A stretch of DNA of 64,000 nucleotides from Alitta virens (taxonomy: Eukaryota; Annelida; Polychaeta; Phyllodocida; Nereididae): the NCBI GenBank assembly GCA_932294295.1, contig OW028579.1, positions 5,602,370-5,666,369 of the forward strand, in the 5' to 3' direction. Shown piece by piece: positions 1-64,000 of this stretch. The notes below the pieces were generated by a model. The model ran no database searches and was not told the DNA's origin. It was given only the letters and a program-made list of their open reading frames with translations. How positions within the stretch are numbered: the first letter of the stretch is position 1; the number at the start of each line of letters is the position of its first letter. A program made the translations under genes and the position numbers.

Positions 1-145
1 TTTTGAATAGTGTATGCACTCTTTTTTTTAGTATAAAATGGATTTAGGTAGGTAGGAAAGCTGTAAAACCTTGTGCACATATAATTCCATGAAAAATAAG
101 AATGCTGCATGGCCCTCATTCTGCGAACTCGGCACACATGATCAA
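1..145 (-). mobile_element. SINE 3' tail (same family as 10625-11010), cut by window edge
   Basis: Read on the minus strand, this stretch matches the tail of the SINE at 10625-11010. Shared blocks are 'gttcgcagaatgagggccat', 'acagctttc' and an AT-rich end. No tRNA-like head is present, so it is 5' truncated. It is seen by direct comparison within the window; the family name is unknown. Confidence 0.6.
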
Positions 146-810
146 TTAGCTCATTTTGGTGCCAATTAGGGAGTCCAAGCATAAACTTGTTTTCTTAATA
201 AGTTATTTTTTAATATGATCAATAATCGATTTTTTATTATGTGTGCGGTTCATCTTACACACAATGATAAAAACATTATTGGAAAACCATAAATAATTAT
301 TGAGCATTAATCAAACAAGCTCAACAGGACATGTTGACAGTGGACTTATAATCTCTTGGGGATTTGTGCTTCAATAAAAAACGCTTATTATAAGCTTTAT
401 TTATTAGTATGGCAAAATTATGCCATTCTTAATAACTGAATCAATACATCTTTTGAGTATCAATACTATTTTTTCAGTGCTGAAGATAATGATCTGGAAC
501 GTCGCTTTGTGACTTTCAGATATTTCATTCTTAATGTTGTTTATGAATTTGAATCACAGCACATAACTCATTGTTTCAGTAGATTCTGAAATGATTTAAT
601 TTGACTCTGCTGCACATTGAAAATTGTATTAAAATCTGCTCAAAATCATTTCAAATGCTAATGGATAAGCTATTTAGCATTAATTTGCTTAGCAAAGAGG
701 TGTCATGTATATCAAATTAAATGCAATTTCATGCAACAATATACTGATCTTGAATGTTGTAAAGACAATATTATCAAGAAAATAATTATTCCAATTTAGC
801 AGTCCCTTAC
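146..810. other. AT-rich intron of the prominin gene, no feature seen
   Basis: No exon with matching splice sites and phase could be recognised here. The next prominin exon (the extracellular loop after the last exon in the window) probably lies left of the window. Confidence 0.5.
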
Positions 811-3800
811 CTCTTTAATGAGAGTCATCTTGGGGTCAGTCAATGGTCCACAGACATACCTCTTCATTGGAGCCCCGATTAAGAAAGTGACAGTGGTGAA
901 AAGCATTAGGAGCCAGGAGAAAATAAAGACAAATCCAACAGATCTGAAAACAAATCAAAATATTACTCCAATATGTATAGGCCTCAATGTTTTCATCAAC
1001 AAAAACAGCTAATATTGCAAGAATCCAAATGTATATATTGCACAAAAATATATTATACTCAATTTCAGTCGTAAAGTCGCGAACTATACAACAAAAAAAA
1101 TCGATCTGGAATAGAGGAATATCACCTATTTCCAGAACACCTAAAGCTAAAGCTAAAGCTAAATACCCTTTTCGCACAGCAGCCATGTTGGCATTTTTGC
1201 CTCATTGACCTAATTTTGATTATGTCATATATTATGACATCATTACTTCTCCATTGCTCTTGCACTCTGTGACCTCACCATGGCCATTGTCTACTGACAA
1301 CGTCACAATACTATATCTGAGTGAAAAGAGAGGTTAATGCTGCAAAAAAGCTAACATGGCTGCCAAGTGAAAAGGGTGTAATGGCAATTGAGCAGTCTAA
1401 TGTATAGTTTTACTGGATGAAGAAAAGCTATATTAGATAAGGCATTAGTAAAGTCAAATGTGGCTTTTCTAAATTCAATACAACTCCCCACTGGATTTTT
1501 TCTATCTATCTTTCTATACCAGTCATTATAATGTCTAATGAAATGTCAGAGAGAACTAGAAAAGCTTTATTTCCATAACAAAATTCCTCTGATTGGATGA
1601 GAAGATGACCAATATAACTTTTTCTGTCCAAGTAGCTTAAATTTCCTATCCATTATAACTTTTTCTTTCCAATATAAAACCTGATAACTTTCCATGCAAT
1701 AAAATATTTTTTTTTCTATCCAATATAAAATCTGTCAGATTTTATGTCTTTTCTGTCCAGTATAAAATATCTTATCCATATACATTTTCCGGTATTACTA
1801 AAATATTGGACAGTCACATTGTATAAACAGCTGTTTGGACAGGGACATACCATTGGATAATACAATATAAATATGAACCCATCCATCCAACATTTTTACT
1901 TTCCCTTTTTATCATTAAGGTTTTTTTTGGGGGGGGGGGGGGGGGGGGTTGGGCCCAGAAAAACTAGGAAGGCTTGGTTAGACTCAACTGTTTGGTCAAG
2001 ATATGGTTTTGTCATAACAGGAAATTGAGATTTTAGTCCGCTTGTCTGTCATACTTACGCCATTAAACAATCCGCAGAAGAGTTAGCTGGACAAGATCTT
2101 TTCGTAGGAGACGTTTTTTTCCTGTAAGTGCAAACCCCAACGCTTAGGCCGAGGCACTGCAGCAGAGCCACAATAAGTACAATGCTGGCCAATACTATAC
2201 CACCAATTTGTCTGAAATGATAATTTCATAGTTTGATCAAATAGAAATAATATAGCGTCATTTCAATGTACGACTGACGAGGATTTAGTTTTCAAAACTT
2301 ACTAAGTTTTTTGAATGCTGCTTATGCGCGCATGAAAAATCTATAATACAAACAATATGTACGTTATAAATTAGGCCTATCCCGGACGACATGCAACATC
2401 GGCAGGATGTCGGCAGCACATTGGACGCTTCCAGCCAACATTGCAACAACGTCGACATGATACAGCATGCCATCTGGGATATGGTCTATTGAGCCAACAT
2501 TTAAAAGCGAGTAAATTTTCAAAAATAAGGAAACGTTTAAAAGAACATAACTTTCAGAATTCCATCAAATATCTATTGTAACCGGGTAATGAAAAAGTAG
2601 CAAACTGACCACTAAAAAAGAAACGTGTACTATAGCAGAAACATTGGACTCACGGGTAGGTGAACATTAGAAATGAGTATCTAATAGTTTGACACTGACA
2701 GTATCTGTATTTGCAAGTATTAATAAAGAAGACAAATTTAAGACCATCACGAAATCAAAAGAGCCTGAGTTGTTAAAATCCCTTGTAAAATTTCTTGTAA
2801 ATATTGATGCCTAATGAATGGTTGGGTCATCATCCATCGTCGAGCATTAACCATCACTCCCCCCCCCCCCCAAACTAGCAGTTTCTGCACTACAAGCATT
2901 TTTATATATTGTGATCTATGTGTTTTTACACTCATGTGCATAACTGTGCACGATGCCTTGTTATATATACTCCTAATTCAAATGTTGTACTTAAATTAAC
3001 ATTGTGATAATGAACAGTATTAACTGAAGTAATATATGTATTTAGGGTTACTGTATACAAATGATATACGTCTATATATATATATATTTTAACAAATGTA
3101 TGTAAACGAAACTTAATGCTCATATTACCATGCTATTGTTCAGCAACTGGGACCATGGATGTATAGATAATCCATTGATAATGTATACCTTTAACTTTTA
3201 TACCATGTATATATATATTGAATATAGAAATAGTGAGTAGAAGTAGACTTCGTACACGTTTTTATCTGTTATTTTTGACAAATATATCATGTATGATATT
3301 ACTGTGTCAATAAAAGCATATATATAATAACCATCATTAGAATAACTGTGTGTGTGTGTGTATATTAAACTGACTGATGTACACGTTCCAATTGTTCAAA
3401 TTTTTTAAATTCAAAACAACTTTTAAGAGAGATGAAGCCAGATTTAACTGCATTGATGTGTTAGACGTATACATGGCCAAATGTGCTATGTGCGTTTTCC
3501 ATGAGAAGGATAAACGCATGGAAAACGCATGGTTTTTGCCTAATTAAAATTAGGTGAAAACCATGCGTTTTCCATGCATTTATCCAAACGCATGGAAAAC
3601 GCACATGGCACAATTGGCCATGTATAAGACTTGCCTGTTACAACTCACACCGGGTATATTTATTGTAGATAAGTCAGCTTAATACAGACATGTTAAAAAC
3701 TGACAATGTAAATGTATTTAGCCAAAGGATCCGTCTCTGATGCAAATACTATTATTGGTGCTAATCTGAATGTCATAGCTAGAGAGCTTAAATGTGTTAA

Positions 3801-6800
3801 TCATATGGTGCTTGGAATGAGTAAAAGTAACTTGAAGCATATGTTTCTAGCCAAATATGAAGGTAGTATTCCACTAGCGCACCTAATTTCAGGAACTAAA
3901 ATATTCACTTGAGTCGCTATGAGATTTTATGCATATTAAATTTTTTATGTACAGATTAACTTGGTTTTATAAATGATGATTTTACGTTTAAATTCAACTG
4001 TAATATTACACCGATGTATATGCTTTTAAACAATATGTGTGAATAAAATATTTATATTTGTATATTGTTCCTTATTCTATGTCAATTTTGCATGAAATAT
4101 ACACCACATAGGCTTCATTACTACACTTTCAGTGATGATATCTTACTTCTTTTACGTTCCTACATGACCAAATGTGCCACATGCGTTTTCCATGAGAAGG
4201 ATAAATGCATGGAAAACGCATGGTTTTTAGCTAATTATAATGAGGTAAAAACCATGCGTTTTCCATGCGTTTATCCAAACGCATGGAAAACGCACATGGC
4301 ACAATTGGCCATGTATCTAACTTATATTTATGAAGTGAAATTGTATAAAAATTGGCATTGATGTCAGACGTAACTTACCTGTACAAATCAAAGCTTTTGA
4401 GGGTGTCATCAACATCGTTGATGGTCTTTTTAAGGTCTCCTGTGGAAGATGTTACCTTAAAAAGAATAATTAAGGAGACAGCTGTACAAATGCAGTATTT
4501 ATCATCAACACCATTATTATTATTTATTATTAATTCGCACCATGCGGTACAATCATAAATTCGCATAAATATATAATTAGGTAAATTATACAAAAGGTAC
4601 ATGGCCAAATGTGCCACGTGCGTTTATTATTTATTATTAATTCGCACCATGCGGTACGCATGGTTTTTGCCTCATTATAAATAGCTAAATACCATGCGTT
4701 TTCCATGCGTTTATCCATCTCATGGAAAACGCACGTGGCACATTTGGCCATGTATACATCGGGACTGCCTTGATGGTGTACAAGTGGTACCCTTAACAGA
4801 ATAACAATAAGCAAAGCAGTTGTATCTTTATTTAAGGTCATTCATGGGCAGTAAACACACATTCAGGGAAAATGTTAATGAATTTTTGATACATACTTGA
4901 CTTGGTAACTTGCTTATCTCTCCAACTTGTTCATTTATTGTCCCTTTGAAGTCTTCCAAAAGTGTCTTTATATCTGTAATAAATACCAAATCTTCAGTGC
5001 TGTTTTTATTATATTGGAATTATGGTTAAATTGTAAAATTATGTTAATGTGATCATACCTTGAACTGTTGATTTAGTTTCGTTTTTCACTCTGGTTGGTA
5101 TACTCTCCACCTCATTATATCCCTGAAAAAAATAATAGGATTTAATTAACATTTTATTGGAATAATTTCTAAATTTTAATTTAATTAATTTCAAATTTTT
5201 ACAATTTATATTTTCTCAGAAATTGTATGTGAGAATTAGGTATATTTCATGACACATGACATAACATCATATATATTAGAATAGTCTAAATTAGCAAACA
5301 ATGAACTAGTTTTGATAGCGAAGTACCACTATTGGTGGTCCCTCCTGTTTAAATGAACGAAAAACAATTGGACATTTATTTTGAATGAATCTCACTATAA
5401 TTTACAATCAAACATTGCTGTATATTTATCATTTAAACGCTGCAAGGCTAAAACTTTTCAAACACAAGTCCTTTTGTCTATTTATTCCGTTTGGCAAGCT
5501 GTAGTCATTAATTGTGATTATTCAAAATAATTACAATGTATGCAATTTATACAAACCTGCAATGCTCTTTCTGTAAGGTTGATTTTCATTACATCAGTGA
5601 TTTTGTCCACTTCGGAACTTATGTCAGGCATCTGTAAATTTAATGAAATAAAGAGAATTTTATTCATAGTAAAGAATAAAGTTTCAATTGACAGATATAT
5701 ATATATTCCCCTGGAATTCAATCATTTTGTAATACGTGATACATGAATCTCAAGTGTTATTTAATTATGAAATAATTATACCAATATTTCCTGTTATATA
5801 AGAGAAATGTTATTTTTATGTTAGGTAATGAAAAATGTCCTTCATGAGAACCAAAATTTGCCATAAATGTATGTTTACTCTGTTTTACTTTAAAATGGAT
5901 TCAAATAATATTTTGATAATATAACTGCAGTTTTTACATGTATTCGTTTTACTGCTCTTGTCTCCAATGTCTCATTTAGAGAGGAAAATCCATATTCAAA
6001 GAAAAGGAATAGCTCGGTTTTCCCAAATATTTGAACAAGGAATCGTTACATGAAGGACAATCTCTATTTACACTACAATTAAAGCAGTAAAAGGTACAAA
6101 AAAAGACAAGCGGCAATTTGTATGCGCCATAAAGATAAGATAAAAACGTTCATGTTAGTGTGTGTCATGATCGACAACAATAAAAAAGTTGTAAAGTTTT
6201 TCCTTCCAAAACAATAACTTGATAAATTATATCAATATTGTCTCGCACAAAGATTCAAATTGTTGTCATAAATAACAGGCCCCAGCAAATGTCTAACATT
6301 TTCCTAAAAAAGAGCATTTATATGCATGTAAATAATCGTAGATTAGTTTCATGTCCAAGGTGAAAGTACTTCATGATTTACTGCCATTAGAAAGTTATGC
6401 CTCATGTAAATTTTCACAACAAATTATACTTTATGTATTTCACAAAAATACACGAATCTCTGAATGTGTCTGCATTAGGATTCTTCATTTCTCAAATTCA
6501 TATTTTGGCATTTTTCATTTCTCAAATTCATATTTTGGGATTCTTCATTTCTCAATTTTGGGATTCTTCATGTCTCAAATTCGTATTTTGGGATTCTTCA
6601 TTTCTCAAATTCATATTTTGGGATTCTTCATTTCTTAAATTCATATTTTGGGATTCTTCATTTCTAAAATTCATATTTTGGGATTCTTCATCTTCCAACT
6701 TCATAGAGTATCAAGCTAAATGCAATGCGACCACCTTTTTTTGGTGCACATCAAAATTAACTTTGGTTTCTGAGTCTGGTACAAATCCCTTTTTTAATGT

Positions 6801-9800
6801 GAAACTTCTTGTCTTACTCACAATTAAAGTATCAATATTGATGCTTAATTTAAATAATTTTCTATTTTAACATCAAACATATTTCACGAACAACATTGGG
6901 ATCAAAATGTATGCGTTATTTTCTACTTCAATATATCAAAATTCATATCTTACACTGTTAGGGTCAAAATTCATGGCCAGCACAGAAGTGTCCATACTGC
7001 TACACCCAGAAGTACAGCCAGCCTGCCCCAAGGCAGTGTCCAAGTTGGTCTTGGCTGTTGACAAGGCATTACTCAAGGCTGTTGCATTGGACTTCACATA
7101 TGTTATGCTAGAATTGACTGCTAGCATCGCAGTGCCAGTGCTGTATAGGCCTGAAAAATACATTTAAAGAAATTGAATAAGATGCTATAGATTTGTTTCA
7201 CAGTCAACCCTCATTTATTCGACCCCACTTATCCGGTTCCCTCGCTATCCGCAGTGATTCTACATACAGTTGGCTGGGAACAAATCTACTTAGTGCATTT
7301 ATATATATTCAGTTATCAGGTTCCTTCATTTATCCACACAGTTAATAGGGGGACAAAGGTGTGTGGATAAATGAGATTTGACTGTACATTACAAAATAGC
7401 ATAGAACATTAAAAGTGGTCACTTTTACTGATGCCATGGTGGTGTACATAGTAGACTAAAAAAGCATTCCTTCAGTAAACAGGGCTTACCATGATATTCA
7501 TGTCAAGTATATAAAATGGCATGGAAATGACTATGAATGCCAAAACTTCAGATAAGTCATACTGTAGTTTTTTTTATCATATATTTACAGAGAGAGCCAT
7601 TAGTACATGGCCAAATGTGCCACGGGCGTTTTCCATGCGTTTGGATAAACGCATGGAAAACGCATGGTTTTTGCCTCATTATAATTAGCTAAAAACCATG
7701 CGTTTTCCATGCGTTTATCCTTCAACATGTGAGTGTACTAATGTGTCATTCTGGCATCAGTGTCAACCATGCTCATCACCAGTGAATAAGATTGCCATAC
7801 TTTGATTGTGTACTTACTGGCATCCAAGTTCTTTATGGAGTCAACCACGTTTTGGACTCCTGCAGTTGTCAATATCTCAGTTCTCAATGGAACTCCGACT
7901 AGATAACCAATATCTGTGTGATAAAGATGACATGAGTTAGCCACAATATGTGCCAAGAATATTTGTATGTAATTATGTTATGTAGAAAACAGGGCCGTAG
8001 CAAGACTTCAAAAATAGAGGAGGCGAAATCCTACTTTCATGGCCTTCACTTCCACAAGTTCAATAGGCGTATAACTTCCAAACTAATTGCATGCAAGAGA
8101 TGTACACTCAATAGTTTTCCTTTAGTTTATGTACAAAGGCAAGTCATAAATGTTATATTAATAAAACAAAAGTCCATCAAACACAAATTTATTGCCAATT
8201 TTGCCAAAGAATTTGTTAATTTGACCCAAAATCAGAGGAGGCGACCGCCTCCTCTGCCTCAGCCTGGCTACGGGCCTGGAAAATGTTTGGACTGATTACT
8301 TACTATCTAAATCTCTGCCAGCTACGTCGACTGTGAAGTTAAAATGCACTGAAGTAATGTGTTCAATTTCCTAGAAAGAATAACAAAAAGAAACATAAAT
8401 AAGACAGATGTTTACATGATAGTGTCGTTGATGTACAATCTTGATAAGAAGTAATTTTTCGCTGAGTATTTTGTTGTTTCAAGCCGATCATGGCAATTAA
8501 AATGCTTGTTGAAAAATGTATTGTTTTTTTTTTTAAATATTCTAGATATAATAGGATAATTAGCCAAGACAATTTATGTGTACAATATTAAGAAAATTTA
8601 AGGAAAGTATGCAGTATTGCTGGCCTCGGCTAGTCTCCTAAATCACCATCCACTCTTTGAATTACATAGTGCCTCCGTGCCACAAATATAATATTCAACC
8701 TATAGCTACAAAAGACACTGATATAAATATATTTCTCACAGTCATGTACTTACATCGACTGTATTACCAAGGAAAGTTTCAACATCATCTATGTTAGTTG
8801 TGAAGGTTTTGGCAATAGTGGAAACTGAGCTGACCATTGCTTCGCTTGATTTATAAACAAGAAGGCTCCCAGTTCTGGAAGAAGAGAGATCATTATATAT
8901 AAACATAAACATTTTTCTTATTTGGCTTACAAGTCATTGCGAATAATTGAACAAACTTAGCATAAAATTATATTCTGAAATTTACGAGTCGACACATTCT
9001 TTAGAAGAATAATCTATATAGGACGTCCTCAAATTATTCATTTCAAAATATTATCATAGCATAATGAATTCAACATGAGGAATAATAGGATGGGATCTAT
9101 TTTCAAGGAAGTCAGGGTTGTTTTTTAAATTTGCAACTCACATCCCAGATAGCAATCCAAACCGGGACAACATCAGAATGATAGCAGCGATGTTGATACG
9201 ACACTGTTCTAATGGTGGCCAATATTGAAACGACGCTGGCCCGATTTGAAATATTACCTGGTATAAAGTCTTTCTGGCTTTGTACTGATGTTAAAAATCT
9301 ATAATATTCCAAGATTACTTACAACAAAAACAGGAATAGCACAAAAACGATAATGCTATAAGCGCAACACAAGCAGTTCGCATTGCGCATGTACTTGTCG
9401 GTCACATGACGAGATCCTCCGCATTTTCCACAGCAACGACAACAACAAAAACAGAGTCCCACCAGAGGTAGTAACATAACGAATAGGATGCCTATTACTA
9501 CACAGGCCATGATGCCTGCAAAATTCTTCAGTGTCTGAATGTAAAGGAAAACATTATCTTTAGTTGCACGTTAATAGTTAGCTATAAGCTGTAACTTGTA
9601 CAGTGGAAGATATTCTATTGGTAAAAAGTGAGCTATAGGTTATATCAGCGAAGTTCTTCAATTGGGATACACCATCTAACTATGGGCACTGTCAGTATGC
9701 TACATGGCCAATTGTGCCACGTGCGTTTTCCTTGCGTTTATCCAAATGCATGGAAACCGCATGGTTTTTGCCTCATTATAATTAGCTAAAAACCATGCAT

Positions 9801-12800
9801 TTTCCATGCGTTTATCCTTCCCATGGAAAACGCACATGGCACATTTTGCCATGTAATGATGGTATTTGACAACACACTAAGAGAAATTGCATATAAAAAG
9901 ATCAACAACAAGGACTACAATTGATGTACTAACGAAGGGATCAACGAATCTGCAATGTTGCCTTGCTAGATAATTATGTTAAGAAATGGATGGCATAATA
10001 CCATTTATTGTCATCAACATTTTTTGTTTTTGTAACTCTAAATGTTGCGTCACAGTTGCTTTTCCTTATAATGTTTCATAAATCGCTGAGGGTATGTTGC
10101 AAATGATCAATGTATTTTTTCCTATTTTTTACTGTTAGGTTACTTACCCCAATTATATCATTGGTGATGTAACCAAAATTTCCATTGGCTAATTCTTTTA
10201 TCAAATCTGAAATTATAACAAAAAAGTTAAATCAACTAAGGGAACATTAGAGTTATCATGCTGCAGAAATCAATCATAATTGATTCATAATCGATTAACT
10301 ATAAAAGCAGCCCTTGAGACAACAGTGAAGTAAATGCATAATTGAAATTGGTGGCTAATCCTATTTCAAATCAATGGCGATTACAATAAGTTATTGTGAT
10401 AAATTGACTAAGATGTAACATACAAATTGTTTGTAAAACCAAGGTTTTCATTTGTCACCCCTTTCTTGATCTATCACATTATCTGAGTTAATGGCTTAGA
10501 CCAGTGCAAGAGGGTTGATTGATGAGGGTCATCAGAGATATACCAAGAGCTAATGCCATGAGTTACAACTTAACTCCATCTATGGTATCTTACACTTGTC
10601 TCTACATTATCCCCTTGTACAGTAGGTGGGGGCCTAGCTCAGTGGTAGCACGCTAGCTTCCAACTACTGAGTCTTGGTGTTCAATTCCCAGTCGAGCCTA
10701 AGTTGGATGGCTGTTTCATCCATCATCCCATTGCCATGGTCCCTGCCTGTCCTAATTAGCCCATCGGGTGCAGAAATACAGGATGTAAAGCCCTAATCCA
10801 CCCACCCATCCCCTTGCACTAGGCACCAAAGATTTATTGAACCTAGCCAAGCAAGCATGGCCCTCATTGCATCCAAGTTCGCAGAATGAGGGCCATGCAG
10901 CAGTCTTTATATATATTTTTGTGGGATTCTGGATGCCCACAGTTATACAGCTTTCTAATGTATTTGAATCAATTTTATGCTAAAAAATAATGAGTGCACA
11001 CGCTATTCCTAATCTTGACTTGCTGCTATTATTCAACAATCATCAATTTCTGCGTCTTGAACATTTTAAGTGTTATCACTGAATGAATTAGTCATCGCCG
11101 ATAAAAACCTAATTACTTATTTTTAATGATGTGAAATGGTGATAGTAGGCACTGACTTGCGTATATTGTCTAAACTTAATATTTGTCAGCCTGTTGAAAA
11201 ATACTGCTAATAATGACAGGTCTGCTGCCAGGCTAAATTGAACCCATGCCAGTGTCTTCAGTAGAACTGGTCAATGCATTAACCTCTCAAATTCCTCCTT
11301 GGCAAAGAAGATGTGATTATTATGTTGTAGTGATAAATTAAATCATTAACGATTTCATTCAGTTTTACATTGTTCTTTTGGGCAATCTATCTATGTATGT
11401 TTTTATAATGATTAATTCATTAAGTTTCTGTAAATTCTGAGGTCATCAAGATTGTATTTGTAAGTTACACTGGTAATTAAATAGTTATTAACAAAGTTCG
11501 TGCCAATATGAGACTCATGTAGGTGATGACGATGATGAAGATGATGATGAAGATGATGTGGAAAGTGCAGCCTTCTAAGGCAAGTTCTTGCCACTATCGA
11601 GGATTGATTGATGAGGCAAGAGAGAGAGAGGAAGAGTCCACCCAAGTCACACGTTTACCCATTAGCGGGATTTTTTACTTGTCTCAGCATAGACACAGAG
11701 TACAAGGGACTGCCAATTTAACGTTGCTCATGAAGGGTGCCCGGGCCTGGGATTGAGCCCGGGTCCTTCGGAGGAGCAGGCGAGTGTCTTACCACTAGAC
11801 CACTCAGCTGCTCCTAGCTTTGTATAGCTTGGGAAGGTGCCATTATACTACTTTTCAGCATTATGACTGTAATTACCATTATGTGGTTTTTCGCTATTAT
11901 ATTAATTCATTATAATCTCATTTTTAATAGCACAATCAATATATATATGTACATATGATGTACATGCAATTTTTCTTTAATTTTCGTTACATTTTAATAA
12001 CAATCATACGCTTGGCAGACACGTGTATTAATGCGCTTATTCTGTATTTTCCTTGTTTATAGCTTCCTTAATTAATTGTTCCGTATCCATTTGTACACAT
12101 TAATTATTGAGGATAATCCGCTTGCCAATAATAGATATTAGTAAGTGCTGGATTATTGATGACGAACGTAGCAAAGTTTAAGCTGATCAGCATTGATTGT
12201 TTTTGATAATCTTTTAATATCTTCACAATAATTTCATATTTTTGCACCAGTTATTACTGTACAACTGCACCATTAGTGGTCAGATAGTGGTAAGATAGTG
12301 GTCAGATAGTGGTAAGATAGTGGTCAGATAGTGGTCAGATAGTGGTCAGATAGTGGTCAGATAGTGGTCAGATAGTGGTCAGATAAGGGGTCAGATAGTG
12401 GTCAGATAGTGGTCATATAATGGTAAGATGGTTTTAATGGTGAGGGATATTTTTGGACTGGCGTTACTCTTAAATTCTATAGTTTGTTGTACATGTATTA
12501 TAGAGGAGAGGCAAACTCCAAAAAAGATGCATATTTAAGAAGTTGGTGACACCTAAGGAGTTGATGGTCATATTATACATCATTTTAATCCCAAGATCCT
12601 TATTTATTTGAATTTTTATGTTTGCCATGTCAAAGGTAAATAAAGGTTTTAAAATGTGTTTCCATGGCAACAAGTCCCTCAAATTTCAAACTAAAAATTA
12701 AAATTATATAATATACATTCGGGCTCAAAAGCATACTATAAGCTTAAGAAAGATGTGATAAATGGAATGGTGGATATATGTAATCATCCAAGTGAAGAAA

Positions 12801-15325
12801 CCGTCATTATAAATAAAGGAATTATGGCGAGAACTGTTTTCGATTTTTGTTTTTTTTTAACATTTTTTTTTTTTTTCGTGCAAAATTAAACTTCCCGGGC
12901 CTGGCTGTACTCAAAATATGTGTTTACCATTAAGTAAGCCCATGGATATTTTTAGTATCAACAGTGATGCTGTTCAATTTTCATCGTCGCCTGTATGTAT
13001 TTGGATATTGTTTACATTAGTTGCTAAGATACGACTGATTGTTTACGCTGGTCAATCTATTGTATATATTCACGCAACAAGGCCGAATATATTGATTTTC
13101 AATTAGCTCAACGAATTTAGCTTGAAATGCAAAGTAAATGGCATTGTTCGTTTTGATGCTGTGGCTAATGATACAAATTCTGTATTAGTATTTCTTTCTG
13201 TTTTTTATGTCTATGTCTGTGTGTCCAATTTATTTATATATTTTATTTCATCATAGTAAAAATATACAGTCGAAAGGTCATTTACCTTTCAAGTCAAATT
13301 AAGTCAGTTTAGTATTTGTTTGCTTAGACGCATATATCTCTTTAATATTGTATTCTTTGGATCATTAGTTTAAATTACTATTTCAGTTGTAGGTTACAAT
13401 GCAAATCCCAGCTTTAACTCAGTAATTACATATAACCATATTTAATTATGGAATCCGATTCTCTAGCGCGATGAGCTATCTGCTATTTCAATTTATATTA
13501 TTTTGGTAAACACTTTATAAAGGAAGTTAAAAATTTGTTAAATATGAAAAAAAAAGGTCTGGCAAATCATGTAATTCAATTAGATTCATATTTCAATATC
13601 AGACTGAAATATTATCCGATGTTCGTTGATTTTGTCGATACAAAGTATAAGAGTGTCAATAAAAGCTATATATATATATATATATATATAGTATTAACGA
13701 AAATTCCCTTATCTCATAATTTATCTATTCCATTCAACATACTCTTTTGGCTTAACTCTAAGCATTAAAATCGATCTTTTCACAGTAGAATAATCGTAAA
13801 AAAATCTAAGAAGAAAAAAAAATCTTCAGTATTTTTACATTGCTAAATGGCACATGATACATAAATATCAGAGACTAGCCGATTTTCCAATAGACTGCAA
13901 ATACCATGGCAGTGAATGAACTATTTGTTGGTTATAGTGAATAATTGTAATTTGAACTGATATTTAATCGAACCTAACAAAGTTCACATGGTTTCAAATT
14001 ACTTGTGGCCATAAGAGGCATACTAATTTGGTGACCAAGGCCATTTTGTTATTATTTTTATTTATTTTTTATCTTTTAATAACATTTAAGTACATTTAAG
14101 TCATGCTTTAAAAGTACACTGCTAACAGGAAAACTTAAAAATAGCCCCTCTCATTAAGACAGAAATCTCCCAATTAAGGCCACGCAATTATTGGACAAAT
14201 CGTATCATGACCTTTATATAATTTTAAGGCGGTTTGAATTTTTTAAAGGCGAGAATAGAATATATGATAATGACCAATGACTTTTGATTTACAATTTATG
14301 TATAATAATCTAATTCAGTTTTTTTTTATCTAAGATTTTGTGTGCGATAATGTAAAGACTATGGTCATAATATATTGACAATACTAGGTGATCTTTATTA
14401 TGAGGTAATCCTAAATTAAGATTACACTGTATCTGCGATGATTATTAATAACCTCACTAATAAAACCAGCTTGCTATTAAGGTTACTTTGAAATCCAAAT
14501 AAGCTAGATTCAATGTTAAAAAACAGTGATATCATTTTGGCCTGATTTTCATAATTATTCTGATGGTTAAATACACAACTTAAATTAGGCAAAATGTTTA
14601 TATAATCAGCAGATAGATATGTAGTGGCTTAGTGTGATGAGCGCATGAAATATGTTGACCTTTATCAAATAGATAATATTTTTATTAATTGTCATGTTTT
14701 CCTTTTCCCCTATCCTGCAAATAACATGTATTATAATGATAATTACTATATCATCATCATGGCTGGAAATTTCCGTGATAATATACATTGAAATTAACTT
14801 CCAATGACTTTCTTTGGGGTTGGTATGATAGAATGATTAGCTATATTATTTTGTTCATTCATGAAAACATGTGCATGTTTTTTTAACATAACATGCATAG
14901 GTTTCTGAATTTACCATTAATAAATTAAGATATTGATCAAAACAAAAAGAAATTAACGAACATATTGGCATTGTTTAAAACGAGCGAGAAGACTTCAGTT
15001 TCTGAATTGTGTGTTAATATACTTGAGAATTAAGTTGAAGAAAAATCTTACCTTTAATAAAATCGGGGTCTGAAGGCTGCACAGTGTTTACAAACCCAGA
15101 TGCCATTTTGTAAAGAGGAGCCAAGATTCCTTGTGAATATGAATCCGAAGTGTCGTAAGGTTTTCCAGTTGGGAGATTAGAAAATTTTATTTTGCTGCTG
15201 TTGTCCGCGGTGTCCCCATAAGTATTTTGTAATGTTTGAGGGTAAAATTCATCGTCCGCAGAAAATGTTGCTCCAAAAATTGCCAAAAATGTAGCGAAGA
15301 GAAGTCGAAGACATGTAGAGGCCAT
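811..15325 (-). CDS. Prominin-like pentaspan membrane protein, 5' part (13 coding exons; 3' end outside window)
   Basis: Prominins are five-pass glycoproteins of plasma-membrane protrusions that bind cholesterol. Exons with consensus splice sites are 15325-15052, 10206-10148, 9534-9323, 8874-8754, 8370-8304, 7913-7818, 7150-6954, 5631-5557, 5122-5059, 4973-4897, 4455-4379, 2211-2059 and 943-811. All phases join without a break, giving 1605 nt (535 codons). Exon 1 encodes a signal peptide (MASTCLRLLFATFLAIFGAT) and a VQP-type motif before TM1. Exon 3 carries TM1, the Cys-rich CCCRCCGKCGG signature of prominins, and TM2. Exons 4-11 encode the first large extracellular loop with N-glycosylation sites. 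Exon 12 carries the next membrane segment and a Cys-containing intracellular loop, and exon 13 another membrane segment. The family is usually about 850 residues, so roughly 300 residues are missing to the left. Prominin-1 versus other paralogues cannot be decided. Confidence 0.9.
1919..1951. repeat. Poly-T/poly-G homopolymer run
   Basis: A run of T followed by about twenty G lies in a prominin intron. The length is probably unreliable in any assembly. Confidence 0.8.
2935..3330 (+). repeat. Interspersed repeat, copy 1 (inverted copy at 37365-37760)
   Basis: About 390 bp that recurs in reverse orientation 34 kb away. It ends in 'gtcaataaaagcatatatat', an ending also seen near 13653, 22945 and 62490, which suggests the 3' tail of a retroposon. 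The apparent short ORFs in both copies are in matching frames but look like chance. Confidence 0.7.
3470..3624. mobile_element. Palindromic MITE, copy 1
   Basis: A foldback element of about 155 bp with termini TACATGGCCAA and TTGGCCATGTA. Inside are nested inverted repeats of 'ACGCATGGAAAACGC'. It lies in a prominin intron. TA flanks fit a TA target duplication (Tc1/mariner-type inference). Confidence 0.85.
4161..4315. mobile_element. Palindromic MITE, copy 2
   Basis: Same foldback family, with one terminal change (TACATGACC at the left end). It sits 64 bp from prominin exon 11. Confidence 0.85.
4598..4754. mobile_element. Palindromic MITE, copy 3, with a 34-nt patch copied from nearby
   Basis: Termini are intact, but bases 4624-4657 replace part of the left arm and are identical to 4517-4550, about 107 bp away. 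Confidence 0.85.
6470..6705. repeat. 30-bp minisatellite, about 7-8 units
   Basis: Units contain 'gattcttcatttctcaaatt' followed by 'catattttgg'. The run is intronic in prominin. Because the period is divisible by three it leaves two long open frames, which I do not regard as genes. Confidence 0.85.
7604..7720. mobile_element. Palindromic MITE, copy 4, right end missing
   Basis: The left terminus TACATGGCCAAATG and the central palindrome are present. The copy stops after 'cgtttatcc', without the terminal arm. Confidence 0.8.
9701..9855. mobile_element. Palindromic MITE, copy 5
   Basis: Full-length member of the TACATGGCC family in the intron between prominin exons 2 and 3. Confidence 0.85.
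10625..11010 (+). mobile_element. tRNA-derived SINE (second family), in prominin intron 1
   Basis: The head has a pol III A-box-like 'TAGCTCAGTGGTAG' and a B-box-like 'GTTCAATTCCC'. The tail contains a short hairpin ('atggccctcatt'...'aatgagggccat'). The tail is shared with 1-145. I do not know a family name. Confidence 0.75.
11520..11818 (-). mobile_element. tRNA-derived SINE (GACGTTAAA-core type), reverse orientation
   Basis: On the minus strand the head reads 'GTGGTCTAGTGGTAAGAC' (A box) and 'GGGCTCAATCCC' (B box). It continues into a core with 'AACGTTAAATTGGCAGTCCC' and a (CAT/CTT)n tail. It is the same family as the SINEs at 20333 and 59880. Confidence 0.8.
12272..12428. repeat. 11-bp minisatellite (agtggtcagat), about 14 units
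   Basis: Near-perfect tandem copies with occasional 'gtggtaagata' variants, in prominin intron 1. Confidence 0.9.
12430..15051. other. Remainder of prominin intron 1, no gene seen
   Basis: AT-rich sequence with poly-T and (TA)n runs. 'gtcaataaaagctatatata' near 13653-13690 marks another retroposon-like 3' end. No supported exon. Confidence 0.5.
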
Positions 15326-15349
15326 TGTGAGGTTTCAAGTATGACGGTT

Positions 15350-15489
15350 CTGTAAATGCTGTCTTACAAAAGTTGCTAAAATGTATGAAGTAGTTCGAGA
15401 ATCACATAAAACTATTTCTAGGAAGTATTAAGGTTTGAAGTTCAAAGCATTACGATTTTCAAGTTCCTGTGTTTAGGAATATTGCTTAC
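15350..15489 (-). other. Probable 5'-UTR intron of the prominin gene
   Basis: On the minus strand, GGACAAG|GTAAGC ends a putative exon at 15490 and TTTACAG|AACCG starts the next at 15349, 24 bases upstream of the ATG. Both sites match consensus. A non-coding first exon would then lie right of 15490. Inferred from splice sites only. Confidence 0.5.
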
Positions 15490-15530
15490 CTTGTCCTGTA
15501 AAAGGTGACCCTACTAAATCACACGAAATT

Positions 15531-18482
15531 GATGTGTCAATGACGTTGCCTTATTACACGGAAGTGTTATTTTCACCAAAACCAGAATAATGTCTTTTAT
15601 ATGAGTTTGTTATTGGTTAATTGCTCCTACGATAGGCCATCTCATGACAGACTCAAGTGCTCAATAAACGGGTAGTTTCCTGAAAAGTGCTTTGTGGATA
15701 TAGTTGATTAATTCATTGTACAGTCCGTTTTATAGCCATGATTTATAATTAATAAGCTTATCTTATGTTAAATTCCATGTAAGTTGAAATTAAGAATTAG
15801 CATAAATGTTATCCACTGGTCTGCGTATATTGTGCCAGCCAATTGCATAATGTAGACTGGCTTAGAACAAAAGTTCAGCTACAGTGTGATCCGGGCTAAT
15901 ACTATGCTAATTAGCGTGAAGGACGTCATAGGCGCTGAGCTGCACGTTGTGTCGCCAATACACAACTTCGCAGTTCTAGGCATTGGTGATTCCAGCCCTC
16001 AAATATCAGTGGATACAATGAAGCTCCTAGATAAATAAAAACCCTTCAATAACATGCTAAGTTTCGAAATGTTCATCAGCGTTTAATTTGAATAGTTCCA
16101 TCAAAATTATCCTCAATTTCCTATATTGCGCATAATCAAATGGTTTACATTTGAAGTATGTATCCATGTATCCAGCAAGCATAGAAAAGCTTCATTAAAA
16201 ATTAAAGCTAAATTGATTTGAACATTCGGTTCTCTGTGTCTATCGATTGATACCATGCAAGCAGCTGAGTAACCTAGTGGATAAGGACTCAATTAGGAGC
16301 TACACATTGTTAGATTACTATGGATACAAAACGTTATTTTCTAAAATAATCCACTTATTTAGAGGAAATCTACACCTGGAATGTGGAACTCTGAAATCCA
16401 GTTAAAAGCAAATAATGGCTCCGTAACAGTTAAATGTGACATCCCTATTTGTCAACCATTTTTTGACAACCACTTGCGCTATTCCCTGGTCCACGGTCCG
16501 TTTTTTTTTTAATTTATATTTTTTTACATTAATTGGGGAAATCATCTTGATTCATAGTTCAGGCTACGCCATCCAAAAGATAGGTTCTGAGAATAGAAGT
16601 GGATCAGCTAATGGATAAAGATTGTTATGGCTTTAGGTAAGGTCCACCTACAGACATCTATATACGTATATAAGCCTATCGTCAGTAATTTTTTACTGTG
16701 TTGCCTAATTGTATATTTTACGTAGATCTATGTATCTAGGCCGTCTGCAGAGCAACCTTCGTGATTGGTAAATAGGATTTTAGGCCTAATTAGCAAAATC
16801 CTGATCCTTCTACAAATCCTAATAACATAGGCCTAAAAGACCAATTCAAGCAGAGGTTCAACAAATCCATGAAGTGTTGAGCGCATTACTGTTAGATAAC
16901 AATAACTTGTCTGATTCAAAATGGCCGCCATGTTGCTGACCTATCAAAGGACGAATGTAACACCAACTTCCGTTCCTGGGCCAGTTAAACTTCCGGTTTA
17001 TGTTGTTTGTGACAAATTTCATCTTCCTGTGGTCGACTGTCAGACAAAAATTCCAGAAACTTGAGTCTGAGTTGAATATGCTTTGTATCGTTGTCATAAA
17101 TAGATTGTGACGTCATACCATTGTTTTGTCACCATCCCAATGAGTCATTGGTCTAGGTTATGTACATTTGAACGTCTTTTTATTTTGAGAATTTTTTGAT
17201 AATCATTATCACAATGTCATACATAAGGAATGTTTGTGTTGTTTATTATTTATTTGTTTTGTTTATTTTATATCCTGTGTATTCGTGTATGGATTATTTT
17301 AATATAGGCCTAGCTTATCTAAATATTAGGACCATTGATAGTTAGGCCTATAGATTCCTCTATCAATTGGCATCGCCATAAAATGTCACATTTACCAAAT
17401 ATTAGCTTATCCCTTAATAAGGGACCTTATATTAGTGTACCTTTAAAGTAGGATTCAAAATAAATGTCCACCTGTTTTTCGGTCATATTTTGCCACAAAT
17501 GGCATGGAGGAGCACAAAATGGGCAGAAATGTTTGCAACACTTGGAAGTTTGTTGTATTCTCCATTGTAATTTCTGCTGCTTCTTTGTGACCATTACAAA
17601 TGGCTATAGAGTCTAATGACAAAATGGCAAACATTTATTATTGCAAAAACAGGAACCTTGAAGTACATGTTTAGGCTACAGAGAGTATACTTCAGCACTG
17701 TTAATATAATTCATATTATACTAGGTGGCACTGTAGTCTGTTTGGTTGAAATCTCCCCCTGGCGGATTAAAGAAACTGTTGCTTGCACATCAGCAATCCC
17801 AAGAAGTAACATTTTATTCCCCGAAACCTACTATAAATACTAATGTGATACCAAAACAAAACAAAAAATCACGAGAGAATTACAAAACCCCACGTATACG
17901 ATTTAGCTTTCAGTAAGATTTTGGAAATCTCCAATTATTGGTATATTTCATCTATTATAAATTGTCTATATTGCAATTTAATCGTTATAATTTTCTGTCT
18001 GCAATACAGAGTAATTAGACATATCACTAATATTACTTATATATAGGTTATACACTCTCCATCTCATACTGTCATGAATTACAACATTCCTCCAGCTTGG
18101 ACTCAATTGTTACATCGGATATTCTTATGTATTTAACCCTAATTTACCATGAAGTCAAATACACCAGATGGTTGTTTTTAATTAACTTGCAACTCTTAAA
18201 CTAATATAGCAGAGACATATGTGATGAATAAATGATGGATATACACCACAGACACGTTACAGTGTTAGGATATTTGCCATTTTTTGATGAAAAGATGCAT
18301 GTCTATTGCACATATAAATTTATGATACATTAAATTTCTTACATTTATTAAGGTTCATATTTTTTCAGTGGTGGTAGGTGTAAGCCATCTATAAGCCAGC
18401 AGTAGTCCAAAGCAGCCCTGTAGCCAGTTATAGCTACAGCCAGGAATAGGTTGCTACAGCCGTCTAGAGTCGACCATATTTT
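15531..18482. other. Intergenic region between prominin and duplication copy A
   Basis: No supported gene. A slightly GC-richer patch at 16910-17100 contains 'aaaatggccgccatgttg'; its short minus-strand frame has no recognisable domain. Confidence 0.5.
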
Positions 18483-18712
18483 ATGAAACTAACTGTGCAT
18501 GAGCAAATGCGAACAGACACACAGCATTGCACAAAAATTGCTATAATAATATTGATATCATATTTTGTATCCATATGTGGATGGCATCTTTAGGTTAAAT
18601 GCATAACACTGCTCATGTGTTATCCGCCCATGATTTTTATCTATCTGAAAATTCATATTAAAAGTCCTTGTCTAGCTGCTAATAATTGTGACTGATAGAC
18701 AGTGTCAGACAC

Positions 18713-18746
18713 TATAGATAGATAGATAGATAGATAGATAGATGGA
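18713..18746. repeat. GATA microsatellite
   Basis: Seven to eight (GATA) units. The copy-B counterpart at 58269-58293 is shorter. Confidence 0.9.
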
Positions 18747-20215
18747 TAAAATGTCACTTTGGAGTTTGGTTCATTGATGGCAATTAGTTGGCAGTGAGAG
18801 CTAAATGTCAGCCTTACATTAGCCCACTGTCAGCACTGTTGGGCCCAATGGTGGCCTCATAATGACAAATGGCGGGCTGAGGGGGTTTGCATGTGGCCTT
18901 CAATGTGGTAGACTCATGAAACTAACCTATTGACCAAATTCAAATTGTCAAAAACATATAAGTGTCATGGAAAACAGTCCATTCAGCAAATCATCTCTGG
19001 AATTAGGCCATATTTTTCACTTGACAAACAGTTGAATAGGAGTGGCACTATGTTTGACCTAGACATGTTTTGAATGTAGGCATTCATCATTCGTCCATTT
19101 GACTCGTAATCGCTGAGAGGACAGTCTACGGAAGCCTTTTTTTTAGAAACCACGCCTTTCAAGGTAAATATATTTCAAGTTATGCTCTTACAGTAATAAG
19201 ACAATTATTGTAATCATTCTCGTTACAATTTACCAGGGCATTAGGCACAGCAGTTGGTCTTGGTCACAAGCACTTGAATTGTTTTGTGCCCAGACCTGGG
19301 TATGTATTCATATTTATAATACAAGAGTAAAAAACTGACCTAATGGAGACGGATTCCCTGCCTTTGAACAAAGTAGATTTATGCACAAAGCTGAAATACT
19401 TTATTGCTGATTCTTTAAAATATATTTTACATATATTTCATGGTTTGATTGATATTAAATAGGCCTAATATCCATATATTTATGAAAACTCTGTATGAAT
19501 CAATTAAGCTGGTACACCAGGGGGATCACATACCACGACAAAATGACGTCATTTTTGCTACGTACTTTCCGATTGTCTAAAATTCCCAGACAGATTAAGA
19601 CTGCTTTTATACAGTTTAGGGCTCAAATCTGCTCAACATCTCATTTTAAGATGTTCAAAAATGCCTAACATATGATTTAAATTTTCAATCACACAGAAAA
19701 AAAGTATCTGAATTATTCTGAGGACCTTCATGTCACTGTGCAATTTTTTCAGCACAATTAACTGCTTAAATTTATATTAAATGGGAAATCCTGTGTAAAG
19801 TACATACGCGGTTCAGGACCAGTTTCTTACTCTTCTAAGACTTATATATATGTACAAATGTACATAAAGAGTACAATACATTGTACTGATACATCCAGAA
19901 AGTCATTTTAATAATCCTTTATTTATTTTAAAAAATTACAAGGTATTTAAAGTGTTCGGAATTAAAAAGAACAAATGTTCATTTTCCCCAGAAAGTGTTA
20001 TTAGTTGATATTCAACTGAAGTAATGTTAGCAGTAAAAAAAATTCCCCATTTTGTATTCCAAAAGTACCACTAGTTAATACAAACCTTTTTATTTGAATT
20101 ATCAAAATTTTTCGTAATTTTCACTCAATCACAACACAATCTACTGTTCAATTTATTGATCAATTAAATGTTCAATATCTCTCTAATTCCTAATTGCTTT
20201 TTTTTTTCTTGGCAG

Positions 20216-22020
20216 ATGCCTTCAGAAAATGACTATGCTGATTATTTGAATGAGGCTGACAATGAATGGGTGAGTTGGAAAGTCTTCCTTGTTATCTATA
20301 TAGCATTCTATAAGCTATAAAGTGTATCTACAAGGCAGCTGGGTGGCCTAATGGTTAAGGCATCAGCCAATTCCACATTGGCCAGCTCTGCCGAAGGTCC
20401 TGGGTTCGATACCCGGCCCTGGCACTCTTCATGAGCTACATCCCAGCCGCCTGTCGTCTGGATGAGACGTTAAATCGGCGGTCCCTTGTACTCGGTGTCT
20501 ATGCTGAGGCAAGTAAAAGATCCTCTCTCTCTCTCTCTCACCTCATCAATCAACCCTCATTAGCAGCAAGAACTTGCCTTGTAGGGCTTCACTTTCCATA
20601 TCTATCTATCTATCTATATACTGATTCATTGATCTCATTCCTGTGGTGATATTTTGATATAAGTTTTTATCAACTCAGATTGATCTAGTACAGATTTTTC
20701 ACTCCAGTTGCCATTCTTTCACATATGTACCATTCTTTTACTGACCGCCCATTGTTGCGTATTAATTTGATTCACCAGTTTCTCTTGTAATACTATGTCC
20801 TTTAAGAGCTATTTACAAATTACAAAATTCCACATCACATTTCCAAGTTCATCGTATATATTTTTTTAAAGTGGAACAATTCTAATTTAAAAAAGATAAT
20901 TTTGACAATTACTTTCCCATATGATGTACAAATGTCATTATCATTTTTGCAGCAGTTATGTTCTCCCTGCAAAAAATTTTCAATTCCAAAAAAAAAATTT
21001 CCAATTAATTTTGACAATTAGAAGTGGCTATATAATATGGTGTCATTGTTTTATATTCTTTTGCAGGATATGTACAATAATCCCTTCAACATTAGCTATG
21101 AGTACCCTGAAAGAAGAATCCATGCATTGGAGGGCTTGGAAGCTGTAATGGCTAACTTGCTGACGGTACTCTTCTATCCAACCATATTAGTGACGAGTGG
21201 AATCCTGTTCTTCATGATATGCAAGAATAAAAAGACCCGCGGTGAACCTTGGAGATGGTTGATCGCCCACACTTGCCTCTGTATCTTCATCGCGACATTC
21301 ATCATGTTCGTTAACAGTTTCACGACCGTCTACCATCTGCCTTCTTTCGAAACTTCTGTGATTTGCCCAGCTACAAAAATTCTGGAGTCCCTCTTTTCGC
21401 AGATGTTTCCAATTTCTTTCACTCTGGTCGCAACTGAGAGATTTCGCGCAATCAAAAACGATGACTCGAAGACCGGCGGGATGGGCAAGAAGTCTGTCAT
21501 TTCATCTCTCGTTATATTCTGGATTCTGAACATCCTTGTACATGTCGTGGACTTCGTGATTACCAGTGATTATCCTATCTTTCACTATTATATGCTTCAA
21601 TATAAGATGTGTGGCCTGAGGAATATTATGGTTACATCCTTGATGCAGTTTGTTATCTCAATATGGTCTGCTTTAACCGCTATTGTCGTCATCATTGGAT
21701 CGAGTATCATCGGATGTCGGAAAGCTGACAAGGAACTGAAAAATTTTGCTATTGTGCCAACTTTGATCACTACTGCAACTTACTTCTTCTTCTACCTTGG
21801 GGCCTACATAGTGCAGACCATTGTGCACGAAATGGGATTTGACATGGACCCAAAATTATTTATTTTTATGCACATGCTTGTCCTTATAACATGGATTGTA
21901 TTTTGTCTGACTTGGATCATTTCTTGGTCAAAATCTGGAGATGTAAGCTGCAGGAATTTGTGTCCCTGCTGTCCAGGCAAGAGTGATGAAGAACTTCAAC
22001 TTCTTGAAAGAAATGAATAA
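20216..22020 (+). CDS. 7TM receptor-like protein, duplication copy A (two coding exons)
   Basis: Exons are 20216-20269 (MPSENDYADYLNEADNEW, donor TGG|GTGAGT) and 21067-22020 (acceptor TTTTGCAG|GAT), 335 residues in all. The ATG directly follows 'ttcttggcag', so another intron lies in the 5' UTR. The acidic N-terminus is followed by seven hydrophobic segments. Class A-like marks are a Cys at the start of TM3 (VICPATK), ERF where DRY is usual, Trp in TM4, and a Cys before TM5 (KMCGLRN). NPxxY is absent. The tail has a CPCC motif that could be palmitoylated. It is clearly paralogous to 28977-30008 (shared PWRWLI, GGM.K and ERFR blocks). A G-protein-coupled or chemosensory role is inference; the ligand is unknown. 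AATAAA overlaps the stop codon and recurs near 22304. Confidence 0.85.
20333..20625 (+). mobile_element. tRNA-derived SINE in the intron of 7TM gene A
   Basis: A box 'TGGCCTAATGGTTAAGGC', B box 'GGGTTCGATACCC', core 'GATGAGACGTTAAATCGG', then a (TC)n stretch and a (TATC)n tail. The core resembles the conserved central domain of widespread metazoan SINEs (from memory, not searched). Confidence 0.85.
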
Positions 22021-22348
22021 ACAATGCATGCTACAATTATCTAAGACTGGCTCTTACAAATTATTTAAATTAAAGGACAGGCATTGTATGCTGTATCACA
22101 GAGTAATAATACTCAGAGAGGAGAGTGCAATTAAACCAATGTAAGCCTGTTCAGGGTTGGTATTTCACAAAATGACAAGCCCACAGAGTGACCTGGTTTT
22201 TATGATAGAAAAGTGATGAATTTGTCAGTGTTCCATTCAAATACACGAAACTAAGAACTGTCCAATCTGTGTATATCTGTCTGTGTTGTATCTTGCAACT
22301 TGCAATAAAATTAATACCATGGCATTTCATCATGATCATGTACACTGG

Positions 22349-22503
22349 TACATGGCCAAATGTGCCACGTGCGTTTTCCATGAGAAGGATAAACGCATGG
22401 AAAACGCATGGTTTTTAGCTAATTATAATGAGCCAAAAACCATGCGTTTTCCATGCGTTTATCCAAACGCATGGAAAACGCACGTGGCACAATTGGCCAT
22501 GTA
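22349..22503. mobile_element. Palindromic MITE, copy 6 (duplication A)
   Basis: Full length, flanked by 'cactgg TA' on the left and 'TA tactgg' on the right. It lies just downstream of the AATAAA of 7TM gene A. Orthologous in position to copy 8. Confidence 0.9.
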
Positions 22504-23168
22504 TACTGGTATAGAGGAGGCGACCTTATATCAACAAATTTCATAGAAATGTTCAACCCTATAGGCCGTCATGTGCATCCAGAACTCCCAGTGGTTATTT
22601 GATTCACTTGATTCCTTAAACTGGGAAAAGAAAGTACAGATTAAGATTATTTATAACTTATAAAATCGTACAATATAAAAAGGAGCTCAAAACAATCTGG
22701 CTTTTTCATGGCACTATAAGTATCCACCTATTATTACATGCAAATATAACATTGAAAAGTAAAACAAGTGCTAAAGCCTTTAACAAAGCGTTAAAAAAAA
22801 TCTTGATATTTTTATTATTATTATTATGTTTATACTACTTATTTAATTATTTTAATTGTTGATCAGTGTATTTCTATTATCTTTTTTATTTTTTGCCATT
22901 ATTATCTTGTCATTCTGACACATGTATCAATTTGATATTTAGCTGTCAATAAAAATCTATATATATATATTTATTTATTTTTTGTCACTATATAATTTAA
23001 TTTCAATCATATTTAAGAAGTCCTGGTGACTGTATTTTATAATATTCGGGTGTTCCCCTTTTGCCAGTCAGTTGTGTATTTCTGTGTACAAAATGACTAT
23101 AACTCGTACGAATTAATGAAAACTTATTGTACTTACTTATAAGACTGCATGGAGAAAATAAACTCTAA

Positions 23169-23340
23169 AGGGGCATTCACACTATCATGGATAAGACCTA
23201 CGTATGACGACGGACAAATTTTTTTTTTACTCTTGCTCATCCTTGTCCATTCGTGATTTACTCGCCCAGCATTTTACCTATACTCACGCTAATCCGTAAA
23301 TCGTTCCTGGTCGCCCTTGAAGCTGTCTAAACCTGGTCAT
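23169..23340 (+). mobile_element. Harbinger-like transposon end (TIR AGGGGCATTCACACT)
   Basis: Begins after TAA with AGGGGCATTCACACTATCA, matching the inverted end at 31676 at 18 of 19 bases. A three-base TAA/TTA target and 'ggg..ttcacac' ends are typical of PIF/Harbinger elements. No transposase follows directly. Confidence 0.55.
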
Positions 23341-23726
23341 TAAAATTACCTACTGTAACAATAGTTTCCATGGCAACCATTTAGTAAAGAAAATGACAGG
23401 TGACCCATTTTGTCATGTTAGAACATTCCTATAACGCATATATTATTCAAATATATCATATTTTGATATCTAGTTATCATAATAATGTCAAACTGAAACA
23501 CAAAGATCTATACTGTTGATATGAAGCGAAAATGTGTTGCACCAAATATGTGACGATACCCAACTTTGAGTGGATAATTGTGGAGATATTTTTACAGTTA
23601 GATTTGTAAGACTTGCCCATTTAGATATGACAAACAACAGAAGCTCCAAGGCATCTAGCCCCTAGGTATAGTTAGCATAATAAGTATAATTAAAACAAGT
23701 CGAAAATATGATATTATTAGAGATGT

Positions 23727-23880
23727 GCTACATCCCAGCTGGATGTCAATCGCATGAGACAACATCGAGAAATTAAATTGGAGGTGCCTTGTACTCGGTG
23801 TCTATGCTGAGGCAAGTGAAAGACCCCACCCATAGGGTAGATGTGTAACATGGTGTGGACTCCAAGCCTTATGATCTCAT
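23727..23880 (+). mobile_element. 5'-truncated SINE (GACGTTAAA-core family)
   Basis: Starts at 'gctacatcccagctggatgt' in the body and contains 'ccttgtactcggtgtctatg', as in the SINE at 20333. The tRNA head is missing. Confidence 0.75.
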
Positions 23881-24760
23881 CATGACGTCTGCCTCTGGCA
23901 GCTGATCATATAAGCTGACTAAGTTTCAGACCCAGTGGCATTGAGACATTGACACAGACATGAATGACGGCCATGTTTGGCTGCTTATAGTAAGCACTAT
24001 AGCAGGCATTTGGCTGAGATTGAACACGGCCCTTGTTGGGGTGTGTAGTTCTTGTGTAGTTCTTCTTCTCTCATGTGTCCTTATAACATTGTAGACTACT
24101 AATGCTTGTATGTTTGACAGATGATTCTACTTCTCGTTGTGTTTTAAAATCCATAGGTTTTATTAATCAGCAAGAATTTCGAACAGTTACATTTCCAGAT
24201 CCAACCAAAAACTAACTAACTATCAGACACATCTTCTTATTTATTGGCAGAGGGGCCAGGGGCCCCCGTGACGTCACCAACTTGGTGGGGAGGCAAGTTT
24301 CCCAGCTTTAATAATAAGATCCAAGGACAAATGCCCCTGGATCCTAGTTAATAAAACTGCTTCCGGTGTTTCCGGGGAACTGCCACCCCGTGCTGTTTTG
24401 CACACGTTACCTCCGTTGACGACATCACGAGAGCATTGTCCCTCTTTTACAGCATGGTTTACAACGCTGCTGTAAAACTCGTCTGTAACATAAAAGATTT
24501 CACACTAAAATAGATTGAATTTGACACTATGACATAAACCTATGAAATATACGAAATATACTGCTACAGAGATCATCAATTCAATCTGGATTTCAAACAA
24601 GTGCACTGTACAGCCATGTCGCTTCATGCTCGTTTTGGTGGTGATTTTATACATTAAACGCTATTGTGCAGCCTAGCTTCTTGGACCGAAAATTATCGGT
24701 AAATATTTTTGTTACTAAAGTAAGTTATTCATCCTTGATAACACATCAATTTAAGCTTAC

Positions 24761-24914
24761 TTCATGGCCAAATGTGCCACGTGCGTTTTCCATGAGAAGG
24801 ATAAACGCATGGAAAACGCATGGTTTTAGCTAATAATAATGAAGCAAAAACCATGCGTTTTCCATGCGTTTATCCAAACGCATGGAAAATGCATGTGGCA
24901 CAATTAGCCATGTA
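24761..24914. mobile_element. Palindromic MITE, copy 7 (duplication A)
   Basis: The left end is 'TTCATGGCCAA'; the right end 'AGCCATGTA' is slightly diverged. In copy B only its right third remains. Confidence 0.85.
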
Positions 24915-25260
24915 CAGTCCAACATTGGACTGGCATGACATATTTTTCAAAACAAATATTTAGCAGGAAAATACTGGCACACAAAACATCTGTCCTGGGG
25001 TTGTTATCCAGGTCAGTTATGCTATTTTACTGTGATGATAATCATACCGGGTGCAAAAAATTCCAAAATTGCACCACTTGATGACGTTGCCATGCTTATA
25101 CAGTCTAAGTTGAATATGATGAGTAACAATAATAAAGCAAAGCTTTGCACTATTTAAACTCCTTTTATTCAATATACTGTAGCATCTTTTCCACAACTTT
25201 TGACATCTTAAAATTAAGTTGACACACAGAGCAACGTCCTCGAGTATTCATAGGAAAGGA

Positions 25261-25438
25261 TGTGCTACTTTACAGCCAATCCCATACACTTGGAAGCTAA
25301 ATTCCAGATGACGTCAGGTGAGTCCAGGACTCTCATTGGTTGAGAGACTGCCTTAAACCAATGGGAGTCATGGATCCACATGACATCCTCTGGAATTTAG
25401 TTTTCAAGTCTGTGAAATTGGCTGTAAAAAAGTACAGG
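25261..25438. mobile_element. Second foldback (MITE-like) element, copy A
   Basis: About 178 bp whose halves are imperfect inverted repeats: 'tttacagccaat', 'ctaaattccaga', 'atgacgtcag' and 'ctcattggtt' recur reversed. Unrelated in sequence to the TACATGGCC MITE. Confidence 0.8.
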
Positions 25439-25934
25439 CTGAAACCGAACATAGAAATGTAACAAGTATAGTAGTTTTGCCACGGTTGTAGCACCCTGGC
25501 CATGAAAATGCATTTGTGTCATTGCTTAGCTCCATGTAGATCAGTGGAGAGAGCACTGCATTGCATTATAATAGATGTGTTTACATTTCATAATTGAAAG
25601 GTCAGTCAAGGTCAACTGATATATCATGCAGGCAGCATGCCTACCAAACAATCAAGGACTATAAACAAGTGAAGTTGTCTTCTATTTTATTTATAACAGG
25701 AAAAAACAGGGCAACCTGGAAACTCTTTTTAAATACCACTAAAAACGACATCTTTGCAGCCCTGATAGCATTTCAAATCAGCCCAGCATAGTTTCTATAT
25801 TTGCCAAACGAGTTGAAATGCTATCTGGGAGCCTATTGACATTACCATTATCATCTTTATTTCGTACGTTTAATGTGTACAACATAAAGGAAACATCAGT
25901 AGAGATGAAAAAAGAGAAGTATTCACACAAGTTG

Positions 25935-26862
25935 ATATGTCAGGATATATCAGGATATGTCAGGATATGTCAGGATATATCAGGATATGTCAGGATATAT
26001 CAGGATATGTCGGGATATGTCAGGATATGTCGGGGTATATCGGGATATGTCAGGATATATCAGGATATGTCAGGATATATCAGGATATGTCAAGATATAT
26101 CAGGATATGTCAGGATATGTCAGGATATGTCAGGATATGTCAGGATATGTCGGGATATGTCAGGATATATCAGGATATGTCAGGATATATCAGGATATGT
26201 CGGGATATGTCAGGATATGTCAGGATATATCGGGATATGTCAGGATATGTCAGGATATGTCAGGATATATCAGGATATGTCGGGATATATCAGGATATGT
26301 TGGGATATGTCAGGATATGTCAGGATATATCAGGATATGTCAGGATATATCAGGATATGTCAGGATATATCAGGATATGTCAGGATATGTCAGGATATAT
26401 CGGGATATGTCAGGATATATCGGGATATGTCAGGATATATCGGGATATGTCAGGATATATCAGGATATGTCAAGATATATCAGGATATGTCAGGATATAT
26501 CAGGATATGTCAGGATATATCAGGATATGTCAGGATATATCAGGATATGTCAGGATATGTCAGGATATATCAGGATATGTCAGGATATATCAGGATATGT
26601 CGGGATGTGTCAGGATATGTCGCGATATATCAGGATATGTCAGGATATGTCAGGATGTATCAGGATATGTCAAGATATATCAGGATATATCAGGATATGT
26701 CGGGATATGTCAGGATATATCAGGATATGTCGGGATATATCGGGATATGTCGGGATATGTCAGGATATGTCAGGATGTCAGGATATGTCAGGATATTACA
26801 GGAAATGTCAGGATATGTCAGGATATGTCAGGATATATCAGGATATGTCAGGATATGTCGCT
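25935..26862. repeat. 10-bp minisatellite, about 92 units
   Basis: Tandem CAGGATATGT and CAGGATATAT units with scattered CGGGATAT and CAAGATAT variants, and one shortened unit near 26777. Ten is not a multiple of three and the unit contains no forward stop, so all three plus frames stay open for about 1 kb. These are chance frames. Confidence 0.97.
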
Positions 26863-27102
26863 GCCAGGGCTAACAGTATCAAATATACTAGAACTATTAT
26901 GTATACTCGTTTATACCCTAATAGACAAATGGCCACATTACACCATGCCTCCCCTTATGTGTAATATCATAATTTCAGAGCACTGAGTACAAATTCATGT
27001 TTTGTCCAAGTAAATGCTAACACACCAGGTTTGATGCCAGGTCACCCAGCTTTTTAACAATTTTAAATAATTGCATATTCTGATATATGCACTTGCTTTC
27101 AG

Positions 27103-27172
27103 TCTACATCAAATAGTAACAGTTTGACAGTTGCATTTGTGGACCCATTCAAAGATTGTACAGAAGCCCAAG
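27103..27172 (+). other. Possible exon (5' UTR of the 7TM gene at 28977, or of another gene)
   Basis: Seventy bases between a good acceptor (CTTGCTTTCAG|TCT) and donor (CCCAAG|GTTAGTG). One frame is open throughout. The next acceptor on the strand in the right place is CACAG|ATG at 28977. Confidence 0.35.
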
Positions 27173-27639
27173 GTTAGTGTTTTTTTACATCTCACATTTA
27201 GTACAAATTATAATTATTAATTATACAATATGTATTTGGAATAATTTGCAATGACAAAAGGTTTATTTCCTCAATAACAAATTCTTATATGTAGAGTGAC
27301 AATGTTATACATGAGTGACAAATGGTCAAGAGATACTCAGTTTATTATATTACACTAGCTGTATAATGAGTGCCCCTTTAAATCAACTAGAACTTTGACT
27401 TAAATATATATGATAGAACCTTAAAAAGCACAGATTTCAGACAAATTATTATTGAGCTGGTGTCAATAAGATACAATAAAATAAAATATGATCAAATTTT
27501 ATTTAAAGTCGGTGGTGACATAAAAACAATACAACACAAAGCTTTTTGCCGACAGAAAATATAACAAAAAAGGTGAAATATTTACAAATGAGCGAGTGAA
27601 ATGAAATATGTAGTTAAATACCATTAAAACTTATTACAA

Positions 27640-28030
27640 GGAATTTCTTTTACAGAGAATACAGTTGCCACATTGACAGGTACTAAGGATATTGCTTCTT
27701 CTTAATGAGTCTTTAAATTGCAAGAAATCTTTAAAGTTCTTTTAAGTTTTGGGGAAACATGTTCCACACCAGAGGACCTTGATAAGCAATTGATTTCATT
27801 CCATACTGGACTGTGTTGTATAATGGTTTCATTAATTTCAAGTTATCTCTTAAGTTATATGGAGTGATTTGTTTGGGGAAGAAGGAGTTATCTACTGGTG
27901 GTGACATCTCATGAAGTACTTTGTAAACAAATTTTGCTAGGTTGATCTTGCATGTTACATATAGCATTCTTTTACTGGTCTTTTTTAGTAGATTATTGTA
28001 TGAGTTTGCCCTACTGCAAAGGAGTTATAA
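27640..28030 (-). mobile_element. LINE fragment (end of the reverse-transcriptase ORF)
   Basis: The minus frame 27967-27731 contains YNLRDNLKL followed by GMKSIAYQGPLVWN, the pattern at the C-terminal end of many invertebrate non-LTR retrotransposon ORF2 proteins. No RT core is present. Confidence 0.7.
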
Positions 28031-28976
28031 CAACAATCCAAAATTTGGTTTAAAATCAGCAATTTTGAAAGATATTGTTTGTCTTTAGACAATTATTGTA
28101 TAGTTCAAACAATGATGTTTATTAGCTTGCACAATTCAGTGTCTAAAGCATTATAAATATCTTGGCTGACTTTTATCAAAGAGTCTATATATTTACAAAA
28201 TTACGTATAAATACAGGACATATTTACCAAAGGGATAAGAATAATGGGATGATCTGGAGTAAGGTTATATTTAGCAAGGCTGTTTACAATGTTCCTTAAA
28301 TTTCATTTCATCATCATGATAAAATGCAAAGAGCGAATAACTCGTGCCAATTTTTATAGATGGATATTTATTTGACCATATATTCCATATACATTCCAGA
28401 ATTCCAAAAGTACATGTTAGTGTGAAATGATATTAACAACATAATTTTACTACATAAAACATTACAAAACAAATTAGCCAGGACACTGACAAAGTCTTTG
28501 AATTTGACGCTATTAAATTAAATAGTTGTAATATTAAGTAAAAAATTAAATTAAATATTTACAAAAGAAAAAAAGTTTCATATCTATCAGGCTATAAGAC
28601 AAATACCAAGTTTATATTAATCAATTGTATCACATAATTTTCTTGTTAGTTATAATCCGTATGATGAGACCAAATTTGGCATCCCAAAGTGTTAATATAA
28701 GACAGTCAAGCCAAATTATTCAGAAATTCATCCCATAACTTGGAAAGTATACAAGGAAATTTGCATTGCAAAGCATTAAATGAACCTCTTGGTCTCACTA
28801 AGCTTATTCAGTTATAGATGAAAGTCCATTTTATATGAAAGCGTTTAATTTTTTGCTGATTGTACATGTAAACTGTTTTGCTTATACTGCGCTGCAGGTT
28901 ACAATCCATACAGAGAAAGTTGGTGTATTTTCTGTATTTATATGTAAACAAGCCTTAACTTTTTCACTTTTCACAG
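28031..28976. other. Upstream region of the 7TM gene at 28977
   Basis: AT-rich, no gene seen. It ends with the acceptor 'ttttcacag' immediately before the ATG, implying a 5'-UTR intron. Confidence 0.5.
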
Positions 28977-30008
28977 ATGTCATCCAATTTTGAGTATGAT
29001 TTGCTTAATTACGATGCGTATGGTAATACTCCAAATCCATACGATCACACCTCTGATGACGATGTTGCTGACAACAAATTTTACCCTGACGTCGAGGAAG
29101 GCTTCACTTGGGTTGTATCCAACATTGAAATGATCGCGGTCTACCCTGTCATCATGATCGTAAATTTGATGCTTTTCGTCACCATCGTCAAGAACGAGAA
29201 GATACGCAAGGACCCATGGAGGTGGCTCATTGGGCACAGTTCTCTGTGCATATTCTTCGCAGCCTTAAACCTGTACATCAACCGATTCACGGTCGTCTAC
29301 CGCCTTCCTTCATTATACACCACTGCTCTCTGTCCAATAGTCATCACCGTCTCGGAGATTCTCTGGAATATTGTGGTTATTTCATTGGTCCTTGTGGCAT
29401 TCGAGCGATTCCGAACTTTGCGTCTCGGAAAAGGAAATGAGGGCGGTATGACCAAGATGACTGTAATACTTACGCTGTCAGTATTTTGGCTTTTAGCGGT
29501 GTTTGTCCAGACTGTCCCCTTGGCTATCGAACCTAGTTTTCGTGGCATGGAACCTTTCTTCTACTTCGATATGATGCCGGGATACAAAGCTTGTTACTCT
29601 ATCAACATGGTCATCCCTACCATTGCAAGGATCATACTGTTCCTTTGCGCTGTTATAGCTATTGTAACGGTTATAATTGGCACGATTGTCTTGAGCAGTA
29701 AGAAAGAAACTACACCAGAGATCAGGCAAGCGATTATCGTTCCAACTCTTACATTCTCGACCCTTTTCTTTCTCTTCGCCCTCGGTTCAGAGTGCATAAA
29801 TGTCCTCACCCTCATATATGTCATTCCCCTTACTCAAATTGCCCACACTTTGCTCCATTTTCTTCTTCTTCTTACCTGGATTTCTTTTCCAATCACCTGG
29901 ATGGTCACCTGGACACGCAGTGGCGACATCTCTTGGAATAAAAAGGACATATGTCCATGTTGCCATAGAAACAATGAGGAACAGCGCCATCTGTTGGAAT
30001 CAAAATAA
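28977..30008 (+). CDS. 7TM receptor-like protein, older paralogue (single coding exon)
   Basis: 343 residues. An acidic extracellular N-terminus (1-45) precedes seven hydrophobic segments near 48-72, 84-104, 119-143, 162-182, 208-240, 252-275 and 285-312. Cys119 and Cys206 could form the class A TM3-loop disulfide. ERF (143-145) replaces DRY, Trp171 fits TM4, and NPxxY is absent. The tail has CPCC at 326-329. It shares PWRWLI.H, FT.VY.LPS, LVA.ERFR and GGM.K with the two duplicated genes but has no intron in the coding region. The ATG follows a splice acceptor, as in the paralogues. AATAAA lies at the stop and again near 30024. Receptor identity and ligand are unknown; class A membership is inferred. 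Confidence 0.85.
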   Translation: MSSNFEYDLLNYDAYGNTPNPYDHTSDDDVADNKFYPDVEEGFTWVVSNIEMIAVYPVIMIVNLMLFVTIVKNEKIRKDPWRWLIGHSSLCIFFAALNLYINRFTVVYRLPSLYTTALCPIVITVSEILWNIVVISLVLVAFERFRTLRLGKGNEGGMTKMTVILTLSVFWLLAVFVQTVPLAIEPSFRGMEPFFYFDMMPGYKACYSINMVIPTIARIILFLCAVIAIVTVIIGTIVLSSKKETTPEIRQAIIVPTLTFSTLFFLFALGSECINVLTLIYVIPLTQIAHTLLHFLLLLTWISFPITWMVTWTRSGDISWNKKDICPCCHRNNEEQRHLLESK

Positions 30009-31020
30009 ATTTGAATTTACAACTGAATAAATAAATTATTTGTGACTCTCATTTGATATTTTATGGTGCTATTTTCTTGAATTTGCACTATACAGATGTT
30101 GTAATTAAATTAAATTTAATATAATTCACGTAATATTTTATTAATCCACACAATTTTAGTTTGGGATATTTGAGTAAATGCCTCTAATCAGCTATTAGTT
30201 GAATATTTGTATAAACTTTAGATTTATTGTTACCAGCCACGAGCTTCTGTAAAGCAAATACTGCAATGGAAAATAAAGATGAGAACCATGATAATACACT
30301 TGTTTTGGATTGTCGTAGTTCTGGACATTAATAATGATAAAAACATATATTAAGCGTTAAATATCTTACTCCCCCACCAGGATCATTGCTCCATCTGAAA
30401 TCTGGCAGACCCTAAAGCATTCTCCCTTCGCTAAGTGCCCCCTAGCAGAATAACGTTGCAATGACAGGACCTTGGCATAGCTAGACGTACATTCAAGCTG
30501 ACTGAAATAAGTTCAAGGGGGGCATTAGAGTTTTCTCTGAGTCAACATTATACTTGAATATGTATGTTTGCTGTTGTAAAGTGTTCTGTCCTTTATTCTA
30601 GATAAGTTTATATTTCTAGATTATTGTTTATTTTAGATTATTTCATATTTCTAGATCATTGTTTATTTCTAGATTAATAGTTAAATTCTAGATTAATGGT
30701 CCTGGAGTCTATAATTGTACAAATCGCATATCTGATTAGTACATTATCTTATATGCAGCATGAAGTAATCCATTTTATATATGGTCTTCCGTGTTTATTA
30801 TTGCTCTGATAGCAGGGAGGCCTGACATTTTTACAGCTGCCATTGTGTCACAAAACTTGCATAGCATTGTTCTGAATAATACTTTATAGATTGCCTTTTT
30901 TCTAAATTTCATTAAAACATCAAAAGCTCCAAATATTTAACAATTAAGACAACCTCGCTATTGAATACTAAACCCCAAGCCAAGCAACCTGCCTACTGGG
31001 GACACAACCATTTGTCCCCC
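30009..31020. other. Intergenic, no gene seen
   Basis: AT-rich, with several 'tatttctagat' repeats at 30610-30700 and no supported coding or RNA feature. Confidence 0.5.
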
Positions 31021-31676
31021 AATGTCAGCTTGGGCTACAGAACAATACAATGACATGCAGGTCCTTTTTGACTCTACAGCCCTAAACAGCCCTAAACCCT
31101 GCCAGTTTAAGGGTGACATGCTGGTGACCTTAGAATGGAGACAGTCAGAATGGTCCATGCGTAAGAAGGAGAGGGCTACGGACGGGCATGGAGCGATGCC
31201 AGCGCAGACGTTCGACGGCAGAACAACAGGCGGGCCACGGAGGTCCACCAAGCATTTCCCGAGCATTCCAGGAGCTGTACAAGAGTGGATGGTCAGTATA
31301 CACGAACGGACAGCCTCCCCTACATACCCACGAGTGACCGCGAATGGCCACGAATGGCCACTGACGTACGTAGATCACTCGTCAAACACTCACCAACCAC
31401 TCGCCGAGCAACTCCTGGCATTGTGTGATTCTCGTAAAAAGCTAAACAATTTCATTCGTCGAACGTCCCCCAAATTTTCAAACATACTTAAAAAGTTTGC
31501 CCTCTTCACAGATATTCACCAGTGATCTGGAGGACTTATGAGCATTCTACACATAAGCAGGAGTATCTGTACATTGCTCGCTGATTGAATTGATTATGCA
31601 GAAGGATAAGCAGCAGTAAGAATTTCGTCATCCGTGCTCACTCGCCTAGCCCACTCGTGACAGTGTGAATGCCCCT
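31021..31676 (-). mobile_element. Harbinger-like transposon end (inverted relative to 23169)
   Basis: The right terminus reads, on the minus strand, AGGGGCATTCACACTGTCA, followed by TAA outside. The adjoining GC-richer sequence with repeated 'acgga' and 'ccacga' words resembles the subterminal part of such elements. A 167-residue plus frame here (31022-31525) shows no known domain. Confidence 0.5.
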
Positions 31677-31739
31677 TAACTTGTCATTTTGGTCTATTGC
31701 ACTTAGTAGTATAATTGGAAAGTTACTCGATATTATGTT

Positions 31740-32470
31740 AGATAAGGAACAGGGTAAACTTGTTACATCTAATCTCCAGTTTCAATTTAAAGCTGAGTCA
31801 TCTACTACTCAGTGTGTTAAATGAAAATATTTTAGCTATTATTATAATAATTATGAATATGCAAATGTATATGTCCTTATGTTAGATGCTGCAAAAGCTT
31901 TTGACCCTGTAAATTATTATAAGTTATTCAGAATTTTGTTGGAGTGAATGTACACCCTCTAGTTTTACGTTTATTGGTCAGCATGTATACCAACCAACAA
32001 CTTCAGGTGCGACCAACATAATGATCTCCTAAATAACAACCAATACCTGAACTATTTAGTTCTGTTAATAATCCATCAAAATAGAGAACAACAAAGGTGA
32101 CAAAACTCAACCCTGTTTCACGCCATTGCTTATAGAGAATGACGCTGTAATTGAGCCTCCCCTTCGCACCTGAAGTTGTTGGTTGTTATACATGCTAACC
32201 AATAAACGTAAAACTAGAGGGTGTACATTCACTCCAACAAAATTTAAGGCAGAAATTGTAAAACGACGAGAGGTATGGAATGTCAGTCCTAGGACACATT
32301 GTAATGTTATAGAAGAGCAACTAGCATCTAGATTTCTGAAGTTTATAAACAAGTGTATGTCATTAAACAATGTTGTTCTAATAACAGTTGCAAGATATTC
32401 AGTTAACAATCCGATGTCAGTGGCTGGTTGTAATTTAAGAGGAATATCTCAGCAAGATTTATATTGTTAA
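31740..32470 (+). mobile_element. Rearranged LINE fragment with an internal inverted repeat
   Basis: At 31887-31931 a plus frame reads DAAKAFDPVNYYKLF, which is RT block 3 of non-LTR retrotransposons. Sequence at 31941-32013 is repeated inverted at 32163-32250, and the minus frame there reads as RT ending in SNGVKQG. From 32256 the plus frame (WNVSPRTHCNVIEEQ) matches the ORF2 end. The piece is scrambled and inactive. Confidence 0.7.
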
Positions 32471-34105
32471 TGACAAATTTCAATTCATGATGAGTGTAAA
32501 ATACATACATTAAAAGAACTAATAAGTCTGAGAGATGGATATATGGAATGTGATGCTACGACAAATGATGAAATAATTCTTGTCATGAGTGACATTTGTG
32601 TCATTTGTTTCACATTGATTTTACTTGGTTTTTCTTTGATCTTAAACTGAAAATTTTTTTTTAAATTGTAAATAAAGACTTTAAATATATATATATATGT
32701 TCAACTATGTAAATATGGGTTGCACAATGAGGCCTATAACCCTCATGTAATTTAGCAAAATGTTAAACATTTTGGATGGTGCAGTAAACCTGGTGATCGG
32801 CAATATATAACAGCTACTATGAGATTGTGATTTATTTCATATATTATTATTTTATTTTAATTTTTCAGTATTATGATATTCAGTTTTATGAGATGTGTTC
32901 ACTGTAATGCTATAGTATAGTATAGTATAGAAAATGAGATATATAATATTTGGATCAGTAGTTCTTGAAGTAGTATTTATTCAATATATGTAACATTTAT
33001 GTCTGTATTAACAATGTATTGCGCATTCTATGTACCTTGTTTATGACGAATGGGTCAAAACTGACTCCGTATGGTCAAATAAAATGTATCTATCTATCGA
33101 TATATATATATATATAGATTGGCCCATTTCTTCTCAATTCTCTCCTCACATCTATATCTATAATCTATCATAACAGTATTTTAGAATGTTAATGCTGTTT
33201 TCCTTAAAACTCACCCATCAGTCAGATGTCAGGGTTTTTTTAATTTAATTCTCCTGTGGAATTAGATCTATACAGAGCATATTTTTCCGCGTCACAACTT
33301 CAAAACATCTTTAGAACTACAGCATTTACAACCAACGATGGACTCATCCAGCAGATTAGGGGAGGCAGGTTATCTCTGGTACTAATGTTTCCTTTTCTTG
33401 TACAATCCCACAATCCTTTGTGGAGGGCTTATGCAAAAAAGAAGTTTCTGATCTGTGTGTACTTAATCTGTGACTCACATCCCAAGCAGCAGTACCTGAA
33501 GTTTCTGGTCATTATGATATTTTTGATCTTATAATGTGTCTGAATTATGAGAGGGGGCATGCTGCAGGGCATGTTCTGAGTGACACATATCACAGAAGTC
33601 AAATTTCTGTCTGCTCGCATGGTGTTTCTAGTTGCAGAAAGGTTTGCCAATTAGAGACTATTTACTACACCTCTAAGGCCAGAGAAATATACATTTGCAC
33701 AGAATCCTCCTTCAATGTATTTTATACGTGCATGTATATATTATGGTATTAGATGATAAGAAGGTTGGTTCCACTTTTGATCCAGCAAGGTCATAAAATT
33801 AAAAAAGAGAAATATAATGGCATTCCAGAGGGAATATTTGAATCTTTAATTAATCTGGATATAATGAAATAATTTTCAGGAGGATGTTAATTAGACAGAA
33901 AAGACAGAAAATTGACCTGCACTCTTGCCTCAAAGGTGTCAATGCTCTACCTTCTTATTAAAAGTGAATCTATTTGCCCTATTTTTTGTGGCAAAGGTCA
34001 AGACAAGTGTCTGTTCACAGCTTGTATTACAAAGGCCGAGGTGAAAATGATGGAAGGTGTGATAAGTGTGCATGTGCTCTGTTTAGATTTATATTATCTA
34101 TATAA
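32471..34105. other. Intergenic, LINE-tail and microsatellite debris
   Basis: (TATAG)n near 32913, (TA)n near 32690 and 33100, and (TCTA)n near 33085. Short frames at 33256-33752 show no recognisable domain. Confidence 0.5.
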
Positions 34106-34505
34106 TTATAATTCATATATTAATAAAGATAATTTAGGACTATTACTTTTGAGTGTATGATTGCAGCTGCATACGATCTCTGTCAATTCAGGTAATAACA
34201 AAAGAGGTAGCAGTAGCTGCTGGTGCAAGCTTTTATGCCGCACCCTGTATGTTTTTAGTACATGATTCAAATTTTCTTCAACTCCCTTGTTGTCTTTAAA
34301 AGCATTTAATGTTGCAAACAGAGTGGTGTCATATGCATAAATAATAGGGTGAAAGTCTTTCACTGCATTATTGGTAACATTTATAAACATGATGAACAAC
34401 ATTAGTCCTAAAATTGATCCTTGTGGTACACCACAAGTGACAGGCAGATAACTGGAATTTAAACCACTAAATTCCACATATTGCCATCTGTCACTTTTAG
34501 AAGTA
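34106..34505 (-). pseudogene. Non-LTR retrotransposon reverse-transcriptase fragment
   Basis: The minus frame contains RWQYVEFSG, CGVPQGSILG and then IYAYDTTLF. These are RT blocks 4-5, with the usual YADD changed to YAYD, so a catalytic Asp is lost. It is flanked by AT-rich sequence without the rest of the ORF. Confidence 0.85.
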
Positions 34506-37364
34506 TCTGTTTATGAGGTCAAATGATGCATCTGCTTTGCAACTTTGCCATGACATAATTTTTACCATACAAATTCATGTTGTGGCAACATTGTAAATTT
34601 ACATAACTTTCACCAAAATGCAGTGTTGCCACAACGTTGATACAAGGTTATATTGTACAACTTTTCCAACTGCATGAATAAGGTTATTACTAGGCTAATA
34701 GTTATTCTGCGTTGTCAATTGTACCATTATACCTTCTTGGTGCATACACTTTTCTTCGAATAGTTTTTGCACTGCAGGGTTGTAACTGAGAGTGTGGGAC
34801 AAAAAAACACCAGGTTACAATTCTCCACTTGTTATATGAACTTGAACTGTATTTGGAGACTCTGCAGATCTATGGATCTGAAGAATTTTGGACAATTGTG
34901 TCCATCTGCTAAGCTCACTTTGTGAAATGTGAATTCTTAATTTTCCTGTGTAAATAAAATGCTATTTAACTCATAATGTCCTTTTATTTCCAATTGTACA
35001 CACTTATACCTTCTCGAGAAGTGTATGTATAAATATGTTTATATTATATATTTATATATCTTTTTTCGAAGATAGTTACCCCACTTGTACATATTGTCTT
35101 GCGTCATGAACACAAAGTTGACGATAAAAATTGCTTCTTTATTAATAAAATAAATACATGATATGTACACTAGATAACCGTGGTCAAAACTCATTCAAGT
35201 ACATTGATATGAAATTATGAGCATAATCCCAGAATAAAGCGAGCTATATATTTTGTCATATTTAGCATGTACACAACTGCCATAGCTTGCATATACACGC
35301 ACATTATTCTCATGATTGATCTGTATAATCTGTATAATGAATGTAGTATTGCTCGCACACGCAATTCGTGTATATGCAACTTATAACAACGCACAAAATA
35401 ACAGTGGATGGACGCGCCAATGCGCAGATCTCTTGCATGGTGCGTGTTTACTTAATTGCCACAATGGAGCTATATGCAACAACTAGCATATGTGTAATAG
35501 ATTAGGTGCATTTATGAGCATATTTAATGTGCGTCAATATGACATAACCCACACCTGCAAGTGTGTTTGTGTAATAACCATTTTCATAGTAACAATGATA
35601 TGTCATAACATAAAGAAATGTTGAAGGGCATTTATTCTTTACACTTAATAAACTTATTAAAACCTCATGACTATGAAAAATTTGCAACATAAAATTTAAA
35701 ACATTTTTATTTCATACATGCTAAAATGAGTATGTACAGATGAGAGAAAAAAAAAATATCTTAATTACTTCTCTCAAACAAATTACAACATGTTATTTCT
35801 TTTCACTACCCTAAATATAATCATAAATATAATCATTTGTTAAATTTACATGAAATCCTATAAGCAAAACAATTCTATTTATCAATTTGCCAAGATCAAA
35901 AGTTCCCTATGTGAAAATATGAATCTAAGTATGTGAAACAGCATTTAAAAGCAATTTATTTAGTGCTAAACTATTTTCATTGAATTGACAGGTGTGCTTG
36001 TCAATTGTCAAATTATGGCATATTTAGTACAATTTCCACTCTTTTTCTCCCTGAGATATATCAATTTATGATTTATCATTCCAAAGGTAAGATATCAAAC
36101 TGTACTGTTTGAACAAATAGAATAAACAAATGAGTTAGAAAAATTGACAATACATTGTATTGTTTTGTTTCAAAAAAAGGGGTGAAACATCAAATAATTT
36201 AGGCCAAATGGTTCAGGTTTAGACAGTATGATTTGACTATTCATGTGATTCAATACATGCTCTCTGATGATGCAATGACTAACTTAAAACAAAAATGGGG
36301 TTGAAACATCAAGAATTAGTGGACATATATTAGCTCATGACACATGTGCTAATAACGCACATGCTGGCACTGTTTAAGTATATTATGTCATCACATCTTG
36401 ACCCACGTGTGTTGTTGATAAAAATTTCATTAACTTATTTTATATCTTACTTCAATGGCTAGATTACTGTATTTTTTCATCTTCAAAATACTTAAAATAA
36501 ATGTAAATATTGCACCCCATCCAAACACAATTAAATATTAGGCAAAGCTAAATTTTTCTCAGTCTGTGAGAAACACTTTTTTCCTTGGATATACCTTTGG
36601 CCTTGGCCTTAAAATGGCCTATATTCAGAAACTGCTCCATTTTTCCCCTTGGCCTTCTCACCTGACTTTCTTTAACTAAAGACGTTCATCTTTAACTCGC
36701 CTGAAGATATTGAAGGAGTGCAAAAATTCAACTGGCAATTACTTGGCTTCTATACATGATAGAACAATGCGGTTTTTTTCTGATTAGTTCATTTGCATTC
36801 TTTCATCTATATTGATTAAAACAATAAAAAATACACTAATACCTAATTTATTGAGAAGTTAGTCATGAATAGTTGAATAACAAGTTAGGCCATTATATAT
36901 AAGCTGCACAAGGTAGAAAAATGCAATAATAAGTACTAACTGTAAAATTTGCTTGAATAGAAATTACAGATGGATATTATTTCATGATATAAATACATAT
37001 ATTCTTACTCTCGTGAAAGTGTCATATATTACATAGCTGTAAAAACGAGCATGCGTGTAGGTGTGCTTTGATGCACCTGCAAAAACTCGCAGATGCGTGT
37101 ATGAGTGAAATCATACACCAGGCAAAAAAATTACATGTGGTATATCACTCACACTAACGAATGTGCGTACACAGGTGCCAGTTATGTTATATACACGAGT
37201 GTTTGGGAGTGCACATGTTGTGCGAGTAAAAACATATCCACGAGCGAGAAATTGCATATACACGAACGTGCGTGGATTGCAAAAACGAGAAAAATATATA
37301 TATGAATAAAGCATATATTGATATTACAGAATTTTCTTCTTCAAGTCATTTAACAACATAATAT
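34506..37364. other. Intergenic, no gene seen
   Basis: AT-rich. 35260-35540 and 37030-37290 hold several CG-containing words such as 'cacgcaattcg' and 'cacgagcgag', but no coding pattern. Confidence 0.5.
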
Positions 37365-37760
37365 ATATATGCTTTTATTGATACAGTAATATCATACATG
37401 ATACACTTGTCAAAAATAACAGATAAAAACGTGTACGAAGTCTACTTCTACTCACTATTTCTATATTCAATATATATATACATGGTTTAAAAGTTGAAGG
37501 TATACATTATCAATGGATTATCTATACATCCATGGTCCCAGTTGCTGAACAATAGCACGGTTATATGAACATTAAGTTTCGTTTACATATATTTGTTAAA
37601 AAAAAAATATATATAGACATATATCACATGTATAGAGTAACCCTAAATACATATATTACTGCAGTTAATACTGTTCATTATCACAATGTTAATTTAAGTA
37701 CAACATTTGAATTAGGGGTATATATAACAAGGAATCGTGCACAGTTATGTACATGAGTGT
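37365..37760 (-). repeat. Interspersed repeat, copy 2 (inverted relative to 2935-3330)
   Basis: The reverse complement aligns along its whole length to 2935-3330, including the 'tttttattgac' end. Confidence 0.75.
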
Positions 37761-39133
37761 AAAAACATTGCAACCGATATAGCTTCATCAGAACCTTATA
37801 AGACTCATGAGACTACAACGAATCCTAGTGAATTCAAGAATACTTTTGCAAGATGTTCTTAACAATGTCGGATCACAAGTTGTCTACAAGACAATTTACT
37901 GTCTCAAATTTGGGAAATCTTGATAACAATCATGCCACAACATTCGAGTAATATTGTTACAACGTGATGGTGTAGAAAATACTTGGTAGCAAAAAGACAC
38001 AAGATGATAGTTAACATATTCAAAGAATTACCTTAAATATTAAGCCTAAAAGTCAACACATTAAGATCATCATTTAACTAGAAAATCATGCACTGAAAAT
38101 CCAGTGAACTAGAACTGGTTAAAAATGATAAATTTATTTAGTCATTTCGCCTTCCCAATAATCCCAGAGCCAAAAAAGTCTGCAAAGTTAGACATACTTG
38201 TCCTTGTTCCTATCAAATAGGCGACAATAGTACATTTTCCAGAACTGTACACAATATGACATTTCACTTTTTCATAGTAATGTGAAATATTTTTGTAATG
38301 ATCTGAATGTGCTTGAACTTGGCACAGATGTTGAGTCACTTATACAACATATTGATGATAGAGTCTGTAAGCCAGGGACTACAAAATGTGATGGACTCGC
38401 TATAAAAGAGCTATGTGCCACCAGAAATGGTCTTATGACAACTGTTTTAAACGTAAATGAACTATATGATATAATTGAATTCATCTGTATTGCTTAATTG
38501 AAATGTAACTGATCACTGATCAATTTTTCACATGTACGCCTTGAGCGTGAACAAAGATGTTAATAATAATAGGCTCAATGCATTCAATGTTCTGCAATTT
38601 TTGGTAATCCGTTGTGCACCCCAATGAGATGACGATGAATGACTACAGTAGACTCATGAGATGTCAATGAATGACCCCTAAGTCTTTAAGTACTTTTCGC
38701 TAACTGGGTGAGTAGCATTAGACACATGACAACTGTCTAAGAGAAGTTAGCCGACATAAGACAAACTTCATTCCCAAAATTATAACCCAATGATTGTTCA
38801 AGCTCAAGTTCAAGTTCATTGGTTATTTTGCATCACAAGACACAATTATTACAATGATTATTAAAATGATGTATTTAATTATGGCTTTGATTAACTGCAA
38901 TTTGCAATAATTGATGTGATGCAGGGTGTCCACCAAAGCTTTGCTAGCTGTTGTGGTGTCCACCCTATGAAAAGATGATCACAACGAGACATGACACTTA
39001 ACAAGTAATGTCATAAAATTGTTACTTTATGTATTGTTAATATTTTATCTTCAATGGGATACATAATGTACTTAGTCTCTGCAAACGCAAAACATTGTGT
39101 AATTGTGTAATGGATGTTTCCTCTCTGCACTCT
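37761..39133. other. Downstream region of the GPCR gene, no gene seen
   Basis: AT-rich. A 71-codon plus frame at 38282-38497 has no domain or supporting signals. Confidence 0.5.
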
Positions 39134-41228
39134 TTATCGAGACAAGACATTACTTGTATTAACACTCACAACACCAATGAAATGTCGAAAAGTGCGTCTG
39201 AAATCTGGATACATAAGAAGATATACAGGTGGATTCAGAAGACAGTTGATATAGAGAAAATTGACTAACCAAAAGTTTATGCTATCATTGAATATGGAAG
39301 GCACAAAAGTGTATGCCAACATATACAATGTAGACGGAAAATAAGATGCAAGAAATATTCCAACAATGACAAGCAGCATTCTTGTTATTCTCATTTGAGC
39401 GGAAATATAGGAATTATGGTTGTCTCTGTTTTCAGTTTGGTCAATGTTCTCTCCATCTTTTTCAGTTTGGTCAATGTTCTCTCCATCTTTTTCAGTTTGG
39501 TCAATGTTCTCTCCATCTTTTTCAGTTTGGTCAATGTTCACTCCATCTTTTTCAGTTTGGTCAATGTTCTCTCCATCTTTTTCAGTTTGGTCAATGTTCT
39601 CTCCATCTTTTTTCAGTTTGGTCAATATTCTCTCCATCTTTTTTAGTTTGGTCAATGTTCTCTCCATCTTTTTCAGTTTGGTCAATGTTCTCTCCATCTT
39701 TTTCAGTTTGGTCAATGTTCTCTCCATCTTTTTCAGTTTGGTCAATGTTCTCTCCATCTTTTTCAGTTTGGTCAATGTTCTCTCCATCTTTTTCAGTTTG
39801 GTCATTGTTCTCTCCATCTTTTTCAGTTTGGTCAATGTTCTCTCCATCTTTTTCAGTTTGGTCAATGTTCTCTCCATCTTTTTCAGTTTGGTCATTGTTC
39901 ACTCCATCTTTTTCAGTTTGGTCATTGTTCTCTCCATCTTTTTCTTGGTGGCTGTTTCTGTTATTCTGAATATTCAAAGTTTGAATTCTTCTGGAATTCG
40001 AAGCATGGTGACAATCAATCTCAGTGTCACGATTGTCGATGATGATGGTGGATGAGCTAAATGGAAAATGCGAGGAAGGAATCTCGAAGTCCGAATGTGA
40101 CTGCACTGAAGAATTCGAGTTCGAAGTATAAATTGCTTTCGAAGTGCATGGCTTGGCATCTGTCAAGACATCGTTGCAAGCTTCCTGTATGCTTTGAAGT
40201 TTAGTCATTGCCACGTCACTGCGATTCCCTCGTACTTCACGTGACACCCATGCACTATCACTCTGATATACAACAACATCCTTGCCGGTCAGATTCTCTG
40301 GCTGATAATCGCTCAGATGTTCTGCAGAAGTCGTAAATGCCACCTGCCTGTTGTTCTCTTGTTCTCCATCTTGATGTATGGAAATAATGGTTTCTTGTTG
40401 GTCACTCGTGTTACTGCTGTTGTTCATGTGGAGGACAGGTGCAACAATTGTGTCTTTTGAGCATGGTGGCAACACACTCACAACGTTTTGTACTATTTCG
40501 CAACCAACTTTGTTCTTTTTCCGAAGGACAGTCTGTAGACTAAGCGCAAGTACTTTCGTTCTCTGATATTGCTTGTATCCCGTAAGCCCGACATAGCAAT
40601 GAAGGACCAATGTTGTGATGTTGATCAAAAATATCAAACCAAAACCAATGATTATTTTTGCTTTAGGGAGATAGTAAAGTGCCAAACATACAGCTCCAGA
40701 AGGCATGTGGGAGGTGAAATAGTTACTTGCTAAATAAACTATAAAAATTATCCAGGGACCTATAATGAGCATCAACACTAATTTTCTTGTCATTATCGCG
40801 TGATATTGCAGAGGTTTGGTGATATAAATGCAGCGATCTAATGCTAAGAGTAAGATAGCCCATGCTTCATTCATGGTGAAGACACCAAACAGAAAGGCTT
40901 TCAGCTGACACAGTACTTCAATTTCAGGTTTTAAAATGTACACATTACGAGTGAAATAATTTATCAGCAAGGTTGTGCTAAGAATAAAATCCTGGATGCA
41001 GACATTAAGTATAAAATTGTGAGTTTCCTCCCAAGAGTGCCTGATGCAGTACAAGGCACAGATAATAACAGCATTCCCAATGATGGCTCCGATAGCTATG
41101 AACCATCTAACAGACACAGCAAAGTTATTGTAAGTCAAAAATCCTGGGCCAAGGATACTTGTCATTTTGTCATTGAAATATGTGGAATCACTGAAGTTCG
41201 CCTGGTATGAGGTGGTGATGTTTTCCAT
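39134..41228 (-). CDS. Rhodopsin-class GPCR with a minisatellite-encoded third loop, frameshifted in this sequence
   Basis: The upstream frame encodes an N-glycosylated N-terminus, TM1 (IGAIIGNAVII), TM2 with its conserved Asp (CIQDFI), TM3 with Cys and DRC in place of DRY, TM4 with Trp, and TM5. A long third intracellular loop follows. The other frame (from the repeat to 39134) encodes TM6 (LASYFP) and TM7 with NPPVY, the NPxxY motif. The two frames meet in a 30-bp repeat encoding EKDGENIDQT. The unit at 39601-39631 has six T instead of five, which ends the upstream frame at 39591 (EKRWREH). I chose the ATG at 41228 (MENITTSY) because TTTACAG|AGC at 41240 looks like a splice acceptor; an in-frame ATG at 41258 would be intronic. 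Residue 3.32 is Phe, not Asp, so an aminergic ligand is unlikely. Assembly error versus a real broken allele is open. Confidence 0.8.
39430..39946 (-). repeat. 30-bp coding minisatellite, about 17 units
   Basis: Each unit encodes EKDGENIDQT on the minus strand, with ENNDQT and KKDG variants. All units are 30 bp except the 31-bp one at 39601-39631. Confidence 0.95.
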
Positions 41229-41258
41229 ATTGAAAGAGCTCTGTAAAAATCGGTACAT

Positions 41259-43094
41259 ATATATTTAATGTAAGTTATTTAAGTTGCTGTGATCACGATT
41301 ATGCATGAACTTTGCGTACTTTGATATTCCCAAGAGATGCAATTATCAATAATAAAGGAGCATCACATAACAAGATTGATTTTGCTAATCAAATACGAAA
41401 TGTGAGACCATTTTTGCATAAAATGCATTAGTGATTATCAGTACTAATGGGGAGAAAAAGTAACAGAGCCTAGAGGGGGCGCTACCATCATTACAGATAA
41501 AAAAGACAATGTGATGAGTAGCAGTGACCTCTTGTGGTACTTTTTCTCACCATTGACAACACGTCACACTATAAAAATGACGCAAAATTATGAAAAAAGA
41601 TTACTCTAGATACTTGTCCATATATATAGGACACACACATTATTTCCGAAAGTAATCTTGTTATGAAAGAACCTCCCTTATCATGGGTAATAAAGAAAAT
41701 AATTAATTAGCCAAACAGTGTATTATCTATAAAGGGACATTCCACAGAAACGGTGCACTTTTTGCATTTCAAGTGCAAAAAAATAAAATTCTGTTTACAA
41801 ACTTTAATATAATATATGGGTAATTTTACTGGAACTGCAAATATTTCACAATGTTCTTGCCCAACTTCTCCTGATTATAATTATGGGAATATCACAAATA
41901 ACTTTTAACTGTCATTCATTGAGCAGGATAAAGAGGTAATACTATATAAAATGAGGTGTGAGATATGCCATTTTTACTGCTTTTGCAGCAAAAAAAATGC
42001 CAAAATATCAGTTATGACAGACTCCTGCAAAAATTTCTTGTGTGTTTATATCTCAACATTGGTCTGCCCATCCTCATACCACATTAATATTATTTAAGCC
42101 ATTTTGCAATGTTATAATCACATTAGAAAGTTGAGGGATAGGGGAGTGCACACTGAATCTGAACGATTTATCAAGCAATCAGAAATTAAGAGACTTTTCA
42201 GAATATGCAATTATTTAAATGTAACCTTCAGCTTTTCACAATCTGTCAATGAAGGAAGGTAAAGATACAGCTTAATTAATATGTAATAAAGGTATGATAT
42301 TTGCATTACAGCAACAACTGATAACCCAACATACCTGCTTGTAATGCGCCGTTCAAGAGTGAGGCCAAGAATGGTTATGCGCTTACTTACCGCATCATCT
42401 CTCGTGCTGGCTTAAGCCAACTGGTGTTGCTGCAGCGAACACTCACCCATGTGGCTGTGTTGGAAACCTAACCCCTATTTTGAAATGTAGACATGTTATT
42501 TCCTTTTATTATAATTATCATTATTCATGCACCTAACATTATACTACGATGTACATTCTGTGGCGATTTACAAAGAAATCGATGATCTATTTTTAAGAGC
42601 CACTATGTCTTTGTTTGTGGGAAGGAGACTACTGACTACCCATAATGGCCACCTAAAAATGCTCAGTCTTAGTACAGCATGTGAATGTCATCAAATGGAT
42701 ATGGCCACAATAAAATGCTCAGTTGGATAAAAAGCATGTGAATGTCATCAAAAAGATAACATGGACTCAGTGATCTCCTTCTTACAACATGCTTGATTTC
42801 AATAAACAATCTTAGGGACATCCTTCCAAACATCTTCATTTACGTAATGTAAAAAAATATGCCGTTTGTCATTCACTAATAATGATTTGCTTGGATCTCT
42901 CGGAGGGCACTCGATAGCGATACTATTAATGTGTCTTAGAGTGTTCCTCCTGGCCTCTCATACACTGTATTAGATTATTGCCACCTGTATGAAGGCAAAT
43001 AAATTCGTCTTGAGTCTTGTCAATTAAGTTGTACATAGCGGCTCCTCTGGCTCTCCCAACTCAACTCCCCGGGTAATATACAGCAGTTTTCAAA
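41259..43094. other. Intergenic, no gene seen
   Basis: Upstream of the GPCR gene. It may contain its promoter and first exon, but no clear TATA-exon pair was found. Confidence 0.5.
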
Positions 43095-43312
43095 CATTTC
43101 ATGCAGGTGCTATGTGGCTGATCTGTCACTCTTCATCCATTAAAATCTCCTTGAGCCAGGTACCCACTCATCTGCTGGGTGTACAGTAGCAATGAGGACT
43201 AAGTAGCTTGCCAAAGGCATAAACAGAAACTGCAGCCGCCGAGGCTCGAACCCAGGCCCTTGGGATTGGGAGTCGAGCACAATACCATTACTAGTACAGT
43301 AGATGTGGGAAA
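43095..43312 (-). mobile_element. tRNA-derived SINE, reverse orientation
   Basis: The minus strand has 'GTAATGGTATTGTGCTCGAC' (A-box region) and 'GGGTTCGAGCC' (B box), then a body with 'gggtacctggctcaaggaga'. It lies just outside the left end of the virus-like element. Confidence 0.7.
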
Positions 43313-43391
43313 CAATCGCTCCTTAAGACATAAAAGTATTGGCAAAAACTTTCCAAAGAACCGTATCTCAAGAATTAGATATAGACCTATA

Positions 43392-43479
43392 ACTACAGAA
43401 GCTATCTTATAGGTTCAAAGGGATGCCGCCCCCTGAGGCTATAAGATCAAAGGATCCCTGCAGGTGCCTGCGGCTATTA
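43392..43479 (+). repeat. Left terminal inverted repeat of the virus-like element
   Basis: Starts 'actacagaagctatcttata' and ends 'gcctgcggctatta'. It differs from the right copy at two of 88 bases. Confidence 0.9.
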
Positions 43480-45113
43480 AGATCAAGACATAGAGGCAAG
43501 TGACAACCCCCCAGGCGATAGTGCCTGTGGCAATGACGTTTAGTAGTCATTTAGCTGCTCAAAGAAGCCCCCCAGGGTAAAATGCAAAGAAGTGTGAATA
43601 TGTTGAATGAACAGTTTAAAGCATGAATAACTGTCATTTAAATTAAATTAAATTGTTTAATATGACATATTAAGCAGTCATTGAGAGCTTTATTATTATT
43701 ATTATTATTATTAGTTATATTATAAAAAACTGATTGTCTCTAGTGTATTAAAAAGCTACCCAATCACTGAGTCATCCCATTGAAATATGAAGGACCAAAT
43801 TACTTTTTAAAAAACAATGGAAAGCTTACAGCCCTGTGCGCTTCTTTATTAGACACACTAAAAGCTACACAAGGCTGTTCACTGGGAATGTCATAAGTCA
43901 AATGTATTTTCCAGCATATCTAATTCCTTGTTTATTGTGAGGTACACATGCATGAATGCATGAATACATGAATGCATGCCTGCATGCATGCATTGAATGT
44001 ATTGAATGCATGTAGTATTCAACATTATCCAGTGGTGTTGAGTTAGCACCACAGCCACTCAGTGTAAACATCATAGTAATATCAATTGTGCTTTATAGTG
44101 TATTTAAAATCCTTTGTTTATAAGTAAGCATACATGTAGTATGACTTATCAGTGAACCACAAAAGCACAAGTGTGTATGTGTGTGTGTCCAGTGATGCTC
44201 AGTGATGCTCAGTTAGCAGAGTCACCCAGTACAATGAAAGAGGAGCTGTTGTCAAATGCCCTGAGGCTTATCAATGAAAACTTATGATAGGCTGACTTTT
44301 TAGCTTGTGTCCCAGAGCACTGGCCATACAGAATTGGCCACCTGGTGGTCAGCCCTCACATTGTTCTGTGTTGTCTTTGACTAGTAATGTTAGAGTAAAA
44401 AGCACTTTAATAAACATCAGTAAATGTACTTCTGAAAAACTTTTATTCACACAGACATATCTCACCACTCATACAGTTAACTAAAATCCTTAACACTTTC
44501 ATACAGTTAAAAATAAAATAATAAAATAAGTGTTCTAAGCAGCAAAACAGTCCAAGCACTTTCATGCATTTAAAATGAAAATAATGAAATAACTAAATAA
44601 GTACCAAATAGTAAGCAGTAAACTAGATTAACTGAAACCTATGGGCCCCACCCATCAGACATACTAAACACATTCATGCTGTTAAAAATAATGGAGTGAA
44701 CATTCCTTATCACCAAGCATACTAAAAAAACACTTTCATGCAAGTTAAAAAAAAAAAATGCAAACATCCAACACTAAACAGTAAACTCTGTTAATTAACA
44801 AAAAATCCTTAACAGCAGACATACTAAACACTTTTATGTTAGTTAAAAAATAAAATAAATAAGTAATGACTCAAAACATTCAATACTAAACGGTAAACTC
44901 CATTAATTATCAACAAACCTTAACACCAAGCATGTTAAACACTCTCATGCCGTTAAAAAAAAATAAAATAAAAAAAATAATGAAATAAACAATAAATGGT
45001 AAGCGGCAAACTAGCTCTGTAAATGAATCCAAATCCATAATTACTGTAAAACACAATTGCTAATTACCTGGAAATAATAAAAAAACCTAGAGTATGTACA
45101 CACATATATACAC

Positions 45114-45144
<31 letters not shown>

Positions 45145-45265
45145 GCAGTTAAAGAAAATAGACAGCAAAATCAATAAAAAAATAAAAATAAATAATAATA
45201 ATAATAATAATAAAAAAACTGTACATCAATAAATCATCCAGTCTTGTGACCACAGCCCTAAAACT
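43480..45265. repeat. Left non-coding arm with degenerate repeats
   Basis: 43940-44015 is rich in 'gcatg' words. 44450-45000 holds about six diverged copies around 'taaacactttcatgcngtta' plus 'actaaacagtaaactc', spaced irregularly by about 60-115 bp, then (TA)n at 45110-45145 and (ATA)n. No coding region. Confidence 0.65.
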
Positions 45266-45685
45266 TTAAACCACGCCATTTCTCAGTCGAGCCGGCAAAA
45301 TGTTATTTAAATCTAGGCCTCCTAGAGCGCGGTTACGTCGGATACCTGCAGCTCTCCTTTCGATCACAGGCTGTCTACGCCCACGCACTCGCGCACGCCG
45401 TTGTATTACCGGACCCACGTTCTTGATTTCGATGTTGTTGTTGTCGTTGTTGTTCACGATGTTGTTGTCGTTGTGGGCATTTTCCGCGTTTTGCATTTCA
45501 ATCGCGCCTATGAGCCATCTAGCCATTCTCACTAGCATCACCAAAAATGCATTTCTGTCATTGGCATTTTCGTATGCCAGCATCTGGTCGACATTCCAAA
45601 TGTACAATAATATGAGGCGTCCGAGTAAACTTAAGGCTGTGGTCACAGCTAGGTCATGTAGTCGTTCAAGGATGTAGTCTCTTGT
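45266..45685 (-). CDS. Arg-rich protein, 3' exon (virus-like element)
   Basis: A strong splice acceptor (TTCTATTCTTTTCAG|ACA) at 45685 suggests this is a final exon. From there the frame gives about 139 residues starting TRDYILERLHDL. A hydrophobic stretch (TTALSLLGRLILLYIW) is followed by an Asn/Asp-rich linker and a strongly basic end (RRARVRGRRQP, RRAAGIRRNRALGG). I do not recognise the family. A basic tail could bind nucleic acid, as virion core proteins do, but that is inference. If unspliced, the same frame could start at 45733. The upstream exon was not found: the donor at 46188 (AACGAG|GTGGGT) lies after the stop of the neighbouring gene. Confidence 0.55.
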   Translation of the reverse strand, partial: TRDYILERLHDLAVTTALSLLGRLILLYIWNVDQMLAYENANDRNAFLVMLVRMARWLIGAIEMQNAENAHNDNNIVNNNDNNNIEIKNVGPVIQRRARVRGRRQPVIERRAAGIRRNRALGGLDLNNILPARLRNGVV

Positions 45686-46197
45686 CTGAAAAGAATAGAA
45701 ATAATAGTTAAGCATTTTGGCTATACTGAACTTCAATCCTATATTTTGGCTATACTGAACTTCAATCCTTAATAAGCAATGGTCACTGTGTCATGTTGCA
45801 CTTGGGTTGTGCTTGTATTTTGCCCGGTTGACAGGTCAGGGTTGTCAAGGCTACTATGGAGAATGCATTATAGGAAAAGATAAACTACTGATTTCTTACA
45901 TGTATGGCTGCATGACAGGAGTGGACTGCCATCAACAGTGAAGGGAGCATCACTAGATAATTAGCTGACTCTAGTGAATTTACCCTGTACTGACAGATGA
46001 CACCTACAGTACAAGCTGTGTCATTAAAGAAAATGAGTCTCAATCTACATGAACACTTCTCCATTGAAAAGAATACGAGTAATAAGCAATTTCTGCACAA
46101 ATTTTTGACATTTCTAGTGAATTTACGGTGTACTTTTAAAAGTGGTATGGCTGAGTAGAGTTAATTTACAGGGATCAGGTAACCCACCTCGTTATGC

Positions 46198-46923
46198 TCA
46201 GAATGTCGTCGAAGAACCTCTCACACCCTGCTCCAGTGTGTGCAAGCAGCAACCAGTGCATTTGCAGATTTTGGCACAAAAATGGAATGGGCACAAGAAA
46301 ACTGCCATGCATTTTAAACAGCAGCTTACGGCGAACATAGGGGGGTCATTGCAGCGTGCTTGGGTGTTAATGCGAGCATGGAGATTAACTAAACTTACCA
46401 AAATGCACGCTGTCAAAATGGCCCCTATGAGCCCAGAAGCCACTGTCCATGCTAACATGCCGTTCAGGAGCTGCGCTGACGCTACTGCAGCCCTCTGCTT
46501 GTGCTCATCGGTGCCTCGGCTGTCTACGCTGCTGCCTCTCATCGGGTACCTGGAAGTGACCGTGCTCGGTGTAGCGAAGCGGCCGTCAAAAGGCGAAGGG
46601 GGGCTGTTGGATGTTGATGACATAATGCATACTATATCGGGGAATTCCATAGCGATCAGCTCACATTGTTCTTTCGTGACAGCCAAGATTAGGACCCGAT
46701 CAAAGCCGTACGTTTCCGAGAGACTCGTCACTCTGAAGTCAGAGTTTGCCTCGATTGTCAGTCTCTTTCCTTGTCGGTATTCGTCATCGAAGTAAGGGGC
46801 CGTGGTGATCGCTGTGCACATAACTTCTCCCGATGAGGTGCATCTGCACTGAGCATCATTCCCGCAAATCCAGGCATCCGTGGGACGCATCCCCAGAGCC
46901 AAAAACAGAAAGATCCAAAGCAT
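46198..46923 (-). CDS. Signal-peptide single-pass membrane protein with Cys-rich tail (virus-like element)
   Basis: 241 residues from the ATG at 46923, chosen because a good signal peptide begins there (MLWIFLFLALGMRPTDA). The frame is open 159 bases further upstream without a second convincing start. The ectodomain (about 20-150) has a C.C.C...G.V.C cluster like an LRR N-terminal cap, then a short region with hydrophobic spacing. A membrane segment lies near 152-182, followed by a tail of about 58 residues with nine cysteines, possible lipidation sites. Type I topology is inferred. In a viral element it could be a virion or host-cell surface protein; no family was recognised with certainty. 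Confidence 0.7.
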   Translation of the reverse strand: MLWIFLFLALGMRPTDAWICGNDAQCRCTSSGEVMCTAITTAPYFDDEYRQGKRLTIEANSDFRVTSLSETYGFDRVLILAVTKEQCELIAMEFPDIVCIMSSTSNSPPSPFDGRFATPSTVTSRYPMRGSSVDSRGTDEHKQRAAVASAQLLNGMLAWTVASGLIGAILTACILVSLVNLHARINTQARCNDPPMFAVSCCLKCMAVFLCPFHFCAKICKCTGCCLHTLEQGVRGSSTTF

Positions 46924-48169
46924 TTTTCCTTTTCTTTTTTCAGTGGTCAATGTCAAAAACGTCTTGCTTCTCCAAAATATCAGTGCTGTATGAGCCCTTG
47001 CACTTGCAAAACACCCCAGCACAGAGGGGGGGTAAAGTCTGTGATTACATAACACAACAAAAGACCCCCAATTCCAGGCCAATCCTAAGACAATAGATAG
47101 GGTATAATCTATTCAAACTGAGAGTTATATTCACACATATAGTGCGCTACTGTTGTTTTGTATCAGAACAAATGAATATTATAAAACCAATTGTTTCAAT
47201 AAATGTCAGCAAACAGTGAATTATCTCTGTATACCGAATTATGGAGCATTGTGATTGATTCCTGTAGTTCTCATAAAGCCTCACATTTTGTTAATATACT
47301 TTGAATGGAAAAAAATTAAAATTGAAAGAGTCATTAAAGATACTCATGAAATTCAGAGGTAGGGAAATAGTATTATGCTGAATTATAGGCCATTTGTAAT
47401 TGAGTCTATAAATTCCTATAAATTTAACATTTTTGAAATTTACATTTACATTTATAAACGAAATGGCCTCAAGAGAAATAATTAAAGATAAATTGTCTGC
47501 AAAACTTCTGTCTTAGCAAAATGTGTGCTCGTTTAACACCAGAGCAGAATTTCACTATGAAAACAGTAACTGGAATTTCTCATTGCTCTTAAAGTATCTC
47601 CTGTGCAATGAAAGTACTTATTCCATGATTCTCATTTAAAAAGAGAATATTACTAATTTTTGGCTGTTTTTGTCTAAATCAGTAAATTGCAACAAGAGAT
47701 TAGTGTTTGCATGCTATTAAAGTCATTGTCTCATTACATCACCTGGTTAATGCATGTTTTAAAGTTGCCAATTATGTGAGATTTGTTTAACTGCTGTGTG
47801 AACAATAGACTTTTATAATACATTACAATGATGAGGGCTAATAGGTGGGGGTGTTGGGGGTGGGGCAGAGTCAAAATGCTTGAGTCATTAGATGAGGCAT
47901 GCAATTGTACAGCAATTATGCAAATTAAGCACATGCATTTACAGCTGACTGATGAAATCTCACTAATACTCAATCGGTGAGGGCCACTGGTAGAGGCTGA
48001 CAGTACATGCAGTCACACAAGACCCAGCATATGTGACCTTTGAGGTCAAGCTCATGGACGGCACAAGTGACCATTAGTAAAAGTGCTCCCCCCTGATGCC
48101 AACAAGTTTCCCCCCCTCTCTTCCCCCCTCCTCAGCTCCCACTGAGATTGCCTGAGGCAAAATAAGTCA
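46924..48169. other. Spacer of the virus-like element between divergent units
   Basis: No coding region. It lies between the minus-strand membrane protein and the plus-strand TATA box at 48170, so it probably holds both promoters. Confidence 0.5.
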
Positions 48170-48394
48170 TATAAAAAAGCACGAAGACTGGAGCATCTCC
48201 ATCACTTGACTTTGTGCTCTTTACACGAAAAATACTTCAATCGCGCCGTCTTCAGGATCTCAGCTCTACTCTACTCTACTCTACTCTACTCTACACTCTA
48301 CCAACTACTGTCTACTGGTTACTCTCTACTGGATATCAACCGCAAGGTACTCGTCTCAACTCGTCGGCTGTCATTTCACAGTAAAAAAGAAAAG
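48170..48394 (+). promoter_or_regulatory. TATA box and probable non-coding first exon with splice donor
   Basis: TATAAAAAAG at 48170-48179 would place a start near 48200. The following stretch includes (CTCTA)n at 48266-48292, contains no ATG, and ends at AAAAG|GTAAGTG (48394/48395), a near-perfect donor. A plus-strand acceptor at 51252 would lead into the polymerase fragment. Inferred from signals only. Confidence 0.5.
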
Positions 48395-48479
48395 GTAAGT
48401 GAAATAGTTTTAACCGCTGTAATGACATTGTATTGGTGTACTTATTAGACATCGCCGAGTGACTATTAAGAATTGACAC

Positions 48480-48535
48480 GTGGCTCTCAGCTCTCAGCTC
48501 TCAGCGCTCTGCGCTCTGCGCTCTGCGCTGGACTA
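48480..48535. repeat. Short CTCAG/CTCTGCG tandem repeats
   Basis: 'gctctcag' three times, then 'cgctctg' four times, immediately after the putative intron start. Confidence 0.8.
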
Positions 48536-48698
48536 CCTGCAGTCAGTTATCCGTCACGCTCCAGTACTTATAACTATTTTAATACCGTAATACAGTAATG
48601 CGGGATATTGAATTACGAAAAAGTCCATTTTCTGTGTATACCACCTTTTATTATACCTAGTAACACAATACAACGAAATACAATGCTATACAATACAA

Positions 48699-49065
48699 TT
48701 AATATTACTATTACAACTCCATAAGTACAACAAAATTGTATATACACGGATTACCTTAATTCCGAGTATTTTACATTTATTAAATATATCGAAATAGTCA
48801 AATTGAATAACTACAATACAATTAATATTACACACGTAGCTAGTTAAGTATAACGAAATGTTACATCTGCAGATTACATTAATTCCGTGTATATTGCATT
48901 TATTAAATATCTCTAAATAATCAATTCAAATAACTACGGCGTAATTAATGTTATACATACAACTCATTAAACTCAACAGAATATTACATATACGGATTAC
49001 AGCAATTCCGAGTATATAGCATTTATTAAATATATCTAAATAAGCAAATCAAATAACTAGGAAAT
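48699..49065. repeat. Three tandem degenerate repeats of about 120 bp (virus-like element)
   Basis: Each unit contains 'attaatatta', 'acggattac', 'aattccgagtat' and 'catttattaaatat.tc.aaa', in that order. The set is AT-rich and non-coding, and lies between the plus-strand first exon and the protease gene. Confidence 0.8.
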
Positions 49066-49297
49066 TACTCACTACTTCCTAATCAACTCAACGTAATTAA
49101 TATTGCCAAATAAGGACATAGACATTCATCTCATGCATTATAACGTAGTGTTCTGTTCATATCATTCATTCATTCCATTCATTCATTCATATCGAGCGTA
49201 TTACAGTTATCCTTGTATATCACATTTTATCTCAAATTTCTACATATTTATGGTTTACTCGTCCTGTATAATTAAATAAAAATAAGAAAAAAATTAC

Positions 49298-49813
49298 TCA
49301 AGTCTGTCTGCCATATAGCATCAGACAATGTTCTTTCACATCTCCAATTCCTTCCATTATATTTAAAACACTGGTGGGATTAAAGGCCCTACAACGATAA
49401 TAGGAGTACACTAGAGTGTAAAAACCGCAATTAGCTTTAGAAAGGTACTGGTAATTGTATGAACAGCTGTCGAATTGTCTCATAAACATGCATATTTCTT
49501 CGTTGTAGACACTCTCTCCACGAGGATCGAAAACTTCTAAACTCGAGCCCAGGTCCACCCGATCGCCAACTTCGACTTCGACTTCGACTTCTACTCCAAC
49601 GTCCACGTCAACATCAGTGGAATGGACGCCCAGGAAAATCCAATGTCCGACGTCACCGCGTAAGTACGAGTTTGCATTGCAATTCATGATGTAACAGCCC
49701 CTCACTGCAGAGGCTGAGATGTATTTCAGAGCATTGCATGGTATTACAGCCATCACGTATGACGATACAGCCGCATCATTCCACAGCATTTCATATATTT
49801 GATCAGTGTTCAT
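49298..49813 (-). CDS. Adenain-like cysteine protease (family C5 type)
   Basis: 171 residues. The order and spacing of His57 (in GHWIFLGVHS), Asp96 (VFDP), Gln122 (YNYQY) and Cys129 (NCGFY) match the catalytic His-acidic-Gln-Cys set of adenovirus-type maturation proteases, also found in Mavericks, where they cleave virion precursors. A Val/Asp/Glu-rich insertion (about 67-87), encoded by a 'cgactt' repeat, sits between His and Asp. The gene follows the capsid-like gene by 95 bp on the same strand, so they may be co-transcribed. The frame is complete with no stop. Activity is not shown. Confidence 0.75.
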   Translation of the reverse strand: MNTDQIYEMLWNDAAVSSYVMAVIPCNALKYISASAVRGCYIMNCNANSYLRGDVGHWIFLGVHSTDVDVDVGVEVEVEVEVGDRVDLGSSLEVFDPRGESVYNEEICMFMRQFDSCSYNYQYLSKANCGFYTLVYSYYRCRAFNPTSVLNIMEGIGDVKEHCLMLYGRQT

Positions 49814-49908
49814 GTCAGATAGATGTTTCTAGCGTAGTCAATCTGAAATAGGCCTGGATATGTCTCTTTGGTGATCATGACAGCTGATTCGGGTAGTGGT
49901 GACTTAAA

Positions 49909-51117
49909 TCAGAGTTCTATTCTCACGCACCCGTCTCTTGTCACAGGATAAAAGTCTTCATAGTTTTGAGGAGCCAAGTCTATGACAAATAAACTAACCG
50001 TCTTTGTATTCCTCTCTGGTGATCCTAGCTTCGTTGCTGAAATTAGACTTTCTCCTGTAAAGCTCCGAATAGCAGTGTATGTACTTGTCCTCTGCAAAGT
50101 CGATACTCCTGACACAAAACCCATCACAATCTTACTCGGTATGCGACCATTGTATGCATCTTCTATGTAATACAAAGAGGTGTCCTTGGCTAAATTAAAT
50201 TTTCGTAAATCTTCTTTCTTGTAGAAATACTTGGCTAGAGAGATTTCTTCTTCCATGACTTTTTGATGTCCAAGTAATACTAGATTTGATGGCGTCACAT
50301 GTTTCAGAATAAGTGTAATGTCCTTAATTTCCAGTACATAGTCTCTCTTGTTGACGTTTGAACTCAGTAGTCTGAAGCTGCTGGAAGTGGGTGTAAGAGT
50401 CATGTCCATGGTTACCCCATTTAAAAGTAACTTATTCACTTTAAAGACATCGACATCCACTTTGCACATTAGCTCAACAGTTTTGCTACCACTCATGAGT
50501 GAGGCCTTCTTTTTAAATCCCTTATTGGTTCCTGACACCAGGCTCACATCCTCCATACATCTCGCAGTGTCCTTCTCGAACAAAGAGCATTCCAGTTGAG
50601 CATCATTAAGATCCCCCTCTCCTAGCAGTGTATTTATTATCGCCTTGTAACTGTAACCCGTCTGTCCGCCTGTGACTACTCTGTCATTTAGTCTTACTTC
50701 CACTTGATCCCACAGAGCATGAGCCAGGTTATTTACAACACCTACACTCCAGTCTCCTTCAGAGTCATCATTGTCTTGGACATCATCATCATCATCAGCA
50801 GCAGCAGCTCCTGCGGCTCCTGCAGCACCCGAACCTTTTTTTTTCTTTCCAGCCCCCCTTTCAGGGATGGGGGAGCCTCGGTCAGTAGCAATCCGGACTC
50901 TAGTCTTTATGTAGACACTTGACATGTCAATGTATGCTGTGCCGGCTCCAGGCACATGAAATTTCACATCTCCCTCTGACGAAAATTGATTAATCGGCTT
51001 GTGAGTTAAATATTTAATGTCAGTCACTCCTAGGTTGCTGAGAGGTAGACTGAACAAATTAAGAGTGTCATCATAGGCTAACTCTTTTGATTCCAGAACC
51101 TTTTCACCTGATGCCAT
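49909..51117 (-). CDS. Capsid-like protein (F54H12.2-like family, probable)
   Basis: 402 residues, complete frame. It starts MASGEKVLES, and N-terminal beta-rich segments include FHVPGAGTAYIDM. A low-complexity linker (about 81-122: Lys run, Ala/Gly run, Asp run) is followed by VEVRLNDRVV and further alternating hydrophobic strands to a conserved-looking end (VIDLAPQNYEDF). As far as I recall, this pattern matches proteins labelled F54H12.2-like in invertebrate genomes, which accompany PolB and protease genes in Maverick-like elements. A jelly-roll capsid role is inference from that setting. Trinucleotide (TGC)n lies just upstream at 51119-51149. Confidence 0.65.
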   Translation of the reverse strand: MASGEKVLESKELAYDDTLNLFSLPLSNLGVTDIKYLTHKPINQFSSEGDVKFHVPGAGTAYIDMSSVYIKTRVRIATDRGSPIPERGAGKKKKGSGAAGAAGAAAADDDDDVQDNDDSEGDWSVGVVNNLAHALWDQVEVRLNDRVVTGGQTGYSYKAIINTLLGEGDLNDAQLECSLFEKDTARCMEDVSLVSGTNKGFKKKASLMSGSKTVELMCKVDVDVFKVNKLLLNGVTMDMTLTPTSSSFRLLSSNVNKRDYVLEIKDITLILKHVTPSNLVLLGHQKVMEEEISLAKYFYKKEDLRKFNLAKDTSLYYIEDAYNGRIPSKIVMGFVSGVSTLQRTSTYTAIRSFTGESLISATKLGSPERNTKTVSLFVIDLAPQNYEDFYPVTRDGCVRIEL

Positions 51118-51149
<32 letters not shown>

Positions 51150-51248
51150 TTGATGTTGTTGTTGCTGCACCGTTTACCGTTTACTGTTTACTGAAAATGT
51201 CCTTGAGCTTAGTGATTTTTTTCTTCTTCCTGTCGTTCGCTGGCTTAG

Positions 51249-52256
51249 GCAGTAGGCTACATAGTGATCAAGATCTTTGAGGTCTATCACTTCGAGGAAA
51301 CGGCCAAGTTCGATAAGACGCAAAACATGCCAGGACTGTTTTCCGACTATGTGAACTTGTTCCTGAAAGGAAAGCAGGAAGCATCGGGTTGGCCTTCCTC
51401 TGCCATGTCGCATGAAGCGCAAACAGAGTATATTGATCAGTATGAAGAGGTTGAAGGCATCAAACTAGAATGTGAAAACATTTCATACAATTTGGGGAAA
51501 AGGGCCACGAATAAACTGCTCTTGAACAGTTTCTGGGGCAAGTTTGGTGAAAACAACAATCACCGTACTCACAAGCTTGCCGAAACAGGGGCTGATATTT
51601 TCAAGCTGCTGGTCAACCCCTCCATAGCACTCAAGGGTATGCATGTCCTTGACAGTAATCGCTGCATGGTAGAGTATGTGCACTCTGAGGGGTTCCTACC
51701 CGAAATGGCTCATGTGAATGTTTTTGTTGCTGCCTTCACCACTGCCAATGCCCGGAGTCGTCTTTTTAATGTCTTACATAACTTGGGACGCCGGGTACTC
51801 TATTTTGACACAGACAGTGTTGTCTACGAATACACCGAGGGTGATGTCTCCCAATACACACCAGACATGGGTGATCATCTTGGTCAGTGGACTAATGAAT
51901 TGAAGGCAACGCAGTACATCTCTCGTTTCGTGAGTAGTGGACCCAAGTCATATGCCTACTTGACCAATGATGATGACAGAACGACCAAACTCAAAGGGTT
52001 CACTTTGAACCACGAAGTAGCCAGACTTTTGAACTTTGATAGCATTTGCGAACTGGTGTTGTTTTGGGCTGACCCTGACAACCATTCACTGTCAATAGAC
52101 CAACAACCTCATGTTGCTGTACCATACAGTAACATAAGGCGTAAAAAATATGAGTTCAGGCTTTTTAATAGAGAGGAAATTAAGAAATTCCGAGTGACTT
52201 ACTCGAAGAGACGTCTAGTACGTGGCACATATGACACTCTGCCTTATGGCTTTTAA
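51249..52256 (+). pseudogene. Family-B DNA polymerase, C-terminal part only
   Basis: The open frame from 51249 (after a TAG at 51246) encodes about 335 residues. It carries motif B (NKLLLNSFWGKFG, near 51510-51548) and motif C (YFDTDS, near 51801-51818), then thumb-type sequence to a natural stop. The protein-primed PolB of Mavericks and adintoviruses has an exonuclease domain and motif A upstream; neither is present in any frame nearby. The frame has no ATG at its start. It is either a 5'-deleted gene or a spliced 3' exon, since a pyrimidine-rich tract and CAG end at 51252. No frameshift lies within the remaining part. Polymerase activity is not expected without motif A. Confidence 0.8.
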
Positions 52257-52539
52257 TTTGAATTCTAATTTACTCCATAAAACACGGATAGTACTGGTAC
52301 CCCTCATTTGTCGAAATGTATATATTGTTTTTTTTTGTTTTGTTTTTTATTAATTGCAAATACTATGTTGTATTCTTTGCTGTCAACTTGTACAAAAGTG
52401 TTGTACATGTATTACTGTCTTTTTATTTTTCAGTCATTGTACATTGCGTTATTGAATGTTGTATTTATTTGTATTTATTGTAAAATAATTTGATATAAAA
52501 TAACCATGGCTGTGTGACTGCATAACTGTATAACTTCTC

Positions 52540-52790
52540 CATTGTTACATGAATTGTGAAAATAACCTGTCTAGTCTATTGCATTGTATTATTGAATGTC
52601 GTGTGAATTGTGAAAATAACTTGTCTGTTGTATTGTATCATTGAATGTTGCATGAATTGAGAAAATAACTTGTGTATTGTATTGTATTATTGAATGTTGT
52701 ATGAATTGGGAAAATAACTTGTGTATTGTATTGTATTATTGAATGTTGCGTGAATTACACAAATAACTTGTAAAATATGAAGACTTGCAT
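52540..52790. repeat. 49-bp tandem repeat, about 4.5 units, 3' of the polymerase part
   Basis: Units share 'tattgtattattgaatgttg' and 'aaaataacttgt'. Two AATAAA signals at 52853-52880 follow, in a short duplicated 'tcatgtaataaactct'. Confidence 0.85.
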
Positions 52791-52919
52791 GTAAACTAGA
52801 ATTGTGCCTATTTTAAAGAATGTGATATGAATATTAAGTTAAATTGTCATGTAATAAACTCTATTGTCATGTAATAAACTCTGAGTTTAGACAGAGCTCT
52901 AATGTATTGACATTATCAG

Positions 52920-52955
52920 CCTTCTAGTCATAATAATAATAATAATAATAATAAA
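52920..52955. repeat. (ATA)n microsatellite
   Basis: About nine 'aat' units. A second run is at 53051-53070. Confidence 0.85.
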
Positions 52956-53236
52956 TTTATTTTAAAAGTATTAGCATCGCTGTGTTATTTTTTATTTTAT
53001 TTTTTTCTGTCCATCTGTTGAATCATTGATGGAAGAGTCATCCAGGCCTAAAGATAATAATAATAATAATAGGCCTTTTTATGTTGAAATTCACAGGCAC
53101 CTTTCTGTTTCTCAAATATAAAATGATACAAGATAGAATCAAATTTCAAAAATTTTATTACATCATAAAGAAAAAATTACAGTTTATACACGAGTGTTAC
53201 ATATACTAATATACTAAAACGGATGAACCCGGTAAT

Positions 53237-54289
53237 TTAAATGGGCTGCTGTCCACTCTGCATAATTGTGGTTTTCTCTACAACTTTCTGATAGCAAGAA
53301 TCGATCAGTCTACATGACTGTAGGTCTGGTGGTGAGACAACACATTTTGCTAGAATTTCCCTGGTTCTCTCAATCCCTCCGAGATACACAAAAATGTCAT
53401 ACACATCGCTCATAAAATACAATCTTTTATGATTCAGGCAGACAGCAATTCGTTCTGAAATCTGCAAGACTTCACTTTTAAGTACTTTTGAAAGGGCAAT
53501 GTCAATCTCTTCGCAGGTCGGGGAGTTCATCATCAAGTCAGTCCAGGAATGACCAGTTTTGTCTAGGACCTGGTTGCAGAACACCTGCTCCAAAATTTCC
53601 ATTTTACCGGCCCTGTGTACATCGAGTTCGATTAGGTTATATTCACACTTCTTCTCATTGTCGGGGAGTCCTGCCAGGTAGCCCTTGACGCTGTCTTCAC
53701 AGTCTTTACGAGTAGGGTATAAAGTGTGAGACTTCATTCCTCTCTCCTGGACATTCCACTGATAAGCCCTGATGGTTGTAGCTTCCTCGAGATTAGTGGG
53801 GCTTCCCTCTCCATCCTTGGGTGGTGTAATGATGACCTGATAAATATTCTCCATTGCAGCATGGAATTTTTTGTACTCTTCTTTGCGGAGATTAATGGTC
53901 TTACTGTGGTGACATTCACTGGTATCTGTGAGTTTTTCCTGTTCAGTCTTCGGATGCAGAAAAGAAACATAGTGTAATGGTTCCTTATCACTCCTCTGAA
54001 ACTTGGTTATCATTGCAAACTGTCTCTTCGTCAAACAGACTTGGTTAGCTTCACCATTAGTCAGTGAGTTGTAAAGTTCAGCAGAAGCCTCCTTCAGCTT
54101 TTCAAATGACTTCTTGGCGATGTGGACATTCCGCCATTTGGAAGTGTCACAACTGTAGCGTGACACTGTGACATAGCCCGACTTGTATTGCTGAGCTGAA
54201 TGACCAATAACTCGTGTGTGCTCTGACAGAAAGACAGTCATTCCATTGGATCCTTGAGGAGTCTGAGTGCTAAGTTGGTTGGATGCCAT
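53237..54289 (-). CDS. Unrecognised protein of the virus-like element, possible PC4-like DNA-binding domains
   Basis: 350 residues, complete frame from MASNQLSTQ. Residues about 38-75 (VTVSRYS...WRNVHIAKKSFEKL) and about 88-150 (ITKFQRS...KTINLRKEEYKKFHAAM) each show a beta-strand then helix pattern that resembles PC4-type single-strand DNA-binding domains. I consider this tentative. The rest is mixed helical with scattered Cys. A TATA box lies about 100 bp upstream (54386-54396) and an AATAAA on the minus strand near 53155. The intact frame in a decaying element suggests recent activity. Confidence 0.65.
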   Translation of the reverse strand: MASNQLSTQTPQGSNGMTVFLSEHTRVIGHSAQQYKSGYVTVSRYSCDTSKWRNVHIAKKSFEKLKEASAELYNSLTNGEANQVCLTKRQFAMITKFQRSDKEPLHYVSFLHPKTEQEKLTDTSECHHSKTINLRKEEYKKFHAAMENIYQVIITPPKDGEGSPTNLEEATTIRAYQWNVQERGMKSHTLYPTRKDCEDSVKGYLAGLPDNEKKCEYNLIELDVHRAGKMEILEQVFCNQVLDKTGHSWTDLMMNSPTCEEIDIALSKVLKSEVLQISERIAVCLNHKRLYFMSDVYDIFVYLGGIERTREILAKCVVSPPDLQSCRLIDSCYQKVVEKTTIMQSGQQPI

Positions 54290-54385
54290 GATGTGAATGG
54301 AGAGCTGGTTCTGGGTGAGTGTATAGATAGGTTATATCTTCAAATCTTCAAATCTTCAAGAGAATACTGACTGCTGACAGAGAGG

Positions 54386-54396
54386 CCTTATTTATA
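54386..54396 (-). promoter_or_regulatory. TATA box for the gene ending at 53237
   Basis: Minus strand TATAAATAAGG, about 100 bases before the ATG at 54289. A three-fold 'aaatcttc' repeat lies between them. Confidence 0.6.
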
Positions 54397-54512
54397 CAAC
54401 ATGTAGAGTATTCTCGGAGCTGTAGGGCATATCTTGGCCACTAGTCCTTTCGCTGAGAACTTTGACCAATAACATGACAGAATGAGAGCTATAAGCCTCG
54501 AGGGCCCTGTAG

Positions 54513-54854
54513 TCAGCTCCTCCTCTTGGACAAGGTGGGAGCCGGCAGCATTATTCCCATTGATGAGGACAGAAGAGCAGTCCAAAGATTACTGTCTCCA
54601 TTACCAAGAGACAAATTGACTATACATGTGATGATGACGATATAGAGAATTACAACTTGACAAATAAAAATCACTTCATTTTTTGGTATAGTTCTACCAA
54701 ATATCTTCCACTGACTACCACTGCTCCTAGTAGAACTAATGTCTGCATTACTGGAAATTATTGAATCATGAAGATCATGGCTAGCATTTTCATTTTTAAC
54801 ATCTGAAACAATAACTTCTGGTATAAATTCTTCTGAGACATCCGCTCCCTCCAT
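54513..54854 (-). CDS. Small membrane protein of the virus-like element
   Basis: 113 residues. An acidic, Ser/Asn-rich N-terminus (1-48) is followed by WKIFGRTIPKNE, a strong membrane segment (about 60-82) and a second hydrophobic stretch (about 90-105, LWTALLSSSMGIMLP), ending in KRRS. A small two-segment hydrophobic protein of this layout recurs beside capsid-like genes in Maverick-type elements (from memory, not searched). Function unknown. It is the gene nearest the right terminal repeat and shares the strand of the capsid gene. Confidence 0.65.
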   Translation of the reverse strand: MEGADVSEEFIPEVIVSDVKNENASHDLHDSIISSNADISSTRSSGSQWKIFGRTIPKNEVIFICQVVILYIVIITCIVNLSLGNGDSNLWTALLSSSMGIMLPAPTLSKRRS

Positions 54855-55079
54855 ATCCTCAATGTTAACTGAAATGATTGGGTAATAACGCGTATTCTTA
54901 TTGTTATTATTATTATTATTATTGATATTTAGTCTTTCATTAAACTAAATGTTCACTAAATGTCAATGCCAGAGGGGGTGAAAGTCCATTTACATTTGGT
55001 TGTAGCCGCGGGGGTATGACGTTTTTTTAACTACAGTACACATGCACTTAATGCCCGGGGGGCACACAAGATCTGAACC

Positions 55080-55167
55080 TAATAGCCGCAGGCACCTGTA
55101 GGGATCCTTTGATCTCATAGCCTCAGGGGGCGGCATCCCTTTGAACCTATAAGATAGCTTCTGTAGT
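55080..55167 (-). repeat. Right terminal inverted repeat of the virus-like element
   Basis: Its reverse complement matches 43392-43479 with two mismatches. Confidence 0.9.
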
Positions 55168-55645
55168 CCTATCTCCAAAATGCCCATTGGTGAATGTAGC
55201 GGCCATCATGTTAGGCCATTACCGCAGAATGCATTGAAACATTATTTCCTATTTCAAATAAGATTAATATTGCAACTATAAGAAATTAATTTACTTTAAT
55301 TGCTTTTTTTAGAAAGCTAGACCCATAAAATACAGGTTTGGACTTCTGGTGGCACTGATAACTTGCCTAGTTCCAAAGATATACAAAATATATATGCTTT
55401 TCGGTAATGGCGGAACAAATATGGCTGCCAATACAAACAATTTTCAGGATGGGTGTATATCTGTTATTTGAACTTTATATATTTCTCTATCTTTGTGCCA
55501 AATTTTTTATTTTTACGTCAAAAGGAGTGATTGTTCTTGTATGATACACATATATACCACACTATACACAATCTGATCCTCCTTGGACTGGTTTCTTATG
55601 TTGCACTTTAAAGCTTCTATTAATTGTTTAATGAAGTGCTTAAGG
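55168..55645. other. Host flank right of the virus-like element
   Basis: AT-rich, no gene seen. 'aacaaatatggctgccaata' at 55416 resembles host sequence such as that near 1354. Confidence 0.4.
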
Positions 55646-56382
55646 GGGTTTCACACATAGCCGGATCAGACGCAGGAACGTCCCGAAATGAAATTTCGTT
55701 AAATCCTGGGCGGTCCGGGCGAAAAAGTTAGAAATGTAAACAAACAAAATAATTGGGCGGTGTGGACACGAAGGCAAGACGGAGGCAACAAGGAGCAACA
55801 CGGTCATGACAGGGTTGTGTACGGGCGCTACACGGATATGTACGGAGGAGCACGGTTAAACAAGGAATGAGCCACGGTTGTAGCCTGAGGTAACACGACT
55901 GTGCCGGAGGCGGGCGGAGTGAACCGGATGTTACACGGGGCCTTCACGGATATACCCGATCTTTACACGATCTTACTACGATATCACTACGGAGTTAAGC
56001 GGTTTTCACCCGGATCGCTCTGAAATTGGTATTTAAACTGCCTGCGTTCCACTGTCCATCATTCCACTTCGGACTACCATACTGCAAAGCTGTTGCTGCT
56101 ACTACAGAAAAATTGGATATGTCTTTATCACACTACGACAGGGTGGAATTGGATTTGAAGTGCATGGACATGCAAGTCCAGCTATTGACTGCTGCTAATG
56201 ATATAATTCTGCAAGAAGAACACAAACTGCAAGATGATGCAGTGAGGGCCACAACATCAACTGATGAAGATGACCTATTAGAAAATGCTGCTGCTGCACC
56301 AAGACGAAGAAGAAGAAGGCAAATGTGGGTGCGACCTTGGCTGCTAAGAAGACCTCTTTATGGGCAGTATGGAAAACTTCAT
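55646..56382 (+). mobile_element. Harbinger transposon, left end, broken
   Basis: After TTA the terminus reads AGGGGGTTTCACACATAGCC, followed by a GC-rich subterminal region with repeated 'cacgg' and 'acgga' words and then the start of a transposase-type frame. Homology ends abruptly at 56382, where unrelated duplicated sequence begins. No right terminus was found. Confidence 0.65.
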
Positions 56383-56508
56383 AAAACATATCAGTCCAAG
56401 TTCATCTGTAAAAATAGTTTGACATGCATGAATGATCCATATGCACCATTGCTTTACTTCTTGACAAGTGTCCGCATTTTAACTACCACCTTTCGTATAT
56501 ATGGGTGA
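56026..56508 (+). pseudogene. Harbinger nuclease N-terminal fragment fused to repeat sequence
   Basis: Residues 92-118 (RRRRRRQMWVRPWLLRRPLYG) carry the conserved W.RPWL.RR..G.Y signature at the start of Harbinger/HARBI1-type nucleases, preceded by an acidic helical stretch. After GKLHK the frame runs into a sequence that is repeated at 57915, so the DDE catalytic domain is missing. Likely translation would begin at an ATG inside the frame (MSLSHYDRVEL). Not a functional transposase. Confidence 0.7.
56382..56495 (+). repeat. Direct repeat, copy 1 (second copy at 57915-58033)
   Basis: From 'acttcataaaacatatcagt' to 'accacctttcgtat' the two copies are almost identical. Copy 2 abuts the start of duplication copy B. 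Confidence 0.9.
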
Positions 56509-56593
56509 GGCAAAGTCACTGTGCGACAGACAAAGTAGGCCTGCCTCCAGCCCCCCCCCCCACCTGTCAAGAGTCCATGTTAGCTGGAAGTGG

Positions 56594-56654
56594 ACAAAAG
56601 CAGCAGGCACAAAAGCAGCAGGCACAGAAGCAGCAGGCACAGAAGCAGCAGGCT
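56594..56654. repeat. 15-bp minisatellite (agcagcaggcacaga), 4 units
   Basis: Four near-identical units. Confidence 0.9.
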
Positions 56655-57914
56655 TTAGCCAGTCATAGCTACAGCCATGTATAGGCTCCTACAGCTGTGT
56701 AGAGTCGACCGTTTTTAATGAAACTAACTGTACAATATGGTGCACCTTGTATTTTGATGACTATATCATATTTATTCATACAGATATATGTTGGAAAGTC
56801 TCTCAAACTTAGTGCTATGGCAAGAGATATGAAGTGCAGGATCATTTCCTACCAGGAATGTAATCTTTTGTGGTATCCACAAAGAATAATGTAAGTCAAA
56901 TGGGGAAAATATTGCAAACCTGCAACCATGGGAAATAAGATGCTTATCATCCATGCCATCATATCATATTTTTTTACCTGGCATGTTAACAGCTTGTGCA
57001 CTCTTAACATAGACTTGTAAAAATGACACTCAAAGTCATACAATATGGCTACCTGTTAATGGCAGATTGCTGTATTTACAACCCTCTTGTCATTTTGTCA
57101 ACTCAATGTTTAGAGTGATGGAAAAAGGCAATGCAACAGTTCTATAAAAGCCATCTATGAAGCAGTTGGACCAGCTATTGCAGTCTTCCCGGATTCTACA
57201 AATTTGCTGGCAATGGCAAACTAACACACTGATGTAATCGAAGCCTTCCTTCAACATGCAGAGTCAACCAAATGCACAATCTGAAGAATGTTTTTTCTAT
57301 GTTCCACATTGCTTTCTGAATGAACTTGTCAAGACCAAGTGGCATCTCCATAATAAAGCAGAGGCTGAGAAATTACCTCCAACTCAGTCAATTCTGAAGT
57401 ATCATAATTTGAAGTATCATATCCAGCCCTTGTGCTGTGCACTGGTGGAAACTCCACAAGACTGAAGTATGAAACTGACATTGTATTTGTGGGGTCTTCT
57501 AGGATTCCATAGGTAGCTGGACAGTATAGTTAGGAAGAGAAGATTTGCCATTGAGGCTCCTTTCAATTCACAATATGATATTCAATTGTTCTCTTCTTTA
57601 GACATTGTTTATATTAGGTAATTGAGATTCACGAATTGGATGGGTAAAGTGCTACACTGGGATTGAGATGATGTCCATGCCTTTGATTAGCATCATCACT
57701 CTTTTTGGGTAAAATATGTGCAATGAGGACATGCCATGTCTACTCAGACTCAGGGGTGTTGATATAGGGGAGGATATATATACCCCCCACTTTTTAGGAA
57801 TGGGAAGATGATCAATGCAATCACCCCTCCCCCTCATGAAATTCACAAATGAAAGTTACCTTTTTACAACACACTTTTGTCTTTGAACATTTGTGCTTTC
57901 TTAAATACTTTCAC
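56655..57914. other. Repeat junction region, no intact gene
   Basis: 56660-56735 matches 18423-18495 (the left flank of duplication A) at about 80 percent. 57100-57480 looks like a decayed coding relic with stops; I could not assign it. Confidence 0.45.
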
Positions 57915-58033
57915 ACTTCATAAAACATATCAGTCCAAGTTCATCTGTAAAAATAGTTTGACATGCATGAATGATCCATATGCACCATTGCTTTACTTCT
58001 TGACAAGTGTCCGCATTTTAACTACCACCTTTC
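57915..58033 (+). repeat. Direct repeat, copy 2
   Basis: Matches 56382-56495 and runs straight into duplication copy B at 'atgaaactaactgtgcatga'. Confidence 0.9.
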
Positions 58034-59764
58034 GTATGAAACTAACTGTGCATGAGCAAATGCGAACAGACACAAAGCATTGCACAAAAATTGCTATAAT
58101 AATATTGATATCATATTTTGTATCCATATGTGGATGGCATCTTTAGGTTAAATGCATAACACTGCTCATGTGTTATCCACCCATGATTTTTATCTATCTG
58201 AAAATTCATATTAAAAGTCCTTGTCTAGCTGCTAATAATTGTGACTGATAGACAGTGTCAGACACTATAGATAGATAGATAGATAGATAGATGGATAAAA
58301 TGTCACTTTGGAGTTTGGTTCATTGATGGCAATTAGTTGGCAGTGAGAGCTAAATGTCAGCCTTACATTAGCCTACTGTCAGCACTGTTGGGCCCAATGG
58401 TGGCCTCATAATGACAAATGGCGGGCTGAGGGGGTTTGCATGTGGCCTTCAATGTGGTAGACTCATGAAACTAACCTATTGACCAAATTCAAATTGTCAA
58501 AAACAATTAAGTGTCATGGAAAACAGTCCATTCAGCAAATCATCTCTGGAATTAGGCCATATTTGTCACTTGACAAACAGTTGAATAGGGGTGGCACTAT
58601 GTTTGACCTAGACATGTTTTGAATGTAGGCATTCATCATTCGTCCATTTGACTCGTAATCGCTGAGAGGACAGTCTACAGAAGCCTTTTTTTTAGAAACC
58701 ACGCCTTTCAAGGTAAATATATTTCAAGTTATGCTCTTATAGTAATAAGACAATTATTGTAATCATTCTCGTTACAATTTACCAGGGCATTAGGCACAGC
58801 AGTTGGTCTTGGTCACAAGCACTTGAATTGTTTTGTGCCCAGACCTGGGTATGTATTCATATTTATAATACAAGAGTAAAAAACTGACCTAATGGAGACG
58901 GATTCCCTGCCTTTGAACAAAGTAGATTTATGCACAAAGCTGAAATACTTTTTTGCTGATTCTTTAAAATATATTTTACATATATTTCATGGTTTGATTG
59001 ATATTAAATAGGCCTAATATCCATATATTTATGAAAACTCTGTATGAATCAATTAAGCTGGTACACCAGGGGGATCACATACCACGACAAAATGATGTCA
59101 TTTTTGCTACGTACTTTCCGATTGTCTAAAATTCCCAGACAGATTAAGACTGCTTTTATACAGTTTAGGGCTCAAATCTGCTCAACATCTCATTTTAAGA
59201 TGTTCAAAAATTCCTAAAATATGATTTAAATTTTCAATCACACAGAAAAAAAGTATCTGAATTATTCTGAGGACCTTCATGTCACTGTGCAATTTTTTCG
59301 GCACAATTAACTGCTTAAATTTATATTAAATGGGAAATCCTGTGTAAAGTACATACGTGGTTCAGGACCAGTTTCTTACTCTTCTAAGACTTATATATAT
59401 GTACAAATGTACATAAAGAGTACAATACATTGTACTGATACATCCAGAAAGTCATTTTAATAATCCTTTATTTATTTTAAAAAATTACAAGGTATTTAAT
59501 GTGTTCGGAATTAAAAAAAACAAATGTTCATTTTCCCCAGAAAGTGTTATTAGTTGATATTCAACTGAAATAATGTTAGCAGTAAAAAAAATTCCCCATT
59601 TTGTATTCCAAAAGTACCACTAGTTAATACAAACCTTTTTATTTGAATTATCAAAATTTTTCGTAATTTTCACTCAATCACAACACAATCTACTGTTCAA
59701 TTTATTGATCAATTAAATGTTCAATATCTCTCTAATTCCTAATTGCTATTTTTTTTCTTGGCAG

Positions 59765-61569
59765 ATGCCTTCAGAAAATGACTATGCTGATTATTTGAAT
59801 GAGGCTGACAATGAATGGGTGAGTTGGAAAGTCTTCCTTGTTGTCTATATAGCATTCTATAAGCTATAAAGTGTATCTACAAGGCAGCTGGGTGGCCTAA
59901 TGGTTAAGGCATCAGCCAATTCCACATTGGCCAGCTCTGCTGAAGGTTCCAGGTTCGATCCCTGGCCTGGGCACTCTTCATGAGCTACATCCAAGCCGGC
60001 TGTCATTTGGATGAGACATTAAATCAGCGGTCACTTGTACTCGGTGTCTATGCTGAGGCAAGTAAAAGCTCCTCTCTCTCACTCTCTCTCTCTCTCTCAC
60101 TCTCTCACCTCATCAATCAACCCTCATTAGCAGCAAGAACTTGCCTTGTAGGGCTGCACTTTCCATATCTATCTATCTATCTATATACTGATTCATTGAT
60201 CTCATTCCTGTGGTGATATTTTGATATAAGTTTTTATCAACTCAGATTGATCTAGTACAGATTTTTCACTCCAGTTGCCATTCTTTCACATATGTACCAT
60301 TCTTTTACTGACCGCCCATTGTTGCGTATTAATTTGATTCACCAGTTTCTCTTGTAATACTATGTCCTTTAAGAGCTATTTACAAATTACAAAATTCCAC
60401 ATCACATTTCCAAGTTCATCGTATATATTTTTTTAAAGTGGAACAATTCTAATTTAAAAAAGATAATTTTGACAATTACTTTCCCATATGATGTACAAAT
60501 GTCATTATCATTTTTGCAGCTGTTATGTTCTCCCTGCGAAAAATTTTCAATTAATTTTGACATTTAGAAGTGGCTTTATAATATGGTGTCATTGTTTTAT
60601 ATTCTTTTGCAGGATATGTACAATAATCCCTTCAACATTAGCTATGAGTACCCTGAAAGAAGAATCCATGCATTGGAGGGCTTGGAAGCTGTAATGGCTA
60701 ACTTGCTGACGGTACTCTTCTATCCAACCATATTAGTGACGAATGGAATCCTGTTCTTCATGATATGCAAGAATAAAAAGACCCGCGGTGAACCTTGGAG
60801 ATGGTTGATCGCCCACACTTGCCTCTGTATCTTCATCGCGACATTCATCATGTTCGTTAACATTTTCACGACCGTCTACCATCTGCCTTCTTTCGAAACT
60901 TCTGCGATTTGCCCAGCTACAAAAATTCTGGAGTCCCTCTTATGGCAGATGTTTCCAATTTCCTTCACTCTGGTCGCAACCGAGAGATTTCGCGCAATCA
61001 AAAGCGATGACTCGAAGACCGGCGGGATGGGCAAGAAGTCTGTCATTTCATCTCTCGTTATATTCTGGATTCTGAACATCCTTGTACATGTCGTGAACTT
61101 CGTGATTCCCAGTGATTATCCTATCCTTCACTATTATGATATGCTTCAATATAAGATGTGTGGCCTGAGGAATATTATGGTTACATCCTTGATGCAGCTT
61201 GTTATCTCAATATGGTCTGCTTTAACCGCTATTGTCGTCATCATTGGATCGAGTATCATCGGATGTCGGAAAGCTGACAAGGAACTGAAAAATTTTGCTA
61301 TTGTGCCAACTTTGATCACTACTGCAACTTACTTCTTCTTCTACTTTGGGGCCTACATAGTGCAGACCATTGTGCACGAAATGGGATTTGACATGGACCC
61401 AAAATTATTTATTTTTATGCACATGCTTGTCCTTATAACATGGATTGTATTTTGTCTGACTTGGATCATTTCTTGGTCAAAATCTGGAGATGCAAGCTGC
61501 AGGAATTTGTGCCCCTGCTGTCCAGGCAAGAGTGATGAAGAACTTCAACTTCTTGAAAGAAATGAATAA
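59765..61569 (+). CDS. 7TM receptor-like protein, duplication copy B (two coding exons)
   Basis: Exons 59765-59818 and 60613-61569 give 336 residues. Exon 1 is identical in protein to copy A. Exon 2 differs by twelve amino-acid-changing bases, three silent bases and one inserted GAT codon (YYDMLQ). Both splice sites, the 5'-UTR acceptor before the ATG, the TM3 Cys, the ERF motif and the CPCC tail are kept. Changes include SQ to WQ in TM3 and T to P in the loop before TM5. The frame is intact, so it is probably expressed. Function is inferred as for copy A. Confidence 0.85.
59880..60188 (+). mobile_element. tRNA-derived SINE in the intron of 7TM gene B
   Basis: Same insertion as in copy A, so it predates the duplication. 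The (TC)n tract is longer here, and the B box reads 'GGTTCGATCCC'. Confidence 0.85.
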
Positions 61570-61896
61570 ACAATGCATGCTACAATTATCTAAGACTGGC
61601 TCTTACAAATTATTTAAATTAAAGGACAGGCATTGTATGCTGTATCACAGAGTAATAATACCCAGAGAGGAGAGTGCAATTAAACCAATGTAAGCCTGTT
61701 CAGCATTGGTATTTCACAAAATGACAAGCCCACAGAGTGACCTGGTTTCATGATAGAAAAGTGATGAATTCGTCAGTGTTCCATTCAAATACACGAAACT
61801 AAGAACTGTCCAATCTGTGTATATCTGTCTGTGTTGTATCTTGCAACTTGCAATAAAATTAATACCATGGCATTTCATCATGATCATGTACACTGG

Positions 61897-62051
61897 TACA
61901 TGGCCAAATGTGCCACGTGCGTTTTCCATGAGAAGGATAAACGCATGGAAAACGCATGGTTTTTAGCTAATTATATTGAGCCAAAAACCATGCGTTTTCC
62001 ATGCGTCTATCCAAACGCATGGAAAACGCACGTGGCACAATTGGCCATGTA
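61897..62051. mobile_element. Palindromic MITE, copy 8 (duplication B)
   Basis: Counterpart of copy 6, with TA flanks and only a few base differences. Confidence 0.9.
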
Positions 62052-62698
62052 TACTGGTATAGAGGAGGCGACCTTATATCAACAAATTTCATAGAAATGT
62101 TCAATCCTATAGGCCGTCATGTGCATCCAGAACTCCCAGTGGTTATTTGATTCACTTGATTTAAACTGGGAAAAGAAAGTACAGATTAAGATTATTTATA
62201 ACTTATAAAATCATACAATATAAAAAGGAGCTCAAAACAATCTGGCTTTTTCATGGCACTATAAGTATCCACCTATTATTACATGCAAATATAACATTGA
62301 AAAGTAAAACTAGTGCTAAAGCCTTTAACAAAGTGTTAAAAAAAATCTTCATATTTTTATTATTATTATTATGTTTATACTACATATTTAATTATTTTAA
62401 TTGTTGATCAGTGTATTTCTATTATCTTTTTTATTTTTTGCCATTATTATCTTGTCATTCTGACACATGTATCAATTTGATATTTAGCTGTCAATAAAAA
62501 TCTATATATATATATTTATTTATTTTTTGTCACTATATAATTTAATTTCAATCATATTTAAGAAGTCCTGGTGACTGTATTTTATAATATTCAGGTGTTC
62601 CCCTTGTGATTCTGTGTACAAAATGACTATAACTCGTACAAATTAATGAAAACTTATTGTACTTACTTATAAGACTGCATGGAGAAAATAAACTCTAA

Positions 62699-62870
62699 AG
62701 GGGCATTTACACTATCATGGATAAGACCTACGTATGACGACGGACAAATTTTTTTTTACTCTTGCTCATCCTTGTCCATTCGTGATTTACTCGCCCAGCA
62801 TTTTACCTATACTCACGCTAATCCGTAAATCGTTCCTGGTCGCCCTTGAAGCTGTCTAAACCTGGTCATT
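62699..62870 (+). mobile_element. Harbinger-like end, duplication copy B
   Basis: Counterpart of 23169-23340. The terminus reads AGGGGCATTTACACT. Confidence 0.5.
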
Positions 62871-63254
62871 AAAATTACCTACTGTAACAATAGTTTCCAT
62901 GGCAACCATTTAGTAAAGAAAATGACAGGTGACCCATTTTGTCATGTTAGAACATTCCTATAACGCATATTTTATTCAAATATATCATATTTTGATATCT
63001 AGTTATCATAATAATGTCAAACTGAAACACAAAGATCTATACTGTTGATATGAAGCGAAAATGTGTTGCACCAAATATGTGACGATACCCAACTTTGAGT
63101 GGATAATTGTGGAGATATTTTTACAGTTAGATTTGTAAGACTTGCCCATTTCGATATGACAAACAACAGAAGCTCCAAGGCATCTAGCCCCTAGGTATAG
63201 TTAGCATAATAAGTATAATTAAAACAAGTCGAAAATATGATATTATTAGAGATG

Positions 63255-63320
63255 TGCTACATCCCAGCTGGATGTCAATCGCATGAGACAACATCGAGAA
63301 ATTAAATTGGAGGTGCCTTG
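63255..63320 (+). mobile_element. SINE fragment truncated by the copy-B deletion
   Basis: Matches 23727-23791, then jumps into the MITE remnant. Confidence 0.7.
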
Positions 63321-63366
63321 TTTATCCAAACGCATGGAAAATACATGTGGCACAATTAGCCATGTA
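63321..63366. mobile_element. Palindromic MITE, copy 9, right end only
   Basis: Matches 24869-24914; the rest was lost in the deletion. Confidence 0.8.
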
Positions 63367-63712
63367 CAGTCCAACATTGGACTGGCATGACATATTTTTC
63401 AAAACAAATATTTAGCAGGAAAATACTGGCACACAAAACATCTGTCCTGGGGTTGTTATCCAGGTCAGTTATGCTATTTTACTGTGATGATAATCATACC
63501 GGGTGCAAAAAATTCCAAAATTGCACCACTTGATGACGTTGCCATGCTTATACAGTCTAAGTTGAATATGATGAGTAACAATAATAAAGCAAAGCTTTGC
63601 ACTATTTAAACTCCTTTTATTCAATATACTGTAGCATCTTTTCCACAACTTTTGACATCTTAAAATGAAGTTGACACACAGAGCAACGTCCTCGAGTATT
63701 CATAGGAAAGGA

Positions 63713-63890
63713 TATGCTACTTTACAGCCAATCCCATACACTTGGAAGCTAAATTCCAGATGACGTCAGGTAAGTCCAGGACTCTCATTGGTTGAGAGAC
63801 TGCCTTAACCCAATGGGAGTCATGGATCCACATGACATCCTCTGAAATTTAGTTTTCAAGTCTGCGAAATTGGCTGTAAAAAAGTACAGG
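63713..63890. mobile_element. Second foldback element, copy B
   Basis: Counterpart of 25261-25438, inside the duplication. Confidence 0.8.
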
Positions 63891-64000
63891 CTGAAACCGA
63901 ACATAGAAATGTAACAAGTATAGCAGTTTTGCCACGGTTGTAGCACCCTGGCCATGAAAATGCATTTGTGTCATTGCTTAGCTCCATGTAGATCAGTGGA

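What the first reader, a model, noticed from the sequence alone, without database searches (positions are those of the whole stretch)
43392..55167. TIR-bounded virus-like element with a partial Maverick-type gene set
Two 88-bp inverted repeats, 86 of 88 identical, enclose PolB, adenain-like protease, capsid-like and small membrane-protein frames. The near-identical ends and six frames without stops point to a young insertion, yet no integrase or packaging ATPase is visible. It may be a deleted copy that depends on a relative, or a lineage with a different gene set.
Basis: partly seen in the sequence, partly recalled or inferred. Interest (0 to 1): 0.9.

Follow-up and report, generated by a model that had tools for sequence, protein, structure and literature searches.

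The report
Half-deleted Maverick transposon in a ragworm
This stretch is one copy of a large virus-like mobile element (a Maverick/Polinton) in a marine worm that has lost its middle half; longer sister copies sit elsewhere in the same genome, so the copy is ordinary decay, although one sister copy looks like a spliced, helper-dependent version and deserves a second look.

Summary
The 88-bp inverted repeats (86/88) bound an 11,776-bp insertion at exactly 43392-55167, and an empty site 24 kb downstream (99% over 260 bp) shows the uninterrupted target CCTATC. Chromosome lengths match Alitta virens, chromosome 7. The element belongs to a Polinton/Maverick family: of 22 copies whose two ends I paired, 21 have perfect 6-bp target duplications (window 5/6) and 17 are 20.4-23.9 kb long. 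Pieces of sister copies encode PolB, an rve+chromo integrase and an A32-like ATPase. The window copy lost about 10 kb between its capsid gene and mid-PolB. The junction has 2-nt microhomology and was found nowhere else among 40 scored places of 164 candidates, so this reads as one deleted copy, not a lineage with another gene set or a deleted form that multiplied. Its capsid gene is also damaged. Most likely the deletion happened in place after insertion; this is inferred. Related find: a copy on C9 is a right-arm/right-arm chimera of two lineages, has a perfect 6-bp duplication, and showed no integrase or capsid match. It is the better case for helper-dependent integration.

The parts
43386..43391 (.). 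left target site duplication, CCTATA (one change from CCTATC)
   Evidence: original target CCTATC seen in empty-site paralog
43392..43479 (+). left terminal inverted repeat, 88 bp
45266..45715 (-). 149-aa frame, one hydrophobic segment; unknown function
   Evidence: same frame in sister copy L031:2390-2911
46198..46923 (-). 241-aa frame, two hydrophobic segments, Cys-rich tail; unknown function
   Evidence: present in L031; no Pfam or PHROG match
49298..49813 (-). adenain-like cysteine protease, 171 aa
   Evidence: (H57, D96, C129 conserved)
49909..51117 (-). double-jelly-roll-like major capsid gene, damaged: about 0.1 kb lost, about 33 codons out of frame, early stop
51248..51249 (.). junction of the ~10 kb internal deletion, 2-nt microhomology
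51249..52256 (+). C-terminal remnant of PolB (335 codons)
53237..54289 (-). 350-aa conserved protein of unknown function
   Evidence: 17 homologs in unnamed public sources; no Pfam match
54513..54854 (-). 113-aa frame, one hydrophobic segment
   Evidence: same end in L033
55080..55167 (-). right terminal inverted repeat, 88 bp, 86 of 88 to the left
55168..55173 (.). right target site duplication, CCTATC (original state)

Best explanation
The feature is one integrated copy of a Polinton/Maverick family of Alitta virens (usual length about 22 kb). Shown: it inserted at CCTATC with a 6-bp duplication, into one copy of a locally duplicated region that holds a GPCR-like frame. Shown: about 10 kb between the start of the capsid gene and the middle of PolB is missing, which removes penton-like, integrase, ATPase and N-terminal PolB genes. 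Inferred: the loss happened in place after insertion, by end joining across a 2-nt microhomology, and the copy is now decaying and cannot move by its own genes. Inferred from known Polinton biology: the parent family copies itself with PolB and inserts with the integrase. The confidence given is for identity and deletion; for the timing (in place) it is about two to one.
For: Exact empty site. 6-bp duplications perfect in 21 of 22 end pairs, window 5 of 6. Pieces of sister copies with rve+Chromo integrase (E 6e-12, 8e-7), PolB (1.4e-36) and A32-like ATPase (1.8e-4, just under the curated cut-off). Homology break at 51248/51249. Junction query full length at 1 of 40 scored places, the window itself. 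In 7 of the 8 sister copies for which one search lists both halves in the same orientation, the missing segment is 9.88-10.06 kb; in the eighth (C11:12205492) the halves lie 17.7 kb apart. Of 22 paired copies only the window's is under 20 kb. Further lesions in the capsid gene. Private substitutions 6/1509 and 5/1501 in the two ends.
Against: The timing of the deletion relative to insertion is not shown; a deletion just before a single insertion would look the same. The C9 copy suggests that integrase-less forms may get integrated. Only 40 of 164 candidates were scored, so a shared junction in a more diverged copy could be missed.
Confidence: 0.9

Rival explanations
1. The deletion happened in the extrachromosomal (viral or transposition) genome, and the deleted form was inserted once by an integrase supplied by a full-length copy, like a defective genome. 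(Same identity as the best explanation; only the timing differs.)
For: Ends and target duplication are intact, all that an integrase in trans would be expected to need. The C9 copy shows no integrase or capsid match yet has a perfect 6-bp duplication.
Against: Junction found only here. At 11.8 kb it is half the usual length, while the C9 chimera keeps 21.6 kb. The capsid gene has other lesions, as expected of decay in place.
Confidence: 0.33
2. A separate lineage of virus-like element with a reduced gene set (no integrase, no ATPase).
For: None beyond the window itself lacking those genes.
Against: PolB is cut at the junction, sister copies about 94-99% identical carry the missing genes, and no second copy with this junction was found.
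Confidence: 0.02
3. Assembly error: two ends of different copies joined.
For: The family has many near-identical copies, which can confuse assembly.
Against: Flanks match one empty site, so both ends belong to one insertion, and there are no Ns in the element.
Confidence: 0.03

Closest known systems
Polinton/Maverick elements (polintoviruses)
   Same: TIRs, 6-bp target duplications, PolB, rve integrase, A32-like ATPase, adenain-like protease, double-jelly-roll-like capsid in the family
   Different: The window copy is missing integrase, ATPase, penton-like gene and most of PolB; the family is about 22 kb, slightly above the 15-20 kb quoted in PMC4028283 (passages read)
Intact vertebrate Mavericks (PMC8097293, passages read)
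   Same: 6-bp duplications; the usual length here lies within their 12.7-24.6 kb range
   Different: More open integrase frames here (91 of 100 scored places without a stop in the matched stretch) than the 38 intact copies given as the vertebrate maximum; that paper's 'intact' needs seven or eight genes, so the numbers are not like for like
Adenovirus defective genomes with duplicated ends (recalled, no call)
   Same: The C9 copy joins two right arms in inverted order and keeps near-standard length
   Different: C9 is integrated, its arm ends come from two lineages, and only one example was found

Membership tests
Polinton/Maverick (family of the window copy) | terminal inverted repeats | tested here: met
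Polinton/Maverick (family of the window copy) | 6-bp target site duplication | tested here: met
   21 of 22 pairs perfect, window 5 of 6 with original target seen in the empty site
Polinton/Maverick (family of the window copy) | protein-primed type PolB | tested here: met
   DNA_pol_B_2 E 1.4e-36 in L033, PHROG DNA polymerase 1e-39; protein priming itself not tested. Window keeps only the last 335 codons
Polinton/Maverick (family of the window copy) | RVE integrase | tested here: met
   rve and Chromo in L032; absent from the window copy by deletion
Polinton/Maverick (family of the window copy) | FtsK/A32-like packaging ATPase | tested here: inconclusive
   Pox_A32 E 1.8e-4, just under the curated cut-off (21.5 against 22.8 bits); no PHROG match; absent from the window copy
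Polinton/Maverick (family of the window copy) | adenain-like protease | tested here: met
   no direct Pfam match of note but profile match to relatives that hit Peptidase_C5 and Peptidase_C48; controls negative
Polinton/Maverick (family of the window copy) | double jelly-roll capsid protein | tested here: met
Polinton/Maverick (family of the window copy) | penton (minor capsid) protein | tested here: inconclusive
   153-aa frame L032:6893-7351 next to the capsid gene; no Pfam or PHROG match; label recalled from gene order
Adintoviridae | placement in a PolB or capsid phylogeny with named adintoviruses | not tested
   no named reference sequences were fetched

The most novel reading that the evidence does not exclude
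The Polinton population of Alitta virens behaves like a recombining viral population that makes defective genomes. The C9 copy (C9:4750778-4772407) is a fold-back chimera of two right arms from two lineages. No integrase or capsid match was found in it, it keeps near-standard length (21.6 kb), and it still has a fresh 6-bp duplication, as if packaged or at least inserted with help from full-length relatives. The window copy would then be a second, internally deleted class.
Probability: 0.3. Interest if true: 0.7.

Novelty: new member of a known kind. Interest (0 to 1): 0.38.

Why it matters
It settles an apparent 'virus-like element with a strange gene set' as a decayed copy of a known kind, with an exact empty site to prove the boundaries. 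It also points to a genome with many recent, open-framed Polintons. There, recombination between copies, helper-dependent insertion and size limits can be tested by comparing individuals; these are open questions for elements whose particles had not been observed as of 2021 (PMC8097293, start of abstract seen).

Tried and rejected
A lineage lacking integrase and ATPase was rejected by sister copies. TIR divergence as a clock was rejected: both window differences recur in another copy's right end, and the 22 pairs differ by 0-4 of 88 although 21 have perfect duplications. A deleted sub-family that multiplied was not found. Free viral relatives in IMG/VR: none (29 pattern matches, 0 confirmed; the tool warns that records near the window's genome may be left out). 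Direct Pfam/PHROG/PDB naming of the capsid and protease gave nothing or weak hits. A genome search with PF21738 (26 scored) found 2 places and with PF00770 (100 scored) 95 places; none lies inside the 22 paired copies. The capsid and protease were therefore named by profile comparison with those relatives against four unrelated controls. Papers: no paper of the library holds both Polinton and Alitta. Alitta virens plus Maverick gives one paper, whose passages do not report this. Polinton plus defective interfering gives one paper, seen in the listing only. Listings (20 of 51 shown; 25 of 111; 15 of 23; 4 of 4; 10 of 578; 8 of 22) showed no title on deleted or palindromic Polintons; beyond PMC10352625, PMC8556966, PMC4028283 and PMC8097293 (passages) no paper was opened. 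An in-place repair origin of the C9 chimera (copying another copy's right arm after a break) cannot be excluded. Ends left out of the 22 pairs: left ends L007 and L024 (the latter has a likely partner at C14:10828548, not fetched), right ends L044, L048 and L059-L063, and the right-end matches without a locus.

After the one check of the report I ran five comparisons (four controls and one relative), mended '326 of 335' for PolB, widened the count of deletion sizes to 7 of 8 copies, and replaced 'environmental' by 'unnamed public' sources.
Full report
WHERE IT IS. The window is G000:C7:5602370-5666369 in a 671,116,069-bp, 23-contig genome. The lengths of contigs C1-C14 shown agree within about 0.02 Mb with the 14 chromosomes of Alitta virens wpAliVire1 (PMC10352625, passages with Table 2 read), so the host is almost certainly the king ragworm, chromosome 7.

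THE OBSERVATION. Inverted repeats lie at 43392-43485 and 55074-55167, with 86 of 88 matching in the strict repeat and no other match above 39 of 88 in the window. In the 30 end loci the repeat starts at the same base, ACTACA. I paired both ends of 22 copies; 21 have identical 6-bp flanking duplications, and the window has CCTATA/CCTATC. Joining 130 bp of each host flank and searching the genome found an uninterrupted site at C7:5681363-5681622, 99% identical over all 260 bp. It reads CCTATC once, so the element is exactly 43392-55167 and the left duplication has one later change. The flanks of the two sites are 98.4% (3,966-bp main piece) and 98.5% (479 bp) identical: a local duplication that includes the GPCR-like frame 39591-41258, with the element in one copy only. 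The insertion is therefore younger than that duplication, barring gene conversion.

WHAT IT IS. Sister copies are mostly 20.4-23.9 kb (17 of 22, the C9 chimera among them; two are 29.6-29.7 kb, two 66-76 kb, the window 11.8 kb). I read one piece from each of three different copies. They carry an rve integrase with chromodomain, a long PolB frame and a Pox_A32-like ATPase just under Pfam's cut-off. The window matches these pieces at roughly 94-98% over its main aligned blocks (lower in repeat-rich stretches) up to 51249 on one side and from 51248 on the other; the 2-nt overlap is microhomology. From coordinates, 7 of the 8 sister copies with both halves listed in the same orientation have 9.88-10.06 kb there; the eighth (C11:12205492) has 17.7 kb, and in the copy at C6:15373755 the halves lie in opposite orientation. 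What is missing: a penton-like 153-aa frame (label recalled), the integrase, two frames with low-complexity tails, the ATPase, a 190-aa frame and the first 953 or more codons of PolB.

GENES LEFT. The protease has conserved H57, D96 and C129 (numbering of the window protein) in its homologs (one of the nine homologs is too short to show the Cys). It has no direct Pfam hit of note. A Pfam Peptidase_C5 search of the genome gave 95 matches among 100 scored candidates, none inside the 22 paired copies; four of those relatives, which also hit Peptidase_C48, aligned to the window protease profile at prob 93, E 2.9e-7, against prob 0.1 for two unrelated proteins. The capsid family (23 public homologs) matches a genome-encoded DJR-like protein at prob 94, E 1.4e-7, against prob 0.2 for two unrelated proteins; 2 of 20 family members hit the DJR-like Pfam model weakly, and a 57%-identical relative hits it at 2.9e-5, under the cut-off. 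In the window the capsid frame is open but has lost about 0.1 kb, runs about 33 codons out of frame and stops early; open frames of 426-498 codons, stop to stop, exist in 17 sister copies. The 350-aa protein has 17 homologs, two of them at 31% identity, and no Pfam domain; one homolog has weak PHROG hits (best E 0.0014, function unknown; an HNH endonuclease family at 0.011).

DID THE DELETED FORM MOVE? The junction query matched full length only at the window itself; the other 39 of 40 scored places matched one half only (164 candidates, so diverged copies could be missed). So there is no sign that it multiplied. Private substitutions are 6 of 1509 and 5 of 1501 sites in the two ends; other copies have 0-11. 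The window copy is thus older than the youngest: five right ends, one of them an arm of C9, are identical over 1,590 bp. I take deletion in place as most likely (about two to one), mainly because the form is unique, is half length and has other lesions.

A RELATED COPY THAT MAY MATTER MORE. C9:4750778-4772407 has right-type ends on both sides with a perfect duplication AGGAAT. I read its two ends and the middle 8 kb, not the rest. The middle is an inverted repeat (99.1% over 2.9 kb), joined head to head at about C9:4762654, with no Ns. It holds the PolB-side sequence twice and one ATPase frame, and no integrase sequence. No integrase match (100 of 1,416 candidates scored) and no capsid match (103 of 1,315 scored, last rows not listed) falls in the copy. 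One arm end is identical to four other copies' right ends, the other is 0.06% from a different copy; the arm ends differ by 0.70%, at sites where other copies also vary. The junction was found only here (1 of 40 scored, 184 candidates). Either two genomes recombined before one insertion with a borrowed integrase, or the copy was rebuilt in place after insertion. Other copies are mosaics too: the copy at C1:22364700 has a left end 0.06-0.19% from one group and a right end 0.89% from that group's but 0.13% from another copy's.

HOW COMMON. Of 100 scored integrase places (best first, 1,416 candidates), 91 have no stop in the matched stretch. This is a lower bound for the genome, is biased to the best copies, and includes related families down to 76% identity.

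VERDICT. The window feature is a partly deleted member of a known kind, well explained. The residual interest lies in the C9 chimera and the recent activity of the family.

Noticed in passing
G000:C9:4750778-4772407 (L035, L055, L064): Right-arm/right-arm chimeric copy, no integrase or capsid match, perfect 6-bp duplication, near-standard length
   Followed up: partly
G000:C1:22364700-22386638 and others: Mosaic copies: left and right ends belong to different sequence groups
   Followed up: partly
G000:C6:15373755-15449479, C4:36785113-36851229, C11:12205492-12235064, C7:30713731-30743459: Copies whose ends share a 6-bp duplication but lie 29.6-76 kb apart, probably enlarged by other insertions
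   Followed up: no
genome-wide: 95 places match adenovirus endoprotease at E up to 1, none inside the 22 paired copies: probably other Polinton lineages
   Followed up: partly
window 39591-41258: GPCR-like frame with a 30-bp tandem repeat in its 3' part, locally duplicated about 36 kb downstream (L065)
   Followed up: partly
G000:C4:16349835-16350052 and C4:16356365-16356582: Two right ends with the same host flank 6.5 kb apart, probably a local duplication after insertion
   Followed up: no
window 59886-59974: tRNA-Trp predicted by ARAGORN
   Followed up: no
P0024: Public protein 99% identical to the window protease; its source organism is not shown
   Followed up: no
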